NCBI RefSeq assembly: GCF_017084525.1
Contig: NZ_CP070950.1
Coordinates: 3,596,001-3,660,000 of the forward strand
Length of the DNA: 64,000 bases
Direction: 5' to 3'
DNA from: Conexibacter sp. SYSU D00693
GTDB taxonomy: Bacteria; Actinomycetota; Thermoleophilia; Solirubrobacterales; Solirubrobacteraceae
Below the pieces are notes generated by a model. It made no database searches. It was not told the DNA's origin and saw only the letters and a program-made list of their open reading frames with translations. Below are positions 1 to 64,000 of this stretch, piece by piece. The first letter of the stretch is position 1, and every line of letters starts with the position of its first letter. Position numbers and translations under genes: made by a program.

Positions 1-1113
1 CGCCCTGGCGCAGCGCGCGCCGGGCTGCATCGAGGTCGAGCGCTCCGAGCTGCCGGTCGGCCGGCCGCGCTGGGCGGCCCCGGCGGAAGCTGCCCGCGAG
101 CTCGCCGCCGCGACCTTCGACCGTCCGATCGACCTGCGCTGGCGGCGCACGTCCTACAGCGGGATCGTCGCCGGCGCCCACGAGGCGCGGGTGGCCAGCG
201 AGCCGGAGGTCGGGCTGCTCGACGACGAGGCCGAGACCGACGGCCTGCCGGCGGGCGGCGCGGCGGAGCCGGCGCAGGTGGCGGCGCTGCGCGAGCTGCC
301 GGTCGGCCTCGACGCCCAGCCCTCGGGCGTGCACTTCGGCACCCTCGTGCACCGCGTGCTCGAGCTCGCGGACTTCGACGCCCCCGACGCCGAGGCCGAG
401 CTGCGCACCCACGTCGACGCGCAGCTCGCGCGCCGGCCGCTCGACGTCGACGCGCCCGGTCTGGCCCGCGACCTCGCCGCGGTGCTCGAGACGCCGCTCG
501 GCGGCGCCTTCGACGACGTCCGCCTGCGGGACGTCGCCCGGCGCGACCGCCTCGACGAGCTCGACTTCGAGCTGCCGCTCGCGGGCGGCGACACGGCGCG
601 GGGCCGGGTCCTGCTCGACGCGGTCGCCGCCGTCCTGGCCGCCCACACGCCGGCCGGCGCGCCGCTGCACGGCTACGCCGGGCAGCTCGCCGACGAGCGC
701 CTCGCGCGGGAGCTGCGCGGCTACCTCACGGGGTCGATCGACCTCGTCCTGCGCCTGCCCGGCGAGCGCTTCGTCGTCGTCGACCACAAGACCAACCGCC
801 TCGCCGCGCCCGCCGAGCCGCTCACCGCGTGGCACTACCGGCCCGGGGCCCTGGACGCCGCGATGCAGGAGGCCCACTACGGGCTGCAGGCCACGCTGTA
901 CTCGGTGGCGCTGCACCGCTACCTGCGCTGGCGCCTGCGCGGGTACGACCCCGACCGCCACCTCGGCGGCGTGGCCTACCTGTTCCTGCGCGGGATGACC
1001 GGCGCCGCCACGCCGACCGTCGACGGCGCGCGCGTCGGCGTGTTCGCGTGGACCCCGCCGCCCACGATGGTCGCCCAGCTCAGCGACGTCCTCGACCGCG
1101 GGGGCGCCGTCGC

Positions 1114-1117
<4 letters not shown>
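1..1117 (+). CDS. recB: RecB-type nuclease/helicase subunit, C-terminal part (5' truncated by window edge)
   Basis: The frame is open from the first base and ends in TGA at 1115-1117, so only the C-terminal end of a longer protein is present. It shows the PD-(D/E)XK nuclease signature of RecB: GSID near 731-745 (metal-binding Asp) and VDHKTN at 779-796, which matches the catalytic D-x-K motif. The next gene starts at an ATGA overlap and is recD, so this is the RecBCD heterotrimer operon, which processes double-strand breaks. The helicase domains and the true start lie upstream of the window. RecB is preferred over AddA because of the recD partner. Confidence 0.88.
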
Positions 1118-2967
<1,850 letters not shown>

Positions 2968-2976
2968 ACTCGTCGG

Positions 2977-4869
2977 ATGCCCCAGCTGCGCTCGCGCACC
3001 GTCACCCACGGCCGCAACATGGCCGGCGCCCGCGCCCTGCTGCGCGCCGCCGGCGTGGCCCGGGAGGACTTCGGCAAGCCGATCGTCGCGGTCGCGAACT
3101 CCTACACGCAGTTCGTGCCGGGGCACACGCACCTCAAGCCGGTGGGCGAGATCGTCGCCGACGCGGTCAAGGCCGCGGGCGGCATCCCGCGTGAGTTCAA
3201 CACGATCGCCGTCGACGACGGCATCGCGATGGGCCACGGCGGGATGCTCTACTCGCTGCCCTCGCGCGACCTGATCGCCGACAGCGTCGAGTACATGGTC
3301 AACGCGCACTGCGCCGACGCGCTGGTGTGCATCTCCAACTGCGACAAGATCACCCCGGGGATGCTCAACGCCGCCCTGCGGCTCGACATCCCGACCGTCT
3401 TCGTCTCGGGCGGTCCGATGGAGGGCGGCACCGCGGTCCTGGTCGACGGCACGGTCCGCAAGCGCGTGAACCTCGTGACGGCGATCGCCGACGCCGTGGC
3501 CGACGAGGTCTCCGACGAGGACATCGCCATCATCGAGGAGTCGGCGTGCCCGACGTGCGGCTCGTGCAGCGGCATGTTCACGGCGAACTCCATGAACTGC
3601 CTCACCGAGGCGCTGGGCCTCGCGCTGCCGGGCAACGGCTCGACGCTGGCCACGCACACCGCGCGCAAGGAGCTCTACGAGGCGGCCGGCCGCACCGTCG
3701 TCGAGATCGCGCACCGCTTCTACGACGAGGACGACGCCTCGGTCCTGCCGCGCAACGTCGCCACGCGCGCGGCCTTCGAGAACGCGATGACGCTCGACGT
3801 CGCGATGGGCGGCTCGACGAACACGGTCCTCCACATCCTCGCCGCCGCCCAGGAGGCCGAGCTCGACTTCACGATGCAGGACATCGACGCGCTCTCGCGG
3901 CGCGTCCCGTGCCTGTGCAAGGTCGCCCCGAACGGGACCTACCTCATGGAGGACGTGCACCGCGCGGGCGGCATCCCGGCGATCCTCGGCGAGCTGCGCC
4001 GGGGCGGCCTGCTGCGCGAGGACGTCACCACCGTCCACTCCCGCTCCGTCGACGAGTGGCTGGACACGTGGGACATCCGCAGCGGCAAGGCGAGCGCCGA
4101 CGCGCTCGAGCTCTTCCACGCCGCGCCGGGCTGCAGGCGCTCGGCGGAGGCCTTCAGCCAGTCCGAGCGCTGGGAGTCGCTGGACACCGATGCCGCCGAC
4201 GGCTGCATCCACGACGTCGAGCACGCCTACTCGGCCGACGGTGGTCTGGCGATCCTCTACGGCAACCTCGCGGTCCGCGGCAGCGTCGTGAAGACCGCGG
4301 GCGTCGACGAGTCGATCCTGCAGTTCAGCGGGCCGGCGGTCGTCGTCGACTCCCAGGAGGCGGCGGTCGACCTCATCCTCGGCGGCGGCGTGAAGGAGGG
4401 CGATGTGGTCGTCATCCGCTACGAGGGCCCCCGCGGCGGACCGGGGATGCAGGAGATGCTCTACCCGACCTCCTACCTCAAGGGCCGCGGCCTGGGCAAG
4501 GCGTGCGCGCTCATCACCGACGGGCGCTTCTCGGGCGGCACGAGCGGCCTGTCCATCGGCCACGTCTCGCCCGAGGCGGCCTCCGGCGGCGCCATCGCCC
4601 TCGTCGAGGACGGCGACCGCATCGACATCGACATCCCGAACCGCCGCCTCGAGCTCGTCGTCTCCGAGGAGGAGCTGGCCGAGCGCCGCGAGCGCCTCGA
4701 GGCCGGCGTCGGCTACGTCCCGGCCGCCCGCGACCGCGTCGTCTCCCCGGCGCTGCGCGCCTACGCCGCGATGGCCACCTCGGCCGACACCGGCGCGGTG
4801 CGCGACGTCAACGCCGTCGAGCGCGCCGTGGCCGCGGCCGCGCGCGCCAGCGAGCCGACACTGAGCTAG
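2977..4869 (+). CDS. ilvD: Dihydroxy-acid dehydratase
   Basis: 630 residues, close to the 616 aa of E. coli IlvD. It dehydrates 2,3-dihydroxy-3-methylvalerate and 2,3-dihydroxyisovalerate to the 2-keto acids of isoleucine and valine synthesis. Seen: [11 protein letters not shown] and [17 protein letters not shown], which carry the Fe-S cluster cysteines, and the C-terminal [19 protein letters not shown] block. It stands alone here, with no other ilv/leu biosynthetic gene next to it. The stop codon overlaps that of the convergent mug-like gene at 4866-4869. The 6-nt spacing to TAGACT suggests leaderless expression. Confidence 0.96.
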
Positions 4870-5402
4870 AGCCCGTCCGCGTAGGCGCGCGCCTCGCCGT
4901 AGAGGCGGGCGAAGTCCGCGGGCTTGTAGTGGGCGTTGAGGCCCGAGGGGTTCGGGAGGACCCAGACGGGACGGCCGCCGATGGTGTCCTCCTGCAGGCC
5001 GACAGCGGCCTTGGTGCGGCCGAAGGCGACGCGGTAGGCGACCAGGCCGAGCATGGCGACGAGGCGGGGGCGGCTGTCGGCGACGGTGTGCTCCAGCTCC
5101 ATCGCCCCGGCCAGCAGCTCCTCGCGGCGCAGCTCGTCCGCCGCGCGGGTGGGGCGCGAGGCGATGTTCGTCACGCCCACGCCGAAGGACGGCAGCAGGC
5201 CGTCCTCCTCGGGCTTGAGGAGCCGGGGCGTGAAGCCCGCGGCGTGGATCGCCGGCCAGAAGCGGTTGCCGGGGCGGGCGAAGTGGTGGCCGACCTGCGC
5301 GGAGCGCAGCGACGGGTTGATGCCGACGAAGAGGACGCGCAGGCCCGGGCCGACGATCGGCCCGAGCTTGCCGCCGGACGGTGTCGCTCCCGCGCCGCTC
5401 AG
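4866..5402 (-). CDS. mug: Mismatch-specific uracil/thymine-DNA glycosylase (Mug family)
   Basis: The frame encodes VLFVGINPS, then [15 protein letters not shown] and C-terminal [10 protein letters not shown], the canonical Mug/TDG fold signatures, so it should excise uracil or thymine from G mispairs. There is no ATG, GTG or TTG upstream of the catalytic GINPS motif: the first GTG (5180) would remove it. Plausible starts are CTG at 5402 (178 aa, CTGA overlap with the small upstream ORF) or CTG at 5342 (158 aa, next to the conserved RVLFVG block; E. coli Mug is 168 aa). Identity is secure; the start is not. Confidence 0.85.
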
Positions 5403-5470
5403 AGCACGAGGATGATGATCAGGATGATCAGGAGCGCCGTGATGGAGATGTGGACGGGGCCGATCTTCAT
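5399..5470 (-). CDS. Candidate 23-residue single-pass membrane peptide upstream of mug
   Basis: ATG at 5470 opens a 23-codon frame: MKIGPVH followed by an uninterrupted Leu/Ile/Val stretch to the stop. It would be a single transmembrane segment with almost no soluble part. The N-terminus loosely resembles the start of TatA, but the peptide is far too short to be TatA. TACGAC lies 6 nt before the ATG, close to the leaderless pattern of this window. Its TGA overlaps the possible CTG start of mug, as expected for a coupling leader. No function is claimed; it could be chance. Confidence 0.35.
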   Translation of the reverse strand: MKIGPVHISITALLIILIIILVL

Positions 5471-5558
5471 GGCGCCGTCGTACCCCGCGCGGCGGCGCGC
5501 CAGCGCTCGGACGCTCGTCCAGCGCGAACCGTGATGGAGTGTCGACGCGCCAGCGAAC

Positions 5559-5618
5559 GGTGACGCGACCGTCACCCTGGAGTTCGCCGTCTCAGAGGCG
5601 GTCAACTCCAGGGTGACG
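5559..5618. terminator. Large hairpin downstream of the carboxylase operon, with an alternative pairing
   Basis: A 15-bp perfect inverted repeat pairs 5570-5584 (CGTCACCCTGGAGTT) with 5604-5618, with further CGCC/GGCG pairing inside the loop. GGTGAC at 5559-5564 can instead pair with GTCACC at 5571-5576, so two mutually exclusive stems exist. There is no U tract. It lies about 60 nt past the minus-strand carboxyltransferase stop and before the mug unit, so it is a terminator or attenuator candidate. Confidence 0.5.
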
Positions 5619-5676
5619 AGCAGGCAGCCCGTGAGGACGCGCAACCGCCGCCTCGACGAACCGCCCGCCGCGCCGC

Positions 5677-7218
5677 CTACATCCGGAAGACGCCGTAGCC
5701 CAGCTCGCCCAGCGGCGCGCCCGCGCAGGCAGCCAGCGCCTGGGCGAGCACCGACCGCGTCGCGCGCGGGTCGATGACGCCGTCGTCCCAGAGGCGCGCG
5801 GTCGAGTAGATCGGCTTGCCCTGGTGCTCGTACTGGTCGCGGAGCTTCGCGCCGACCTCGGGCTGGCCGACCTCGGTCATGACCGTCGCGGCCTGCTCGC
5901 CGCCCATGACCGAGATCCGCGCGTTGGGCCACATGAACAGGAAGCGCGGGGCGTAGGCGCGGCCGCACATGCCGTAGTTGCCGGCGCCGAACGAGCCGCC
6001 GACGACGACGGTGAGCTTCGGCACCCGCGCGGTCGACACCGCGGTGACGAGCTTCGCGCCGTCCTTGGCGATGCCGCCGGCCTCGTAGTCGCGCCCGACC
6101 ATGAAGCCGCTGATGTTCTGGACGAAGAGCAGCGGGATGCCGCGGCGGTCGCAGAGCTCGATGAAGTGCGCGCCCTTGAGCGAGGACTCGCTGAAGAGGA
6201 TCCCGTTGTTGGCGAGGATCCCGACGGGGTGGCCGTCGAGGTGGGCGAAGGCGCAGACGAGCGTCTCGCCGTAGAGCGCCTTGAACTCCTGCAGCTCGCC
6301 GCCGTCGACGACGCGGCGCAGCAGGTCGCGCACGTCGTAGGGCGTCCGGGTGTCCGTCGGGACGAGGTCGAGCAGCCCCTCGGGGTCCTCGAGCGGGGGC
6401 CGCGAGGCGATCCGCTCCCACGGCGGCACCGGCGACGCGGGCAGCGTCGCGACGATCCCGCGCACGATCTCCAGCGCGTGGTCGTCGTCCTCGGCGAGGT
6501 GGTCGACGACGCCCGACTGGCGGGCGTGCAGCTCGCCGCCGCCGAGCTCCTCGGCGGTGACCTCCTCGCCCGTCGCGGCCTTCACCAGCGGCGGGCCGCC
6601 CAGGAAGATCGTGCCCTGCTCGCGGACGATGACCGTCTCGTCGCTCATCGCCGGCACGTACGCGCCGCCCGCGGTGCACGAGCCCATGACGCACGCGATC
6701 TGCGGGATCGCGAGCTTCGACATCGTCGCCTGGTTGAAGAAGATGCGCCCGAAGTGCTCGCGGTCGGGGAAGACGTCGTCCTGCATCGGCAGGAAGGCGC
6801 CCCCCGAGTCCACGAGGTAGACGCACGGCAGGCGGTTGTGGAGGGCGACCTCCTGCGCGCGCAGGTGCTTCTTGACGGTGATGGGGTAGTACGTGCCGCC
6901 CTTGACCGTCGCGTCGTTGGCGACGACCACGACCCGCCGGCCGTGCACGACGCCGACGCCCGTGACGATGCCCGCGCCCGGCGCCGCGCCGTCGTAGAGC
7001 TCCTCGGCCGCCAGCGGCGAGAGCTCGAGGAACGGCGCGCCCGGGTCGCACAGCCGCTCGACGCGCTCGCGCGCCAGGAGCTTGCCGCGCGCGTGGTGGC
7101 GGTCGACCGCCTTCTGGCCGCCGCCGGTCCGGACACGCTCGAGGCGCGCCTCGAGGTCGGCCAGCAGCTCGAGGTGGGCCGCGCGGTGGCCCGCCGGAGC
7201 CTGCGCCTGCGCGCTCAC
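5677..7218 (-). CDS. mccB: Acyl-CoA carboxylase carboxyltransferase (beta) subunit, methylcrotonyl-CoA type
   Basis: 513 residues. It transfers CO2 from carboxybiotin to an acyl-CoA, probably 3-methylcrotonyl-CoA. Family signatures: [37 protein letters not shown], and [16 protein letters not shown] near the C-terminus, the last strongly MccB-like. GTG start overlaps the stop of the biotin carboxylase gene (GTGA). The assignment to leucine catabolism rests on the neighbouring HMG-CoA lyase and acyl-CoA dehydrogenase. Geranyl-CoA or another branched acyl-CoA substrate cannot be excluded from sequence alone. Confidence 0.88.
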
Positions 7219-9026
7219 GCCGTCACCGCCACGAGCGGCTGGCGGTGGGTGACCCGGTCGCCCTCGCTGAGCGCGAGCCCCTCGACCGTGCCCGCGTGGG
7301 GCGCGGTGATCGACAGCTCCATCTTCATCGACTCGAGCACGAGCAGCACATCGCCCTCCTGGACCTCGTCGCCGTTGGCGACCTTCACGAGCAGGACCGT
7401 CCCCGGCATGGGCGCCTCGAGCGAGCCCTGCACGCCGCCGGCGCCGGACCGGTCGGCGCGCCTGGTGCGCGCCTCGAGGTGGTGGCCGTCGCGGGCGATC
7501 CACACCGCGTCGTCGCTGACCTCCACCGCGTAGCGGCGCGCGACGCCGTCGAGCTCGACGCGCACGTGGCCGTCGTCGAGCACCCGCACGTCACCGCGCC
7601 ACGACCGTTCGCCGACGCGCACGACGCCGTCGGCCACCCGGGCCTCGCCGTCGTCGAAGACCCGGCGCCAGGGACCCTCGGGCGTCGCCGTCCCCGCCGC
7701 CGCCAGCGCCGCGGCGGGCAGCAGGTCCTCGGGCGCCGCGAAGTCCGTCTCCTCCAGCACCCGCTCGAGCAGACCGGTGTCCTGCTGGCCGGCGCGGACG
7801 TCCTCGCGCGCGAGCAGCTCGCGGGTGAACGACGCGTTGGTGGCCACCCCGAGGACCTCGAGCTCGGCCAGCGCGCGATCCAGGCGGCGCAGCGCGGTCG
7901 GGCGGTCGGGCCCGTGGGCGATGACCTTGGCCAGCAGGGGGTCGTAGGACGTGCCGACCTCGACGCCCTCCGCGACGCCGGCGTCGACCCGCACGCCCTC
8001 GGGCACCCGCCAGCGCCGGACCGTCCCGGCGGCGGGGAGGAACCCGTTGGCGGGGTCCTCGGCGTACAGCCGCGTCTCGACCGCCCACCCCGACGGGGCG
8101 TCGCCCGACAGGCTCTCCGGCAGCGGCTCGCCGGCCGCCACGCGCAGCTGCAGCTCCACGAGGTCGACGCCGTGGACGAGCTCGGTGACCGGGTGCTCGA
8201 CCTGCAGGCGCGTGTTCATCTCGAGGAAGAAGAACTCCGACGCGTCGGCCGTCGCGATGAACTCGACGGTGCCCGCGCCCTCGTACCCGCACGCCGCCGC
8301 CAGCGCGACGGCCGCCTCGCCCATCCGCGCGCGCAGGTCGGCGTCGACCACCGGGGAAGGCGCCTCCTCCACGACCTTCTGGTGGCGGCGCTGCAGCGAG
8401 CACTCGCGCTCGCCGAGGTGCACGACGCGCCCGTGCTGGTCGGCGAGCACCTGGACCTCGATGTGGCGGGGACGCTCGACCCAGCGCTCGACGATCACGC
8501 GGTCGTCGCCGAAGGCGGCACGCGCCTCGCGCTGCGCGGCCTCCGTCGCGGCCTGCAGCTCGTCGGCGGAGCGCACGACGCGCATGCCCTTGCCACCACC
8601 GCCCGCGACCGCCTTGACGACCACCGGATACCCGCCGTCGTCGCCTGCGGGGACGACCGGCACCCCGGCCTGCGCCGCGGCGTCCTTGGCGCGGCCCTTG
8701 TCGCCCATGAGCTCGATCGCCGCCGGCGGTGGGCCGACCCACGTCAGCCCCGCGTCGACGACGGCCTTCGCGAACCCCGCGTTCTCGCTCAGGAAGCCGT
8801 AGCCGGGATGGACCGCCTGCGCGCCCGACACGGCCGCGGCGCGCAGCAGCTCGTCGACCTCGAGGTAGGACGAGATCCGCACCGCGACGTCGCAGGCGTC
8901 GACGTGCACCGCGCCCGCGTCGACGTCGGTGAACACCGCGACGGTCCGCAGCCCCAGCGCCCGCGCGGTGCGCGCGACGCGCACCGCGATCTCGCCGCGG
9001 TTGGCGATGAGCAGCGGCTCACGCAC
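7215..9026 (-). CDS. mccA: Acyl-CoA carboxylase biotin carboxylase / BCCP (alpha) subunit
   Basis: 603 residues with the order biotin carboxylase, linker, biotinyl domain. It begins [17 protein letters not shown], has the ATP-grasp glycine loop [10 protein letters not shown] and [14 protein letters not shown], and carries the biotin-accepting lysine in VLESMKMEL close to the C-terminus. GTG at 9026 was chosen because it precedes the conserved N-terminus and overlaps the HMG-CoA lyase stop by 8 nt. It supplies carboxybiotin to the MccB-like subunit encoded next, forming an alpha-beta complex of the MCC/PCC class. Confidence 0.9.
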
Positions 9027-9942
9027 GGGCGTGCCAGTCGATCGGCCCGGCGACGAGCGTGTGGGACCCGAGCGGGCGCCCGAGGACGTCGCGCACCGCC
9101 CGCGCCGCATCGAGCAGCGCCTCGAGGTCGATGCCCGTCTCGCAGCCCATCTCGTGCAGCATCGAGACGAGGTCCTCGGTGGCGATGTTGCCCGTCGCGC
9201 CCGCCGGCACGGGGCAGCCGCCCAGCTCGCCGAAGCTCGACTCGAACGACGTGCACCCCGCGTCCAGCGCCGCCACGACGTTCGCCAGCCCCTGGCCCCG
9301 CGTGTTGTGGAAGTGGGCCGTGAGCTCGATGCCGGGCAGCGCCTGCGCGGCGTCGCGGAAGAACTGCGCGACCTGCCGGGGGTTGGCCATCCCGGTCGTG
9401 TCGCCGAAGGCGATCTCCTGCGCGCCCGCCGCGACCAGCCGCTGGGCGATCTCGAAGACGCGCGCCGGGTCGACGTGGCCCTCGTAGGGACAGCCGAAGG
9501 ACGTCGAGATGACCCCCTCGGCCCGCAGCCCCTCGCCGACGGCGCGCCCGATCACCGTCTCGAGCCCGGCCAGGGACTCCTCGACCGTGCGGTTGACGTT
9601 CTTGCGGTTGTGGGTCTCGGAGGCGCTGAGGAAGCAGTTGACCTCCTGGAAGCGCGACCGGTGGGCCAGCGCGTTGTCCAGCCCCCGCTCGTTGGGGATG
9701 AGCACCGTGACCGCGACGTCGTCGGGCACGTCGATGCGCTCGAGCACCTCGGGGCCGTCGGCGAGCTGGGGGATGACGTCGGCCCGGACGAAGCTCGTGA
9801 CCTCCAGGCGCTGGACGCCCGTGCGCGCGAGCCGGTCGACCAGCGCGACCTTGTCGTCGGTCGCGATGACCTCCGGCTCGTTCTGGAAGCCGTCGCGGGG
9901 ACCGACCTCGCGGATGCGGACCTGCTGGGGCTCGCCGGCCAC
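9019..9942 (-). CDS. mvaB: Hydroxymethylglutaryl-CoA lyase
   Basis: 307 residues, about the usual length. It cleaves HMG-CoA to acetoacetate and acetyl-CoA, the last step of leucine breakdown. Seen: IREVGPRDGFQNE at the N-terminus (active-site Arg and metal-binding Asp), EVTSFV, CFLSASETHN, the GDTTG and HFHNTRGQG metal/acid-base motifs, and the glycine-rich GGCPVPAGATGN loop with the catalytic Cys. GTG start lies 4 nt after the acyl-CoA dehydrogenase stop. It sits between that gene and the carboxylase subunits, as in liu/mcc operons. Confidence 0.93.
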   Translation of the reverse strand: MAGEPQQVRIREVGPRDGFQNEPEVIATDDKVALVDRLARTGVQRLEVTSFVRADVIPQLADGPEVLERIDVPDDVAVTVLIPNERGLDNALAHRSRFQEVNCFLSASETHNRKNVNRTVEESLAGLETVIGRAVGEGLRAEGVISTSFGCPYEGHVDPARVFEIAQRLVAAGAQEIAFGDTTGMANPRQVAQFFRDAAQALPGIELTAHFHNTRGQGLANVVAALDAGCTSFESSFGELGGCPVPAGATGNIATEDLVSMLHEMGCETGIDLEALLDAARAVRDVLGRPLGSHTLVAGPIDWHARA

Positions 9943-9946
9943 CGGG

Positions 9947-11095
9947 TCAGGCCCCCAGGGCGCGGGCGATGACCATCTGCTGCACCTCGTCGGTCCCCTC
10001 GCCGATCGTGAGGATCTTCGCGTCCCGGTAGAAGCGGCAGACGGGGTACTCCTCGATGTAGCCGTAGCCGCCGTGGATCTGCACGGCCTCCTCGGAGGCC
10101 TTCACCGCCAGGCGGCCGGTCTTGAGCTTGGCCTGCGCTGCGGTGAGGGTGAAGTTGCGCCCCTGGTCCTTCTCCCAGGCCGCCTTGTAGGTCAGCAGCC
10201 GGGCGGCCTCGAGCTCGACGCTCATGTCCGCGAGCTTGGCCTGGATCGTCTGGAACTTCGACAGCGACTTGCCGAAGGCGCGGCGCTCCTTGGCGTAGGC
10301 CAGCGCCTGGTCCAGCGCCCCCTGCGCGAGGCCGACGCCCATCGCCGCCACGCCGATGCGCCCGATGTCGAGGATGTGCAGGAACTGCTTGAAGCCCTGG
10401 CCGCGGACGCCGAGGAGGTTCTCCGTCGGGACCTCGCAGTCGGTGAACGTGAGCGGCCGCGTGTCCGAGGCGTTCCAGCCCATCTTGCGGTACGGCTGGC
10501 CCTGCTCGTAGCCCGGCGTGCCGTACGGGACGATGAGGTTCGAGACCTCCTTCTTGCCGTCCGGGCCGGTGCCCGTGACGGCGGTGATCGCCACGTGGCC
10601 GGAGATGTCGGTGCCAGCGTTGGTGATGAACTGCTTGGCGCCGTTGATCGTGAAGACGCCGCCACGCTCGTTCGCGCGGGTGTGGACGTTGCCGGCGTCC
10701 GAGCCCGCCTCGGGCTCGGTGAGGCCGAAGGACCCGAGCTTGCGCCCCGCGCAGAGGTCGGGCATGAGCTCCTCCTTCTGGCGCGCGTTGCCGAAGAGGT
10801 TGATCGGCTGCGTGCCCAGCGACGTGTGCGCGCACATCGTGATCGCCACCGACGAGTCGACGCGCGCGAGCTCCTCGACGGCCAGCGCGTACTGCAGCGA
10901 CGTGCCGCCGGCGCCGCCCACGTCCTCGGCGAACGGGATCCCCATCCACCCGAGCTCGCCCATCTTCGCCACGAGCTCGTAGGGGAAGGCCTTGGTGCGG
11001 TCGAGCTCCTCGGCCTGCGGCGCCACCTCGCTGTCGGCGAAGTCGCGGACCGTGCGCCGCAGCAGCTCGGTGTCGTCGTCCAGGTCGAAGTGCAC
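9947..11095 (-). CDS. Acyl-CoA dehydrogenase (first gene of the leucine-type operon)
   Basis: 382 residues with the acyl-CoA dehydrogenase fold: ITMCAHTSLG, GSFGLTEPEAGSDAGN (FAD/substrate loop), KQFITN, and IHGGYGY near the C-terminus. Context suggests isovaleryl-CoA to 3-methylcrotonyl-CoA. However, the C-terminal IGEGTDEVQQ carries Glu at the MCAD/SCAD catalytic-base position, where isovaleryl-CoA dehydrogenases usually have a small residue, so the exact substrate is uncertain. GTG at 11095 follows a TACAGT box (11107-11102) by 6 nt, so the operon mRNA may be leaderless. Confidence 0.85.
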   Translation of the reverse strand: MHFDLDDDTELLRRTVRDFADSEVAPQAEELDRTKAFPYELVAKMGELGWMGIPFAEDVGGAGGTSLQYALAVEELARVDSSVAITMCAHTSLGTQPINLFGNARQKEELMPDLCAGRKLGSFGLTEPEAGSDAGNVHTRANERGGVFTINGAKQFITNAGTDISGHVAITAVTGTGPDGKKEVSNLIVPYGTPGYEQGQPYRKMGWNASDTRPLTFTDCEVPTENLLGVRGQGFKQFLHILDIGRIGVAAMGVGLAQGALDQALAYAKERRAFGKSLSKFQTIQAKLADMSVELEAARLLTYKAAWEKDQGRNFTLTAAQAKLKTGRLAVKASEEAVQIHGGYGYIEEYPVCRFYRDAKILTIGEGTDEVQQMVIARALGA

Positions 11096-11101
11096 GGCGC
11101 G

Positions 11102-11170
11102 ACTGTAGCGCAGAAGTCCGAATGACGATTCGAAGTTCGACTCGCCGTTCGGAATCCGGGCCGCTACAGT
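11102..11170. promoter_or_regulatory. Divergent promoter with a 37-bp imperfect palindrome (probable TetR operator)
   Basis: Two TACAGT boxes face outward: 11107-11102 on minus (6 nt before GTG 11095) and 11165-11170 on plus (9 nt before TTG 11180). Between them, 11117-11153 is an imperfect palindrome centred on 11135, with 15 of 18 pairs matching (half-site TCCGAATGACGATTCGAA). The spacing is nearly symmetrical to both -10 boxes, so one bound repressor could shut both promoters. Binding by the adjacent TetR protein is inferred. Confidence 0.6.
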
Positions 11171-11179
11171 CCCGCCCTC

Positions 11180-11770
11180 TTGGCCACGCCGCCGACACGC
11201 CCCGCGCTGCGCGCCCGCTACGACCGCCGGCGCCAGGAGGTCGTGCTCGCGGCGGCCCGCGTGTACGCCACGCGCGGCTACGAGCAGACGACCATGCAGG
11301 AGCTGGCCGAGGAGGCCGGCATCGCCGCCGGCGGCCTCTACCACTACGTCGGGTCCAAGGAGGCGCTGCTCATCGCGATCTGCGACCAGCTCATGGACCC
11401 GCTGCTCGACGACGCCCGCGCGCTGCTCGAGGCCGACCAGGCGCCCGAGGAGCAGCTGCGCGCGCTCGTGCGCCTGTGGGTCGCCCACGTCGTCGAGCAC
11501 CGCGACCACCTGCTCGTCTTCCAGCAGGTCCGCCACGTCGTCGAGCGCGGCGAGCAGTGGAAGCAGGTCCGCGCGGCGCGCAAGGCCTTCGAGCGCCTCG
11601 TCGAGGACGTCCTGGACCGCTGTGGCTCCGAGCTCGTCGACCGCCGCCTGGCGCTGTCCGCGCTGCTGGGCATGGTCAACCACACCGCCCAGTGGTTCCG
11701 GCCCCGCGGGCGGCTGAGCCCCGAGGAGGTCGCCGACGGGTACTGCGACCTGCTGCTCGGCGGGGACTAG
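11180..11770 (+). CDS. TetR-family regulator of the acyl-CoA catabolic locus
   Basis: 196 residues. The N-terminal helix-turn-helix reads VYATRGYEQTTMQELAEEAGIAAGGLYHYVGS, cited here only by its ends (VYATRGYEQ at about 29-37 to LYHYVGS near 55-61), a textbook TetR domain. The C-terminal ligand domain resembles KstR2/TetR_C_33-type regulators of acyl-CoA metabolism. It is divergent from the leucine-type operon and followed 10 nt later by an acyl-CoA dehydrogenase, so an acyl-CoA effector is likely. TTG start is supported by the TACAGT box 9 nt upstream. Confidence 0.85.
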   Translation: MATPPTRPALRARYDRRRQEVVLAAARVYATRGYEQTTMQELAEEAGIAAGGLYHYVGSKEALLIAICDQLMDPLLDDARALLEADQAPEEQLRALVRLWVAHVVEHRDHLLVFQQVRHVVERGEQWKQVRAARKAFERLVEDVLDRCGSELVDRRLALSALLGMVNHTAQWFRPRGRLSPEEVADGYCDLLLGGD

Positions 11771-11780
11771 GGTTGACGGC

Positions 11781-12959
11781 GTGTCCGCCACCACCGCACC
11801 GCCCGTCCTCCCGCTCGTCGAGTCCGACGAGGAGCAGCTGCTGCGCCAGGGCGTGGCCGGGGTCGCCTCGCAGTTCGGCCCGGCCTACATGCGCGACCGC
11901 AACGAGGCGGGCGAGCCGCCGACCGAGCTGTGGGACGCGCTGGCCGAGAAGGGCTACCTCGGGGCCAACATCCCGGAGGAGTTCGGCGGCGGCGGGCTGG
12001 GCATGCGCGGCCTGGCGATCGTCGGCGAGGAGATCGCCCGTGCCGGCTGCAGCCTCCTGCTCATCGTCGTGTCGCCCGCGATCGCCGGGTCGATCCTCAC
12101 GCGCCACGGCAACCCCGAGCAGCAGGACCGCTGGCTGCGCGGCATCGCCGCGGGCACGACGAAGCTCGCCTTCGCCATCACGGAGTCCGACGCCGGCTCG
12201 AACTCCCACAACCTGGCCACGCACGCGCGCAAGGCCGGCTCCAAGTGGGTGCTCAACGGCCAGAAGACCTACATCTCGGGCGTGGAGGACGCCGACGGGA
12301 TCCTCGTCATCGCACGGCGCAAGCTCGACGACGGCTCGCTCGGGCTGCCGCTGCCGCTCATCGTCGACGTCGACGCGCCGGGCCTCACCCGCCAGCACAT
12401 CCCGACGGCGCTGCGCAACGCCGACAGGCAGTGGACGCTGTTCTTCGACGACGTCGAGGTCGACGAGGACCGGCTCATCGGCGGCGAGACCGGCGGGCTG
12501 GGCGCGATCTTCGACGGGCTCAACCCGGAGCGGATCATGGGCGCGGCGATCACGGTGGGCGCCGGCGACCTCGCGCTCAAGCGCGCCGCCGAATACGCGC
12601 GCGAGCGCGTCGTGTGGAAGACGCCGATCGGCGCGCACCAGGGCATCTCGCACCCGCTGGCCCAGTGCGCGATCGAGCTCGAGCTCGCGCGCACCCAGAC
12701 GTGGAAGGCGTGCGCGCTGTACGACGCCGGGCTGCCCGCGGGCGAGGCGTGCAACATCGCGAAGTACGCGGCCGCCGAGGCCGCGATCAGGTGCGTCGAC
12801 CAGGCCATCCAGACCCACGGCGGCAACGGCGTCGCCCTCGAGTACGGCCTCACGGACATGTACTGGGGCGTACGACTGACCCGTACTGCCCCGGTGAGCC
12901 GCGAGATGATCCTCAACTACGTCGCCGAGCACACGCTCGGACTGCCGAAGTCCTACTGA
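11781..12959 (+). CDS. Acyl-CoA dehydrogenase, second paralogue
   Basis: 392 residues. Acyl-CoA dehydrogenase signatures: IPEEFGGGGLGM, AFAITESDAGSNSHN, GQKTYISG, and QTHGGNG in the C-terminal FAD-binding part. It oxidises an acyl-CoA to an enoyl-CoA, passing electrons to ETF; the substrate is unknown. GTG start at 11781 is 7 nt after TAGGGT (11768-11773), whose first three bases are the TetR stop codon. It may therefore be transcribed both from its own leaderless promoter and by read-through from tetR. Confidence 0.87.
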   Translation: MSATTAPPVLPLVESDEEQLLRQGVAGVASQFGPAYMRDRNEAGEPPTELWDALAEKGYLGANIPEEFGGGGLGMRGLAIVGEEIARAGCSLLLIVVSPAIAGSILTRHGNPEQQDRWLRGIAAGTTKLAFAITESDAGSNSHNLATHARKAGSKWVLNGQKTYISGVEDADGILVIARRKLDDGSLGLPLPLIVDVDAPGLTRQHIPTALRNADRQWTLFFDDVEVDEDRLIGGETGGLGAIFDGLNPERIMGAAITVGAGDLALKRAAEYARERVVWKTPIGAHQGISHPLAQCAIELELARTQTWKACALYDAGLPAGEACNIAKYAAAEAAIRCVDQAIQTHGGNGVALEYGLTDMYWGVRLTRTAPVSREMILNYVAEHTLGLPKSY

Positions 12960-13029
12960 TGACGCAGGTGGCGCGGCGGGGGCCCGCCGCGCCGCGATGA
13001 GGACCTCCGCTCGCTAGGGTCGCCAGCCG

Positions 13030-13410
13030 ATGGACCCGGCCCGCGTGCTCCTGTGCGACGACGCGATCGGCTTCCCGCGGCTCGTCGCCGGGTGGCTCTC
13101 CGACGCGCCGGACCTCGAGCTCGTGGAGATGGTCGACCACGAGGCGGCGGGCCTCGCGAAGGCCGCCGAGCTGCAGCCCGACGTCCTGCTGCTCGACGTC
13201 GTCCTGCCCGGCGGCCAGATCACGCGCGAGCTGGTGGACCAGTTCCGCGCCGCCGCGGACGGCATGCGCGTCGTGCTCATCTCGAGCCTCCCCGCGGCCG
13301 AGCTCGAGCCGTTCGCCGCGAGCATGGGGGCCGATGGCTTCTGCACCAAGGCGACGACCGCCTCGGGGCTGCACGACGCGATCCGCGCTGCGCTCGGCGC
13401 GGACGCCTAG
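13030..13410 (+). CDS. Single-domain response regulator (CheY-like receiver)
   Basis: 126 residues and only a receiver domain: acidic pair D10-D11, phospho-acceptor D56 in LLLDVVLPGG, the switch residue in LISS and a Lys in CTKA. There is no output domain. It is convergent with the PAS histidine kinase whose stop lies 5 nt away, so the two probably form a phosphorelay. ATG is 9 nt after TAGGGT (13015-13020), so the transcript is probably leaderless. Confidence 0.85.
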   Translation: MDPARVLLCDDAIGFPRLVAGWLSDAPDLELVEMVDHEAAGLAKAAELQPDVLLLDVVLPGGQITRELVDQFRAAADGMRVVLISSLPAAELEPFAASMGADGFCTKATTASGLHDAIRAALGADA

Positions 13411-13414
13411 GCGC

Positions 13415-14953
13415 TCAGGCGCCCGGCAGCCAGAAGAAGAAGCGGCTGCCGCTGCCGGGCGACGACTGGACGCCGATCTGCCCGCCGTAGCGGTCGACGT
13501 GCCGGCGGGCGATGGCGAGGCCCAGTCCCGACCCGCGGTCGGCCCGCGCGCCGTCGACCTGCTCGAAGGCGCCGAAGATGCGGTCCTGGTCGGCGACCGG
13601 GATGCCGCTGCCGTTGTCGGTCACGGCGATGCACCAGCCGTCGCGCTCGGGCTCCGCCGCGATGGTGATCAGCGGCGTGTCGCCGTCGCCGAACTTCAGG
13701 CCGTTGGCCAGCAGGTTCTGCAGGACGAGCTCGACGCTCATGACGTCGGCGCTGACGGCGGCGCCCTCGGGCACGTCGAGCTCGACCCGCGCGCCGCGCT
13801 CGTCGATGGCGGCCTCGAGCGCCGCCACGACGCGCTCGACCGCGGGACGCAGCTGCACCGTCGCCGGCGCGGAGGGCACGTCGACGAGCCGCGCGTAGGA
13901 CAGGACGTCGGAGATGAGGTCGCGCATGCGCCCGACCGACGCGGTCAGCTGGTCGAGGACCTCGCGGCCCTCGGCGCTCAGCCGGTCGCCCTCGCGGCGC
14001 ACGAGCAGGTCGGCGAAGCCGGCCGCCGTGTGCAGCGGCTCGGAGAGGTCGTGCGCGGCGACGGCGGCGAACTGCTGGAGGTCGTGGTTGGAGCGGCGCA
14101 GGCGCTCCTGGGTGCGGCGCAGCTCCTCCTCGGCGGCGCGGCGCTCGGTGAGGTCGCGGGTGACCTTGGCGAAGCCGACCAGCACGCCGTGGTCGTTGCG
14201 CACGGCGGTGATGGTGACGCTCGCCCAGAAGGTCGAGCCGTCCTTGCGCACGCGCCAGCCCTCCTCCTCGTAGCGGCCCTCGGCCGCCGCGACCTGGAGC
14301 TCGTAGGCCGGGTGGTCCCGGTCCTTGTCGGGCTGGGTGTAGAAGATCGAGAAGTGGCGGCCGATCGCCTCCTCGGCCGCGTACTGCTTGATGTTCTGGG
14401 CGCCGGCGTTCCACGACGCGATGAAGCCGCCGGCGTCGAGCATGAAGATGGCGTAGTCGCGGACGCTGGCGACCAGGCGGCGGAACTGGTCGAGCTCCTG
14501 GTTGGCCTCCTGGAGCGTCGCCGCGCTCGCCCGCAGCTGCTCCTCGGACAGCCGGCGGGCGGTCAGGTCGCGGGTGACCTTGCCGAAGCCCAGCAGCGTG
14601 CCGTCGTGGTCGCGGATCGCGGTGATCGTGACGTTGGCCCAGAAGCGCGAGCCGTCCTTGCGCACGCGCCAGCCCTCCTCCTCGTAGCGGCCCTCCGCCG
14701 TGGCGATCGCCAGCTCGTCGCCGGGGTGGTCGCGCTCGACGTCCTCCTGCTGGTAGAAGGTCGAGAAGTGGCGGCCGATGATCTCGTCGGCCCGGTAGCC
14801 CTTCATCCGCTCGGCCCCGCGGTTCCACGTCTGCACGTAGCCCCGCTGGTCGAGCAGGAAGATCGCGTAGTCGCCGACGCTCTGGATGAGCAGGCCGAGG
14901 TGCCGCGCGAGGTCGGGCTCCTGCTCGGGGTGCGCCGGCGCGGCGTCGGTCAC
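13415..14953 (-). CDS. PAS-PAS sensor histidine kinase
   Basis: 512 residues from GTG 14953. There are two tandem, very similar PAS domains, each with a WNxGA core, an IGRHFS.FY block and a GRYEEEGWRVRKDGS..FWA PAC segment. They are followed by a short coiled coil, a HisKA domain with the phospho-acceptor in AAHDLSEPL, and a HATPase domain with the NGSGIP and GSGLGLAIARR boxes. No transmembrane segments, so it is cytoplasmic. TACGGT (14966-14961) lies 7 nt before the GTG; an ATG at 14983 is the alternative start. The PAS repeats look like a recent internal duplication. Confidence 0.88.
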   Translation of the reverse strand: MTDAAPAHPEQEPDLARHLGLLIQSVGDYAIFLLDQRGYVQTWNRGAERMKGYRADEIIGRHFSTFYQQEDVERDHPGDELAIATAEGRYEEEGWRVRKDGSRFWANVTITAIRDHDGTLLGFGKVTRDLTARRLSEEQLRASAATLQEANQELDQFRRLVASVRDYAIFMLDAGGFIASWNAGAQNIKQYAAEEAIGRHFSIFYTQPDKDRDHPAYELQVAAAEGRYEEEGWRVRKDGSTFWASVTITAVRNDHGVLVGFAKVTRDLTERRAAEEELRRTQERLRRSNHDLQQFAAVAAHDLSEPLHTAAGFADLLVRREGDRLSAEGREVLDQLTASVGRMRDLISDVLSYARLVDVPSAPATVQLRPAVERVVAALEAAIDERGARVELDVPEGAAVSADVMSVELVLQNLLANGLKFGDGDTPLITIAAEPERDGWCIAVTDNGSGIPVADQDRIFGAFEQVDGARADRGSGLGLAIARRHVDRYGGQIGVQSSPGSGSRFFFWLPGA

Positions 14954-14999
14954 AGGAGGGACCGTAGCGCCGCATGCGGCCACGCCGGCGTCTGCGCGC

Positions 15000-16583
15000 T
15001 TACGCGACGCGCACCGGGGCGCCGGCCGGCAGCGCCGCGGCGATCCGCTCGGCCAGGTGTGCGGCGTCGCGGCCGACGGCGGCGAAGCGCCCCGAGCCCC
15101 ACGTGTGCAGCCACGGCAGGCCCAGGACGTGGAGGCCGGGAACGCGCGTCACGCCGCGGTCGTGCGCGGGGTAGCCGGTGGCGTCGAAGGCCTCCGGGAT
15201 GCGCACCCACGACCAGTCGCTGCGAAAGCCCGTCGCCCAGACGACGGTGCGCACGCCGGCGGCGTCCAGGTCCAGCGCCCCGGGGGCGTCGGCGCTGGCC
15301 GGCGGTGCCCACACCGGGGAGTAGGGGACGGCCGGCGGGGCGTCGATGCCCTGCGCCGCGATCCACCGGTCGATCGTCTCCTCGATGCGGCGCTTGGTCG
15401 CGTCGGCGGCGTCGAGGTTCGCGCGCAGGTCACCGCCGGTCTGCAGGACGGCGCCCCGGGCGCCCAGCAGCCGGCCGTGCAGCGCCATGCCCTGCGCGGC
15501 GAAGGCGCGCAGGTCGATGTCGCGCCCGCCGTCGCGGCCCGTGACGTAGTGGTTGGGCTCGCGCCGCGCGCCCGTGCCCTCGGGGTGCTCGTCCACGGGC
15601 ATCTCGTAGTGGCCCATGTCCTCCAGCCAGGCGACGACGTCGCGGCCGCGGTGGAAGCGCGCGACGCGCGGTGCGCTGCCGACGCACAGGTGGACCTGGC
15701 GCCCGGCGAGGTGCAGGTCCTCCGCGATCTGGGCACCGGACTGGCCCGAGCCGACGACGAGCACGCCACCGTCGGGCAGCGCATCGGCGTTGCGGTACTG
15801 GGAGGAGTGGACCTGGGCGACGTGCGCGGGCAGCGCCGAGGCCAGCGGCGGGACCTTCGCCACGTGGTAGCCGCCCACGGCCAGGACGACGGCATCGGCG
15901 GTGAGCTCGCCCCGCGGCGTGCGCACGAGGAAGAGGTCGCCGCGGCGCTCCACGGCGTCGACGGCGACGCCCTCCAGGACCGGCGGCGCGAACGACGCGG
16001 CGTAGTCCTCCACGTAGGCGACGATGTCGTCCTTGACCATGAAGCCGTCCGGCTCGGGCCCGGCGTACGGGTGACCCGGCAGGCGGCACTGCCAGTTCGG
16101 GGTGACCAGGCAGAAGGCGTCCCAACGCTGGTCGCGCCAGTTCGAGGCGATGCGGTCGCGCTCGAGCACGACGTGGTCGATCCCGCGCGCCTTGAGGTGC
16201 CAGGAGACGGCGAGGCCCGCCTGGCCGGCGCCCACGACGACCACCGGGCGGTGGCCGCCCAGGCGCTCGGGGGCGGGGAAGCGCCGCCGGCCGGCCGCGC
16301 GCTTCAGCGACTCCACGACGACCGTGGCGTCCGGCGCCTCGGTGTGGAGCGCCGCCGCGTCGCGGATCGCCTCGGCCTGCGCCTCGGCCGCCGTGCAGCG
16401 GAAGCCGTAGCGCTCGCGCACGCGCTCGCCGGCGGCGTCGAGGCCCGCGGTCGCGCGGCGCACGAACTCCTCGGCCGGGTAGCGCCCTGCGGGGGCGAGG
16501 AAGCGCTCGATCGCCGTCGAGGGCGAGGTGCAGCGCTGGGCGGTGCCGTCCGGCCAGCGGACGACGAGGTGGACCTCGGGCAT
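15000..16583 (-). CDS. Fused MSMEG_0570-like / MSMEG_0569-like flavin-dependent oxidoreductase
   Basis: 527 residues with two modules. Residues 1 to about 90 (MPEVHLVVRWPDG... RERYGFRCTAA) resemble the small MSMEG_0570 family nitrogen-starvation protein, usually a separate gene. From about 113 there is a flavin monooxygenase-like oxidoreductase with GAGQAG at 118-123, a second dinucleotide loop VVGSGQSGAQ, and ATGFRSDWSW, matching the MSMEG_0569 family. The reaction is unknown. It is the last gene of the Nit1C-like operon. ATG has AGGAG 7-11 nt upstream, right after the hydrolase stop. Family assignment is from recall of motifs and context. Confidence 0.8.
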   Translation of the reverse strand: MPEVHLVVRWPDGTAQRCTSPSTAIERFLAPAGRYPAEEFVRRATAGLDAAGERVRERYGFRCTAAEAQAEAIRDAAALHTEAPDATVVVESLKRAAGRRRFPAPERLGGHRPVVVVGAGQAGLAVSWHLKARGIDHVVLERDRIASNWRDQRWDAFCLVTPNWQCRLPGHPYAGPEPDGFMVKDDIVAYVEDYAASFAPPVLEGVAVDAVERRGDLFLVRTPRGELTADAVVLAVGGYHVAKVPPLASALPAHVAQVHSSQYRNADALPDGGVLVVGSGQSGAQIAEDLHLAGRQVHLCVGSAPRVARFHRGRDVVAWLEDMGHYEMPVDEHPEGTGARREPNHYVTGRDGGRDIDLRAFAAQGMALHGRLLGARGAVLQTGGDLRANLDAADATKRRIEETIDRWIAAQGIDAPPAVPYSPVWAPPASADAPGALDLDAAGVRTVVWATGFRSDWSWVRIPEAFDATGYPAHDRGVTRVPGLHVLGLPWLHTWGSGRFAAVGRDAAHLAERIAAALPAGAPVRVA

Positions 16584-16598
16584 GGCGGGGCTCCTGGG

Positions 16599-17447
16599 CT
16601 AGGCGAGCAGCGGCTCGGCCGTGCGGTAGGTGTCCGGGCGCAGGTCGCGGATGGGCGACAGCGCGCGGCGGGCGCGCTCGACGGTCGCGTCGAGGTCGAG
16701 CGTCGTCGTCGCCAGGCCCGGGCCGGTGCCGGTGGCGGCGACGACGTCGCCGTTGGGGTTCGTGATGCGCGCGCCGCCGAGGAAGCGCAGCTTGCCGAAG
16801 CTCCCGGTCTGGTTGGCCGAGGCGACGACGAGCGAGTTCTCCGCGGCACGCGAGCGGTCCCACAGCTCCGAGCGGCGCCACTGGCGGTCGTCCTCGAGGC
16901 GCTCGGCGGCGTTGGTGGCGCTGCACGGCCAGGCGCTGAGGAAGCACAGCGCCTGGGCGCCGTCGAGGGCCAGCGTGCGCGACGCCTCCGGGAAGGCCTT
17001 GTCGTAGCAGATGAGCATCCCGATCCGGCCGACCGGGGTGTCGAACGCGGCGAGGCGGTCGCCCGGCGTCGTGAAGCGCCCCTCGTCGAGCGGCATGTGG
17101 ACCTTGCGGTGCAGGTGCAGGACCTCGCCGTCGTGGAGCGCCACGGCGACGTTGTGGCGGATCCCGTCGCCGCCGTCCTCGCAGAGGCCCACGCAGATCG
17201 TCATGTCGCTGCCGGCCAGCTCGGCGACGCGGCGGACCTCCGGGCCGTCGGGGTCCAGCGCCGGCGGCGGGTCGTCGACGGCGCCGTGGAGCGTCTCGAC
17301 GTAGCCGCCCAGCGCCGCCTCGGGCAGCACGAGCAGGTCGGTGCCCGCGGCGCGCGCCTCGTCGACGATCCCGGCGATGCGGGCCAGGCCGGCGTCGAGG
17401 TCGCGGTCGAACGGCGCGGCGGCGGCGGTGATGGTGATCTCGCTCAT
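16599..17447 (-). CDS. Carbon-nitrogen hydrolase (nitrilase superfamily) of the Nit1C-like cluster
   Basis: 282 residues. The superfamily triad is visible: Glu43 in LLVLPEAALGG, Lys115 in HLHRKVHMP and Cys147 in MLICYDKAFPE. The ICYDxxFPE context is that of amidase/carbamoylase-type members, not the CWE(N/H) of true aliphatic nitrilases, so a small amide or carbamoyl substrate is as likely as a nitrile. It starts at an ATGA overlap with the GNAT-AIRS gene and has an AGGAG upstream. Context points to scavenging nitrogen from an unknown C-N compound. Confidence 0.85.
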   Translation of the reverse strand: MSEITITAAAAPFDRDLDAGLARIAGIVDEARAAGTDLLVLPEAALGGYVETLHGAVDDPPPALDPDGPEVRRVAELAGSDMTICVGLCEDGGDGIRHNVAVALHDGEVLHLHRKVHMPLDEGRFTTPGDRLAAFDTPVGRIGMLICYDKAFPEASRTLALDGAQALCFLSAWPCSATNAAERLEDDRQWRRSELWDRSRAAENSLVVASANQTGSFGKLRFLGGARITNPNGDVVAATGTGPGLATTTLDLDATVERARRALSPIRDLRPDTYRTAEPLLA

Positions 17448-18832
17448 GCGGTGGGCTCCTGGGTCGGGGCGGCGGGGCCGAGCCCCGTGACGCCGGCGGG
17501 GATGGCGGTGGTGACGTCGCCGTCGGGCCAGCGCAGGCGCACGCCCGGGGTGCTCGTCAGGACGCCGCACGCCGCGCCGGTCGCGGGCCCGGCGGGCAGC
17601 GGCGGGGCGTCGCGGCGGTCGGCCGTGACCATCGCGAAGCCGGGGAAGCAGGTCAGCCAGTCACCCGCGTCGGTGCCGGGGGGGCGCGGGATGGCGGCGA
17701 CGTCGAGCTCCGCGCCGCAGCCCGAGGCCTCGGCGAGCATGCCGGTCGTCCCGACGACGCCGGCCATGGAGACGTCCTTGGCGGCGCGCGGGCGGGCGAC
17801 GCCGACCGCGTCGAGCATCTGGGCCAGCTCGTCGCGCGAGCGGCTGGTCGACGAGTCCCACTGGCGGTGGCCGTAGCCCCTGCGCCAGCCGCCGTGCAGG
17901 TCGGCCGTGACCGAGAGCGTGTCGCCCGCCGTGCCGCCGCCGGCGGGGACGGGGTGCGTCGTGCGGCCCAGGCCGCTGACGCTGAGCGCGGCGCTCACGC
18001 CGAGCTGCGTGTGGCCGCCGAGGACGGGGAGGCGGAAGGCGTCGGCGCCGGCGCGCAGGCCGCGCACGAGGCGCTGCGCGTGCTCGGCGTCGGGGGCGGC
18101 GAGGGCGTCGAGCGCCCCGACGGGGGACGCGCCCATGGCGGACAGGTCGTGGGCCGTGACGAGCATCGCGCACCAGGCGGCCCACTCCGGGTCGCCGTCG
18201 ACCATCGCCGGGAGGATCGCGTCGGTGCAGGCGACGAGGTCGCTGCCGGCGACCGGCACGCCGTCGTCGCCCAGCCACGGCGCCGGGGTGCCCAGCGCCT
18301 CGGCCAGCAGCGGGCCGAGCGGCGCCTTCGTCGACTGCGCCAGGGCGGCGAGGCGCAGCACGGGCCAGCGCATGAGGCGGTGGGCGGCGCCGCCGACGTC
18401 GAGGGCGCGGACGTCGTCCCAGCCGAGCCGCGCGAAGAACGAGGCGTGGCGGGCCTGGACGTGCGCGTCGAAGCGCAGCGCGCCGGCCCGGCGCGCCTCG
18501 CCGCAGGCCGCGCGCACGAGCGCCGCCCCGACAGCTCCGCGGCGCAGCCCGAGGACCTCCGAGCAGACCAGCCGGCTGCCGCGCCACCACCCCAGCGCCG
18601 GGTCGTCGCCGACGGGGTGCAGGCGCACGCCGCCCAGGACGTCGCCGTGGTGGTCGACGGCCACGAGCACCCGGATGCCGGGCGCCGCGTCGTGGTCGTC
18701 GAGGTCCTCGCGGGCGAAGAGCCCCTGCTGCTCGACGAAGGCCCGGCGGCGCATCGCGTGGTAGGCCGCGAGGCGCCGCGGGTCGTCCTCGGCGCGGACG
18801 ACGCGCAGGTGGGTGAGGGTCGCGGTGCTCAC
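17444..18832 (-). CDS. Fused GNAT acetyltransferase / AIR-synthase-like protein (MSMEG_0567 / Sll0786-Sll0787 type)
   Basis: 462 residues from GTG 18832, which overlaps the radical SAM stop (GTGA). Residues 1 to about 160 form a GNAT domain (AYHAMRRRAFVEQQGLF, VLGGVRLHPVG, HASFFARLGW). The rest, from about 165, is an AIR synthase/PurM-like domain (TDAILPAMV, MLVTAHDLSAMGA, LGGHTQLGV, AKDVSMAGVVGTTGML). Cyanobacteria keep these as two genes, sll0786 and sll0787. Role unknown; the PurM fold suggests ATP-dependent activation of an amide or formyl group, coupled to acetylation. Confidence 0.85.
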   Translation of the reverse strand: MSTATLTHLRVVRAEDDPRRLAAYHAMRRRAFVEQQGLFAREDLDDHDAAPGIRVLVAVDHHGDVLGGVRLHPVGDDPALGWWRGSRLVCSEVLGLRRGAVGAALVRAACGEARRAGALRFDAHVQARHASFFARLGWDDVRALDVGGAAHRLMRWPVLRLAALAQSTKAPLGPLLAEALGTPAPWLGDDGVPVAGSDLVACTDAILPAMVDGDPEWAAWCAMLVTAHDLSAMGASPVGALDALAAPDAEHAQRLVRGLRAGADAFRLPVLGGHTQLGVSAALSVSGLGRTTHPVPAGGGTAGDTLSVTADLHGGWRRGYGHRQWDSSTSRSRDELAQMLDAVGVARPRAAKDVSMAGVVGTTGMLAEASGCGAELDVAAIPRPPGTDAGDWLTCFPGFAMVTADRRDAPPLPAGPATGAACGVLTSTPGVRLRWPDGDVTTAIPAGVTGLGPAAPTQEPTA

Positions 18833-19890
18833 CCGCACGCCCCGCCGAGCGCCGAGCAGGCGCCGCAGGCCGCACAGCCCGCGCCCTGGTCGACGCCGCG
18901 CATCCCCGCCGCCTTCAGCGCCCGCGCGACCTTGCGCGTGACGCGCATGAGCGTCAGCGGGTCCGGCGCGGGGACGCCGTCGGCGTGGGCCAGCGAGCCC
19001 TCGAGCGGCCGGTAGGGGACGACGAAGGGGTAGACGCCCATCGCGATGAGGCGCTCGGCGCCGGCGACGAGCTCGTCGGGGTCCTCGCCCAGGCCGACCA
19101 GGAGGTAGGTCGAGACCTTGTTGTGGCCGAAGACGCGCACCGCCTCGCGCCAGGCCTCCTCGTAGCGCGCGAGCGACACGGTCGCCTTGCCGGGCGTCCA
19201 GCGCTCGCGGACCTCCTGGTCCAGCGACTCGACGTGGATGCCGACCGCGGTGGCGCCGGCGTCCTTGAGGCGCTGGATCCAGCCGAGTTCGACGGGCGGC
19301 TCGATCTGCACCTGGATCGGCAGGCCCGGCACGCGCTCGAGGATCGCCCGGACGCAGCGGGCGAGGTGCTTGGCGCCGCGGTCGGCGCCGTTGGACGTCC
19401 CGGTGGTCATCACGACCTGGCGGACCCCGTCGAGGCGCACCGCGGCCTCGGCGACCTCGGCGAGCTGGTCGGGGCGCTTGACCTGGGTCGTGGCGCCGGC
19501 GCGCAGGGACTGCTCGATCGTGCAGAAGCGACAGCGCGTCGACTCGGCGGTGTAGCGCACGCACGTCTGCACGACCGTGGTGGCGAGCACCTCGGTGCCG
19601 TGCAGGCGTGCGAGCTGCTCGTAGGGGATGCCGTCCGCGGTCTGCAGGTCGTAGAAGCGCGGGCGGACGATCGGCTCGAGCAGCGCGTCCTCGACGACGA
19701 CGCCGTCCCGGGTCAGGACGCCGCCCTCGCGCAGCTCGAAGGGCGAGCTCTCGATGACGGGCAGCGTCGCCGCCGCCCCGTCGAGGGACCAGTGCCCGTC
19801 GTCGCTGGGCCCCGCCCCCGCCCGCCGGGCCACCGGCGGGCGCGAGCGCAGACCCAGGACCGCGAGCTCGCTGCGCAGCTCGAGGTCCAC
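18829..19890 (-). CDS. MSMEG_0568-family radical SAM protein
   Basis: 353 residues. The cluster cysteines are C110, C120 and C123 (TCVRYTAESTRCRFCTIEQ), i.e. C-x9-C-x2-C rather than the usual C-x3-C-x2-C. GTSNGADRG, QIEPPVELGW and GIHVESLD support a radical SAM barrel. The extreme C-terminus adds C339, C342, C345 and C352, a candidate second Fe-S site. GTG start is 2 nt after the MSMEG_0572-like stop. The reaction is unknown, though the family is a core member of Nit1C clusters linked to cyanide assimilation. Confidence 0.87.
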   Translation of the reverse strand: MDLELRSELAVLGLRSRPPVARRAGAGPSDDGHWSLDGAAATLPVIESSPFELREGGVLTRDGVVVEDALLEPIVRPRFYDLQTADGIPYEQLARLHGTEVLATTVVQTCVRYTAESTRCRFCTIEQSLRAGATTQVKRPDQLAEVAEAAVRLDGVRQVVMTTGTSNGADRGAKHLARCVRAILERVPGLPIQVQIEPPVELGWIQRLKDAGATAVGIHVESLDQEVRERWTPGKATVSLARYEEAWREAVRVFGHNKVSTYLLVGLGEDPDELVAGAERLIAMGVYPFVVPYRPLEGSLAHADGVPAPDPLTLMRVTRKVARALKAAGMRGVDQGAGCAACGACSALGGACG

Positions 19891-19892
19891 GC

Positions 19893-20414
19893 CTAGAACA
19901 TCCAGGTCGTGTTGATGATCGCGCCCTTGCGGGAGTACTCGATCATCGCGTCCTGCATGTCCAGCGGGTGGCACGGGATGACGCCCTCCATGAGGTCCTC
20001 CTCGCGCGCGCCGTGCAGCGCCAGGCCGAGCCGGCACGCGAAGACCTTGCCGCCGTCGGCGATGAAGCGCTCGAGCTGCGCGTTCTCGTTGCGCATGCCC
20101 GGGAACAGCTCGTTGCCGACCGTCGGGAAGCCGCGGGTCTGCAGGCAGTTCAGCGAGCCGATGCCGAAGAAGTAGAGGCTCGAGTCGAAGCCCTTCTTGA
20201 GCGCGCGGATCGCGAGCAGGACGGCCACGAACGAGACCGAGGACTCGTGGACGATGCCGTGCACCATCCCGAGGTAGGTCTCGCCGGGCTCGGCCTGGTA
20301 GTCGGGGAAGACCTTCGTCTGCCCGTAGATCGCGTCCCCCATCTCCTTCGTGGGGTGCGGGATCTCCATCAGGCTGGCGATCTCTGCGTCGCTCAGCTTC
20401 GGCTCGACGGCCAT
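19893..20414 (-). CDS. MSMEG_0572/Sll0783-family nitrogen-starvation protein
   Basis: 173 residues, first gene of the minus-strand nitrogen cluster. Recognisable family blocks: GETYLGMVHGIVHESSVSF, GFDSSLYFFGIGSLNC, TVGNELFPGMRNENAQ and a C-terminal INTTWMF. It is a soluble protein of unknown biochemistry. Homologues are induced on nitrogen limitation and head the Nit1C locus. ATG has AAGGAG 7-12 nt upstream, so unlike many genes here it is translated from a leadered mRNA. In cyanobacterial loci a nitrilase gene follows directly; here the radical SAM gene follows after 2 nt. Confidence 0.88.
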   Translation of the reverse strand: MAVEPKLSDAEIASLMEIPHPTKEMGDAIYGQTKVFPDYQAEPGETYLGMVHGIVHESSVSFVAVLLAIRALKKGFDSSLYFFGIGSLNCLQTRGFPTVGNELFPGMRNENAQLERFIADGGKVFACRLGLALHGAREEDLMEGVIPCHPLDMQDAMIEYSRKGAIINTTWMF

Positions 20415-20625
20415 GCGCGTCTCCTTGGGTCGTAGGCGGGCGTCCGGGCTCGCCGGACGGGGAAGATGCTCGACCGCGGGGCGGGCCGGAGGCATGGCCC
20501 GCCGGTCCCGACCTCCGGGCCAGGTGGTTGGACGCGAGGTCCCCTCCGCAGGCGCCACGGCGGGCGCGCCGGACGCGCGACGTCGGGTTCTCCGGAGGTC
20601 GGGGCGCGGCGAGTACGTTGGGGGC
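20415..20625. promoter_or_regulatory. Divergent control region between the nitrogen cluster and the NarL-type regulator
   Basis: 211 nt. Rightward, TACGTT (20614-20619) sits 6 nt before GTG 20626. A 12-bp perfect inverted repeat, CCCGACCTCCGG, occupies 20507-20518 and, in inverse, 20592-20603; the second arm covers the -35 region of the regulator promoter. A smaller hairpin (20442-20458, GTCCGG/CCGGAC) is in the leader of the minus-strand operon. This is consistent with autoregulation and control of the cluster by the regulator, which is inferred. Confidence 0.45.
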
Positions 20626-21282
20626 GTGGACGCGCTGCGCGTGCTCGTCGCCGAGGACCAGGCGCTCCTGCGCCAGGGCGTCGTGCGCCTGCTGCAGGAC
20701 CTGGGCTTCGACGTGGTGGCCGAGGCCGCCGACGCCGACGAGCTGCGCGCCCTCGCCCTCGAGCACCGCCCGGACGTCGCGGTCGTCGACGTCCAGATGC
20801 CGCCGGAGATGACCGACGACGGCCTGCGCGCCGCCCAGGACCTCCGCCGCGAGCTGCCGCGCATGGGCATCCTCGTGCTCTCCCAGTACCTCGAGGAGCA
20901 CTACGCGCTGGCCCTCGTCGCCGACGACCCGCGCGGCGTCGGCTACCTGCTCAAGGACCGCGTGGCCGACGCCGGCGCGCTCGCCGAGGCCGTCCGCCGC
21001 GTCGCCGAGGGCGGCGCCGTCCTCGACCCCGAGGTCGTCCAGCGCATGGTCGGCCGCCGGCGCAGCGACAGCCGCCTCGACGACCTCACCACCCGCGAGC
21101 GCGAGGTCCTCGCCCTGATGGCCGAGGGCAAGTCCAACCACGGCATCGCGGAGGTCCTCGGCGTCACCCCCGCCGCCGTGGAGAAGCACGTCACGGGGAT
21201 CTTCACGAAGCTCGAGCTCGACCGGGCGCCCACGGAGCACCGGCGGGTGATGGCGGTGCTGGCGAAGCTGCGGGCGTCGTAG
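20626..21282 (+). CDS. NarL/FixJ-family response regulator
   Basis: 218 residues: receiver domain with E10-D11, phospho-acceptor D55 (VVDVQMPPE) and Lys110 (YLLKD), then a LuxR-type HTH (TTREREVLALMAEGKSN ... AAVEKHVTGIF). GTG 20626 is 6 nt after TACGTT and 5 residues before the conserved LVAED block. It is divergent from the nitrogen-starvation cluster and convergent, across a repeat array, with a PAS histidine kinase that is its probable partner. Control of the nitrogen cluster is inferred from position and the flanking inverted repeat. Confidence 0.9.
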   Translation: MDALRVLVAEDQALLRQGVVRLLQDLGFDVVAEAADADELRALALEHRPDVAVVDVQMPPEMTDDGLRAAQDLRRELPRMGILVLSQYLEEHYALALVADDPRGVGYLLKDRVADAGALAEAVRRVAEGGAVLDPEVVQRMVGRRRSDSRLDDLTTREREVLALMAEGKSNHGIAEVLGVTPAAVEKHVTGIFTKLELDRAPTEHRRVMAVLAKLRAS

Positions 21283-21402
21283 GGGGGGTCGCGCGGGGTG
21301 GGGGTCCGTGTGGGTGGAGCTCCGCGCGGGTCGCTCGCGGTCCTCCTCGCGCTCGGGGTCCGGCACTGAGGAGGGGAAGGGAGCCGATGCCCGGCCTCTG
21401 CG

Positions 21403-21439
21403 TGACGCCTCGTGCATGCAGGACATGCACGAGGCGTCA
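21403..21439. repeat. Perfect 16-bp hairpin, copy 1
   Basis: TGACGCCTCGTGCATG (21403-21418), loop CAGGA, then its exact reverse complement (21424-21439). It is followed by CGGATCCGCCCCGCGAACCC. It may terminate the upstream regulator transcript. Confidence 0.8.
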
Positions 21440-21837
21440 TCGGGCTCGGATCCGCCCCGCGAACCCGGCGGCGGCCCGCCCTCCCTCTCCCGACGTGCGA
21501 GGCCGCGCCGGCACAAGCCCGGGGGATCGCTCGAGCGGAGCGCCACGAGGGGGTGGAGCTCCGTGCGGGTGGCTCGCGGTGCTCGTGGCGTTCGCTGTTC
21601 GGCACTGAGGAGGGGAGGGCCGGTCGCTCGCGGCGGCGCGGGGCGAGGTGTGACCCCTTGTGCATCCCAGGGGTGCAGAAGCGGTCGCACCTCCCCGGCG
21701 CGGGCGCGTCGGCGTTCGGATCCGCCCCGCGAACCCGGTGGCGGCTTCGCCGTCCTCTTCCTCCGTGTGAACCAGCGACGGCCAGAGCCCGGACCGGCGT
21801 GCGAGCGGACCGCCGCGGGAGCCGAGGTCGGCCTGGT

Positions 21838-21874
21838 TGACGCCTCGTGCATGCAGGACATGCACGAGGCGTCA
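21838..21874. repeat. Perfect 16-bp hairpin, copy 2
   Basis: Identical in stem and loop to the hairpin at 21403-21439 (arms 21838-21853 and 21859-21874), in the same orientation and with the same downstream sequence. It lies 108 nt past the minus-strand histidine kinase stop. Confidence 0.8.
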
Positions 21875-21981
21875 TCGGGCTCGGATCCGCCCCGCGAACC
21901 CGGTGGCGGCTTCGCTCTCCCTCTCCCTACGTGCCAGGCCGCGACGGCACGAGCCCGAGCCCGAGCCCGAGCGGCACGCCC

Positions 21982-23073
21982 TCACGCCCCGCCCTCCACC
22001 GGCAACCCCGCCCGCACCACCGTCCCGCCGCCCACCGGCGAGACCACCTCCAGCGTCCCGCCCAGCACCGCCACGCGGTCCGCCAGGCCGGTCAGCCCGC
22101 TCCCCGCGCCCACCGCCGCGCCGCCGGGGCCGTCGTCGCCCACCTCGACGAGCAGGCGACCGTCGCAGTCCGACGCGCGCACCCACGCGCGCGAGGCGCC
22201 CGCCTGCGCGGCGTGCTTGGCCGCGTTCGTGAGCGCCTCGGCCACGACGAAGTAGGCGCTCACCTCCACCGGGGCGGGCCAGCGGCGGTCCGGGACGTCG
22301 ATGGCCACGGGCAGGGGCGAGCGGGCGGTGAGGGCCTCGACGGCCGCGCCGAGCCCGCGGTTGGTGAGGATCGCGGGATGGATGCCGGCGACGAGCTCGC
22401 GCAGCTCCTGCACGGCCTCGCGGGCGTGGCCCGCGGCCTCGCCGAGGGCGTCGCGGACGGCCTCGTCGTCCTCGCCGACCCGCGCCGTCGCGCCCTGCAG
22501 GAGCATGAGCAGGTGCACGAGGCGCTGCTGGGCGCCGTCGTGGAGGTCGCGGCCGATGCGGCGGCGCTCGGCGTCGGCCGCGGCGACGATGCGCGCCCGG
22601 GAGGCCTCGAGCTCCTCGGCCAACGAGCGGGCGATGCCCTCGCGCAGCCGGGCCTCCTCGGCCTCCAGGCGCTCGGAGATGTCGCGGAAGACGACGACCG
22701 CGCCGCGGCCCTCGGCCATCTGCAGCGGCGAGGAGGAGTAGGCGACGGGGACCATCGAGCCGTCGCGGCGCACGAACCAGTCCTGCTCGACCTGCACCGC
22801 CTCGCCGGTGGCCCGCGGGCGCAGCAGCGGGCACTCCTCGTCGGGGAACGGCGTGCCGTCGGGGCGCTTGTAGTGGATCGTCGGGTGGCTGAGGCGGCCG
22901 AGCAGCTCGCCCGCGTCGTCGTAGCCCAGCGTCAGCACCGCGGCGGGGTTGGCGAAGAGCACGCGCCCGTCGGGATCCACGACGTACACGGCGTCGACGA
23001 CGCTGGCCAGCAGCGCCTGCAGCATGCCGTCGGGCCAGCTGCGCCAGACGTCGGGGGTGGGGAGCGTGCCCAC
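21982..23073 (-). CDS. PAS-containing NarL-partner histidine kinase (HisKA_3 type)
   Basis: 363 residues from GTG 23073. One PAS domain (VDAVYVVDPDGRVLFANPAA) with a PAC segment (FVRRDGSMVPVAYSSSPL), a coiled linker, a HisKA_3 dimerisation domain with the phospho-acceptor in GRDLHDGAQQRLVHLL, and a HATPase (ALTNAAKHA, GSGLTGLADRV). No membrane segment, so it senses a cytoplasmic signal. GTG is 7 nt after TAGCCT (23086-23081). It most likely phosphorylates the NarL-type regulator at 20626, across the repeat array. Confidence 0.88.
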   Translation of the reverse strand: MGTLPTPDVWRSWPDGMLQALLASVVDAVYVVDPDGRVLFANPAAVLTLGYDDAGELLGRLSHPTIHYKRPDGTPFPDEECPLLRPRATGEAVQVEQDWFVRRDGSMVPVAYSSSPLQMAEGRGAVVVFRDISERLEAEEARLREGIARSLAEELEASRARIVAAADAERRRIGRDLHDGAQQRLVHLLMLLQGATARVGEDDEAVRDALGEAAGHAREAVQELRELVAGIHPAILTNRGLGAAVEALTARSPLPVAIDVPDRRWPAPVEVSAYFVVAEALTNAAKHAAQAGASRAWVRASDCDGRLLVEVGDDGPGGAAVGAGSGLTGLADRVAVLGGTLEVVSPVGGGTVVRAGLPVEGGA

Positions 23074-23137
23074 GCCGGGCAGGCTACGGGGGCGACGAGG
23101 ACGACCCCCGGGCGCCGCATTTCCTACGCTGCCCGTC

Positions 23138-24814
23138 TTGACCACGCAGCTGCCCGCACCTGAGGAGACGGCCGTGCCCCGCGAGAGCGACAAGCCGCGC
23201 GTGCACGTCGTCGGTCACCGCAACCCGGACACGGACTCCATCGCGGCAGCGATCGGCTACGCCGAGCTCAAGGGCGCGATCGACGACTCCTGCGAGTACG
23301 TCGCCTGCCGCCTGGGCGAGCTCAACCCGCAGACGTCGTGGGCCCTGGACCGCAGCGGCGCCGAGCTGCCGATGCTGCTCGAGCACGTCCTGCTGCGCGT
23401 GGAGGACGTCATGCGCTCGAGCTTCCCGTCGGTCTCCCACGAGGAGTCGGTGCGCGACGCGGGCCAGCTCATGGTCTCCGAGGGCCTCGAGCTCCTGCCC
23501 GTCGTCGACGACGACGGCGTCCTGCTCGGCGTCCTGACCGAGGAGCGCCTGGCCCGCCGCTACGTGCGCGAGTCGCGCGAGGCCTCGCGGCTGCAGTCGC
23601 CGACGAAGGTCGACGAGATCGTCGAGGGCGTCGCCGGCGAGGTCCTCTACGCCCCCGAGGACCACCGCGCCGCCGGCCGCGTCTGGGTCCTGGCGATGGA
23701 CGTCTCCTCGCTGCTGCGCGACGTCGCCGAGGGCGACGTGGCGGTCGTGGGCGACCGGCCCGACGCGCAGCTGCGCGCGGTGGAGACCGAGGTCGCGCTG
23801 CTCATCCTCTCCAACGACGCCGAGCCCTGCGAGGGGCTGCTCGAGGCGGCCGAGGAGCACCACACCGCGGTCATCCGCACGTCGCTGGACTCCTACGTCG
23901 CGGGCCGCATGGTCACGCTGTCCACGCCGTGCAAGGCGCTGCTGGACCGCGACCCGCTGACCGCCCGGCCCGACGACCTCATCAGCGACGTGCAGGAGGA
24001 GGTCAAGGACGTCTCCTACCGCGGCGCCGTGGTGGTCGACGGCGACCGGCGGCCGATCGGCCTCGTCACCCGCGCCGAGCTCGTGCGTCCGCGCCCGCGC
24101 CGCGTGATCCTCGTGGACCACGCCGAGCAGGCGCAGGCCGTCCAGGGCATCGAGCACGCCGAGATCGTCGAGATCCTCGACCACCACCACATCGGCTCGA
24201 TCGAGACCAAGCTCCCGGTGACGGCGACCTTCGACCCGGTGGGCTCGACGAGCACGCTCGTGGCCGAGCGCTTCCGCAGCCACGGCGTCGAGCCGACGCG
24301 CGAGACGGCGACCATGCTCCTCGCCGCGCTGCTGTCCGACACGGTGATCCTCAACTCGCCGACGACCACCGACCGCGACCGCGTCATGGCCGAGGACCTG
24401 GGCGACCTGCTCGGCCTCGACCCCGTCGAGTTCGGCAGCGCGATGTTCAAGGCGTCCTCCGACCTGACGCGCTACACCGCCGACGAGCTCGTGCAGCGCG
24501 ACGCGAAGAGCTACGAGCTGCCGGGCGGCCAGACGCTGGCCATCGCGCAGGTCGAGGTCGTCGGCGACGGCCTCGCCGACCGCGACGAGGAGCTGCTGCA
24601 GGCGGTGCGCGACCGCTGCGAGCGCGACGCCCACCGGATCTTCGCCCTCATGGTCACCGACGTGGTGGGCAAGGGCACCCGGCTCGTGGTGGCCGGTGAC
24701 GTGGCGGCGGCCGAGCGCGCCTTCGACACCCGGGCCGTCGACGACGTCCTGGACCTGCCGGGCGTCATGAGCCGCAAGAAGCAGGTCGCGCCGCGCCTGC
24801 TCGCGGCGACCTGA
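23138..24814 (+). CDS. ppaC: CBS/DRTGG-containing family II inorganic pyrophosphatase (Mn-dependent)
   Basis: 558 residues from TTG 23138. The DHH domain is split around a regulatory insert: GHRNPDTDSIAAAIGYAELKG at the N-terminus (shown in part), then CBS (LPVVDDDGVLLGVLTEERL), a DRTGG-like region and a second CBS (PIGLVTRAEL), then ILDHHHIGSIET and the DHHA2 C-terminal domain ending SRKKQVAP. It hydrolyses pyrophosphate, and the CBS pair in such enzymes binds adenine nucleotides. TACGCT lies 7 nt before TTG; a GTG 36 nt further in is the alternative start. Confidence 0.9.
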   Translation: MTTQLPAPEETAVPRESDKPRVHVVGHRNPDTDSIAAAIGYAELKGAIDDSCEYVACRLGELNPQTSWALDRSGAELPMLLEHVLLRVEDVMRSSFPSVSHEESVRDAGQLMVSEGLELLPVVDDDGVLLGVLTEERLARRYVRESREASRLQSPTKVDEIVEGVAGEVLYAPEDHRAAGRVWVLAMDVSSLLRDVAEGDVAVVGDRPDAQLRAVETEVALLILSNDAEPCEGLLEAAEEHHTAVIRTSLDSYVAGRMVTLSTPCKALLDRDPLTARPDDLISDVQEEVKDVSYRGAVVVDGDRRPIGLVTRAELVRPRPRRVILVDHAEQAQAVQGIEHAEIVEILDHHHIGSIETKLPVTATFDPVGSTSTLVAERFRSHGVEPTRETATMLLAALLSDTVILNSPTTTDRDRVMAEDLGDLLGLDPVEFGSAMFKASSDLTRYTADELVQRDAKSYELPGGQTLAIAQVEVVGDGLADRDEELLQAVRDRCERDAHRIFALMVTDVVGKGTRLVVAGDVAAAERAFDTRAVDDVLDLPGVMSRKKQVAPRLLAAT

Positions 24815-24824
24815 GGGCAGACGC

Positions 24825-24853
24825 GACGCCCCGGCGGGGCGGGCCGGGGCGTC
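24825..24853 (+). terminator. Terminator-like hairpin after the pyrophosphatase gene
   Basis: GACGCCCCGGC (24825-24835), 7-nt loop, exact reverse complement at 24843-24853, starting 11 nt past the stop. A U tract is absent, as is common in GC-rich actinobacteria. Further on, GAACGGCA (24876-24883) and TGCCGTTC (24897-24904) form a second inverted repeat that could be a regulatory site for the PilZ gene. Confidence 0.65.
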
Positions 24854-25029
24854 AGGAGGGCACTCCTAGGCGTCGGAACGGCAACGTACAGGTGACTGCC
24901 GTTCATCCGACGGCCGTGCGACGAACGGTCGCAGATGGACCACTGGACGCCCTCCACCTTCCCCTTGGGGGTGGGGCACGCACCAGATGCTCAGAGCCCG
25001 CGGACCTTGTGCCGAAGACCGAGCGTGAG

Positions 25030-25419
25030 ATGAACGTCCCGGCCGCCGTCCTGCAGCCCGCCTCGCCGCCCAGCCACCCCGCGTGCGACCGCCGTGCCAG
25101 CCGGCGCCTGCGCCTGCCGCTCGGCGTCACGGTCCGCCCGCTCGACGAGCACGGCGAGGCGACGACGACCCACTGCGTCGACCTCTCCGACGACGGGGCC
25201 CTCCTCGCCTGCATCGGCCTGCCGCGCCACGTCGAGCTCCTGATCACGCTGCCCGGCGGGCACGGACGGTTCGCGCTGCGCGGCGAGGTCGTCCGCGAGC
25301 AGGCCGGGCGCTCGGGCGTGCGCTTCGCCTCGGTCCCGCCACGGGCGCGGGCCGCCCTGTCGGCCGTGCTGGCCGAGGCGGAGACCGCCGCGCACCGGCG
25401 CACCTCCGCGCGGCGCTAG
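25030..25419 (+). CDS. PilZ-domain protein (probable c-di-GMP receptor)
   Basis: 129 residues, essentially one PilZ domain. The c-di-GMP binding signature is present: RRASRR near residue 23 (RxxxR) and DLSDDGALLA (DxSxxG), followed by a beta-barrel pattern ending GRSGVRFASVP. ATG 25030 is chosen as the first start giving a complete domain with little extension. The stop overlaps that of the convergent Nudix gene. No output domain is fused, so it probably acts by protein contact. Confidence 0.85.
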   Translation: MNVPAAVLQPASPPSHPACDRRASRRLRLPLGVTVRPLDEHGEATTTHCVDLSDDGALLACIGLPRHVELLITLPGGHGRFALRGEVVREQAGRSGVRFASVPPRARAALSAVLAEAETAAHRRTSARR

Positions 25420-25907
25420 CCGCCGGCGCCCGGCGTCGCGGCCGTCTGCTCGAGCAGCCGGTCCAGCAACGGCGCCTGCCCCTTGACGATCCGCCGCCGC
25501 GCGACGTCGAGGTCCATCCACGCCGCGCGGTCCATCTCGGGGAACGCCTGCAGGCGGCCCGAGCGCGGAGGCCACTCCATCTCGAACGTCCCCGGCGTGA
25601 TCGTCGAGACGTCGAGGTCGGCCTCGAGGGCGAAGGCCGTGACGCGCTTGCCCGAGGACTGGCGCACCTCGCCGAGCGCGACGAGCTCGCCGTCGGGCAC
25701 GGGCAGGCCGAGCTCCTCCTGGAACTCGCGGCGCGCGGTGGCCTCGTCGTCCTCGCCGGGCTCGCCGCCGCCCTTGGGGATCGACCAGGCGCCGTCGTCC
25801 TTGCGCGCCCAGAACGGCCCGCCCATGTGCCCGAGCAGGACCTCCCGCGTGCCGTCGGCGGCACGGCGGTGCAGGAGCAGGCCGGCGGAGCGCTGGACGG
25901 TCGGCAC
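25416..25907 (-). CDS. Nudix hydrolase
   Basis: 163 residues. The Nudix box is intact: GGGEPGEDDEATARREFQEE, followed by LGL, fitting G-x5-E-x7-REUxEExGU. N-terminal SAGLLLHRR, a GHMGGPFWARKDDGAWSIPKG block and C-terminal MDRAAWMDLDVARRRI place it near the DUF4916/MutT-like bacterial Nudix proteins that clean nucleotide derivatives; the substrate is not predictable. GTG 25907 just precedes the conserved first strand. Its stop overlaps the PilZ stop (convergent). Confidence 0.87.
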   Translation of the reverse strand: MPTVQRSAGLLLHRRAADGTREVLLGHMGGPFWARKDDGAWSIPKGGGEPGEDDEATARREFQEELGLPVPDGELVALGEVRQSSGKRVTAFALEADLDVSTITPGTFEMEWPPRSGRLQAFPEMDRAAWMDLDVARRRIVKGQAPLLDRLLEQTAATPGAGG

Positions 25908-25968
25908 GCGGCCATGATGGCGCGGGGGTGCGGCTGGGGTCCGGCCCCGGCGGGCAGCCTGCGGGCCG

Positions 25969-26697
25969 ATGGCGCCGCTCGCGACCCCGTCCCGCTCGCT
26001 GGACGCCCTGCGCGAGTCGCTCGTGGAGCGCCTGCGCGAGCTGCGCGGGCCGATGGCGCCCATCCCGCGCACGCTGCTCGAGCTCGAGCTGCGCAAGGTG
26101 GAGGTCCCCGGCGGCGCCGTCGTCGCCGTGAAGCCCGACGACTGGCCGGCGCTGCGCGAGGAGGTCGCCGAGCTCGGGTGGGAGGCGCCGTACTGGGCGG
26201 CGCCGTGGCCGAGCGGCTTGGCCCTCGCGCACGAGCTGGCCGGCCGCGACCTGCGCGGCAAGCGCGTGCTGGAGCTCGGCTGCGGGCTGGGCATCGCCTC
26301 CGCGGTCGCCGCGCGCCAGGGCGCGACGGTGCTCGCCACGGACGCGGATCCGTGCGCCGCCGCCTTCGCGGCGCACACGATCGCCCTCAACGAGCAGACG
26401 GCGGAGGTCGCGGTCGCCCGCTGGCCCGACCTCGCCGAGCACCACCGCCACGACCCGTTCGACCTCCTGGTGGCGGCCGACGTGCTCTACCGGCGCGACA
26501 ACGCCGAGGACCTGGCCCGCGCGCTGCCGCTCCTGGTGGCGCCCGACGGCGAGGCGCTCGTCGCGGACCCCGGACGCGCCGGGGCGGCCGAGCTGTGGCC
26601 GATGCTCCGGCGCCGGTGGCGGCGCGCCACGACGGCCGCCCCGGGCGGGGACGAGGTCGAGCTGCACGCCCTGCGGCGGCGTGGCACAGACCCGTAG
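25969..26697 (+). CDS. Class I SAM-dependent methyltransferase (METTL/nicotinamide-methyltransferase-like)
   Basis: 242 residues. PYWAAPWPSGLALAHEL precedes motif I VLELGCGLGIASAVAARQGA, and LLVAADVLYRRDN follows, the order seen in the lysine methyltransferase family related to METTL20 and NNMT. The bacterial substrate is unknown. ATG 25969 leaves a 61-nt gap to the divergent Nudix start. It ends 24 nt before the MarR gene, which may be co-transcribed. Confidence 0.85.
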   Translation: MAPLATPSRSLDALRESLVERLRELRGPMAPIPRTLLELELRKVEVPGGAVVAVKPDDWPALREEVAELGWEAPYWAAPWPSGLALAHELAGRDLRGKRVLELGCGLGIASAVAARQGATVLATDADPCAAAFAAHTIALNEQTAEVAVARWPDLAEHHRHDPFDLLVAADVLYRRDNAEDLARALPLLVAPDGEALVADPGRAGAAELWPMLRRRWRRATTAAPGGDEVELHALRRRGTDP

Positions 26698-26721
26698 GCG
26701 CGCTATCTTCTGCCCTGCCTC

Positions 26722-27189
26722 ATGGCTGCGACCACGCGCGACACGCCCGAGCCCGAGGCCACGGCCTTCGCCGAGGCCGTCGACGCGTTCGTCCGGGCCC
26801 AGCGCCGCGCCCGCGGCCGCGCCAACCGGGCGCCCGAGGTGCCCGAGCTGAGCTTCTCGCAGTACCACCTGCTCGAGCCGCTCGTGCTCGACGAGCAACC
26901 GCTGTCGGTCTCCGCGCTGGCGCAGGCGGCCGGCGTGAGCGCCCCGAGTGCGACGCGGATGATCGACGGGCTCGAGCACCGCGGCATCGTCGAGCGCATC
27001 CGGGCCGCGGACGACCGGCGGGTCGTCCGCGTCGTCCTGACCGAGCAGGGTCGCGCGCTGGCCCAGGCCAAGCGCCGGGCGATGCGCGACCGCCGGGCCG
27101 AGCTCTTCGCCGCGCTCCCGGCCGAGCTGCGCACGAACGCCGCCGCCGTGCTCAACGCCATCGCGCTCGCGATGGAACGCCTGCACTAG
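26722..27189 (+). CDS. MarR-family transcriptional regulator
   Basis: 155 residues. The winged-helix DNA-binding region reads LSVSALAQAAGVSAPSATRM followed by IDGLEHRGIVERIRAADDRR, a typical MarR recognition helix and wing, and LTEQGRAL follows. The long N-terminal helix and C-terminal helix form the dimer interface. The target is unknown; the upstream methyltransferase is a candidate. TATCTT (26704-26709) lies 12 nt before the ATG. The stop overlaps the convergent FHA gene by 4 nt. Confidence 0.88.
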   Translation: MAATTRDTPEPEATAFAEAVDAFVRAQRRARGRANRAPEVPELSFSQYHLLEPLVLDEQPLSVSALAQAAGVSAPSATRMIDGLEHRGIVERIRAADDRRVVRVVLTEQGRALAQAKRRAMRDRRAELFAALPAELRTNAAAVLNAIALAMERLH

Positions 27190-27872
27190 CGGCCGAGGTC
27201 GCCCGGCGTCACCGCGCCGGAGCGCAGCGCCAGCTCGACCACCCGCGCCCGCTTGGCGTTCTGGGGCAGGTCGCCGACGTCGAACTTCTGGAAGAGCGTG
27301 CGCAGGTGCGTCTTGACCGCCTCCTCGGAGAGCACGAGCTCCGCGGCGATCGCGCGGTTGGTCGCGGGCAGCGCGTGGGCACCGCCGCCGGCGAACGGGC
27401 GGCAGAGCGCCACCAGCACCCGGCGCTGGGCCGGGCTGAGCTCGGGTGCCGGCGCGGCGGGCGCCTCGACCGCCGTCGCCTCCACGGCGCCCGGCAGCGC
27501 GGGGGCACGGAAGAGCAGCAGCGTGCTGCCCACGCGCACGACGTCCTGGTCGTCGAGCCGGCGCCGGCCGGCCACCCGGGTCTCGCCGACCCAGGTGCCG
27601 TTGCGCGACAGGCCGTCGTCCACGAGCACCCAGGAGGCGGCGACGCGCTCGAGCTCGGCGTGCAGGCGCGAGACGCCGGCGTCCCAGGGCAGCGCGACGT
27701 CGCACGCGGGGTCGCGGCCGATGCTCAGCCGGTCGCGGAGGAGGACGGTCTCGAGCTGCCGGCCGCTCGGGTCGCGGTGCACGAGGTAGGGGTCGCCGGC
27801 CCGGTCGAGCTCGACCAGACGCTTGAGCTCGGCCGGGGTGCGCTGCCGCAGCGTCTGCGGCCGCGCGTCCAT
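27186..27872 (-). CDS. FHA-domain protein with C-terminal LuxR-like HTH
   Basis: 228 residues. FHA domain at about 45-125: LSIGRDPACDVALPWDAGVS, RLHAEL, LSRNGTWV, i.e. the phosphothreonine-binding loops. After an Ala/Pro-rich linker, the C-terminus (LSPAQRRVLVALCRP ... NRAIAAELVLSEEAVKTHLR) is a GerE/LuxR-like HTH in which helix spacing is retained. It would be a phosphopeptide-responsive DNA-binding protein, with the Ser/Thr kinase at 30488 as likely input. ATG overlaps the stop of the upstream membrane-anchored protein (TGATG). Confidence 0.85.
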   Translation of the reverse strand: MDARPQTLRQRTPAELKRLVELDRAGDPYLVHRDPSGRQLETVLLRDRLSIGRDPACDVALPWDAGVSRLHAELERVAASWVLVDDGLSRNGTWVGETRVAGRRRLDDQDVVRVGSTLLLFRAPALPGAVEATAVEAPAAPAPELSPAQRRVLVALCRPFAGGGAHALPATNRAIAAELVLSEEAVKTHLRTLFQKFDVGDLPQNAKRARVVELALRSGAVTPGDLGR

Positions 27873-28246
27873 CAGGGGCTCTCGACGACCTCGTCGGTCA
27901 CGTCGACCTGCGGCCCCGAGGGCGCGGCCGGCGACTGGGTCTGGGGCTGAGCCTGCTCCTGCTCGGGCTGGACGCTCTGGCCGGGGGTCACCTGGCCGGC
28001 GACGGGCCCCGCGCCGGTGCGGACCACCGGGGCGGCCGGGGAAGTCCCCAGTCGCAGCTCCGGCGTCTCCGGCAGGTCGGCGACCGCGAGCTTGCCGTCG
28101 GTGGCCGCCGCCGCGGTGGCGCGCTTGGCGGCGGGAGCCGCGTCGCCATCGGAGGATCCCGCCGCGAGCAGGCCGATCCCGAGACCGGCGAGGACCGCCG
28201 CGACGAACGCGGAGAGCAGCATCCGGGACGTGGCGCGTGCGGACAC
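27872..28246 (-). CDS. Membrane-anchored low-complexity protein of unknown function
   Basis: 124 residues. One transmembrane/signal-anchor segment near 9-30 (MLLSAFVAAVLAGLGIGLLA), then an exported tail that is Ala-rich and then Gln/Pro-rich (SVQPEQEQAQPQTQSPA). No catalytic domain. GTG 28246 is 9 nt after TATCCT (28261-28256). It is coupled by TGATG to the FHA gene and divergent from the Ig-like/kinase pair, so it may be a sensor stub or kinase substrate of that signalling locus. That is inference only. Confidence 0.7.
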   Translation of the reverse strand: MSARATSRMLLSAFVAAVLAGLGIGLLAAGSSDGDAAPAAKRATAAAATDGKLAVADLPETPELRLGTSPAAPVVRTGAGPVAGQVTPGQSVQPEQEQAQPQTQSPAAPSGPQVDVTDEVVESP

Positions 28247-28298
28247 GGTCTCGGGAGGATAGTCGTCACGGGTGTCGCAGGCGTGCGATCATCTGGCC

Positions 28299-30491
28299 AT
28301 GCGCAAGGGCTGGGGGGTCCTTCTGGCATGCGCAGTCGGGGCACTCATCGGTCCGCCATCTGCCAGCGCGGACACGTACCAGGTCCAGCTGTGCCGTCAG
28401 AGCTCCTCCGCGACAGGGTTCGCGGACGACTTCACGGAGGCCGGACAACCGGCCTTCGCGGTCACCCGTGACTGCGCGGCGGGCGGCGCCGGCATCGAGG
28501 TCCACGGGGCGGCGGCGACCGGGACGAAGAGCCTCGTCCTCACGGCCCCGGGCGCGGCGACGATCACCTCCGCGCGCCTCTGGCACCACACGACGGGCGG
28601 CGGCTCGGTCGCCGTCGTCGCGGTCCGCCCGGGCGGCGACACGACGCTGACGACGAGCTCCGGCTCGTCCTCCTACGCCACCGTCACGCCCGGCGACGGC
28701 CAGCTCCTGACGAGCCTGCCGATCGGCACGCGGGGCCTGCGCTACGACGTCACGTGCTCGGTGAACTGCCCGAGCCTCGACGCGACCGTGTGGTCCGTGG
28801 AGCTCACGCTCGACGACCCGGACACGCCGAACGTCTCGTTCAGCGCGACGGCACCGGGCGGTGCGCTCACCGTGACGGCCAACGCCGCCGACGGCACGTC
28901 CGGGGTGCGCTCGGCACGCCTGCTCGTCGACGGCATCGAGGTCGACACCGAGTCGGTGACCTGCGCGCAGCGGATCTCGCCCTGCCCCGCGAGCGCGACG
29001 CTGACGCTCTCGCGGCCCGGCGTGCTCAGCGATGGGCCGCACCGCGTGCGCGTGGAGGTCGCCGACGCCTCGGGGCGGGTCGCCGCCAGCGAGTCCGACG
29101 TCGTGGTCGACACGTCGGCGCCGGTCGCGACGGGCGCGCCGTCGGTGGTCGGCACGCCGGAGGTGGGCTCGACGCTCCAGGTCGCCCGCGGGACCTACGC
29201 CGCCGGTCAGGACCCCAGTCGCGAGTTCCGCTGGGAGCGCTGTCAGAACGGCGCCTGCGTCGAGATCCCCGGGGCCGCGGGGCCGTCCTACGTCGTGCAG
29301 GAGGCCGACCAGGACCTCCAGCTGCGCGTCCGCGAGATCGCCAGCGACGCCGGCGGCTCGACCACCCAGGTCTCCTCGCTCACCGGCACGGTGCCGGCCT
29401 TCGTCCCGCTGCTCGTCGAGGGGCTGCAGGTGGGCGGCGACGAGCGCGTCGGCGGGACGGTCCGCGCGACGGGCGGGACCTGGCGCAACGCCGTCGCGCT
29501 GGGCTACCAGTGGCGCTCGTGCGGCCGGCGCGACGGGACCGACTGCGTGGACCTGCCGGGCCAGCAGCGCCCGTCGCTGGTCGTCGACCGCGAGGACGGC
29601 GGGCGCTACCTCGTGCTCGTCGTCACGGCGGTCGGGCCGCGCGGCCACACGCGCACCGCGCAGGCGGCGACGGGCCGCATCTCGGCGCTCGCGCTGCGCA
29701 ACGTCTCCCAGCCGTCGGTCGGCGGCACCGCCGTCCCGGGCGGGCGGCTGACGGCTGAGCCCGGCTCGTGGGAGGGCGCCGACGTGCGCTTCGCCTACCA
29801 GTGGCTGCGCTGCACGACGAGCGGCTGCCTGCCGGTCAGCGGCGCGGTCGGGCGCGTCTACACGCCGTCGTCGAAGGACCTGAACGCCGCGCTGCAGGTC
29901 CTCGTGACCGCGACGGACAGCAACCGCGAGAGCATCACGGTGCGCAGCGCGTCGAGCGAGAAGGTCCGTTCGAAGTCCTCGGAGAAGGCGCTCGCGGTGC
30001 CGCGGGTGCGCACCCGGGTGCGGATCGTCTCCTTCCGCGACTACCAGTTCGCCCTGGCGATCGGGCCGACGCTGCAGATCCTCGACCTCACCCCGGGCAG
30101 CCGGGTCGACGTGGTCTGCCGGCTGTGCGCGCGCAACCGGCTCGTGCGCCGCAGCGGCATCAAGGGCCGCTCGCTGAAGGTCGACCTGGGCAACGGCGGC
30201 GTGCAGATCCCGCCGGGCGGCCAGATCGTCGTGCGGGTGCGCAAGAAGGGCACGATCGGCCGCGAGGTCGTCGGGACGCTGTCGCTCAACCGCAGCCAGC
30301 GGATCTCCTTCGGCGCCGCGCGGTGCCTGGCCAAGGACGCGTCGCTGCGCAAGGTCACCTGCCCGTCCAAGGCGCCCGCGAAGAAGAAGAGCACCAAGCC
30401 GAAGGCCAAGAAGGGCACGGAGAGCAGCACCCAGTCGACGGCGGCGCCGTCGGCCACGCGCACGGACGCCACCGCGCCCGGAGGTCCATGA
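28299..30491 (+). CDS. Secreted Ig-like repeat surface protein
   Basis: 730 residues. Signal peptide at 1-26 (MRKGWGVLLACAVGALIGPP then SASA). The middle holds at least three Ig-like repeats of the form VG-x-TLQVARGTY ... FRWERCQ, RVGGTVRATGGTW ... YQWRSC and PGGRLTAEPGSW ... YQWLRC, as in wall or matrix proteins of Thermoleophilia. The C-terminus is Lys/Ser/Thr-rich (KAPAKKKSTKPKAKKG), probably wall-associated. It may be an extracellular ligand or substrate partner for the kinase encoded next, with which it overlaps (ATGA, GGAGG upstream). Confidence 0.82.
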   Translation: MRKGWGVLLACAVGALIGPPSASADTYQVQLCRQSSSATGFADDFTEAGQPAFAVTRDCAAGGAGIEVHGAAATGTKSLVLTAPGAATITSARLWHHTTGGGSVAVVAVRPGGDTTLTTSSGSSSYATVTPGDGQLLTSLPIGTRGLRYDVTCSVNCPSLDATVWSVELTLDDPDTPNVSFSATAPGGALTVTANAADGTSGVRSARLLVDGIEVDTESVTCAQRISPCPASATLTLSRPGVLSDGPHRVRVEVADASGRVAASESDVVVDTSAPVATGAPSVVGTPEVGSTLQVARGTYAAGQDPSREFRWERCQNGACVEIPGAAGPSYVVQEADQDLQLRVREIASDAGGSTTQVSSLTGTVPAFVPLLVEGLQVGGDERVGGTVRATGGTWRNAVALGYQWRSCGRRDGTDCVDLPGQQRPSLVVDREDGGRYLVLVVTAVGPRGHTRTAQAATGRISALALRNVSQPSVGGTAVPGGRLTAEPGSWEGADVRFAYQWLRCTTSGCLPVSGAVGRVYTPSSKDLNAALQVLVTATDSNRESITVRSASSEKVRSKSSEKALAVPRVRTRVRIVSFRDYQFALAIGPTLQILDLTPGSRVDVVCRLCARNRLVRRSGIKGRSLKVDLGNGGVQIPPGGQIVVRVRKKGTIGREVVGTLSLNRSQRISFGAARCLAKDASLRKVTCPSKAPAKKKSTKPKAKKGTESSTQSTAAPSATRTDATAPGGP

Positions 30492-32413
30492 GCGACCTCC
30501 CCCTGCTCTCCGGGGACCTGCTCCCCGGCGCGAAGGTGGCCGGCTACGTCATCGAGGGCGTCGTCGGTCGCGGGGGGATGGGGACCGTCTACCGGGCGCG
30601 CGACCCGCGGCTCGACCGGGTCGTCGCGCTCAAGGTCGTCGCGGCGGCGATCGCGCAGGACGCCGAGTTCCGCGAGCGCTTCCTGCGCGAGGCGCGCTCG
30701 GCGGCGGCGATCGAGCACCCGAACATCGTGCCCGTGCACGAGGTGGGCGAGCACCACGGCCTGCCGTTCCTCGCGATGCGCTACCTCGACGGGCCCGACC
30801 TGCGCGAGGTGCTCGCAGTGTCGGGCCCGCTGGAGCCCGAGCGCGTCGGCCAGGTCGCCCTGCAGCTCGCCAGCGCGCTCGACGTCGCCCACGCACGCGG
30901 CCTGGTCCACCGCGACGTCAAGCCGGCCAACGTCCTGCTGCCGCTCGACGAGGTCCACGACGCGGGCCACGTCTACCTCACCGACTTCGGGGTCGCCCGC
31001 GGGGCGGCGGCGACGACACTGACCGACGGCGGCGACCTCGTCGGGACGCTGGCCTACGTCGCGCCGGAGGTCATCAGCGGCCAGCCGGCGACGCCCGCCT
31101 CGGACCGCTACTCGCTGGCGTGCACGCTCTTCCACCTGCTCTGCGGGCGCCCGCCGTTCAAGGCCGACTCCGACGCCGGCCTGCTGTGGGCGCACATGGA
31201 GCAGGAGCCGCCGGCGCCGTCGGCGATGGTGCCCGAGCTGCCGCGGGCGGTCGACGCCGCGATGGCCCACGCGCTGGCCAAGGACCCCGCGGCGCGCCCG
31301 CCGACCTGCACGGCCTTCGCCGAGGCGCTGTCGGCGGCGCTCGACGGCGTGGTGCTCGACCCGGGCGACGGCGCCGACGCCGGGGGGGAGCGCACGACGA
31401 TCCTCCCCGCCGGCGTGGGGAGCCTCTCGACGCTGGTGCAGCGCGCGCCGGCGCCCGCGGGTCCGGGCGACGCCGACGGGACGAGGACCGACGGCGCCGC
31501 CGGCGGCGTGCGGCGCCGGGCGCTGCTCGTCGGCGCCGCGGTCGTCGTCGGCCTCGGGGCCGGCGTCGGGGGCGGCCTGCTCGTGGCGGGCGGCGACGAG
31601 GAGCTGCCGGCGACGTCGGTCCTGCGGGCGCAGTCCGGCGCGGCGGAGGTCGCCCTCGAGGGCTGGCGCGGCGCGCCGGCCGGCGCGGGGCAGCTGCCCG
31701 GCCTCGACATGACCGCTCGCTGGTCGGGCGAGACGCTGGTGCGCGGCCGGCGCGTCGTGGCGACGGTCGGACGCCTGGCCCCGGCACCCGGCACGGGCGC
31801 GCGCCAGCCCCTGAGCGCCGACGCCGAGCGCGCCCTGCTGGGCGGCGGCCGCGCGCGGGTGCTGGAGATCGGCGGCCTCGCCGCGGTCGAGGTCGCCGGG
31901 CCGCTGGCCAGCGACGGCGCCGGCGCCGCGTCGGTCGTCGTGCGCGGCAGCGACCGGGGGCTCGTGGCCGCCTCGTGCCGCGCGCCCGACGAGGGCACGG
32001 CGTCGTCGGCCTGCCGCCAGCTCGCCGCCGCCCTGCGCGCGCCCGCCGGGCGCCGCTTCCTCGCGCTGGGCGCGGACCCGGACGCCGCCCGCCGGCTGAG
32101 CAGCGCCCTGCGCGTGGCCACCGGTCGCCGCGCCGACCGCAGCGCCCTGGCGGGGCGCGATGCGGCCGCCCGGGCCGCCGCCGCACGCCGGCTGGCCGCC
32201 CGCCGCGACCGCGCTGCCCGCGCCGTGCGGGCGGTGCAGCTGCCGCGCCCGGCCGGGACCGCCGTGCGGCGCCTGGCCAGCGCGCTCGAGGCGACGGCGG
32301 CAGCCCTGCGCGAGGCCGCTCGCGGCGGCGCGGACGCCGGCCGGCGCCTGGACCGCGCCGAGCGCGAGCTGCGCGAGGCCCGCCGCGCCCTCGAGGCGCA
32401 CGGCTACCGCTAG
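30488..32413 (+). CDS. Transmembrane serine/threonine protein kinase
   Basis: 641 residues. Hanks-type kinase domain at about 20-285: GRGGMGTVYRA (P loop), Lys49 in VALKVV, catalytic D143 in HRDVKPANVLL, DFG 166-168, APE-like APEV. A single transmembrane helix follows at about 345-367. The extracellular part is not PASTA: it is about 270 residues of Ala/Arg-rich helical sequence with several Cys and a predicted coiled coil at the end. It starts inside the Ig-like gene's stop, so the pair is coupled. The nearby FHA protein is a likely phospho-reader. Confidence 0.92.
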   Translation: MSDLPLLSGDLLPGAKVAGYVIEGVVGRGGMGTVYRARDPRLDRVVALKVVAAAIAQDAEFRERFLREARSAAAIEHPNIVPVHEVGEHHGLPFLAMRYLDGPDLREVLAVSGPLEPERVGQVALQLASALDVAHARGLVHRDVKPANVLLPLDEVHDAGHVYLTDFGVARGAAATTLTDGGDLVGTLAYVAPEVISGQPATPASDRYSLACTLFHLLCGRPPFKADSDAGLLWAHMEQEPPAPSAMVPELPRAVDAAMAHALAKDPAARPPTCTAFAEALSAALDGVVLDPGDGADAGGERTTILPAGVGSLSTLVQRAPAPAGPGDADGTRTDGAAGGVRRRALLVGAAVVVGLGAGVGGGLLVAGGDEELPATSVLRAQSGAAEVALEGWRGAPAGAGQLPGLDMTARWSGETLVRGRRVVATVGRLAPAPGTGARQPLSADAERALLGGGRARVLEIGGLAAVEVAGPLASDGAGAASVVVRGSDRGLVAASCRAPDEGTASSACRQLAAALRAPAGRRFLALGADPDAARRLSSALRVATGRRADRSALAGRDAAARAAAARRLAARRDRAARAVRAVQLPRPAGTAVRRLASALEATAAALREAARGGADAGRRLDRAERELREARRALEAHGYR

Positions 32414-32722
32414 CCGCGCGGCACCGGGCACTCGGACGACGCCCCGCGGCAGCGGACCCCACCTCCGCTGCCGGGTCCCTCAGCGTGACGCCCGAGGCCC
32501 GGTGGAGCACGCGGAGCGAGCGGCGGCGCACCCAGGCCCCATCCCGGTGCGTCGCCGCTCGTCCGTCAGGCGCGAGGGCGATCACTCTGCCCTGGACCTC
32601 CTCTCGCGCCGAGGTCTTGCGACCCTCGTCCTGCCCCTGCCCTGTGAGCGCATGGTGCTCGCGTCCACCGGCCCGGTGAAGCCCCCCAAGGGGTGGTCCG
32701 GCCCACCCCTGTCCGTCGCAGG
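32414..32722. terminator. Intergenic region with three hairpins between convergent genes
   Basis: 309 nt without a gene. Hairpin 1 (CGGCAGCGG 32447-32455 / 32465-32473) follows the kinase gene. Hairpin 2 has 15-nt arms at 32518-32532 and 32546-32560 with one mismatch. Hairpin 3 (AGGGGTGG 32689-32696 / 32703-32710) precedes the minus-strand protease stop. Hairpins 1 and 3 are probable terminators for the two converging units. Nothing else was recognised. Confidence 0.6.
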
Positions 32723-34915
32723 TCAGGCGCGGGGCGCGGCGACGCGCTTGGCGGCCAGCAGCCGCTTGGAGGACCGCACGCGCACCTCCACCCGGACGGG
32801 CTTGCGGCGCACGGCGCGCGGGAGCGTGAGCGTGACCGAGCGCACCTGCGCCTTGCGGACCGCGACGTCGCGGCGCGCCCCGCCGGCCGTCACGCGCAGC
32901 CGGCACGCCGCGCTCGGGCTCGCGCAGGCCACGCGGACCGTCAGCCGTCCCGCGCGCGTGCGGGTGACGGAGCGCAGCGCGCTGGGGCGCACGACCTTCG
33001 CGCCGGCCGCCACCACGACGGCGACGCTGGCCTGCGCGGTGGCGCCCTGGTCGTCGGTCGCGCGCACGCGGAAGGTCTTGCGGCCGGTCGCCGGAAGCCG
33101 GCGGGCGACCTCGGCGCCGGCGGTCTCGAAGGACCCGTTGCCGTCGAGGTCCCACGCGACCTCGCGGACCGTGCCGTCGGGGTCGTCCGCGACCGCGCGG
33201 AGGGTGACCGTGGAGCCCGGGCCGACGCGCGAGGCGTCGGCGGAGGCACGGACCGTCGGCGCGCGGTTGAGGACCTCGAGCTCGGCGGTGGCCTGGGCGG
33301 TGAGGCCTTCGTCGTCGGTGGCGAGCACCGCGACGCGGAAGCGCCCCGGACGCTCGGGCGTCCAGGTCGCGCGCGGCGCGGCCGACTCGACGACCGAGCC
33401 GTCGCCGAGGGTGAAGCGGTAGCGGACGACGCGCCCGCCGTCGTCGGGGTCGACGGTGCCCGACGCGTCGAGCACGACCTGGCGGCCGGAGGGCTGTGGC
33501 GCGGGAGCCGCGAGCGCGACCGCCGGCGGGCGGCCGGCGACCTGGACGGCGGGGAAGGAGGCGGTGGCGGTGAGCCCGGAGTCGTCCTCCACGGTCACGC
33601 GGCCGCCGCCGAAGCTGCCCGACCGCGCCGGCGCCAGCTCGAGCACCGGCCCGTCGGTCGTGCGGTCGACGGTGCCGTCGCCCCCCAGGTCCCAGTGGAA
33701 GCGGCGCAGCTCGCCGTCGCGGTCGGTCGAGCCCGACGCGTCGAAGCGCACGGGCGAGCCGGCGACGCGCGGACCGTCGGCGACGGCGGCGGCCGCGCGG
33801 GGGCGGATCGTCGAGGCCATGCAGGTCGCGGCCTCGCAGACGGCGACCGAGCGCGCGACGTTGTGGTGGTCGGCGAGGTAGCCCGAGACGTCGTCGCTGC
33901 GCGCGTGGAAGAAGATCGAGCGCTCGCAGTCCAGCGGGATGGCGTCGAACTGCACGACCGTGTTCGGGACCGCCGGCGCGACGTTGCAGCGCGTGACGAG
34001 CGGCTGGCCGCCGAGCGTGCCGTCGTCGTAGCACATGATCGACGTCACGACCCGGCAGTGGTGGCCCAGGGTCGCGAAGGGCGCGTCGCGCTGGACGGCC
34101 CCCAGGGTGTGGGTGACCTCGTGCGTGGCGGCGAAGGCCGTGTAGCCCTCCTGGATCGAGCCGGTGAAGGCCTTGGCCCACAGCACCGCCATGCCGTCCG
34201 GGCCCGCCGTCGGGTGCGCCGCGGCGTCCGGGCCGCTGGCGTCGAAGCTGTCGAACCACCGCGCCTGGCCGTAGAGGCCGTTGTCGACGTCCGCGTAGAC
34301 CAGGAAGTCCCACAGGCCCTCGGCGTCCAGGCCGCCCGTGGCGCGGACGGCCGCGACGACGTCGTCGTAGAGCAGCTCGAGGTCCGCGTCCGCGTTGCCC
34401 GTGTCGTAGGCGGCGGCCGCCCGCGGCAGCCGGACGGTCATGACGTCCACGTACTGCGGCCCGCAGTCCGTGCCGAAGTCGAACCGCACGCCGAGCGGAC
34501 GCACGGGGTCGTCGTCGAACTTCGTCGAGACGCGGACGACGCTGCGCTGGATGCGCTGGGCGTAGGTCGTCAGCCGGCTCGGCTTGTCGGCCGCGTGGAC
34601 GTAGAGGACCTTGTAGCCCGGCAGGGTGGTGCGGGCGTGCTCGACGTCGTCGGTCGTGCGCTCGGTGCCGCACCACGTCGTGGCCGGGACGACGGCGGGC
34701 GGGGCGGTCTTCGCGCGCCACGGCCCGGGTGCGGGGGCGTGGGGCAGCGGCTCGGCCTCCATGCCGCGCGCCTGCTCGGGCGTGAAGCCGAAGTACGGGT
34801 CGTCGGCGTGGTGGACCGCCGTGGCGGGACCGTGGGCGCCCGCGGCGGCGGGCAGCAGCGCGACGGCCAGCGCCGTCGCGAGCACGGCGATGATCCCCCT
34901 GGCGCCCCCGCCCAC
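32723..34915 (-). CDS. Secreted zinc-metalloprotease-like protein with PKD repeats
   Basis: 730 residues from GTG 34915. Signal peptide: GIIAVLATALAVALLPAAAG then AHG. The N-terminal half contains a zincin motif HEVTH at 265-269 followed by LGAVQ, and Cys pairs near CGT, CGPQY and CRVV/CYDD. The C-terminal half has three PKD-type domains (FDASGSTDRDG, LDASGTVDPDDGG, AVADDPDGTVREVAWDLDG) and a basic beta-rich tail. Extracellular proteolysis or matrix binding is inferred. A third zinc ligand was not identified with confidence, so activity is unproven. Confidence 0.75.
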   Translation of the reverse strand: MGGGARGIIAVLATALAVALLPAAAGAHGPATAVHHADDPYFGFTPEQARGMEAEPLPHAPAPGPWRAKTAPPAVVPATTWCGTERTTDDVEHARTTLPGYKVLYVHAADKPSRLTTYAQRIQRSVVRVSTKFDDDPVRPLGVRFDFGTDCGPQYVDVMTVRLPRAAAAYDTGNADADLELLYDDVVAAVRATGGLDAEGLWDFLVYADVDNGLYGQARWFDSFDASGPDAAAHPTAGPDGMAVLWAKAFTGSIQEGYTAFAATHEVTHTLGAVQRDAPFATLGHHCRVVTSIMCYDDGTLGGQPLVTRCNVAPAVPNTVVQFDAIPLDCERSIFFHARSDDVSGYLADHHNVARSVAVCEAATCMASTIRPRAAAAVADGPRVAGSPVRFDASGSTDRDGELRRFHWDLGGDGTVDRTTDGPVLELAPARSGSFGGGRVTVEDDSGLTATASFPAVQVAGRPPAVALAAPAPQPSGRQVVLDASGTVDPDDGGRVVRYRFTLGDGSVVESAAPRATWTPERPGRFRVAVLATDDEGLTAQATAELEVLNRAPTVRASADASRVGPGSTVTLRAVADDPDGTVREVAWDLDGNGSFETAGAEVARRLPATGRKTFRVRATDDQGATAQASVAVVVAAGAKVVRPSALRSVTRTRAGRLTVRVACASPSAACRLRVTAGGARRDVAVRKAQVRSVTLTLPRAVRRKPVRVEVRVRSSKRLLAAKRVAAPRA

Positions 34916-34964
34916 ACGTCCATGGTGACGGACGCCGGGCGGCGGCGCGACAGGCGGTGTCCGG

Positions 34965-35165
34965 CTAGGCCAGGCGGCGGGGGCGGCCGCTGAGGCCGCG
35001 GATCTCGGCGGCGACGAGGGCCATCTGCGCGCGGCGGGCGCGCAGGGCGTTCTGCGTGGAGGCGCGGCTCGCACGGGCGGTGCCCGCGGCGGCCAGCCGG
35101 GCGCGGGCCGCGGTGACGGCGGCCGGGGAGGGTGCGGGGTCCTGCATGGGGGGCTGCGGCGGCAT
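34965..35165 (-). CDS. Small Ala/Arg-rich hypothetical protein
   Basis: 66 residues if ATG 35165 is used (GGAG lies 8-11 nt upstream); ATG 35147 gives 60. It begins MPPQPPMQDPAPSPAAVT and continues as an Ala/Arg-rich helix ending in SGRPRRLA. It lies 50 nt upstream of the secreted metalloprotease gene on the same strand and could be co-transcribed. No family is recognised, and chance open frames are common at this GC content. Confidence 0.35.
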   Translation of the reverse strand: MPPQPPMQDPAPSPAAVTAARARLAAAGTARASRASTQNALRARRAQMALVAAEIRGLSGRPRRLA

Positions 35166-35354
35166 GCGTGCGCTCCGGGACGTCGGGCTGGGCGACGGCG
35201 GAGGTACCCGGCCGCGGGCGGCCCATGCGCCCGTGTCGCACTTCGCGCACCGCGTGGCCGAGCGGGGCGCGCCGGCGTCCTGTCGCACCTCGCCCGCGCC
35301 GGGCGCGGCCGCCGCCGTTCGCGCTGGTGGGCAGCGGGGTAGCTGCGCCGGAGC

Positions 35355-36623
35355 GTGCCGCTCGCCCTCGACCCCGGTCTGTCCCCGGGCACCACGGTCG
35401 CCGTCGGCTGGCTCGTCCTCGGGCTGTTCCTCGTCGCCGCGGTCGCCGCCCTCACCCACCAGCACGGCCGCGCGTGGTCGGCGTCGCTGCTCTACGTGGC
35501 GGCGGGCCTGGTCGCCGCGGTGGTCATCGGCTGGCTCGACGTCCCGTGGCTGGATCCGGTCGGGTCGCCCGACGCGATCCTGCACCTCACCGAGGTGGCG
35601 ATCGTCGTGGCGCTGTTCGCCAACGGCGTGCGGGTGGACCGGGCGCTGCACTTCCACCGCTGGCGCCCGACGACCCGCCTCCTGCTGGTGACGATGCCGG
35701 CCAGCATCGCCGTGCTGGCGCTGCTCGGCGGGCTCGCGCTCGACCTCTCGCTCGGGGCGGCGATCGTGCTCGGTGCCGCGCTCGCGCCGACGGACCCCGT
35801 CCTCGCCGGCGACGTCGGCGAGACACGGCCCGGGGAGGAGGAGCCCGAGGCGGAGTTCGCCGTGGTCTCGGAGGCGTCGCTCAACGACGGGCTCGCGGCG
35901 CCGTTCGTCGTGCTCGGCCTGCTCGTCGCGGAGGACCGCCTGCCCGGCGACTGGGGCGCGTGGATCGGGATCGACCTCGTGGCGCGCATCGTGCTCGGGC
36001 TGCTCGCGGGCGTGGTGGTCGGCGCGCTCGCCGGGTCGCTCATCCCCCGCGTGCGCGATCGCGAGGCGCTGTCGTCGATGTACGACGGCCTGCTCATCGC
36101 CGGGCTCGGGCTGATGGCCTACGGGCTCGGCGAGGTCGTCGGCGGCTACGGCTTCCTCTCGGCGTTCGTCGGCGGGATGGCGTTCCGCCGGCGCGAGGCG
36201 GGCCACGCGACCCACGGCGAGGTCGACGAGGGCGCCCAGCGCATCGAGCGGCTGCTGGAGATCGTCGTGCTGCTCGTCGTGGCGACCTCGGTGACCTCGG
36301 CGGTCATCGACGTCCCGGGGTGGGAGGGCTGGGCCCTCGCCCTCGTGGCGGTCGTCGTGGTGCGCCCGGTGCTCGGCTGGCTCAGCCTGCTCGGCGCGCC
36401 CGGCACGCCCGGGGAGCGGGCGTACGTCGCGTGGTTCGGCGTGCGGGGACTGGGCACGTTGTTCTACGCCGCGACGGCGCTGGCCAGCGGGGCGTTCGCC
36501 CCCGCCGAGGCGGAGCTGCTGTGGTGGACCGCGGTGGCGACGGTGCTGGTCTCGATCGCCGTCCACGGGCTGACGTCGGGACCGTTCACGCACCGCCTGC
36601 TGGCGGCGCGCGAGGACGGCTGA
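35355..36623 (+). CDS. Cation/proton antiporter (CPA1/NhaP-like)
   Basis: 422 residues, about 12 hydrophobic segments. Transport-site motifs: ALAPTDPVLAGDV and SEASLNDGLAAPF, the paired TDP and ND regions of CPA1 Na+(K+)/H+ antiporters. GGYGFLSAFVGGMAF and AWFGVRGLGTLFYA match later helices. There is no long C-terminal regulatory domain. GTG 35355 was chosen because it lies just before the first transmembrane helix; TAGCTG ends 9 nt upstream. It probably exports Na+ or K+ in exchange for protons at the cytoplasmic membrane. Confidence 0.88.
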   Translation: MPLALDPGLSPGTTVAVGWLVLGLFLVAAVAALTHQHGRAWSASLLYVAAGLVAAVVIGWLDVPWLDPVGSPDAILHLTEVAIVVALFANGVRVDRALHFHRWRPTTRLLLVTMPASIAVLALLGGLALDLSLGAAIVLGAALAPTDPVLAGDVGETRPGEEEPEAEFAVVSEASLNDGLAAPFVVLGLLVAEDRLPGDWGAWIGIDLVARIVLGLLAGVVVGALAGSLIPRVRDREALSSMYDGLLIAGLGLMAYGLGEVVGGYGFLSAFVGGMAFRRREAGHATHGEVDEGAQRIERLLEIVVLLVVATSVTSAVIDVPGWEGWALALVAVVVVRPVLGWLSLLGAPGTPGERAYVAWFGVRGLGTLFYAATALASGAFAPAEAELLWWTAVATVLVSIAVHGLTSGPFTHRLLAAREDG

Positions 36624-36704
36624 GCGCATCGCCGCGCCGCTTCCCGACACTTCTCCGGTTCAAGAGGTTCGGGGTCCAGGGCGTGGGTACCGGCGGCCCC
36701 CAGC

Positions 36705-38396
36705 ATGCGAGTCCTGGGTGTCAACGCGATCTTCCACGACCCCTCCGCCGCCCTCGTCGTCGACGGTGTCACCGTCGCCGCGGCCGAGGAGGAGCGCTTC
36801 TCGCGGCGCAAGCACGGCAAGCGCCCGGTCCCGTTCAGCGCGTGGGAGCTGCCCGAGCAGTCCATCGCCTTCTGCCTCGAGCAGGCGGGCCTCGCGGCGA
36901 GCGACCTCGACGCCATCGCCTACTCCTACGACCCGGCGCTCGCGCGGCCCGTCACCGGCGACCTGACCGAGGACGCGTGGGAGGGGCTGCGCACGCTCTA
37001 CGCCCAGCGCGCCCCGCGCTTCCTCGCCACCGCGCTGCCGGGGTTGGATCCCGACCAGGTCGTCCACGTCGGCCACCACGTCGCCCACGCCGCGTCGGCG
37101 TGCATGGCCGCGCCCCACGCGTCGAGCGCCGTGCTCGTCGTCGACGGCCGGGGGGAGCGCGCGTCGCACCTCGCCGGCCACTGGACGGGCGACGAGCTGC
37201 GCCCGCTGGCCTGCCAGCGCCTGCCGCACTCCCTGGGCCTGCTCTACGAGGAGCTCACCGTCCACCTCGGCTTCCACCGCTCCTCGGACGAGTACAAGGT
37301 CATGGCGATGGCGTCCTACGGGCGCCCGCGCTTCCTCGAGGAGCTGCGCGAGGAGGTCTTCGCCGACGGCCACGGCGGGTTCTCGGCGCCGCCGCCCGAC
37401 TTCTCGCGCTACGTGGCCCCGCTCGCGCCGGGCGCCGAGTTCACGCCCGACCACGCCGACCTGGCCTGCTCGGTGCAGGCCGTGCTCGAGGAGGTCCTGC
37501 TCGAGCTCGCGGCGTGGCTGCACGCCGAGACCGGCGAGGCGGCGCTGACGCTCGCCGGCGGCGTCGCGCTCAACTGCGTGGCCAACTCGCGGCTGTTCGA
37601 GGAGTCGCCGTTCGAGCACGTCTGGGCGCAGCCGGCGTCGGGCGACGCGGGCACCGCGCTGGGCGCGGCGATGCACGTCGCCCACAGGCTCGGCGACCGC
37701 GTCGCGCCGATGCCGACGGCGGCGCTGGGCCGCGGCTTCAGCGACGACCAGCTGCGGGCGGCGCTCGACGTCGCGGCGATCCCGTACGAGGAGCCGACCG
37801 ACCTGCCCGAGGCGGTGGCGGAGGTCCTGGCGGCCGACGGCGTCGTCGCCTGGTTCCAGGGACGCAGCGAGTTCGGCCCCCGCGCGCTGGGCCACCGCTC
37901 GCTGATGGCCGACCCGCGCCGACGCGAGAACCTCGAGCGCCTCAACGACGTCAAGGGCCGCGAGCAGTTCCGCCCCGTGGCGCCGATGGTGCTCGCCGAG
38001 CGGGCCGCGGAGGTCTTCGAGGGCGGGCCGCTGCCCTCGCCGCACATGCTCTTCGTGCACCGCGTCAAGGAGGCGTGGCGCGAGCGCATCCAGACCGTGA
38101 CCCACGTCGACGGCACCGCACGGGTGCAGACGGTGGACCGCGAGGAGGAGCCGCTCGTGCACGCGACGATCGCGGCCTTCGAACGGCGCACGGGGGTGCC
38201 GGTCGTCGTCAACACGTCGCTGAACACGGCGGGCCGGCCGATGGTCGACGACCCGCGCGACGCGCTGGAGTGCTTCGGCTCGTCGCCGGTCGACCTGCTC
38301 GTCCTCGGGCCCTACCTGGTGCGTCGCGCGGCGCTGGGCCGGCGCGACGACGGCGCGCAGCGCTTCTCGCGCGCGCTGACGGAGGTCGCGGCGTGA
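36705..38396 (+). CDS. Carbamoyltransferase (NodU/CmcH/TobZ family)
   Basis: 563 residues. N-terminal Kae1-like domain begins LGVNAIFHDPSAALV and has the metal-binding GHHVAHAASA motif; the C-terminal YrdC-like region has GRSEFGPRALGHRSLMADP and VVVNTSLN. It transfers a carbamoyl group from carbamoyl phosphate, through carbamoyl-AMP, to a hydroxyl, here most likely on a sugar of the glycan made by the following genes. It heads the operon; the next gene starts at a GTGA overlap. Confidence 0.92.
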   Translation: MRVLGVNAIFHDPSAALVVDGVTVAAAEEERFSRRKHGKRPVPFSAWELPEQSIAFCLEQAGLAASDLDAIAYSYDPALARPVTGDLTEDAWEGLRTLYAQRAPRFLATALPGLDPDQVVHVGHHVAHAASACMAAPHASSAVLVVDGRGERASHLAGHWTGDELRPLACQRLPHSLGLLYEELTVHLGFHRSSDEYKVMAMASYGRPRFLEELREEVFADGHGGFSAPPPDFSRYVAPLAPGAEFTPDHADLACSVQAVLEEVLLELAAWLHAETGEAALTLAGGVALNCVANSRLFEESPFEHVWAQPASGDAGTALGAAMHVAHRLGDRVAPMPTAALGRGFSDDQLRAALDVAAIPYEEPTDLPEAVAEVLAADGVVAWFQGRSEFGPRALGHRSLMADPRRRENLERLNDVKGREQFRPVAPMVLAERAAEVFEGGPLPSPHMLFVHRVKEAWRERIQTVTHVDGTARVQTVDREEEPLVHATIAAFERRTGVPVVVNTSLNTAGRPMVDDPRDALECFGSSPVDLLVLGPYLVRRAALGRRDDGAQRFSRALTEVAA

Positions 38397-40042
38397 GCCA
38401 GGCCACCGCCTCCGTGGACGTCGTCGTCCCGACCGTCCGCGGCGCGGCGCTCGCCCGGTGCCTGGAGGCGCTGGCCCGTGCGGCCGGGCCGCCCGGCGGC
38501 GGCGACGTCGTGCTGGCTGACGACCGGCGTGGCGAGGTCGCGCCCCTGCTGGACGGCACGCCCGTGCCGGCGGCGCTGGCGGGCCGGGTGCGCGTGGTGC
38601 GCTCGGGCGGCCGCGGGCCGGCGGCGGCCCGCAACGCCGGCTGGCGCGCGTGCTCGCGCGCGTGGGTGGCGTTCGTCGACGACGACGTCGAGGTGGACGT
38701 CGACTGGGCCGACCGGCTGGCCGACGACCTGGTCGGCGCCGGTCCGCAGGTCGGGGGCGTGCAGGGCGCCATCAGCGTGCCGCTGGCCCTCGCCCGCCGC
38801 CCGACCGACCGCGAGCGCCACGTCGAGGGGCTCGAGACGGCGGCGTGGGCGACGGCCGACATGGCCTACCGCCGGCTCGCGCTCGAGGCGGTCGGCGGCT
38901 TCGACGAGGGCTTCCCGCGCGCGTACCGCGAGGACGCGGACCTCGCGCTGCGCGTCAGGCAGGCCGGGTGGGAGCTCGTGCGCGGCACCCGGCGCGTCCG
39001 CCACCCCGTCGGCTCGGCGCCGTGGACGTCGTCGTTGACGCTGCAGCGCGGCAACGCCGACGACCCGCGGATGGCGGCCAAGCACGGCCCCTCGTGGCGC
39101 ACGCTCGCCGACGTGCCCCCGGGTCGTCGCCGCCGCCACGCGCTCGTCACCGCGGCCGGCGCCGTCGCCGTCGCGTGCAAGGTGCCAGGCACCTTGCATG
39201 CACGCGCATGCAAGGTGCCTGGCACCTTCCACGGCGCTGCGGCCGTCTGGGCCCTCGGGACGGCGGAGCTGTGCTGGGCGCGGATCGCGCCGGGGCCGCG
39301 GACGCCGCGGGAGGTCGCGCGGATGGTCGCGACGTCGGTGCCGATGCCGCCGGTGGCGGTCGCGCACTTCGCGATCGGGAGCGTCAAGGCGCTGCCGCTG
39401 CGCCGCGCCCGGCGGCGGGCGACGCGGCCGGTCAAGGCCGTCCTGCTGGACCGCGACGGCACGCTCGTCCACGACGTCCCCTACAACGGCGACCCGGACG
39501 CGGTCGCGCCGATCGCCGGCGCGCGCGAGGCGCTGGACCGGCTGCGCGTCGCCGGCCTGCCGCTCGGCGTCGTCTCCAACCAGAGCGGGATCGCGCGCGG
39601 ACTGCTCACGACCGACGAGGTCGACGGGGTCCAGGCGCGCGTGGCGGCGGAGCTCGGGCCCTTCGGCGTGCTGCTGCACTGCCCCCACGGCCCGGGCGAC
39701 GGCTGCGCCTGCCGCAAGCCCGCGCCCGGCATGGTCGTCCAGGCCGCGCGCGAGCTCGGCGTGCGGCCGGAGGACTGCGTCGTCGTCGGCGACATCGGCG
39801 CCGACGTCGAGGCGGCCCGCGCCGCGGGTGCCCGCGGCATCCTCGTCCCCACCCCGGTCACCCGCCTCGAGGAGGTCCGCGACGCCGACACGGTCTGCCG
39901 GACCCTCGGTGCCGCGGTCGACCGGATCCTGTCCTGGAACGGCGAGGACCCGCGCACGGTGCCGAGCACCGTGCGTGCACGCACGGTGCCTGGCACCGTG
40001 CGCCGGGACGAGCGGTTCACGAGGGCGGAGGTGGTCGCGTGA
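38393..40042 (+). CDS. Fusion of GT2 glycosyltransferase and GmhB-like HAD phosphatase, with two palindromic inserts
   Basis: 549 residues. Residues 1 to about 300 are a GT-A glycosyltransferase (VDVVVPTVRGAALARCLEAL, VAFVDDDVEVD as DxD, YREDADLALRVRQAGW as the ED base). From about 347 there is a HisB/GmhB-type HAD domain: VLLDRDGTL, VSNQSGIARG, the zinc loop HCPHGPGDGCACRKP and GDIGADVEAA, expected to dephosphorylate D-glycero-D-manno-heptose 1,7-bisphosphate. Two in-frame palindromes encode CKVPGT- and TVPGT-rich peptides, one in the GT2 C-terminal segment and one near the protein end. GTGA overlaps on both sides. Confidence 0.88.
   Translation: MSQATASVDVVVPTVRGAALARCLEALARAAGPPGGGDVVLADDRRGEVAPLLDGTPVPAALAGRVRVVRSGGRGPAAARNAGWRACSRAWVAFVDDDVEVDVDWADRLADDLVGAGPQVGGVQGAISVPLALARRPTDRERHVEGLETAAWATADMAYRRLALEAVGGFDEGFPRAYREDADLALRVRQAGWELVRGTRRVRHPVGSAPWTSSLTLQRGNADDPRMAAKHGPSWRTLADVPPGRRRRHALVTAAGAVAVACKVPGTLHARACKVPGTFHGAAAVWALGTAELCWARIAPGPRTPREVARMVATSVPMPPVAVAHFAIGSVKALPLRRARRRATRPVKAVLLDRDGTLVHDVPYNGDPDAVAPIAGAREALDRLRVAGLPLGVVSNQSGIARGLLTTDEVDGVQARVAAELGPFGVLLHCPHGPGDGCACRKPAPGMVVQAARELGVRPEDCVVVGDIGADVEAARAAGARGILVPTPVTRLEEVRDADTVCRTLGAAVDRILSWNGEDPRTVPSTVRARTVPGTVRRDERFTRAEVVA
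39176..39229 (+). repeat. In-frame palindromic insert 1 (54 nt)
   Basis: 18 codons reading CKVPGTLHARACKVPGTF. The core is a perfect 23-bp inverted repeat (39179-39201 / 39206-39228) around ACGC. Each arm is itself a palindrome built on GGTGCCWGGCACC. Removing it leaves a smooth hydrophobic segment (AGAVAVA then HGAAAVWAL). Confidence 0.8.
39952..40003 (+). repeat. In-frame palindromic insert 2 (52 nt)
   Basis: A 26-bp inverted repeat with two central mismatches (39952-39977 / 39978-40003). It encodes RTVPSTVRARTVPGTVR near the end of the HAD domain. It has the same nested design and GGTGCC...GGCACC core as insert 1, 0.7 kb away, but with CG replacing AA/TT outside the core. Confidence 0.8.
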
Positions 40043-41073
40043 GGGCGCTGGTGGCCCGGCTCGACAGCGCCGGTGACGTGCTGCTCGCGGGGCCGGCGGT
40101 GCGCGCGGTCGCCCACCACGCCGACGAGGTGACGGTGCTCTGCGGGCCGCGGGGCCGGGCGGCGGCCGAGCTGCTGCCCGGGGTCGACCGGGTCGTCGAG
40201 TGGCCGTGCCCGTGGATCGACGCGACCCCGCCCGCCGCCACGCGGGAGAGCGTCGACGCGCTGGTCGACGAGCTCGCCGCTCTGCAGCTCGACGCGGCCG
40301 TCGTGCTCACCTCCTTCCACCAGAGCGCGCTGCCCACCGCCCTGCTGCTGCGCATGGCCGGCGTCCCGCACGTCGGCGCGCTGAGCGAGGACTACCCCGG
40401 CTCGCTGCTCGACGTCCGCCACCGCGGCCTGCCCGACGGGCTGCACGAGGCCCAGCGCGCGCTGTCGACCGCCGCCGCCTGCGGCTTCACCCCCGCGCCC
40501 GGCGACGACGACCGCCTGGCGGTCCGCTACGACCCCGCGCTCGCGCCGGCCGAGCTGCCCGACCGCTACGTCGTGGTCCACCCGGGCGCCTCGGTGCCCG
40601 CCCGCGCGTGGAGCCCGCAGCGCAACGCCGAGGCCGTCGAGGCGCTCGTCGCCGCCGACCGCCACGTCGTCGTGACCGGCGGCCCCGACGAGACCGCGCT
40701 GACCGCCCAGGTCGCCGGCCGGCCGCGCCCGGAGGTCCTCGACCTCGGCGGCCGGCTCAGCCTCGAGGCGCTCGCCGCCGTGCTCGCGCGCGCCGCCTGC
40801 GTCGTCGTCGGCAACACCGGCCCCGCGCACCTCGCCGCCGCCGTCGGCGTCCCGGTCGTCTCCCTCTTCGCCCCGACCGTGCCGGCCGAGCGCTGGCGTC
40901 CGCACCGGGTCGCCCAGCGCCTGCTGCACGAGCCGGTGCCCTGCGCCGGCTGCCGGGCCAAGGACTGCCCCGTCCCAGGACATCCGTGCCTCGAGCCCAT
41001 CCGCGCCGCCCATGTCGTCGCCGCGGTCGAGGCCCTCGCCCCCACGCCGCACCTGGAGGTGGCCGCCGCATGA
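40039..41073 (+). CDS. GT9 heptosyltransferase-like glycosyltransferase (first)
   Basis: 344 residues from GTG 40039 (GTGA overlap). GT-B fold of the ADP-heptose:LPS heptosyltransferase family: ALVARLDSAGDVLLAGPAVRA, VVHPGASVPARAWSP, VVVGNTGPAHLAAAVGVPVV, SLFAPTVPAERW, plus a Cys cluster CAGCRAKDCPVPGHPC near the C-terminus, common in this branch. With gmhA and hldE in the operon, ADP-heptose is the expected donor; the acceptor is unknown because no LPS genes are present here. Confidence 0.87.
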   Translation: MRALVARLDSAGDVLLAGPAVRAVAHHADEVTVLCGPRGRAAAELLPGVDRVVEWPCPWIDATPPAATRESVDALVDELAALQLDAAVVLTSFHQSALPTALLLRMAGVPHVGALSEDYPGSLLDVRHRGLPDGLHEAQRALSTAAACGFTPAPGDDDRLAVRYDPALAPAELPDRYVVVHPGASVPARAWSPQRNAEAVEALVAADRHVVVTGGPDETALTAQVAGRPRPEVLDLGGRLSLEALAAVLARAACVVVGNTGPAHLAAAVGVPVVSLFAPTVPAERWRPHRVAQRLLHEPVPCAGCRAKDCPVPGHPCLEPIRAAHVVAAVEALAPTPHLEVAAA

Positions 41074-42305
41074 GGATCGCCATGGTCTCCGAGCACGCCA
41101 GCCCGCTCGCCGCCCTCGGGGGCGTCGACGCCGGCGGGCAGAACGTGCACGTCGCCGCGCTCGCGACCGCCATCGCCCGTCGCGGGCACGAGGTGGTCGT
41201 CCACACCCGCCGCGACGACCCCGGCCTCCCTGACCGGGTCGAGATGGCGCCCGGCGTCGTCGTCGAGCACGTCACCGCCGGCCCGGCCGCCGAGCTGCCC
41301 AAGGACGACCTGCTCCCGCACATGGACGCCATGGGCGACGCGCTCGAGCGTCGCTGGGCCGCCGACCGCCCGGACGTCGTCCACTCGCACTTCTGGATGA
41401 GCGCCCTCGCCGCGCTGCGCGCCGCGGCGGCCCTCGGCATCCCGGTGGCGCACACGTTCCACGCGCTCGGCGTCGTCAAGCGCCGCCACCAGGGCGAACG
41501 CGACACGAGCCCGGCCGGGCGCATCGACCTCGAGCGCGGCATCGCCCGCGACGTCGACCAGGTCGTCGCCACGTGCTCGGACGAGGTCTTCGAGCTCGTC
41601 CGCCTCGGCGCCGACCGCCGGCGGATGACCGTCGTGCCGTGCGGCGTCGACCTCGAGCGCTTCCGCCCGGACGGCCCGGCCTGGGAGCGCCCGGGCGACG
41701 GCCGCCTGCGCGTCGTCGCCCTCACCCGGATGGTCGAGCGCAAGGGCACCGGCAACGTCATCGCCGCGCTGGCCCGTGTCCCGGACGCCGAGCTCGTGGT
41801 CGCCGGCGGCCCGCCCGCCCACCGCCTGCGCGAGGACGTCGAGGCGCGCCGCCTGCTCGCGATCGCCCAGGAGCACGGCGTCGACGACCGCGTCCGGCTG
41901 CTCGGACGCGTCGAGCGCCCGGACGTCCCCGGCCTGCTGCGCTCGGCCGACGTCGCGGTGTGCACGCCGTGGTACGAGCCGTTCGGGATGGTCGCCGTCG
42001 AGGCGATGGCCTGCGGCGTCCCCGTCGTGGCCTCCGCGGTCGGCGGGCTGCAGGACACCGTCGTCCACGGCGCCACCGGCCTGCACGTCACCCCGCGCGA
42101 CCCGGCCTCCATCGCCGGCGCCCTCGCCGCGCTGGCCGCCGACCCCGACCGCCGCGCGGCGATGGGCCAGGCCGGCGCCCGCCGCGCCCGCGCCCGCTAC
42201 GGCTGGGACCGCGTGGCCGCGGCGACGGTCGACGCCTACGCCCGGCTGGCCGGCGCGGAGGGGCGCGAAGGCCGGATCCTGCGCGACCAGGGGGTCCGGG
42301 CATGA
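41070..42305 (+). CDS. GT4 glycosyltransferase
   Basis: 411 residues, ATG at an ATGA overlap. N-terminal Rossmann domain MRIAMVSEHASPLA ... VDAGGQNVHVAALA, as in MshA and sucrose-phosphate synthase-like enzymes. The C-terminal donor-binding domain has RMVERKGTGNVIAALA, AGGPPAHR, and the retaining E-x7-E motif in YEPFGMVAVEAMACGVPVV. A retaining sugar transferase that should add a hexose to the glycan built by this operon. Confidence 0.9.
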   Translation: MRIAMVSEHASPLAALGGVDAGGQNVHVAALATAIARRGHEVVVHTRRDDPGLPDRVEMAPGVVVEHVTAGPAAELPKDDLLPHMDAMGDALERRWAADRPDVVHSHFWMSALAALRAAAALGIPVAHTFHALGVVKRRHQGERDTSPAGRIDLERGIARDVDQVVATCSDEVFELVRLGADRRRMTVVPCGVDLERFRPDGPAWERPGDGRLRVVALTRMVERKGTGNVIAALARVPDAELVVAGGPPAHRLREDVEARRLLAIAQEHGVDDRVRLLGRVERPDVPGLLRSADVAVCTPWYEPFGMVAVEAMACGVPVVASAVGGLQDTVVHGATGLHVTPRDPASIAGALAALAADPDRRAAMGQAGARRARARYGWDRVAAATVDAYARLAGAEGREGRILRDQGVRA

Positions 42306-42940
42306 CGCCGCGCATCGGCGTCGGCGCCGCGCGCGCCTCGACCGACCACCTCGACGCGCTGCACGACGCGCTGCACGCGCTGCGCGGCCGTGGGGCCCAG
42401 CTCGACGCGTGGGGTCGCCGGCTCGCGGACGTCCTGCTCGACGGCGGACGGCTGCTGGCCTGCGGCAACGGCGGCAGCGCCGCGGAGGCCCAGCACCTCA
42501 CCGCCGAGCTCGTCGGCCGCTACCGCGAGGAGCGCCGCCCGCTCAGCGCCCTCGCCCTCTGCGCGGAGACGAGCTCGCTGACCGCCATCGGCAACGACTA
42601 CGGCGGCGACGAGCTGTTCGCCCGCCAGGTGCGCGCCCACGGCCGCGCGGGCGACGTGCTCGTCGCCCTGAGCACGAGCGGCGCCAGCGCCAACGTCCTG
42701 CACGCCGTCGACGCCGCTCGCGACTGCGGGATGACGACGTGGGCGCTGACCGGCGCGGCGCCCAACCCGCTGGCCGCGGCGGCCGACGAGGTCCTCGCCG
42801 TGGACGCGCCCGGTCCGACCGCCCAGGAGATCCACCTCGTCGCCGTGCACCTGATCTGCACGGCGGTCGACCGCCGCGTCGGCGAGCGCGAGCGCTTCAC
42901 GCGCGCCCCCGCCCGGACGGCGACGGAGGCCCTGGCGTGA
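42302..42940 (+). CDS. gmhA: Phosphoheptose isomerase (sedoheptulose 7-phosphate isomerase)
   Basis: 212 residues, SIS fold. The family hallmark CGNGGSAAEAQHLTAELVGR is followed by the LTAIGNDYG block and LSTSGASANVL; the C-terminal TAQEIHLVAVHLIC is also typical. It converts sedoheptulose 7-phosphate to D-glycero-D-manno-heptose 7-phosphate, step one of ADP-heptose synthesis. ATGA overlap with the GT4 gene and GTGA overlap with hldE show tight coupling. Confidence 0.93.
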   Translation: MTPRIGVGAARASTDHLDALHDALHALRGRGAQLDAWGRRLADVLLDGGRLLACGNGGSAAEAQHLTAELVGRYREERRPLSALALCAETSSLTAIGNDYGGDELFARQVRAHGRAGDVLVALSTSGASANVLHAVDAARDCGMTTWALTGAAPNPLAAAADEVLAVDAPGPTAQEIHLVAVHLICTAVDRRVGERERFTRAPARTATEALA

Positions 42941-44298
42941 GCCCGGCGCCGCTCGTCGTCGTCGGTGACGCGCTGCTGGACCGCGACCTCGACGGTGCCG
43001 TCGAACGCCTCGCGCCCGACGCGCCCGCGCCCGTCGTCGACCGCCCCTGCAGCACGGCCCGCCCGGGCGGCGCCGCGCTCGCCGCCGCCCTCGCGGCGGC
43101 CGACGGCCGCGAGGTCACGCTCGTCACCGGCATCGCCGACGACGGGGCCGGCGAGGAGCTCCGCCGCCTCGTCGGCGCCGCCGGCGTCCGGCTCGTCGAC
43201 CTCGGCCTGCGCGGCTCGACCCCCGAGAAGGTGCGCGTGCGCGCCGACGGCCGGGTGCTCGTACGCCTCGACCACGGCGGGGAGGACGGCCGGCCCGCCG
43301 GCCTCGGCGCCGCCGCGCGCGCCGCCGTGGAGTGGGCCGACGCGGTCCTCGTCGCCGACTACGGTCGCGGCGTCGCCGCCGACGGGGCGGTCCGGGCGGC
43401 GCTGGCCACCGCCGCGCGGCGGGCGCCCGTGGTCTGGGACCCGCACCCCAAGGGCCCGGCGCCGGTCCCGGGGGCGACCCTCGCCACGCCCAACGCGGGG
43501 GAGGCGGCGCACTTCGCCCCGGACGGCGACGCCGCGCAGCCCGGCGACCGCGCGGCGGCGCTCTGCCGCGCGTGGCGCGCCGAGCACGTCGCGGTCACGC
43601 TCGGCGCCCGCGGCGCGGTGCTCGCCGCCGCCGGCGACGCGGCCGTCCCCGAGCACGTCCCCGCGCCCGCCGCCTCGGGCGACCCGTGCGGCGCCGGCGA
43701 CCGGTTCGCGGCGGCCGCCGCCGGTGCCCTGGCCGACGGAGCGAGCGCGCGCGACGCGGTGGTCCTCGCGGTCCGCCGCGCCGCGGCCTTCGTCGCCGCG
43801 GGCGGCGCCGGGACCTTCCGTCCGGGCGCGCCGGTCGCCGCCGACCCGGCCGAGGCGCTCGCCGCGCGCGTGCGCGCCGCCGGCGGCACCGTGGTCGCCG
43901 CGGGCGGCTGCTTCGACATCCTGCACGCCGGCCACGTCGCCTTGCTCGAGCGGGCGCGCGCGCACGGCGACTGCCTCGTCGTCTGCCTCAACAGCGACGT
44001 GAGCGTGCGCCGCCTCAAGGGCCCGGCGCGCCCGGTCGTCCGCGAGGCCGACCGCGCCGCCGTCCTGGAGGGGCTCGCGTGCGTCGACGCCGTCGCGCTG
44101 TTCGACGAGGACACGCCCGAGGCCCTGCTCGAGCGGCTGCAGCCGCACGTGTGGGTCAAGGGCGGCGACTACGACCCCGAGCGGCTGCCCGAGACGGCCG
44201 CGCTGCGCCGCTGGGGCGGCCGCGCGGTGACCGTCCCGCTGGTGGAGGGCCGCTCGACGACGACCATCATCGAGGAGGTGGTGCGACGTGCCGGATGA
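42937..44298 (+). CDS. hldE: Bifunctional heptose 7-phosphate kinase / heptose 1-phosphate adenylyltransferase
   Basis: 453 residues. The N-terminal PfkB/ribokinase domain has VVVGDALLDRDLDG, DPHPKGP, and the anion-hole motif SGDPCGAGDRF. From about residue 320 there is a cytidylyltransferase-like domain with GGCFDILHAGHVALLERAR, VVCLNSDVSVRRLKG and VEGRSTTTIIEEV. Together these phosphorylate heptose 7-phosphate at C1 and, after GmhB-type dephosphorylation, attach AMP to give ADP-heptose. Same domain order as E. coli HldE. Confidence 0.94.
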   Translation: MSPAPLVVVGDALLDRDLDGAVERLAPDAPAPVVDRPCSTARPGGAALAAALAAADGREVTLVTGIADDGAGEELRRLVGAAGVRLVDLGLRGSTPEKVRVRADGRVLVRLDHGGEDGRPAGLGAAARAAVEWADAVLVADYGRGVAADGAVRAALATAARRAPVVWDPHPKGPAPVPGATLATPNAGEAAHFAPDGDAAQPGDRAAALCRAWRAEHVAVTLGARGAVLAAAGDAAVPEHVPAPAASGDPCGAGDRFAAAAAGALADGASARDAVVLAVRRAAAFVAAGGAGTFRPGAPVAADPAEALAARVRAAGGTVVAAGGCFDILHAGHVALLERARAHGDCLVVCLNSDVSVRRLKGPARPVVREADRAAVLEGLACVDAVALFDEDTPEALLERLQPHVWVKGGDYDPERLPETAALRRWGGRAVTVPLVEGRSTTTIIEEVVRRAG

Positions 44299-44980
44299 CC
44301 TCGGCAACGTCCTGATCACCGGCGGCAGCTCCGGCCTCGGAGCCGCCGTCGCCAACGCGGTCCGGCTCAACGGCGGGACCCCGATCGTGCTGGACCTGCG
44401 GCCGCCGGCGGAGGGCATCGCCTTCCACCAGGTCGACCTGTCCGACCCCCGCGCGGCGGAGGACGCCGTACGCGCCGTCGTGGCCGACCACGGCCCGCTG
44501 AAGGGCGTCGTGACGGCGGCGGGCACCGACGCCTGCGGGCGCCTCGACGAGGTGGACCCCGCGACGTGGGACCGCGTCGTGCTCATCAACCTCCTGGGCA
44601 CCGCGGCCGTCGTGCGCGCGGCGCTGCCGTCGCTGCAGGAGGCCGGCGGGCGCGTGGTGACCGTGGCCTCGACGCTCGGCCTGAGCGCCGTGAGCGACGC
44701 GACCGCGTACTGCGCCTCGAAGTTCGGCGTCGTGGGCTTCACCCGGGCGCTGGCGACCGAGACCGCGGGCCGGGTCGGCGTGACGTGCCTCGTGCCCGGC
44801 GGGATGCACACGGCGTTCTTCGACGACCGCCCCGACCAGTACAAGCCGCCGCCCGACGCGAAGCTCAACCGGCCCGAGGACGTCGCCGCGACCGTGGTGT
44901 TCGCGCTGCGCAGTCCGGTGGGCGTCGAGGTCCGCGAGCTCGTCGTCGCGCCCGCGACCGACGGCTCGTGGCCGCCGTAG
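44288..44980 (+). CDS. Classical short-chain dehydrogenase/reductase
   Basis: 230 residues. TGGSSGLGAAVANAV is the NAD(P)-binding loop, TAAGTDA stands where NNAG usually is, and YCASK carries the catalytic Tyr and Lys, with ASTLG as the Ser region. It is too short and of the wrong class to be HldD, the extended-SDR ADP-heptose 6-epimerase, so ADP-heptose may stay in the D,D form or be modified differently. GTG 44288 overlaps the end of hldE by 11 nt. Confidence 0.87.
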   Translation: MPDDLGNVLITGGSSGLGAAVANAVRLNGGTPIVLDLRPPAEGIAFHQVDLSDPRAAEDAVRAVVADHGPLKGVVTAAGTDACGRLDEVDPATWDRVVLINLLGTAAVVRAALPSLQEAGGRVVTVASTLGLSAVSDATAYCASKFGVVGFTRALATETAGRVGVTCLVPGGMHTAFFDDRPDQYKPPPDAKLNRPEDVAATVVFALRSPVGVEVRELVVAPATDGSWPP

Positions 44981-45951
44981 GCCGCCCCCGCGTCCTCGTC
45001 CTGCGCGCGCTCGGGCTCGGCGACCTCCTGGCCGCCGTGCCCGCGCTGCGCGGGATCGCCCGCGCGTTCCCCGACCACCGCCGCCAGCTCGCCTGCCCGG
45101 CGCCGCTGGCGCCGCTGGCGCACCTCACCGGCGCGGTCGACGAGGTCGTGGACGTGCGCTGGGTGCACGCCGTCGGCGACGTGCTGCCCGAGGCGGTCCA
45201 CGGCGCCGACGTCGCGGTCAACCTCCACGGCGCCGGCCCGCAGTCGACCGCGGCGCTGGCCGCCACCCGGCCGCGGCGGCTCATCGCCTTCGGGGTCGGT
45301 GGTGCGCGCCCCTACCCGACGGCGCTGCACGAGCGCGAGCGGTGGTGCGCGCTGCTCGCCGACCACGCCATCGCGGCCGACCCCGACGACCTGCTGCTGC
45401 GCGCGCCGCCCGCCATGCCGCCGCGGGTCGCCCCCGGCGCGACGGTCGTGCACCCGGGCGCGGCGTCGCCCGCGCGCCGCTGGCCCGCCACGCGCTGGGC
45501 CGCCGTCGCGCGCGCCGAGGAGGACGCCGGCCGCCCGGCCGTCCTCACCGGCAGCGCCGCAGAGCGCCCGCTGGCCGAGGAGGTCGCCCAGCTCGCCGGC
45601 CTGCCGCCCGGCCGCGTCCTGGCCGGGCGCACCGACGTGCTCGGCCTGGGCGGCGTCGTCGCCGCCGCGGGCCGCGTCGTCTCCGGCGACACGGGCGTCG
45701 CCCACCTCGCCTACGCCTTGGGCCGGCCCACCGTCACGCTCTTCGGCCCGACGCCGCCGGAGCAGTGGGGCCCGCCGGGGCTGGAGCGCCACGTCGTGCT
45801 GCGCGGCGGCGAGGGCGCGGGCGACCCGCACGCCGCGGAGCCGGACCCGCGGCTGCTGGCGATCGACGCAGCCGACGTCGTCGCCGCGCTGGCGGGGCTG
45901 AGCTGCGCTCGGACGGGCGCGGGGGACGCCGCGGTCGCGGTCCGGCAGTGA
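44968..45951 (+). CDS. GT9 heptosyltransferase-like glycosyltransferase (second)
   Basis: 327 residues. GTG 44968 is in frame just before RVLVLRALGLGDLLAAVPAL, and it overlaps the SDR end by 13 nt. Family motifs: VNLHGAGPQSTAAL, VVHPGAASPARRWP, SGDTGVAHLAYALGRP, TLFGPTPPEQWGP. It lacks the C-terminal Cys cluster of the first GT9 protein, so the two should use different acceptors. Last gene of the operon; a hairpin follows at 45990-46024. Confidence 0.86.
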   Translation: MAAVGRPRVLVLRALGLGDLLAAVPALRGIARAFPDHRRQLACPAPLAPLAHLTGAVDEVVDVRWVHAVGDVLPEAVHGADVAVNLHGAGPQSTAALAATRPRRLIAFGVGGARPYPTALHERERWCALLADHAIAADPDDLLLRAPPAMPPRVAPGATVVHPGAASPARRWPATRWAAVARAEEDAGRPAVLTGSAAERPLAEEVAQLAGLPPGRVLAGRTDVLGLGGVVAAAGRVVSGDTGVAHLAYALGRPTVTLFGPTPPEQWGPPGLERHVVLRGGEGAGDPHAAEPDPRLLAIDAADVVAALAGLSCARTGAGDAAVAVRQ

Positions 45952-45989
45952 GGAGCGTGGGCGTCTTGACGAGGCCCCCTGCATCGAGT

Positions 45990-46024
45990 GGCGGATCTTC
46001 CGCCTGGAGGACGGAGAATCCGCC
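45990..46024. terminator. Bidirectional terminator-like hairpin
   Basis: GGCGGATCTTCCG (45990-46002) pairs with CGGAGAATCCGCC (46012-46024) in 11 of 13 positions, loop 9 nt. It sits between the end of the plus-strand heptose operon and the end of the minus-strand phosphoesterase gene. Confidence 0.6.
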
Positions 46025-46067
46025 GACCGATGCCCAACGGGCCCGGACGACCGTGACCGGCGAACCC

Positions 46068-46832
46068 TCAGTGCACGCCGGTCGCCGCCCCCGCGCTGGG
46101 CTGCAGCTCGAACGTGTGGAACGCCCCGCCGAGCACCGGCAGCGAGACGTTGTGCACCGGCACGTTGCCGATGGCGCCCTCGAAGGAGCCGGCGTGCGCG
46201 TGGCCGTGGACCACGAGGTCGGGCTCGTGCTCGAGGATCGGCGCGGCCAGGCGGTCGGTGCCCAGGAAGGTCCAGATGCCCTCGGGCTCGCCGACGAGCG
46301 TGTCGCCGGTCGGGGCGTAGTGCAGGAGCACGAGGCGCAGGGAGCAGACCGCGATGTCCTGCAGGGCCTGGCGCAGGGCGTCGACCTCCTCGCCGCACTC
46401 GGCGTAGACCGCGCGCATCACGGGCTCGCCGAAGTCCGGCAGGTGAGAGCCCGGGAAGCCGCCGACGAGGCCCTTGGCGCCGGCGATGCCGACCTCGCAC
46501 GAGCCGACCTGCAGCACGGCGGAGCCGCGGTCGACGACGGTGATCCCGCCCTCCTGCAGCGCCGCCACGACCTCGTCGCCGCGCGCGGTGTGGTGGTCGT
46601 GGTTGCCCAGCACGGCGTAGACCGGGGCAGGCGCCTCGGCGGCGCAGGCGCGCGCGCAGACGGCGGCCTGCTCGGGCTCGCCGTGGGTCGTCAGGTCGCC
46701 GGCCAGGAGCACGACGTCGGCGTCGCGGTCGATCCCGGCGACGACCTGGTGCGCCTCCTCCTCGCGCGCGGGCGAGCAGTGGAGGTCGCCCGCGGCGGCG
46801 ACCTTGATCGTCGGGCAGGCTCCGTCGTCCAT
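46068..46832 (-). CDS. Calcineurin-like metallophosphoesterase
   Basis: 254 residues with the full metal-ligand set: GDLHCSP (D-x-H), LAGDLTTHGE (GD-x-x), GNHDHH, a later His in LLHYAPTGDT and HGHAHAGS (GHxH). No signal peptide, so it is a cytoplasmic phosphoesterase of unknown substrate. ATG 46832 is preceded by TAGAGC at 7 nt, close to the leaderless pattern. It is divergent from the nucleotidyltransferase-fold gene at 46898. Confidence 0.87.
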   Translation of the reverse strand: MDDGACPTIKVAAAGDLHCSPAREEEAHQVVAGIDRDADVVLLAGDLTTHGEPEQAAVCARACAAEAPAPVYAVLGNHDHHTARGDEVVAALQEGGITVVDRGSAVLQVGSCEVGIAGAKGLVGGFPGSHLPDFGEPVMRAVYAECGEEVDALRQALQDIAVCSLRLVLLHYAPTGDTLVGEPEGIWTFLGTDRLAAPILEHEPDLVVHGHAHAGSFEGAIGNVPVHNVSLPVLGGAFHTFELQPSAGAATGVH

Positions 46833-46897
46833 CAGGCGCGCTCTACCCCGCCCGGCGGCGCTTGCACCCGGTCCGCGCGCGGTACTGAGGGAGGCAC

Positions 46898-47470
46898 ATG
46901 GCGTACGACGACCAGGCCGAGCACCTGATCCCGACCCTCCGGCGCTCCATCGCGGCGCTGCGCGACGCGGACGTGCCGTTCGCGCTCGGCGGCTCGGTGG
47001 CGTGCTGGGCGCGCGGCGGCCCCGCGCCCTACCACGACGTGGACCTCATGGTCCCGCCGAACCGCGCCGAGGAGGCGCTCGCCGCGCTCGGCGCCGCGGG
47101 CATGCGCACGGAGAAGCCGCCGGAGGGCTGGCTCTACAAGGCCTTCGACGGCGACGTGCTCGTCGACGTCATCTTCGAGCCGACGTCGATCACCATCGAC
47201 GAGGCGTGCATCGAGGCCTGCGAGACGGTCAACCTGCAGGCGATGGAGTGCAAGGCGCTCCCGCTCGAGGACGTCTTCGTGTCCAAGCTCAACGCGCTGG
47301 ACGAGCTCAACCTCGACTTCAGCGGCCTGCTGGCCATCGCGCGTCCCGTGCGCGAGCAGGTCGACTGGTCCGACGTGCGCGAGCGCACGTCGGAGTCGCC
47401 CTACGCGCGCGCCTTCGTGCGCCTGGCCGAGGACCTGGGCGTCGTGCCCGCGGCGGCCGAGCCGGCCTGA
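46898..47470 (+). CDS. Nucleotidyltransferase-fold protein (AbiEii/MNT-like)
   Basis: 190 residues. FALGGSVACWARG (G31-G32-S33) followed by HDVDLMV (D47, D49) is the GS...DxD signature of the polymerase-beta nucleotidyltransferase fold, and a third Asp is available in VLVDVIFEP. The rest is helical. Close relatives act as stand-alone nucleotidyltransferases or toxin components, but no antitoxin-like gene adjoins it. AGGGAGG precedes the ATG by 3 nt. Its 3' end overlaps the convergent SRPBCC gene by 70 nt. Confidence 0.72.
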   Translation: MAYDDQAEHLIPTLRRSIAALRDADVPFALGGSVACWARGGPAPYHDVDLMVPPNRAEEALAALGAAGMRTEKPPEGWLYKAFDGDVLVDVIFEPTSITIDEACIEACETVNLQAMECKALPLEDVFVSKLNALDELNLDFSGLLAIARPVREQVDWSDVRERTSESPYARAFVRLAEDLGVVPAAAEPA

Positions 47471-47940
47471 CCGCCGCCGACCTCGTCGGGCGCGCGGTCG
47501 AGCGTCGCGGCGCGCGTCCACGCCATCGCGGCCAGGCGGCGCAGGCCGTCCTCGTTGCGGAAGGCGATCGCCGGCGCCATCAGCGGCCGGGGCACGTAGG
47601 AGAGCGGGCCGGACTCGAAGGTCTCGTCGATCGTCATGCACGTGCCCTCGCCGTCGGGCTCGAAGCACAGCGCGACGCGGCCGATGCCGAACGGGCGCAC
47701 GCGGACCTCCAGCACGAGGCGGTGGGGCGGCTCGCACTCGCGGACCGTCGTCGTGTCCTTGAGCTTCACCGGGCCGTGGCCCTGGGTGTGGTGGAAGGTC
47801 GAGCCCGCCGCCGGCCACTCGCCCTCGGCGGCGCGGACGTCGTGCGAGCCGACGACCCAGAACGCGTAGGAGCGCGCGTCGGCGACGATGGCCCAGCAGT
47901 CCTCGACGGGCGCCGGGACCCACTTGCGCGTGACCGCCAC
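47401..47940 (-). CDS. SRPBCC (START/polyketide-cyclase-like) family protein
   Basis: 179 residues from GTG 47940. It opens KWVPAPVEDCWAIVADARSYAFWVVG, the usual first strand and helix of SRPBCC lipid-binding folds, and continues VLEVRVRPFGIGRVALCFEP and TIDETFESGPLSY, consistent with a coenzyme Q-binding/START-type pocket. Ligand unknown. The start is 2 nt after the sigma-factor stop, so they are probably one operon. About 23 C-terminal codons are read from DNA that also encodes the end of the convergent gene. Confidence 0.72.
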   Translation of the reverse strand: MAVTRKWVPAPVEDCWAIVADARSYAFWVVGSHDVRAAEGEWPAAGSTFHHTQGHGPVKLKDTTTVRECEPPHRLVLEVRVRPFGIGRVALCFEPDGEGTCMTIDETFESGPLSYVPRPLMAPAIAFRNEDGLRRLAAMAWTRAATLDRAPDEVGGGQAGSAAAGTTPRSSARRTKARA

Positions 47941-47942
47941 GG

Positions 47943-48761
47943 TCAGCCCTCGAGGAGGTCGGCGCCGGCGGCCTCGCGCATGGCGCGCAGGCACTTGGCC
48001 AGGACGCGGGAGACCTGCATCTGCGAGAGGCCGACCTGCGCCGCGATCTCCGACTGCGTGCGGTCCTCGACGAAGCGCAGCCGCAGGATCTCGCGATCGC
48101 GCTCGCTCAGGCGCTTGACGGCGTGCGACGCCGAGGCGCCGTACTCGACGAGGTCGTAGCCGCGCTCGCGCGAGCCCTGCTGGTCGCCGAGCGTCGTGTC
48201 CTCGTCCTCGCCGTCGTTGCCGACCGGCGCGTCGAGCGAGCGCGTCTGCGTCGAGCGCACCGCGGCCAGCGCGTCGAGCACCTGGTCGGGCTCCATCTGG
48301 GCCTGTTGGGCGATCTCGGCGACGGTGGGTGAGCGGCCGAGCCGCGTGCCGAGCGCCTGCGTCGCCTGCTCGACACGGAGGACGTCCTCCTGGACCTGGC
48401 GCGGGAGGTGGACCGCCCACGTCGCGTCGCGGAAGTAGCGGCGCAGCTCGCCGAGGATCGTCGGCGTGGCGAACGACGCGAACGCGAACCCGCGCGCGGG
48501 CTCGAAGCGGTCGATCGCCTTGATGAGGCCGAGCGTCGCGACCTGGACGAGGTCGTCGACCGGCTCGCCGCCCGGGTGGGCGTAGCGCCGGGCGAGGCGG
48601 GAAGCTAGCGGCGTGAAGCGTCGGATCAGCGTGTCGCGGGCCTGCATGTCCCCGCGCTCGTGGTACGCGCGGAACAGGTGCTGCAACCCGGGCGATCGTC
48701 GCGGGACGGCGGCCTCCGACGGCGGCTGCTCCTGCAGCCGCAGCTCCCGGTCCGGCGTCAT
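47943..48761 (-). CDS. SigB/SigF/SigG-type RNA polymerase sigma factor
   Basis: 272 residues from ATG 48761. Region 2 reads LASRLARRYAHPGGEPVDDL then VQVATLGLIKAIDRFEPARG, with the -10 recognition helix after it. Region 3 begins HLPRQVQEDVLRVEQA. Region 4 has LSERDREILRLRFVEDRTQS followed by EIAAQVGLSQMQVSRVLAK, the -35 HTH. This domain order is that of stress/sporulation group 3 sigma factors. It is divergent from an RsbW-like anti-sigma kinase gene (67 nt between starts), which fits partner-switching control. Confidence 0.9.
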   Translation of the reverse strand: MTPDRELRLQEQPPSEAAVPRRSPGLQHLFRAYHERGDMQARDTLIRRFTPLASRLARRYAHPGGEPVDDLVQVATLGLIKAIDRFEPARGFAFASFATPTILGELRRYFRDATWAVHLPRQVQEDVLRVEQATQALGTRLGRSPTVAEIAQQAQMEPDQVLDALAAVRSTQTRSLDAPVGNDGEDEDTTLGDQQGSRERGYDLVEYGASASHAVKRLSERDREILRLRFVEDRTQSEIAAQVGLSQMQVSRVLAKCLRAMREAAGADLLEG

Positions 48762-48828
48762 CTGCGAGATTCGGTCCACTTCGACCGCGGTACCCGTGGG
48801 GTCTCGCGAGCAAGCCCGCGGGCACGTC

Positions 48829-49239
48829 ATGAACCAACCTCCAGCGCACTTCCACCTCAAGGTGGCGCCCACCCGCGCCAACGTGGGCCTCGTGCGCCAC
48901 GTCCTGTCCGGGCTCGCCGACGCGGGCGCCGTGTCGCGCGCGCGGATGGAGAAGGTCCTGCTGGCGGTGAGCGAGGCGGTCACGAACGTCGTGCGTCGCC
49001 ACGGCGTCGACGGCCTCGCCGCCGGCGGGGCGGTCGAGGTGGAGGGGACGCTCGTCGACGGGGTGCTGCGCGTCGCCGTCCGCGACGGCGGCCTGCCGAT
49101 GCTGCCGCGCCCCGACGACTCCGGCATGGGGCAGGGCCTGCCGATCATCGCCGCCGTGGCCGACCGCGTCACGTTCCACGACGCCCCCGGCGGCGGCGCG
49201 GAGGTCGTGATGGAGTTCGCGCTCGCCGGCGACGGCTAG
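48829..49239 (+). CDS. RsbW-like anti-sigma factor serine kinase (GHKL ATPase)
   Basis: 136 residues, a single HATPase_c_2 domain. N-box VLLAVSEAVTNVVRRHG with Glu and Asn present, G1 box VRDGGLPM and G2 region SGMGQGLPIIAAVAD. Such proteins bind a sigma factor and phosphorylate an STAS anti-antagonist. The divergent sigma gene is the obvious target; no STAS partner gene is in the window. ATG 48829 gives the usual compact N-terminus. The stop overlaps the next convergent gene by 4 nt. Confidence 0.85.
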   Translation: MNQPPAHFHLKVAPTRANVGLVRHVLSGLADAGAVSRARMEKVLLAVSEAVTNVVRRHGVDGLAAGGAVEVEGTLVDGVLRVAVRDGGLPMLPRPDDSGMGQGLPIIAAVADRVTFHDAPGGGAEVVMEFALAGDG

Positions 49240-49595
49240 AGCGCCGGCCCGTCGGCGTCGGCCGCGACGACCAGGCTCAGGAAGTCCCCGCGACTGCCTG
49301 GCTCGACCGTCGCGCCGCCCACCAGGCTCTGCAGGACGCCGACGCCCGGCCCGGCGTCGAGGTCCAGCAGCCGCTGCGCCTCCCCGGGCGCGAACGGCCC
49401 GGCACGGACGGCCATCGCCCGCTGCCACGGCTCGAGCGTCACCTCGAGGTCCTCGCGGTCGGGTGCCGCGCCGCCGAGCAGCGTCGCGAGCACCAGCACG
49501 GCGTCCTCGAGGCGGTCGAGCGGGAGGTCGCAGCGCACCGCCACCGCGCCGGCGGCGCGGGCGAGGACGGCCTCGGCGAGGATCCCGCGCGACAC
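49236..49595 (-). CDS. Degenerate GHKL-fold protein, relative of the RsbW-like kinase
   Basis: 119 residues from GTG 49595; an in-frame TAG upstream leaves only CTG 49601 as an alternative. The pattern of a helix (RLEDAVLVLATLLGG), strands (LEVTLEP, MAVRAGPF), a G2-like GPGVGVLQSLVGG and a last strand (FLSLVV) follows the RsbW fold. The N-box Glu and Asn are replaced (ATLLGG where SEAVTN should be), so ATP/Mg binding should be lost. It may be a pseudo-kinase that binds the sigma factor or RsbW. Fold assignment is by eye. Confidence 0.55.
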   Translation of the reverse strand: MSRGILAEAVLARAAGAVAVRCDLPLDRLEDAVLVLATLLGGAAPDREDLEVTLEPWQRAMAVRAGPFAPGEAQRLLDLDAGPGVGVLQSLVGGATVEPGSRGDFLSLVVAADADGPAL

Positions 49596-49704
49596 GTGCA
49601 GGACGACCGGCTCGGCGTCCGGGGGGAGAGGGGGAAGCGCGGCGACCCGGCACCCCTACCCGCTGCGCCGGTGGATGTCCACACGCTGGGTACGCGACCG
49701 CGCC

Positions 49705-50655
49705 ATGCGGGTCCTGCACTGGCACGTCCACGGCGCCTGGAGCACGGCGTTCGTCCACGGCGACCACGAGCACCTCATCCCGGTCGCCCCGGACCGGGGC
49801 CCCGAGGGGCGCGGTCGCGCGCAGACCTACGCCTGGCCCGACAACGCCGTGGAGGTCACCAAGGAGGAGCTCGGCGACACCGACGTCGACGTCGTGGTCC
49901 TCCAGCGCCCCGAGGAGCTCGACGGGCTCGCCCGCGAGTGGCTCGGCGGCCGCGTGCCCGGCAAGGACGTGCCGGCGGTCTACGTCGAGCACAACGCGCC
50001 GCAGGGCCGCGTGAACGACCTGCGCCATCCGGCGGCCGACCGCGACGACCTGCTGCTCGTCCACGTCACGCACTTCAACGACCTCTTCTGGGACGCCGGC
50101 TCCACGGAGACGACGGTCGTCGACCACGGCATCGTGGACCCGGGTCACCGGTACACGGGCGAGCTGCCGCGAGCGGCCGTCGTGGTCAACGAGGCCCGCC
50201 GCCGCGCCCGGGTGACCGGGACCGACCTCCTGCCGCGCCTCAACGGCACCGTCCCGCTGGACCTCTTCGGGATGGACGCCGCGAGCGCCGGCGAGCACGT
50301 CACGCCGATCGACGACCTGCCCCACGCCCAGCTGCACCAGGAGATGGCGCGGCGACGCGTCTACCTGCACCCGATCCGCTGGACCTCCCTCGGCCTCGCG
50401 CTGCTCGAGGCGATGCACCTCGGGATGCCGGTGGTCGCCCTGGCCACCACCGAGGTCCCGATGGCCGTGCCGCCGTCGGCCGGCGTCGTGTCCACCGACG
50501 TGCGCGAGCTGCGCGCGGGCCTCGCCCGGCTCGTGGCCGACCGCGACGAGGCGCGCGAGCGGGGCACCGCCGCGCGGGCCGCGGCGCTCGAGCGCTACGG
50601 GCTCGGGCGCTTCCTCGCCGACTGGGACGCGCTGCTGGAGCGCGTCGCGCGCTGA
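49705..50655 (+). CDS. Glycosyltransferase, GT-B fold (GT4-like)
   Basis: 316 residues from ATG 49705. MRVLHWHVHGAWSTAFVHGD opens the acceptor domain, VYVEHNAPQGRVNDL and VTHFND follow, and the C-terminal domain has MARRRVYLHPIRWTSLGLAL, LEAMHLGMPVVALATTEVP, the donor-site E-x-x-H-x-G-x-P pattern of GT4 enzymes. Short for the family, with a compact second domain. It stands 3.7 kb from the heptose operon and may complete the same glycan, but the link is only by analogy. Confidence 0.82.
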   Translation: MRVLHWHVHGAWSTAFVHGDHEHLIPVAPDRGPEGRGRAQTYAWPDNAVEVTKEELGDTDVDVVVLQRPEELDGLAREWLGGRVPGKDVPAVYVEHNAPQGRVNDLRHPAADRDDLLLVHVTHFNDLFWDAGSTETTVVDHGIVDPGHRYTGELPRAAVVVNEARRRARVTGTDLLPRLNGTVPLDLFGMDAASAGEHVTPIDDLPHAQLHQEMARRRVYLHPIRWTSLGLALLEAMHLGMPVVALATTEVPMAVPPSAGVVSTDVRELRAGLARLVADRDEARERGTAARAAALERYGLGRFLADWDALLERVAR

Positions 50656-50712
50656 GCGACAGTCGGAGCCGGACGGTTGGCGCACCCCGGGCCGGGTACC
50701 CGCAGCGCGCAC

Positions 50713-51147
50713 ATGGCTGCGACCGCGACCCAGACCGTCTTCTGCCCCCACTGCTCCATGCCGTTCGCAGACGAGGTCCCGGTCCCGTACCCGCCGGCCT
50801 CCATGCGCTGCCGGCACTGCAAGCTCGTGGTCGGACCCGGCCGGGCACGCCACGTGCCCGACGGCGTCTCGGGCGCCCGCGGCGCGGCCGCCGGCCGGCT
50901 GGCCAGCGAGGCGCGGCGCATGGCCAAGGACGACGAGGGCCTCGACCGCGAGGTGCTCGCCGCGGCGCTGCGCGACGTCGCCAAGGAGCTCGGCCGCCGG
51001 CCCGGTCAGGTCTCGCTCGTCGACTACCAGCAGCGCTGGGAGGCCCGCAACGACCTCCCGTCGCTGGCGCAGCTGATCGGCACCTTCGGCACGTGGAAGC
51101 AGGCGCTGGCCGCCGCCACGCGCGTCGACGCGCCGCCGTCGGTCTGA
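50713..51147 (+). CDS. Zn-ribbon protein with a homing-endonuclease-associated repeat
   Basis: 144 residues from ATG 50713. The N-terminus has a CPHC ... CRHC zinc ribbon (residues about 11-40). The C-terminus (LGRRPGQVSLVDYQQRWEAR then PSLAQLIGTFGTWKQALAAA) matches the HNH-repeat DNA-binding module found beside homing endonucleases. No nuclease motif is present, so a small DNA-binding protein is likely. Recognition of the repeat is from memory of the pattern. Confidence 0.65.
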   Translation: MAATATQTVFCPHCSMPFADEVPVPYPPASMRCRHCKLVVGPGRARHVPDGVSGARGAAAGRLASEARRMAKDDEGLDREVLAAALRDVAKELGRRPGQVSLVDYQQRWEARNDLPSLAQLIGTFGTWKQALAAATRVDAPPSV

Positions 51148-51179
51148 GCGTCGTGGGCCACAGCGGGTAGGCGGTCGCC

Positions 51180-51695
51180 ATGCAGCAGGCGCTGGTGGTG
51201 GTCGACATGGTCTCGACCTACGACTTCGAGGACGGGGAGGCCGTCGCCAGGGCGGCGCGCGAGCGGCTGGACGCGATGGCCGGCCGCATCGCCGAGGCGC
51301 GCGAGAAGGACCTCCCGGTCGTCTACGTCAACGACCACTACGACCGCTGGGACGGCAGCCGCGAGCGGCTCATCGAGTGGGTGCTCGACACGACCCCCCA
51401 CGCGGACCTGGTCCGCCCCCTGCTGCCCGAGCCCGACGACGCCTTCATCGTCAAGGCGCGCCACTCGATCTTCTACGAGACGCCGCTGGGCTACTTCCTC
51501 AACAGCCGCGAGCTCGACACGCTGACGCTCGTCGGCCAGGTCACCGAGCAGTGCATCCTCTACTCGGCCCTCGACGCCCACGTGCGCCACTTCGGCATCC
51601 GCGTCGCCGTCGACGCGTGCGTGCCGCTCGACGAGGAGCTGGGTCGCGCCGCGCTGCAGATGATGGAGCGCAACATGGGCGCCGAGCTCGTCTAG
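51180..51695 (+). CDS. Isochorismatase-like cysteine hydrolase
   Basis: 171 residues. The catalytic triad of the family is visible: D9 (VVVDMV), K92 (FIVKARHSIF) and C125 (VTEQCILYSA), with the conserved cis-peptide region VGQVTEQC. Substrates of close relatives are small amides or nicotinamide-like compounds; none can be assigned. TAGGCG lies 6 nt before the ATG. The stop overlaps that of the convergent TetR gene. Confidence 0.87.
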   Translation: MQQALVVVDMVSTYDFEDGEAVARAARERLDAMAGRIAEAREKDLPVVYVNDHYDRWDGSRERLIEWVLDTTPHADLVRPLLPEPDDAFIVKARHSIFYETPLGYFLNSRELDTLTLVGQVTEQCILYSALDAHVRHFGIRVAVDACVPLDEELGRAALQMMERNMGAELV

Positions 51696-52309
51696 CCGGG
51701 CGGCAGCGCGCGGCCGCCGGGGCGCAGCGCGTCGAGCGCGAGCACCAGGTGGCGCTCCCACAGCCTGGGCGTCGTGCGCCGGCGGGCGGCGGGGACGCGC
51801 GAGGCGTTGACGAGCAGCACGACGAGGTCCTCGGCGTCGACGTCGTCGCGCACCGTGCCCGCCTCCTGGGCCGCGGCCAGCAGCGGCGCGCACGCGTCGA
51901 CGAGCCGCTGGTGGACCGTGGCCGCGGCGGGCAGCGCGCTCAGCCGCTCGCGGATGGCGTCGTAGAACCCGCGGTCCTCGGCGACGGTGGCAGCGACCGC
52001 GTGGGCGGCGGCGTCGAGGCGCGACGCCGGGTCGCCGGGGGCGGTGGCGACCGCCTTGGCCAGGCGCTCGTGCAGGACCGCGGCACGGTCCTCGAGCAGC
52101 GCTTCGAGCAGCGCGTCCTTCGTGGGGAAGCGGCGGTAGAGCGTGCCCTTGCCGACGCCCGCGGCCTGCGCGATCTCGTCGACGCCGACCTCGAGGCCGC
52201 GCTTGGCGACGAGCGTGCGGGCGGCGGCCAGCACGGCCTGGCGGTTGCGGGCGGCGTCGGCGCGCAGCGGCCGGTCGGCGGTGCCGGTGCCTTCGGGGCT
52301 CGTGGCCAC
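51692..52309 (-). CDS. TetR-family transcriptional regulator
   Basis: 205 residues. The HTH (TLVAKRGLEVGVDEIAQAAG then VGKGTLYRRFPTKDAL) is standard TetR; the C-terminal domain resembles the SbtR-like class. GTG 52309 is 6 nt after TAGGGT (52321-52316), a strong leaderless promoter. The target is not evident; convergent placement with the isochorismatase-like gene makes autoregulation plus a distant target likely. Confidence 0.86.
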   Translation of the reverse strand: MATSPEGTGTADRPLRADAARNRQAVLAAARTLVAKRGLEVGVDEIAQAAGVGKGTLYRRFPTKDALLEALLEDRAAVLHERLAKAVATAPGDPASRLDAAAHAVAATVAEDRGFYDAIRERLSALPAAATVHQRLVDACAPLLAAAQEAGTVRDDVDAEDLVVLLVNASRVPAARRRTTPRLWERHLVLALDALRPGGRALPPG

Positions 52310-52330
52310 GGGGCCACCCTAGTCGACGCG

Positions 52331-52552
52331 TCAGGCGATGCGGACCGTGTCGCCCCCGACGGCGACCACGTCGCCGCGGCGCAGCTGGCGCCCGCGCCGG
52401 GCCTCGGGCTCGCCGTTGACCGTCACGGCGCCCTCGGCCAGGACGAGCTTGGCCTCCGCGCCGGAGTCCACGACGTCCGCGGCCTTCAGCAGCTGCCCGA
52501 GGCGGATCACCTCGTCGCCCTCGCGGATCCGGAACTCGCGGACGTCGCTCAC
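52331..52552 (-). CDS. S4-domain RNA-binding protein (YbcJ/RqcP-like)
   Basis: 73 residues, a single S4 fold: IRLGQLLKAADVVDSGAEAK, LVLAEGAVTVNGEPEARRGR, QLRRGDVV. This is the pattern of small S4 proteins such as E. coli YbcJ and RqcP that bind rRNA or stalled ribosomes. GTG overlaps the stop of the coiled-coil gene (GTGA), so the two are coupled. Whether it works with the coiled-coil protein is unknown. Confidence 0.88.
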   Translation of the reverse strand: MSDVREFRIREGDEVIRLGQLLKAADVVDSGAEAKLVLAEGAVTVNGEPEARRGRQLRRGDVVAVGGDTVRIA

Positions 52553-53874
52553 GTCGTGGTGTCGGGCAGGTGCCGGCCCACGGGGCCGACGTAGATGCCG
52601 CGCGGCACGCCGTCCTCGCTGCCGTCGGCGACGTGGAGGTAGATCCGGGCGACGAACCCCGCGCCCGACCCGGAGCCCAGGCCGACATGGGGGCCGACCC
52701 AGAGCTTGTGGCCCTCCCACGTGAACGTGTACTCGTCCTCGTAGCGCTTGCGCGTGGTCTCGGCGACGTCCTGGCGGTACTGCGTGATCCCGTGCTCGGC
52801 CGCGGCCTGCACGAGCGACCGGCCCATGTCGCCGCCGGCGAAGCGCTCGGCCATCTCGTCGAGCGCGCGCAGCGTCTTGAGCACGAGGCCCGGACGGCGG
52901 AACGGCGACTCGGCGGCGGTCTCGAAGGCGCGGGGCGAGAAGCGCAGGTGGCGGGCCTCGCTGGCGGCGCGCTCCACGGCCTCGAGGACCGACTCGGGCG
53001 GCTCGTCCTCGGCGTGGACGACCTCCGCCGCGGCCGCCTCGTCCTCCTGGTCCACGAGCGCCAGGGCCCGCGTCAGCTCGGCGATCGTCCGGCGGTCCTG
53101 CTCGGCGGCCTCGCGCAGGCGCTCGACCTCGACGTGCGCGGCGTCGCGCTCGGCCAGCGCCGTGTCGTGCGCGCCGGCCAGCCGCTCGACCTCGGCGACC
53201 AGGTCCTCGTCGGCGGGACCGCTCTCCGCCGCGCTGGCGCGCGCCGCCGCGGCCTCGCCGGCCAGCTGCTCGACGCGGCGCGCCAGGGCGTCGCGCTCGC
53301 GCTCGAGGGCGTCGCGCACCGCCTCGGCCTCCCGCGCACGGGCGTCGGCCTCGTCGCGCTTGGCGCGGGCGGTCTCCGCCAGGCGGCGCAGCTCGGGCAG
53401 CTTGCGCTGCTCGCGCTCGAGGCGCTTCGTGGCCGCCTCGAGCGCCGCCTCGCCCTCGCGCAGCCTGCCGTGCGCCTCGAGGACCCGCTCGGTCACCTCG
53501 GCGAAGATCGCCTCGCCGATGCCGGACTGCTCGAGCAGGTCGTCCCAGCCCTTGAAGACCTGCTCGACCTCCTTCTCCGACGGCCAGCCCTGCTGCGGGT
53601 CCCAGTCCTCGGGCTCGGGCACGCCGCCCGTGAGGCCCGCCCAGCGCCAGACGGCGTGGACGATCTCGAGCCGGTCGAGCGCATCGCGCGTGTCGGCCCA
53701 CCACGAGGCGTCGCCCTTCGGCGGTTCTCGCTCCGTGTCGACGAGCCCCAGCTCGACCAGCGCCTGCTGCTCCGAGCGCCGCTTGTAGTACTCCTGGCGC
53801 AGCTGGTGGGTGGTCGGTTCGGCCTTCGGCGGCGCGGGCCGCCCGCCCTTCCGTGGCTTCTTGGCCTTCGACAT
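52549..53874 (-). CDS. Coiled-coil protein with a conserved C-terminal beta domain, function unknown
   Basis: 441 residues from ATG 53874 (TATTGT 10 nt upstream). Basic N-terminal tail (MSKAKKPRKGGRPAPPK), a helical region with WWADTRDALDRLEIVHAVW, then about 170 residues of heptad coiled coil (ATKRLEREQRKLPELRRLAE onward). The C-terminal ~110 residues (KRYEDEYTFTWEGHKLWVGP ... ARIYLHVADG ... IYVGPVGRHLPDT) form a beta-rich domain that ends in the (V/I)G-x-VGRHLP pattern seen in diverse bacterial proteins of unknown or defence-linked function. No nuclease or ATPase motif was seen. Confidence 0.75.
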   Translation of the reverse strand: MSKAKKPRKGGRPAPPKAEPTTHQLRQEYYKRRSEQQALVELGLVDTEREPPKGDASWWADTRDALDRLEIVHAVWRWAGLTGGVPEPEDWDPQQGWPSEKEVEQVFKGWDDLLEQSGIGEAIFAEVTERVLEAHGRLREGEAALEAATKRLEREQRKLPELRRLAETARAKRDEADARAREAEAVRDALERERDALARRVEQLAGEAAAARASAAESGPADEDLVAEVERLAGAHDTALAERDAAHVEVERLREAAEQDRRTIAELTRALALVDQEDEAAAAEVVHAEDEPPESVLEAVERAASEARHLRFSPRAFETAAESPFRRPGLVLKTLRALDEMAERFAGGDMGRSLVQAAAEHGITQYRQDVAETTRKRYEDEYTFTWEGHKLWVGPHVGLGSGSGAGFVARIYLHVADGSEDGVPRGIYVGPVGRHLPDTTT

Positions 53875-53920
53875 GCGGGGCCGGACAATAGGGAGCGCCA
53901 TCCCGCCCGCGTCGTCGGCT

Positions 53921-53949
53921 TCCAACGACCCGCGCGGCCCGTCGTTGGA
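53921..53949 (-). terminator. Terminator-like hairpin after the DsbA-like gene
   Basis: TCCAACGAC (53921-53929) pairs perfectly with GTCGTTGGA (53941-53949) across an 11-nt loop, directly abutting the minus-strand stop codon at 53950-53952. Confidence 0.6.
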
Positions 53950-54819
53950 CTACGAGGACAGGGTCCAGAGCGCGCCGTCGCCGACGGCCTCGTGGACCAG
54001 CGCGCCCTCCGCGGCGGCCTCGACGAGCGCCTGCTCCGCCGCACCGTCGTCCGGAGCGGCCAGACGCGGGGCCATGACGGCGGCGACCTCCCGCGTCGTC
54101 AGGCCGTGGCCCACGGCGCGGATCGCCTCCACGACGTCCTGCGCCGGCGGCCGGCGCTCGAGCGCCGGGTCCAGGTTGGCCAGGCAGACGTCGTAGGCCT
54201 CGGCAGGTTGGAACCCACCCGCGTCGAGCGTCCGGCCGTCGGGCGCGCGCAGGATGAGCGACGGCGCCGTGTAGCGGACCGGGCCGTCGGTCTGGGCGTG
54301 AGCGCCCATCGCCTCGGTCGCGCTGCCCGCCGCGGTGCGGGCCGCCTCGCGGTCGGCCTCGTAGGCGGCGCGGACCTCCGGGTCGTCGACCGAGGACACG
54401 CTGACGCCCGGCACGCCGCCGAGGCGCTCGAGCGCCGCCTCGAGCGCCACGTCCTCGTCGAGGGCGAGCCGCGTCGTGAACTGCACGAGCTGCAGCGCGC
54501 GCAGCGCCTCGAGCTCGCGGCCCGGCTGGGCGAGGCGGACGGCGACGACGAGCCGGCAGGCGCGCGAGGTCGCGGCGACGTGCGGCTTGGGCGCCCTGGA
54601 GAACGGCATGCCCCACCCGGCGTAGCGCCGGAAGCCCGCGGCCTGGCGGACCGGGGTGTAGCCGCGGCGCTCGTACTGCTCGCGCTCCTCGGTGAGGCCG
54701 ATGAGCCGCAGGTCCCACCGCAGCTGCTCGCCGAAGCGCCAGCGCAGGACGGCGAGCGCGGGCGAGGCCGACCACGCCCACGGGCAGCCGGGGTCGGTGA
54801 AGTGCGTGACCTCGATCAT
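53950..54819 (-). CDS. DsbA-family thioredoxin-fold protein (FrnE/2-hydroxychromene isomerase-like)
   Basis: 289 residues. THFTDPGCPWAW at the N-terminus gives the active-site region, but as C-P-W-A, with Cys12 only, instead of C-P-W-C. The helical insertion and TAPSLILRAPDGRTLDAGGF (cis-Pro region) fit the FrnE/DsbA group; a C-terminal winged-helix-like extension (LTTREVAAVMAPRLAAPDDG) is present. No signal peptide, so it is cytoplasmic. A single-Cys site suggests glutathione/mycothiol-type or isomerase chemistry. GGAGG precedes the ATG. Confidence 0.8.
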   Translation of the reverse strand: MIEVTHFTDPGCPWAWSASPALAVLRWRFGEQLRWDLRLIGLTEEREQYERRGYTPVRQAAGFRRYAGWGMPFSRAPKPHVAATSRACRLVVAVRLAQPGRELEALRALQLVQFTTRLALDEDVALEAALERLGGVPGVSVSSVDDPEVRAAYEADREAARTAAGSATEAMGAHAQTDGPVRYTAPSLILRAPDGRTLDAGGFQPAEAYDVCLANLDPALERRPPAQDVVEAIRAVGHGLTTREVAAVMAPRLAAPDDGAAEQALVEAAAEGALVHEAVGDGALWTLSS

Positions 54820-54835
54820 GGGTGCCTCCGTGCGG

Positions 54836-55426
54836 CTAGTTCAACGAGGGGTCGACCGGCATCCGCGCGACGAGGCGGAACGAGCCGCCCTTGCGCTCGA
54901 GCACGGCGCTCCACAGGGACGCGGGGTCCTCGCAGAGCACGTCGTCGGGCGTGGCGTCCTCGACGATCCAGTCCTCGCGCTCGAGCTCGGCCTCGAGCTG
55001 GCCAGGACCCCAGCCGGCGTAGCCGGCGAAGACCCGGCGGCGGTCGCTGCGGCCGGCCAGCGCCTCGCGGTCGGTCGTGTCGGCGACGAGGCCGACCCGG
55101 CCGGCGAGCAGGAAGGCCGCGTCCCCGGGGTCCTCGAGCTCGGCGACCAGGACGATGGCCTGCGGCTGCACCGGCCCGCCGACGTGGACGACGTCGCCGG
55201 GCTCGGCGAGGTCGGCCAGCTCGGGCACCGCGTCGCCCACCTCGGTGTCCGACGGCCGGTTGAGCACGAGGCCCAGGGCGCCGTCGTCGTCGTGGTTGGC
55301 GATCGCCACCACGGTGCGGGCGAAGTTCGGGTCCTCCAGACCGGGGGAGGCGACCAGCAGCTTGCCCGTCAGCGACGCCACGAGCGCATCGTAGGCCGCC
55401 CGCGTCGCATGTCCGTGCACGGACAT
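54836..55426 (-). CDS. AlgH/YqgE family protein (UPF0301)
   Basis: 196 residues from ATG 55426. The family core is clear: GKLLVASPGLEDPNFARTVV, ALGLVLNRPSDTEVGDAVPE, GGPVQPQAIVLV, VFAGYAGWGPGQLEAELERE. Biochemical role unknown; in Pseudomonas AlgH affects alginate and other regulons. It ends 16 nt upstream of the DsbA-like start (same strand), so they are likely co-transcribed. The start codon lies inside a perfect 20-bp palindrome. Confidence 0.9.
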   Translation of the reverse strand: MSVHGHATRAAYDALVASLTGKLLVASPGLEDPNFARTVVAIANHDDDGALGLVLNRPSDTEVGDAVPELADLAEPGDVVHVGGPVQPQAIVLVAELEDPGDAAFLLAGRVGLVADTTDREALAGRSDRRRVFAGYAGWGPGQLEAELEREDWIVEDATPDDVLCEDPASLWSAVLERKGGSFRLVARMPVDPSLN

Positions 55427-55427
55427 G
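55408..55427. promoter_or_regulatory. Perfect 20-bp palindrome at the AlgH start codon
   Basis: CATGTCCGTGCACGGACATG is fully self-complementary. It contains the AlgH ATG on minus and lies 36 nt before the divergent secreted-protein start at 55463, so a repressor bound here could affect both genes. It could also be chance codon choice. Confidence 0.4.
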
Positions 55428-55462
55428 GGGGCAGAACCAACCGGGAAGCCTCCTGTTCCGAG

Positions 55463-56410
55463 ATGCAGATGAACCGACGACTGACTGTCCTGCTCGCGGC
55501 AGGGGCGCTCGCTCCTGCGCTCGCCGCCCCCGTCGCCAGCGCGAAGACGAACGTCGCCGTGGGGATCGGCGACCAGAACGCCGCGATGTTCGCCGACGCG
55601 AACTTCAAGGCGCTGAAGATCAAGAAGGTCCGCTACTTCATCCCGTGGAACGCGGCGCGCAACGCCGCGGAGCTCAACAAGGCCGACGCGTACGTCGCCG
55701 CCGCCCGCAAGGCCAAGGCGCGCGTCTTCTTCCACATCTCCACGGACGACTTCACGCCGAAGAAGGCCAAGCTCCCGTCCACCTCGCAGTACAAGCGCGA
55801 GGTCGGCAAGCTCATCAAGCGCTACCGCGCGAAGGGCGTCAAGGAGTGGGGCGTCTGGAACGAGGCCAACCACAAGTCCCAGCCGACGTGGGACAACCCG
55901 AGCCGCGCGGCCGGCTTCTACCGCCAGATGCGCACGATGTGCAAGGGCTGCACGATCCTCGCGCTGGACGTCCTCGACCAGGCCGGCGACTCGCGCTACA
56001 TCAGCCGCTGGTTCGCCGCCCTGCCGCGCTCCATCCGCACGAGCTCGTCGCTGCGGGTCGGCATCCACAACTACTCCGACACCAACCGCAAGCGCTCGAC
56101 CGGCACCAGCCGGATCATCAAGGCCGTCAAGCAGCGCAACCGCCGCGCCTCGTTCTGGCTGACCGAGACCGGCGGCGTCGCGAACTTCGGCCGCGCCTTC
56201 CCGTGCGACCTCAAGCGCCAGGCCAACCGCACGGCGTACATGTTCACGCTGGCCAAGAAGCACCGGCGCGACGTCGACCGCCTCTACGCCTACAGCTGGT
56301 CGGGCGGCGACTGCTCGAGCGTGTTCGACGCCGGCCTCACCGACCAGAACGGCAAGGTGCGTCCCGCCTACAGCACGTTCAAGTCCAAGGCGGCGTCGTT
56401 CGCCCGCTAG
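55463..56410 (+). CDS. Secreted glycoside-hydrolase-like protein (clan A TIM barrel)
   Basis: 315 residues from ATG 55463 (55469 is also possible). Signal peptide RRLTVLLAAGALAPALAAPV then ASA. The mature part reads like a GH-A barrel: E134 in WGVWNEANHK would be the acid/base and E235 in FWLTETGGV the nucleophile. The protein is short and rich in Lys/Arg, ending without a binding module. Substrate unknown; cell-envelope glycan turnover is a reasonable guess. It is followed by a strong terminator. Confidence 0.75.
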   Translation: MQMNRRLTVLLAAGALAPALAAPVASAKTNVAVGIGDQNAAMFADANFKALKIKKVRYFIPWNAARNAAELNKADAYVAAARKAKARVFFHISTDDFTPKKAKLPSTSQYKREVGKLIKRYRAKGVKEWGVWNEANHKSQPTWDNPSRAAGFYRQMRTMCKGCTILALDVLDQAGDSRYISRWFAALPRSIRTSSSLRVGIHNYSDTNRKRSTGTSRIIKAVKQRNRRASFWLTETGGVANFGRAFPCDLKRQANRTAYMFTLAKKHRRDVDRLYAYSWSGGDCSSVFDAGLTDQNGKVRPAYSTFKSKAASFAR

Positions 56411-56423
56411 CCGTCGCGACGGA

Positions 56424-56451
56424 CGGGCGGGCCGGAGCTCCGGCCCGCCCG
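56424..56451 (+). terminator. Perfect 28-bp palindromic terminator
   Basis: CGGGCGGGCCGGAG and its exact complement form a 14-bp stem with no unpaired loop bases, starting 13 nt after the stop of the secreted protein gene. Confidence 0.75.
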
Positions 56452-56527
56452 CTCGCCCGGCTCGACCACCACGAAGGTCGAGAACCCGGTGTTTGAGCAC
56501 GGACCGCCCGGGAACCCCGGACCTAGC

Positions 56528-57241
56528 GTGACGAACGCCCGAACCCTCATCTCCGTCATCGACGCGGACCCCGAGCTGGGTGCCGACCTCGATGCCGAGG
56601 CCAAGGAGCTCGCCCGACGCCACGCCGTGGCCGTCGTGCACGCCCTCGGCCCCGGCCCCCTCGAGATCTCGCTCAACGGCGCCACGGCGCAGCCGGCGCT
56701 CGGCCTCCTCATCCTGGACGGACTCATCACCCGTGACGTCGAGCTGGCCGGCCGCTCGACCACGGAGCTGCTCGGCGCCGGCGACGTCATCCGTCCCTGG
56801 GACGACGAAGCGACGCTGGACCCCCTGCCCGGCTCGGTGCGCTGGAGCGTGCTGGAGCCCGCGCGCGTGGCGGTGCTCGACCGGCGCTTCGCCGCGGTCG
56901 CGGGCCGCTGGCCCACGGTGCTCGACACCGTCGTGGGCCGCGCCGCGCGACGCTCGCGCAGCCTGTCGGTGCAGCGGGCGATCGCCCAGGTGCCGCGCGT
57001 CGACGCGCGCGTGCTCGTCCTGCTCTGGCAGCTGGCCGACCGCTTCGGCAAGGTCTCGCCGCAGGGCGTGCGGGTGCCGCTCCAGCTCACCCACGAGACG
57101 ATCGGCAAGCTCGTTGGCGCGCGCCGGCCGTCGGTGACCACGGCGCTGGGCGTCCTGGCCCGCCGCGGCCTGGTCGAGCGCACGGACGCCGGCTGGCTGC
57201 TGCACGGCGACCCGGCCGAGTCGCTGCCCGACCTGCTCTAG
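56528..57241 (+). CDS. Crp/Fnr-family transcriptional regulator
   Basis: 237 residues from GTG 56528; GTG 56489 would add 13. The N-terminal cupin-like domain keeps GRSTTELLGAGDVIRPWDDE, close to a cNMP-binding fold but without the Arg-Ser phosphate-binding signature. The C-terminus has the long dimer helix (ARVLVLLWQLADRFG) and a Crp winged helix (LTHETIGKLVGARRPSVTTA, LGVLARRGLVERTDAGW). Effector and targets unknown; the convergent neighbour is an MFS transporter. Confidence 0.85.
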   Translation: MTNARTLISVIDADPELGADLDAEAKELARRHAVAVVHALGPGPLEISLNGATAQPALGLLILDGLITRDVELAGRSTTELLGAGDVIRPWDDEATLDPLPGSVRWSVLEPARVAVLDRRFAAVAGRWPTVLDTVVGRAARRSRSLSVQRAIAQVPRVDARVLVLLWQLADRFGKVSPQGVRVPLQLTHETIGKLVGARRPSVTTALGVLARRGLVERTDAGWLLHGDPAESLPDLL

Positions 57242-57252
57242 GCGCCGGCCGC

Positions 57253-58923
57253 TCAGCCGCCGAGGAGGCCCTCGAGGAGCCCGCCGATCGAGCGCGGGTT
57301 GACCCCGTGGCGCTCCTCGTAGCGTCGGGCGTCGTCGGCGTCGGCCAGCGCGAGGACGAGCTCCTCGCGCGTCGAGCCGTTGCGGCACGCGGTGGTGTCG
57401 AGGTAGGCCAGCGCCCGGTCCTGGAGGAAGCCCCCCAGGCCACCCGAGCTGGGCAGCTCGCGCTCCTCGCACGGGTTCTGGAGCCGCACGGGCTCCGGGG
57501 CGCGACGGTCGTGCGCCAGGGCGTAGCCCGCGGGCAGCACGAGCGCGACGACGGCCGCGAGGCCGACGGCGGTCCCGCCGACGGGCAGCAGGACGAGCGC
57601 GGCCAGCAGCGCGAGCGCCCCCGTCACGAGGAACGCGGTCCGGAACGCCTCGCCGACGGCGGCCACCAGCGTGTCGTCGGCGCGCTGGGCGACCCGGCGG
57701 AACTCGGCGCGCTCGGCCTCGTCGCCGTCGAGCTGGGCCTCCTGCTCGGCCAGCGCGTCGCGCAGCGCGCCGCGCGGCGCCTCGGCGTCGACGCCCGAGA
57801 GCAGCTCGGGGGCGAGGCGGACCTTCTCGAGCGGGTCGATCCTGGCGTCGAGCACGATCGCGACGCCGCGCTCGCGGGCCGTCGTGGTTGCGTCGTCGAG
57901 GTCGTGCTGGACGGGGAAGGCCAGGCCGAACACCGCGAGGGCGATGCCGGCGTGGCGCAGGGCGAGGAGCTTCGCCGCGTCGCCGGCGTCGCGCTCGGGC
58001 AGCAGGTCGCCGCCCAGCGCGGTGAGCGACAGGCCCATGCCCAGGCCGGCGGCCACCTGCGGCGGGACGGTCCACAGCAGGTTCGCCTCCGGGACGAAGG
58101 CCAGCGCGAGCACGCCGCCGCCCACGAGCGCGCAGCCCGCGGCCGCACGGGTCCGGGCGGGGCCGCCGAGGCGGGCGCCCACGACCGCGGCGGCGGGCAG
58201 GACCGTGACGATCGCCGCGGCTTCGAGCGGCGCCTCGGCCCAGCCGGCGACGAGCAGCAGGATGAGCAGGAAGAGGACCGCCGACAGCGCGGCGGAGACG
58301 AGGAGGAGGGCGAGGGCGGGCGCGGCCTGGACCGGCGGCTTGGCGGCCGCCGGCGCCGCGCCGCTGGCGGCGTGGTGCTCGTGCAGCGCGCTCCGCCCGG
58401 ACCAGCAGGCGAGCGCGGCGGCCGCGGCGACCGGCGCCTGGAAGAGGAAGATCGAGCGCCACGAGAAGAGCTCGGTGAGCAGGCCGCCGAGCGCGGGCCC
58501 GACCGCGGCGGCGAGGACGGCGGCCCCGAGCCACAGCTGGCGCCCGCGGCGCTCGTCGTCGCCCGCCAGCACCGCGAAGGCGGCCACGAGCACGGCGGCA
58601 CCGCCCACCGCCTGCACCCCGCGCAGCACGAGCAGCGGCGTCAGGCTGTCGACCGCGCCGCACAGGGCGCTGGCCGCGGCGAAGAGCGCGCCGCCTGCGG
58701 CGCCGACCACGGCGGGCCCGGCGCGGCGCTGCACGCGCTCGGCGCCGAGCACGGCGGGGACGAGGACGAAGGTGTAGATCGCCAGGACCCCGGCGACGCC
58801 CTGCACCGTCGCGTCGAGCTCGTTGAGCAGCGCGGGCAGCGCCAGCGTCACGATCGACGTGTCGGCCAGCGCGAGGGCAGCCGCTGCCGCCAGGAGGAGC
58901 GTCCGCGGTCGCGCGCCGGCCAC
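57253..58923 (-). CDS. MFS transporter (DHA2-like, probable drug/metabolite exporter)
   Basis: 556 residues from GTG 58923, which is 7 nt after TAACGT (58936-58931). N-terminal helices ALADTSIVTLALPALLNELD and VLRGVQAVGGAAVL match the 14-TM DHA2 group; about 12-14 hydrophobic segments. An extracytoplasmic loop near 370-440 is unusually long and charged, and the C-terminal ~75 residues are soluble (NPCEERELPSSGGLG, TTACRNGSTREELVLA), including a Cys pair. Substrate unknown. Confidence 0.83.
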   Translation of the reverse strand: MAGARPRTLLLAAAAALALADTSIVTLALPALLNELDATVQGVAGVLAIYTFVLVPAVLGAERVQRRAGPAVVGAAGGALFAAASALCGAVDSLTPLLVLRGVQAVGGAAVLVAAFAVLAGDDERRGRQLWLGAAVLAAAVGPALGGLLTELFSWRSIFLFQAPVAAAAALACWSGRSALHEHHAASGAAPAAAKPPVQAAPALALLLVSAALSAVLFLLILLLVAGWAEAPLEAAAIVTVLPAAAVVGARLGGPARTRAAAGCALVGGGVLALAFVPEANLLWTVPPQVAAGLGMGLSLTALGGDLLPERDAGDAAKLLALRHAGIALAVFGLAFPVQHDLDDATTTARERGVAIVLDARIDPLEKVRLAPELLSGVDAEAPRGALRDALAEQEAQLDGDEAERAEFRRVAQRADDTLVAAVGEAFRTAFLVTGALALLAALVLLPVGGTAVGLAAVVALVLPAGYALAHDRRAPEPVRLQNPCEERELPSSGGLGGFLQDRALAYLDTTACRNGSTREELVLALADADDARRYEERHGVNPRSIGGLLEGLLGG

Positions 58924-58968
58924 GGCGGGCACGTTATCCGCGCGCGGGTCGGCCGCGCGTCAGGGCGG

Positions 58969-59628
58969 CTACCGGGACTCGCGCAGGCGCCGCAGCGCCT
59001 CGAGCTCGCGCCGGCGCACCCACTTGGCGATCCGGTCGCGCTCGCCCTCGGGCACCTCGCCGAGCTCCAGGGCGCGCAGGCCGTCGTCGGTCGCGCGCAC
59101 GACGCGCGCGGGGACGTCGACCTGCGTCTCGTGCTGGTCGGAGAGGTCGATGAGCAGCCGCAGGCCGTCGCCCTCGGCGAGCTGCGGGACGCCGCTGAGC
59201 AGGATGCCGCCGGCGCTCACGTCGCGCGTGCGCGCGCGCAACCACCCGTGGGAGAGGCCGTCGGGCACGACGGTGACCGGCCGGACGACGGTGATGCGCG
59301 CGTGCTCGCGGCGCTGGACCGGGTCGGCGTCCTGGGCCTCGAGCCAGACGGCGTGGACGACGTCGTCGCGCACGACGCCCTGGGGCGACGGGACGGCGAG
59401 CAGCGTGACCTCCAGGCGCCCGTCGCCGTCGACGGGGACCAGCGAGGCCTTGCGGCGATGCAGGAAGCGCGGCGGCAGGTCCTTCGCGCCGGCCACGACG
59501 AGCTCGGCGGCGCCGGAGACGGCGTGGCTGACGTGCGCCTCCACCACGGGGCCGCCATGCACGTGGACGAGCACGCGCTCGGCGTCGGTCGGGCGCAGGC
59601 GGTCGAGGAGGCGCATCGCCCACGTCAT
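58969..59628 (-). CDS. YcgR-like PilZ protein (c-di-GMP receptor)
   Basis: 219 residues. An N-terminal YcgR-type barrel (about 15-105) is followed by PilZ: QRREHARI (RxxxR switch) and RDVSAGGILLSG (D-x-S-x-x-G). Together these indicate c-di-GMP binding, with a flagellar-brake or envelope output by analogy to YcgR. It is the second PilZ gene in the window, so c-di-GMP signalling is active in this organism. No flagellar gene is present here. Confidence 0.86.
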   Translation of the reverse strand: MTWAMRLLDRLRPTDAERVLVHVHGGPVVEAHVSHAVSGAAELVVAGAKDLPPRFLHRRKASLVPVDGDGRLEVTLLAVPSPQGVVRDDVVHAVWLEAQDADPVQRREHARITVVRPVTVVPDGLSHGWLRARTRDVSAGGILLSGVPQLAEGDGLRLLIDLSDQHETQVDVPARVVRATDDGLRALELGEVPEGERDRIAKWVRRRELEALRRLRESR

Positions 59629-59702
59629 CGGCAGCTTCAGGGTCTTCCCGGAGCGCCGCGGTCTGCGTGCAGCGCCCAGCGGCGGTGGGTACTACGTCCG
59701 AC

Positions 59703-59939
59703 ATGGCGAAGACCCAGCGCGAGCGCGACGACGAGGCGCGCAAGGCCAAGCTCGACCGCATCGAGGAGCAGGTCGAGAACGGCTCTCTGACGATCCGCAC
59801 GATGAGCGAGGAGGAGCGTCAGCGCTGGGCGCGCAAGCGCGAGGAGAAGGCCACCGAGCTCACCCCCGCCGAGCAGCGCAAGGCCGCCTCGGCGGAGCGC
59901 CGGCGCAGCCGCCGCGCGGCCCGCGCCGCCGAGGGCTAG
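59703..59939 (+). CDS. Small highly charged helical protein, unknown function
   Basis: 78 residues from ATG 59703: MAKTQRERDDEARKAKLDRI, then EEQVENGSLTIRTMSEEERQ, and an Arg/Ala-rich tail. Almost entirely predicted helix with alternating charge, like small nucleic-acid- or ribosome-associated proteins. TACTAC lies 7 nt before the ATG. The composition and divergent position make it a plausible real gene, but it matches no family I recognise. Confidence 0.6.
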   Translation: MAKTQRERDDEARKAKLDRIEEQVENGSLTIRTMSEEERQRWARKREEKATELTPAEQRKAASAERRRSRRAARAAEG

Positions 59940-60168
59940 ACACCCTGTCGACCGTCTGTCGCAGACTGCGACCGTTCGTCGCAGACCGTGCAGTGCACTG
60001 CCTTCCAGGGGTTTTGCCCGGTCCGGACGCCGGGCAGGTCCCCAGCCACGTGACGGCGACCTCCAGCAGATGTACGCTCGCGGCCGGCAGCAGGGGGAAC
60101 GGACTGTGGTCCGTGCGGCCGGAACACCGCTCATGCCACAGCTGTCGCATGCCGAAGAGGGCCTAGCC
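59940..60168 (+). other. Structured leader region of the alpha/beta hydrolase gene
   Basis: 229 nt. GTCGCAG/CTGCGAC (59955-59969) is a small hairpin that could terminate the upstream gene. GGGGTTTTGCCCGG ... CCGGGCAGGTCCCC near 60010-60043 forms a longer stem with an internal bulge. TACGCT at 60072-60077 is a candidate -10 box, which would leave a leader of about 85 nt before the ATG. No known riboswitch class was recognised. Confidence 0.35.
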
Positions 60169-61035
60169 ATGTCCACACCGTCCATCCGCGACGTCGAACT
60201 GGATGCGGGGCGCAAGCTCCGGGTCCGCTCCTGGCCCGGCCGCGGACGCCCGCTCGTGCTGCTGCACGGGCTGCTGGACGACTCGGAGGGCTGGGCGCGC
60301 CTGGCGGCCGACTCGCACCGCCCCTGCATCGCCATCGACCTGCCCGGCTTCGGCGGCTCGAGCAGCCCGACCCGCGCGCGCATCAGCGCCTACGCGGAGG
60401 ACGTGTGCGCCGGCATCGAGCGCCTGGGCATCGACGACTGCACGCTCGTCGGCCACTCGCTCGGCGGCGCGGTCGCCACCGCGGTGGCCGAGCGCTGTCC
60501 CGCGGTCCAGAGCCTCGTGCTCCTGGCGCCGGCGGGCTACGGCAACATCCGCCTGGCCGAGGCGATCGCCCTGCCCGGCGTGCGCGACGTCGCCAAGCTC
60601 GCGCTGCCCCTCGGCCTGGTGAACCCGCTCGTGGTCACCGGCGCCTACTCGACCTTCGTCGCCCACCGGCGGCTGCCGTCCAAGGACCTCGTCGAGCGCC
60701 TGCGCCGCCGCGCGTGGCAGTCGGGCGACGGCGTGCGCTCCGCGGTGCTGGCCATCAGTGCCGCCGGGCGCTCCGAGCGCGGCTTCGCCAAGCGCCGCGT
60801 CGCCTTCGACGGTCCCGTCGCCGCCCTGTGGGGCGAGCACGACGCGCTCGTCTCGACCGATCACGCCGCCGCGCTCAAGCGCGCGCTGCCCCAGGCCCGC
60901 ATCGAGGTCTGGCGCGGGATGGGCCACCACCCCCAGCGCGAGCGCCCGCACGAGCTCAACCAGTTCATCGAGCGCCAGGCGTGGCGCGCGCGGCGCGAGT
61001 CGAGCGCCCGCCGTCGCGTCGCGCGGGCAGCGTAG
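60169..61035 (+). CDS. Alpha/beta hydrolase
   Basis: 288 residues from ATG 60169. LVLLHGLLDDSEGW carries the oxyanion-hole HG; the nucleophile elbow is LVGHSLGGAVA (Ser in GHSLG); an acid in LWGEHDALV and the final His in GMGHHPQRERP complete the triad. Mid-size cap domain. Typical of hydrolases acting on esters, lactones or C-C bonds; the substrate is unknown. The last 71 nt overlap the convergent ACT-domain gene. Confidence 0.85.
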   Translation: MSTPSIRDVELDAGRKLRVRSWPGRGRPLVLLHGLLDDSEGWARLAADSHRPCIAIDLPGFGGSSSPTRARISAYAEDVCAGIERLGIDDCTLVGHSLGGAVATAVAERCPAVQSLVLLAPAGYGNIRLAEAIALPGVRDVAKLALPLGLVNPLVVTGAYSTFVAHRRLPSKDLVERLRRRAWQSGDGVRSAVLAISAAGRSERGFAKRRVAFDGPVAALWGEHDALVSTDHAAALKRALPQARIEVWRGMGHHPQRERPHELNQFIERQAWRARRESSARRRVARAA

Positions 61036-61258
61036 CCCCGACCCCGACGAGCCCCTCGAGCCGGCCGACGAGCCGGCGCAGCTGCTGCGCCTCCCCGGCC
61101 AGGCCGAGCTCGAGCCGCGGCGGCCGGTGGCGGTCGCCGCGCTCGTAGCGCACGCTGGTCACGTCGCACTGGCGCGCGTGGCAGAGCGCGAGGACGCGGT
61201 GCAGCGCGTCCTGGCCGTCGTCGCCGTGGAGGTCGAGCTGGAGGTGGGTGGTGGTCAT
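60965..61258 (-). CDS. ACT-domain protein resembling the acetolactate synthase small subunit IlvM
   Basis: 97 residues from ATG 61258, with AGGAG 8-12 nt upstream. HLQLDLHGDDGQDALHRVLA, LCHARQCDVTSVRYERGDR and PPRLELGLAGEAQQLRRLVG follow the beta-alpha-beta-beta-alpha-beta ACT fold and the layout of E. coli IlvM (HQVNVSAR..., VLRVVRHRGFHVCSM). It would be a regulatory subunit for branched-chain amino acid synthesis, but no catalytic subunit is adjacent. The upstream leader peptide and hairpins support amino-acid control. The C-terminal ~24 codons overlap the convergent hydrolase gene. Confidence 0.7.
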   Translation of the reverse strand: MTTTHLQLDLHGDDGQDALHRVLALCHARQCDVTSVRYERGDRHRPPRLELGLAGEAQQLRRLVGRLEGLVGVGATLPARRDGGRSTRAARATPGAR

Positions 61259-61308
61259 GGCGGTGGCTCCTGGTCTGGAGTCCCGCCCGAGCCGCCACGC
61301 CGCATGCA

Positions 61309-61359
61309 CCACCGCGCCGCGTCCCGGGAGGGACGTGGTCGTGGCCCGCGGCGCGTGGT
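61309..61359 (-). promoter_or_regulatory. Attenuator-like hairpin between leader peptide and ACT gene
   Basis: On the minus transcript, 61359-61347 (ACCACGCGCCGCG) pairs with 61321-61309 (CGCGGCGCGGTGG) with one bulge, and the loop holds CGTCCC/GGGACG. Downstream, CTCC can pair with the GGAG of the ACT gene's ribosome-binding site, so alternative structures could switch expression. Confidence 0.45.
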
Positions 61360-61372
61360 CTGCGCGGCAGGC

Positions 61373-61462
61373 CTAGTGGCGAATGGCGATGGCGATCTGC
61401 GCGCAGCCCGCGACGCCGGCGAAGGGCCGGACGAGGCGGAGGGCTGCGGCGTGCGCGCGCAT
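61373..61462 (-). CDS. Candidate 29-residue leader peptide
   Basis: ATG 61462 to TAG 61373, reading MRAHAAALRLVRPFAGVAGC followed by AQIAIAIRH. It lies 10 nt after TACAGT (61478-61473) and 114 nt before the ACT gene. It is rich in Ala, Val, Leu and Ile, with three Ile among the last seven residues, one with the rare ATT codon. This is the composition expected of an ilv-type attenuation leader. Not proven to be translated. Confidence 0.45.
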   Translation of the reverse strand: MRAHAAALRLVRPFAGVAGCAQIAIAIRH

Positions 61463-61490
61463 CGGTCCCCGGACTGTACGACGTGCGGCC

Positions 61491-62597
61491 TCAGCCGTCG
61501 AGGACCAGCAGCGAGACCTCGGGCGGGGCGCCGAGGCGGAAGCGCGGCGCCTGGCCGCGCTCGACGCCGATGCCGCGGCTGACGTAGATCCGCCGGCCGC
61601 CGCCGACGTCGTGCAGCCCGCCGGCGGCGACGTCGCGGGGGACGTGGGTGGCGGTGCTGAGCGGGCCGACGAGCGGGAGCTGGAGCTGGCCGCCGTGGGT
61701 GTGGCCGGCGACGACGAGGTCGATCCGGCTGTCGCGGCGCAGCTCGAGCACCGGGTCGGGGCGGTGGGCGAGGAGGAGGCGGACGTCGTCCTCGCCGGGC
61801 AGGCGCTCGAGGCGGCGGCGCAGCGCCCGGGCGCGGGGCTCCCAGTAGGCCAGCTGGATCCCGCCGATGCGCAGGACGCGGTCGCGCACGCGGACGGTCG
61901 CGACCTCGTCGTGCAGCCAGCGCACGCCGGTGCCCTGCGTGAGCAGGCGCGACTCCTGCGGGCCGTCGGCGTCGCCCTGGGCGAAGAAGACGCCGCCGGG
62001 CGCGCGCAGGCCGCGCAGCAGCGCGCGGATCCTCGGCAGCTCCTCGCGGAAGCGGCGGGTCGAGTCCTGGTGGACGTCGCCCGGGAGCAGGACGATGTCG
62101 GGCCTGAGCGCCATCGCGCGGCGCACGGCCTCGCGCTCGTGGTCGCCGACGCGGCGGAACTGCAGGTCGCTGAGCACGATGAGGCGGACGGGGTCGTCCC
62201 CCGCGCGCGCGGGCGCGACCGGGACCTCGGTGCGCTCGACGACGATCCGGTCGGGCTCGACGTAGGCGGCGTACGCGCCCACGGGCGCGAGCAGGAGGCA
62301 CGGGACCCCGAGGACGAGCCGGCGGCGCGGGCGCGGCAGGCGGCGTCCGGCGGCGAGGAGGGCGAGGCCGAACGCGGGGACGCCGACGACGCCGTCGAGC
62401 CACAGCACGTGGATGAGGCCGAAGTGCGGCTGCAGCCCGGCGGCCCGCAGCAGCGCGAGCTTCACCGCCCACGTCGCGAAGGCCGTCGCGGCGAGCAGGC
62501 CGCGGTGCCGGGCCCGGGCCACGGCGACGCCGAGCGCCGCGAGCAGCGCCGCGTCCAGGGCGCCCGAGGCGGTGAAGAGCAGGTCCCAGCGGTCCAA
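61491..62597 (-). CDS. Divergent membrane-anchored metallophosphoesterase (YkuE-like)
   Basis: 368 residues from TTG 62597. The first ~115 residues hold three or four hydrophobic segments; the rest is a metallophosphoesterase domain. Ligand motifs are altered: SDLQFRR (D-x-Q for D-x-H), GDVHQD (one residue longer than GDxxD) and FAQGDADGP (GDAD for GNHD), while VVAGHTHGGQ is intact. Phosphoesterase activity may be changed or lost. YkuE-type proteins act on the envelope face. The start is uncertain because no SD or clear -10 precedes TTG. Confidence 0.75.
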   Translation of the reverse strand: MDRWDLLFTASGALDAALLAALGVAVARARHRGLLAATAFATWAVKLALLRAAGLQPHFGLIHVLWLDGVVGVPAFGLALLAAGRRLPRPRRRLVLGVPCLLLAPVGAYAAYVEPDRIVVERTEVPVAPARAGDDPVRLIVLSDLQFRRVGDHEREAVRRAMALRPDIVLLPGDVHQDSTRRFREELPRIRALLRGLRAPGGVFFAQGDADGPQESRLLTQGTGVRWLHDEVATVRVRDRVLRIGGIQLAYWEPRARALRRRLERLPGEDDVRLLLAHRPDPVLELRRDSRIDLVVAGHTHGGQLQLPLVGPLSTATHVPRDVAAGGLHDVGGGRRIYVSRGIGVERGQAPRFRLGAPPEVSLLVLDG

Positions 62598-62645
62598 GGC
62601 GCGAGACCTTCACAGCTCGTCGTAAAGCCCCGATGATGTGCGCCC

Positions 62646-63038
62646 ATGAGCACCTCCACCTCCTCGCGGGTGACGGGCGTCGACTTCGTCGGGCTCCCGG
62701 TCGCCGACCTCGGCCGGGCTCGGGCGTTCTACGCCGACGTCCTCGGCCTCCAGCCCGGCAAGACCTGGGGCGAGGAGGACCCGATGGGCGCGGAGTTCGA
62801 GACGGGCACCGTGACGCTCGCGCTCATGGCGTCGGAGCGCTTGGGCATGGAGGTCCGGCCCTCCTCGGCGCCCCTCGCGCTGCAGGTCGGCGACGTGGCC
62901 GCCGCGCGGGCCGCGCTCGAGGAGCAGGGCGTCGCGTTCCTCGGGGACACCATCGACTCCGGCGTCTGCCACATGGCCCCGTTCAGCGACCCTGACGGCA
63001 ACGTCCTCATGCTCCACCACCGCTACGCGCCCCACTAG
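62646..63038 (+). CDS. VOC-superfamily (glyoxalase/bleomycin resistance-like) protein
   Basis: 130 residues. One beta-alpha-beta-beta-beta repeat pair: GVDFVGLPVADLGRARAFYA at the N-terminus and LALQVGDVAAARAALEEQGV with SDPDGNVLMLHHR at the C-terminus. Metal ligands at the usual positions are partly replaced, so it could be a dioxygenase-like, epimerase-like or binding protein. It is divergent from the metallophosphoesterase gene. No partner suggests the substrate. Confidence 0.82.
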   Translation: MSTSTSSRVTGVDFVGLPVADLGRARAFYADVLGLQPGKTWGEEDPMGAEFETGTVTLALMASERLGMEVRPSSAPLALQVGDVAAARAALEEQGVAFLGDTIDSGVCHMAPFSDPDGNVLMLHHRYAPH

Positions 63039-63068
63039 CGGACCGCGCCGTCCGGCTAGGCTCGGACC

Positions 63069-64000
63069 GTGCACCGGGTCCGGGTCCTGCCCCTCGCGCT
63101 GCTCCTCGCGGCGGCGCTGCTCGCCGCGGCTGCGCCGGCGGCCTCGGCGGCGCAGGACCGCGCGCTGCGCTCCGCGCTGTCGCGGCTGGCGGCGCGGGCC
63201 GGCGGCACGACGTCGTTCGCGGTGACCGACGTCGCCGCCAAGCGCGTCCTCGCGCGCGTGCGCGACACGCGCGTGACGCCGCTGGCCTCCACGACCAAGC
63301 TCCTGACGACGGCGGCGGCGCTGCGCACCCTGCAGCCCCTCGAGACGGGCGTCCTGCTCGCCGGGCCGGTCGCCGGCGGCGTGCTGGCGGGCGACGTCGT
63401 CCTGCGCGGCGGCGGCGACGGGCTGCTGGGCGACGCCGAGCTCGCGACCCTCGCCACCGCCGTCCAGGCCGCCGGCGTGCGCGAGGTGCAGGGCTCGGTC
63501 GTCGGCGACGGCACGCGCTTCGACGCGCTGCGCGGCGGTCCGGGCACGGCGTTCGCGTTCGACCCGGAGATCGGCGGGACGCTCGGCGCCCTGACCTACC
63601 TGCGCGGCCGCGCGACGCCGGCGGGGCCGGTGCAGCCCGACCCGGCGCAGGCCGCGGCGGCGCGCTTCGACGACGTGCTCGAGGCGCGCGGGCTCGTCGT
63701 GCGTGGGACGCCGCGAGCGGGGACGACGCCGCTGGGCGCGGTCCTGCTGGGTCGCACCCAGCGCCGGGTGGCCGACGTCGTGCGCGCGGCGAACACCGAC
63801 TCCGACGACTTCCTCGCCGAGACGCTGCTCAAGGCGGTGGGCGCCGCGCAGGCGCGCGCAGGGACGACGGCGGCGGGCGCCGCGGCGGCGACGCGGGTCG
63901 TCCGGCGGCTCGGCGCACGGCAGGTGACGCTCGCCGACGGTGCGGGGCTGGTGCCGGGCTCGCGCGGCTCCGTGCGCGACCTCGTGGCGCTCCTGGTGCG
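63069..64000 (+). CDS. dacB: PBP4-type D-alanyl-D-alanine carboxypeptidase (peptidase S13), 3' truncated by window edge
   Basis: 310 codons to the end of the window, with no stop. Signal peptide at 1-28 (RVRVLPLALLLAAALLAAAA then PAASA). Catalytic S74-T-T-K77 (LASTTKLL). The second motif is S245-D246-D247 (NTDSDDFLAE), where the family has SDN or SNN. ADGAGL, just before the edge, corresponds to DGSGL. It would trim or open peptidoglycan peptides outside the membrane. GTG 63069 is 6 nt after TAGGCT (63057-63062). Confidence 0.88.
   Translation, partial: MHRVRVLPLALLLAAALLAAAAPAASAAQDRALRSALSRLAARAGGTTSFAVTDVAAKRVLARVRDTRVTPLASTTKLLTTAAALRTLQPLETGVLLAGPVAGGVLAGDVVLRGGGDGLLGDAELATLATAVQAAGVREVQGSVVGDGTRFDALRGGPGTAFAFDPEIGGTLGALTYLRGRATPAGPVQPDPAQAAAARFDDVLEARGLVVRGTPRAGTTPLGAVLLGRTQRRVADVVRAANTDSDDFLAETLLKAVGAAQARAGTTAAGAAAATRVVRRLGARQVTLADGAGLVPGSRGSVRDLVALLV

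What the first reader, a model, noticed from the sequence alone, without database searches (positions are those of the whole stretch)
21283..21981. Intergenic repeat array with identical 16-bp hairpins
About three cassettes share two blocks; two hairpins 435 nt apart are identical while the intervening copy is decayed. The array separates a response regulator and its likely kinase. It resembles a REP/BIME- or MITE-type element rather than a gene, and no such family is known to me for this lineage.
Basis: seen in the sequence. Interest (0 to 1): 0.55.

Follow-up and report, generated by a model that had tools for sequence, protein, structure and literature searches.

The report
Nuclease-gene hairpins scattered between genes
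The three-unit array is made of small DNA hairpins that recur across this bacterium's chromosome, and each of the six main hairpin types also brackets a gene for a predicted DNA-binding nuclease, which suggests a mobile-DNA system resembling REP elements but with a different enzyme.

Summary
The array (21283-21981) is real. It holds two complete units and one truncated unit. A complete unit is a ~95-bp repeat ("M-C"), a long hairpin, then M-C inverted. The two identical hairpins (type H1) are confirmed. The middle one is not decayed: it is a well-paired hairpin of a sister type. H1 has 20 sites and M-C 90 matches in this 4.43-Mb genome. Relatives gave only a few weaker matches, and an exact H1 core search of 84,980 species found none. 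In two congeners the flanking response-regulator and kinase genes overlap at their stops. So this is not a local duplication.

In fetched loci, six hairpin types (H1-H6) each bracket one gene of a single family: an AbiEi-like DNA-binding domain plus a Vsr-like (DUF559/MTES_1575) nuclease domain. In five of six the stop codon is the hairpin's own TGA. AbiEi proteins bind paired 23-bp inverted repeats (PMC7319586). I conclude the hairpins are terminal and recognition repeats of nuclease-bearing elements, and the window holds solo copies. The layout parallels REP-RAYT-REP with a different protein. Cleavage and mobility are inferred; generality beyond this genome is untested.

The parts
20629..21282 (+). 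LuxR-type response regulator gene; its stop is the left border of the array
   Evidence: Pfam Response_reg 4.5e-16 and GerE 9.4e-13; ORF ends 21282
21313..21406 (+). M-C inverted-repeat arm, unit 1 left
   Evidence: model R2 E 8e-7 (G000:3617313-3617406); nhmmer
21400..21442 (+). H1 hairpin copy 1 (stem TGACGCCTCGTGCATG, loop CAGGA)
   Evidence: E 8.8e-16; this copy is in the model; z -6.5
21451..21546 (-). M-C arm, unit 1 right
21553..21645 (+). M-C arm, unit 2 left
   Evidence: junction with the previous arm 6 nt
21642..21696 (+).
   Evidence: z -8.2, 0 of 200 shuffles; relatives
21722..21815 (-). M-C arm, unit 2 right
21835..21877 (+). H1 hairpin copy 2, in truncated unit 3 (no left arm)
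   Evidence: E 8.5e-17; this copy is in the model; z -7.6
21887..21981 (-). M-C arm, unit 3 right
21982..23193 (-). PAS/HisKA_3/HATPase histidine kinase gene; its stop is the right border of the array
   Evidence: Pfam

Best explanation
The window array is a cluster of solo terminal hairpins from a family of nuclease-bearing elements, packed inside a companion repeat (M-C) that forms long inverted pairs. In the gene-bearing form the order is hairpin - gene - same hairpin, and the gene's stop codon is usually the TGA inside the 3' hairpin. The protein (~290 aa) has an AbiEi-like winged-helix N-terminus, expected to bind its own paired inverted repeat, and a Vsr-like PD-(D/E)XK C-terminus, expected to cut DNA. 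Proposed mechanism: each protein recognises its own hairpin type, nicks or cuts there or at a target, and hairpin copies (with or without the gene) are copied into new sites by break repair or replication. They accumulate at gene 3' ends, where insertion does least harm and where paired hairpins may act as two-way transcription barriers or mRNA-end protectors. Shown: dispersal, near species restriction, empty sites in congeners, 3'-end location, one bracketed gene for each of six hairpin types, stop codon inside the hairpin in five, and correlated divergence of protein and hairpin. Inferred: binding, cutting, transposition, and any effect on transcription.
For: Dispersal: H1 at 20 sites with E <= 4.1e-10 and 24 with E <= 1.3e-5 (19 of the 20 were in the model, so the model-free support is BLAST and the pattern count, 83 against 24 for the reversed control); M-C 90 matches (24 copies were in the model), 94 copies at 55 fetched loci, with 26 + to - pairs, 9 near-abutting - to + junctions and 4 same-strand neighbours within 480 bp.

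Insertion: RR and kinase stops overlap in G002 (-23 nt) and G006 (-4 nt), are 45 nt apart in a Patulibacter MAG and overlap (-26) in Solirubrobacter soli; 699 nt here. A second element after ruvB: 431 nt here; 0, -4, -4, 62 and 963 nt in the five congeners that keep the neighbour.

Gene link: H1/L072, H6/L107, H4/L279, H3/L286, H2/L291, H5/L300. At all 12 gene ends the best of the six hairpin consensuses is the one assigned to that gene (4-31% mismatches; 0 of 200 shuffles as good at each end). Stop codon inside the hairpin in 5 of 6. Pfam AbiEi_1/AbiEi_4, DUF559, MTES_1575 in the seven proteins scanned; PDB profile matches 3hrl E 0.0011 and 3r3p mobile intron protein E 0.034. Invariant D222, E233, D235, H240, D249 in eight proteins.

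Coevolution: Spearman 0.54, 27 of 5000 permutations as high.

Precedent: AbiEi binds two 23-bp inverted repeats 3 bp apart (PMC7319586 passages); arms here are ~19-23 bp, loops 3-7 nt.

H1+H6 covariation 0.264 against 0.105 shuffled, 0 of 500.
Against: No target duplication seen by eye at 26 pairs. No experiment shows nuclease activity or movement. MTES_1575 is below its curated cut-off in 7 of 7 and DUF559 not above its cut-off in 2 of 7 (one of these not listed at all); the PDB hits are weak. Covariation is not above shuffles within H1 alone or in H2. H5 has no TGA and its 3' copy is half decayed (31% mismatches); the 5' copies of H1, H2, H3 and H6 are also diverged (18-26%). Paralogues L096 and L106 have a hairpin only at the 5' end, and L106's fits none of H1-H6 (best 47% mismatches). 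One distant homologue on a Tsukamurella plasmid has no bracketing hairpins. The M-C arm has no identified enzyme. The gene-bearing loci were fetched because they carry hairpins; of 24 hairpin loci fetched after the lead (20, 4) 4 held the gene.
Confidence: 0.6

Rival explanations
1. Orphan REP/BIME repeats: ordinary REP-like palindromes spread by RAYT (Y1) transposases, with the nuclease genes merely sitting beside them.
For: Mostly intergenic, 3'-end biased (29 convergent, 21 tandem, 4 divergent, 1 inside a predicted gene of 55 loci), in mosaic clusters, nearly species-specific; three Y1_Tnp genes are present. The location pattern matches published REPs (PMC3733652, sections 15-16 read).
Against: The three Y1 genes carry their own different flanking repeats; no H1-H6 or M-C match better than short chance-level stretches there. 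No unpaired GTAG/CGTC tag. Each of six H types brackets a gene of another family on both sides, with the stop codon inside the hairpin in five.
Confidence: 0.15
2. Operator sites: the hairpins are binding sites of AbiEi-like regulators, spread as a regulon, with nothing mobile.
For: AbiEi proteins autoregulate through paired inverted repeats (PMC7319586 passages); one hairpin lies at the 5' end of each gene.
Against: Dispersed copies sit after stop codons and are rare between divergent genes. A second copy sits at the 3' end of the genes. The inserts are absent from congeners at two conserved gene pairs.
Confidence: 0.1
3. MITEs: the M-C inverted repeats are the terminal repeats of a miniature transposon that carries hairpins as cargo and is moved by an unseen DDE transposase.
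For: 26 inverted pairs of 237-415 bp with ~95-bp arms, and tandem units that nearly abut.
Against: No target duplications seen at the pairs; 11 of 17 H1 loci have no M-C hit in the fetched stretch; no M-C-flanked transposase was met (not searched for systematically).
Confidence: 0.1
4. Functional terminators or 3'-end stabilisers kept by selection, with sequence likeness from gene conversion.
For: Strong hairpins close to stop codons; bias to convergent pairs (29 against 4, p = 1.1e-5 under 1:1).
Against: No T-run in the window array (0 terminator-like sites); few and weaker matches in relatives; terminators need no conserved stem sequence.
Confidence: 0.05

Closest known systems
REP / REPtron (REP-RAYT-REP) and BIME
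   Same: Short intergenic palindromes, many solo copies, mosaic clusters, 3'-end bias, two copies bracketing one gene, protein and repeat varying together.
   Different: The bracketed gene encodes an AbiEi-like plus Vsr-like protein instead of a Y1 tyrosine transposase; no GTAG/CGTC tag; stems of about 19-23 bp; the stop codon usually lies inside the hairpin.
TIRYT/TIRtron (PMC3733652)
   Same: A nuclease gene flanked by inverted repeats that can also form a dispersed family.
   Different: The enzyme there is a Y1 tyrosine transposase; here it is a predicted PD-(D/E)XK, Vsr-like domain with an AbiEi winged helix.
Vsr-like (EDxHD) free-standing homing endonucleases
   Same: Related nuclease fold suggested by the weak profile match to PDB 3r3p; selfish intergenic insertion is plausible.
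   Different: Terminal hairpins with many solo copies are not a described part of homing genes (from recall, no test here).
AbiEi antitoxins (type IV toxin-antitoxin)
   Same: N-terminal winged-helix domain; AbiEi proteins bind paired 23-bp inverted repeats.
   Different: Fused to a nuclease-like domain and lying between hairpins; no AbiEii partner was looked for.
MITE / ERIC / BOX elements
   Same: Non-coding, inverted-repeat, modular intergenic insertions (ERIC and BOX from recall).
   Different: No target duplication seen, no known parent, and hairpin modules of at least six types occur within the unit.

Membership tests
REP (RAYT type) | Palindromic, intergenic, dispersed within one genome | tested here: met
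REP (RAYT type) | Unpaired GTAG or CGTC tag at one end | tested here: not met
   In the H1+H6 set the base TGAC/GTCA is paired (22, 25, 24 and 25 of 25 distinct copies at its four pairs) and CGTC lies inside the stem
REP (RAYT type) | Cognate Y1 transposase gene flanked by the same repeat | tested here: not met
   3 Y1_Tnp genes found; none flanked by H1-H6 or M-C
REP (RAYT type) | Usually more than 100 copies per genome (PMC2817692 abstract) | tested here: not met
   H1 20-24 sites; H2+H5 63 and H3+H4 58 matched stretches, both strands counted
BIME | Clusters of palindromes in alternating orientation with linker modules | tested here: inconclusive
   M-C alternates (+ - + -) with hairpins between, but the hairpins are not REPs by the rows above
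MITE | Short element with terminal inverted repeats | tested here: met
   26 pairs, 237-415 bp
MITE | Target-site duplication | tested here: not met
   none seen by eye at 26 pairs
MITE | Parent transposon with the same ends | not tested
Intrinsic terminator | Stem-loop followed by a T-run | tested here: not met
   0 found in window 21200-22060; other loci not scanned
AbiEi family | AbiEi winged-helix domain in the protein | tested here: met
   AbiEi_4 or AbiEi_1 above cut-off in 6 of 7 proteins scanned (L291 has AbiEi_1 at 21.4 against 22.2; L300 not scanned with Pfam); PADLOC AbiEi 1.1e-26 for L072
AbiEi family | Binds paired inverted repeats next to its gene | not testable with these tools
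   Repeats of fitting size are present; binding needs an assay
Rfam RNA families | Match above gathering score | tested here: not met
   None over the array or, among 20 fetched loci scanned, over M-C or hairpins; the one match above gathering was RNase P RNA in L230

The most novel reading that the evidence does not exclude
A previously undescribed class of bacterial mobile element: a single AbiEi-winged-helix/Vsr-like nuclease gene bracketed by its own operator-like hairpins, in which protein and hairpin diverge together into at least six parallel lineages within one genome, spawning solo hairpins that target 3'-3' gene junctions and are shuffled like cassettes inside a second inverted-repeat element.
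Probability: 0.45. Interest if true: 0.85.

Novelty: new variant of a known kind. Interest (0 to 1): 0.7.

Why it matters
REP-like repeats have mainly been explained by one enzyme class, Y1 tyrosine transposases, and CGTC-tagged REPs have no known enzyme (PMC3733652). A second enzyme type, with a predicted sequence-reading domain fused to a nuclease-like domain and a matching hairpin for each paralogue, would give such orphan repeats a candidate mover. It would also suggest a role for AbiEi/DUF559 genes that annotation calls antitoxins or unknown, and offer six natural protein-site pairs to test in vitro.

Tried and rejected
Local tandem duplication only: rejected, since the repeats are genome-wide; tandem growth does occur (L069, 313-bp unit). 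RAYT-driven REP: the three Y1 genes carry other repeats. Intrinsic terminator: no T-run in the window array. Rfam RNA: none. Phage, plasmid or viral origin: no match for the array in plasmids or phages, no exact H1 core in viral contigs, no viral or phage relative of the nuclease. Exact H1 core in 84,980 species: 0 (the window's own record may be left out there). Autonomous M-C element between 4021281 and 4024550: two of the intervening genes are enoyl-CoA hydratase- and arginase-like, so not pursued. Strand of H1: 16 of 20 best-scoring strands are +, not interpretable. Literature: seven listings looking for such repeats, or for DUF559/AbiEi tied to repeats or mobile elements, showed none; two were for background and one (105) gave the AbiEi paper. 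PMC3733652: passages and sections 15-16 read; PMC2817692 and PMC7319586: passages; all others: listings only.

Results against my reading: no better-than-shuffle covariation within H1 or H2; weak Pfam/PDB scores; Tsukamurella homologue without hairpins; L096 and L106 bracketed on one side only; 20 of 24 later-fetched hairpin loci without the gene; G006 has 963 nt after ruvB and in G001 (L275) the neighbour was not found. For the regulator-kinase pair I examined seven relatives' loci; three (L146, L261, L262) do not show the convergent pair and three more loci returned (L263-L265) were not examined. One search misoriented L273 and L276; one search mends this.

Full report
WHAT IS THERE. The window lies at 3596001-3660000 of a single-contig 4.43-Mb genome. 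The nearest named kinase relatives are a Patulibacter MAG and Solirubrobacter soli (58% identity), so the order is probably Solirubrobacterales (inference). The array fills the 699 nt between the stop codons of a LuxR-type response regulator and a convergent PAS/HisKA_3 kinase. It holds two hairpins identical over 37 nt (H1), a third hairpin of a sister type with z = -8.2, and five copies of a ~95-nt repeat, M-C, in the order + - + - -.

IT IS DISPERSED. A covariance model of H1 finds 20 sites at E <= 4.1e-10 and 24 at E <= 1.3e-5. Nineteen of the 20 were in the model, so their scores are partly by construction; the sites were first found by BLAST and by a plain pattern (83 against 24 for the reversed control at up to 2 mismatches). 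A sequence model of M-C, built from 24 copies, finds 90 matches at E <= 0.001. On the stretches I fetched, nhmmer gives 94 M-C copies at 55 loci (E <= 0.05 in that set). Among neighbours within 480 bp, 26 pairs are + then - (units of 237-415 bp), 9 are - then + with 9 nt overlap to 32 nt gap (tandem units), and 4 are in the same orientation. Between M-C arms lie hairpins of several types: H1 TGACGCCTCGTGCATG, H2 GTGACCCTGTCATCTCCGGCGT, H3 CGTGACCCTGGAGTTGACCGCC, H4 CGTGAGTGGGGACTTGCGCTCG, H5 CATCCGTTGGCGGATTCTCCGC, and others; H6 GAGGTGTGACCGTTCGAGCATCC is best seen at L097 and L107. H2+H5 give 63 matched stretches and H3+H4 give 58 genome-wide; palindromes can match on both strands, so sites are fewer. 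Six of 17 H1 loci have M-C hits in the fetched stretch and 11 do not.

IT IS NEARLY SPECIES-RESTRICTED. R1 scored 7 of 61 genomes including this one; the six others were single loci at E 2.7e-4 or weaker. R2 scored 6 of 39 including this one; the others had 1-3 matches each, best E 5.9e-6 in congener G004, with one each in congeners G003 and G005; congeners G001, G002 and G006 (95-96% complete) had none. H2+H5 scored only this genome of 61 (at most 14 candidates scored per genome). An exact search for the H1 core found none in the collection of 84,980 species and none in viral contigs; the array has no match in the plasmid and phage collections.

IT WAS INSERTED. Of seven relatives' loci examined, four keep the convergent regulator-kinase pair. 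In congeners G002 and G006 the genes overlap at their stops (-23 and -4 nt); a Patulibacter MAG has 45 nt and S. soli -26 nt. A second element, after ruvB, occupies most of a 431-nt gap. Five of the six congeners keep the same neighbour (matched over its last 85-87 residues), with gaps of 0, -4, -4, 62 and 963 nt; in the sixth (G001, L275) the neighbour was not found. So three congeners have no gap there, one a short gap, and one a larger gap that I did not analyse beyond finding no significant M-C hit.

WHERE IT SITS. With a simple codon-usage gene caller, 55 M-C loci split 29 convergent, 21 tandem, 4 divergent, 1 inside a predicted gene. Sixteen H1 sites outside the window split 7 convergent, 9 tandem, 0 divergent. 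29 against 4 has p = 1.1e-5 under 1:1. This is the pattern described for REPs (PMC3733652, sections 15 and 16 read).

THE GENE LINK. At 962624-963493 a 290-aa gene lies between two H1 copies. Its relatives in fetched loci lie between two H6 copies (L107), two H4 copies (L279), two H3 copies (L286), two H2 copies (L291), and a full plus a half-decayed H5 copy (L300). As a check I scored all six consensuses at both ends of each gene: at 12 of 12 ends the best one is the assigned type, with 4-31% mismatches, and 0 of 200 shuffles did as well at each end. In H1, H2, H3, H4 and H6 the stop codon is the TGA at the hairpin base. Two further paralogues, L096 and L106, follow an M-C copy plus a 5' hairpin only; the L096 hairpin is H1-like (30% mismatches), the L106 one fits none of the six. 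A fragment lies at L031. The same profile finds no gene at E <= 1e-4 in the 64-kb window or in the 80 actinobacterial loci. Of 24 hairpin loci fetched after this lead, 4 held the gene. The proteins combine AbiEi-type winged-helix hits with DUF559/MTES_1575 hits (seven proteins; MTES_1575 is below its curated cut-off in all 7, DUF559 above it in 5 of 7). A profile of eight sequences weakly matches PDB 3hrl (0.0011) and 3r3p, a mobile intron protein (0.034). Protein and hairpin similarity are correlated over eight gene-hairpin pairs, Spearman 0.54, 27 of 5000 permutations as high.

WHY THIS MAKES SENSE. AbiEi binds two 23-bp inverted repeats 3 bp apart, and its relative Rv2827c likewise binds pairs of 23-bp inverted repeats (PMC7319586, passages). 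The hairpins here have arms of about 19-23 bp and loops of 3-7 nt. So they look like operator-type sites of the protein they bracket, and the nuclease-like domain offers a way to copy them. Base pairing in the H1+H6 set shows covariation of 0.264 against 0.105 in shuffles (0 of 500), with the caveat that related copies can exceed shuffles. Within H1 alone and in H2 it does not; in H2 left and right arm variants appear to assort freely.

LIMITS. Binding, cutting and movement are inferred. No target duplication was found by eye. The loci with genes were fetched because they hold hairpins. 'Not in print' rests on searches of one open-access library.

Noticed in passing
window 45896-46033: A further M-C copy (45896-45994) followed by an H5-type hairpin (45981-46033), called 'inside' a predicted gene by the rough caller.
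   Followed up: partly
window 5566-5612: An H3-like hairpin copy (G000:3601566-3601612).
   Followed up: no
window 39182-39996: Three GTGCC(A/T)GGCAC palindromes like those flanking one of the genome's Y1 transposase genes.
   Followed up: no
L066, L067, L068: Three Y1 (RAYT/TIRYT-like) transposase genes, each with its own palindromic flanking repeats (GTGCCAGGCAC-like; GGGGACTGTCCCC; clustered GGGTCAGACCCC). The first two palindromes also lie at the edges of some M-C elements (L098, L229, L236).
   Followed up: partly
L069 1399-2046: A second tandem array: a ~313-bp unit with H1 and H2 hairpins is duplicated.
   Followed up: partly
G000 1.25-2.9 Mb: H1 is scarce here: 1 of 17 loci (2460747), while M-C is not. 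Not tested formally; the interval was chosen after seeing the data.
   Followed up: no
A5 (15 H2 hairpins): Left-arm and right-arm variants of H2 are combined almost as in random shuffles, as if arms are exchanged between copies.
   Followed up: no
L257 (G000:1-2961): An SbcC-like gene; SbcCD normally attacks long palindromes (from recall), yet this genome keeps many.
   Followed up: no
L088, L091: Single well-paired hairpins sharing CGCCTCGTG-like arms with H1 in two relatives (G027, G052), E 2.7e-4 and 0.003; possibly chance.
   Followed up: partly
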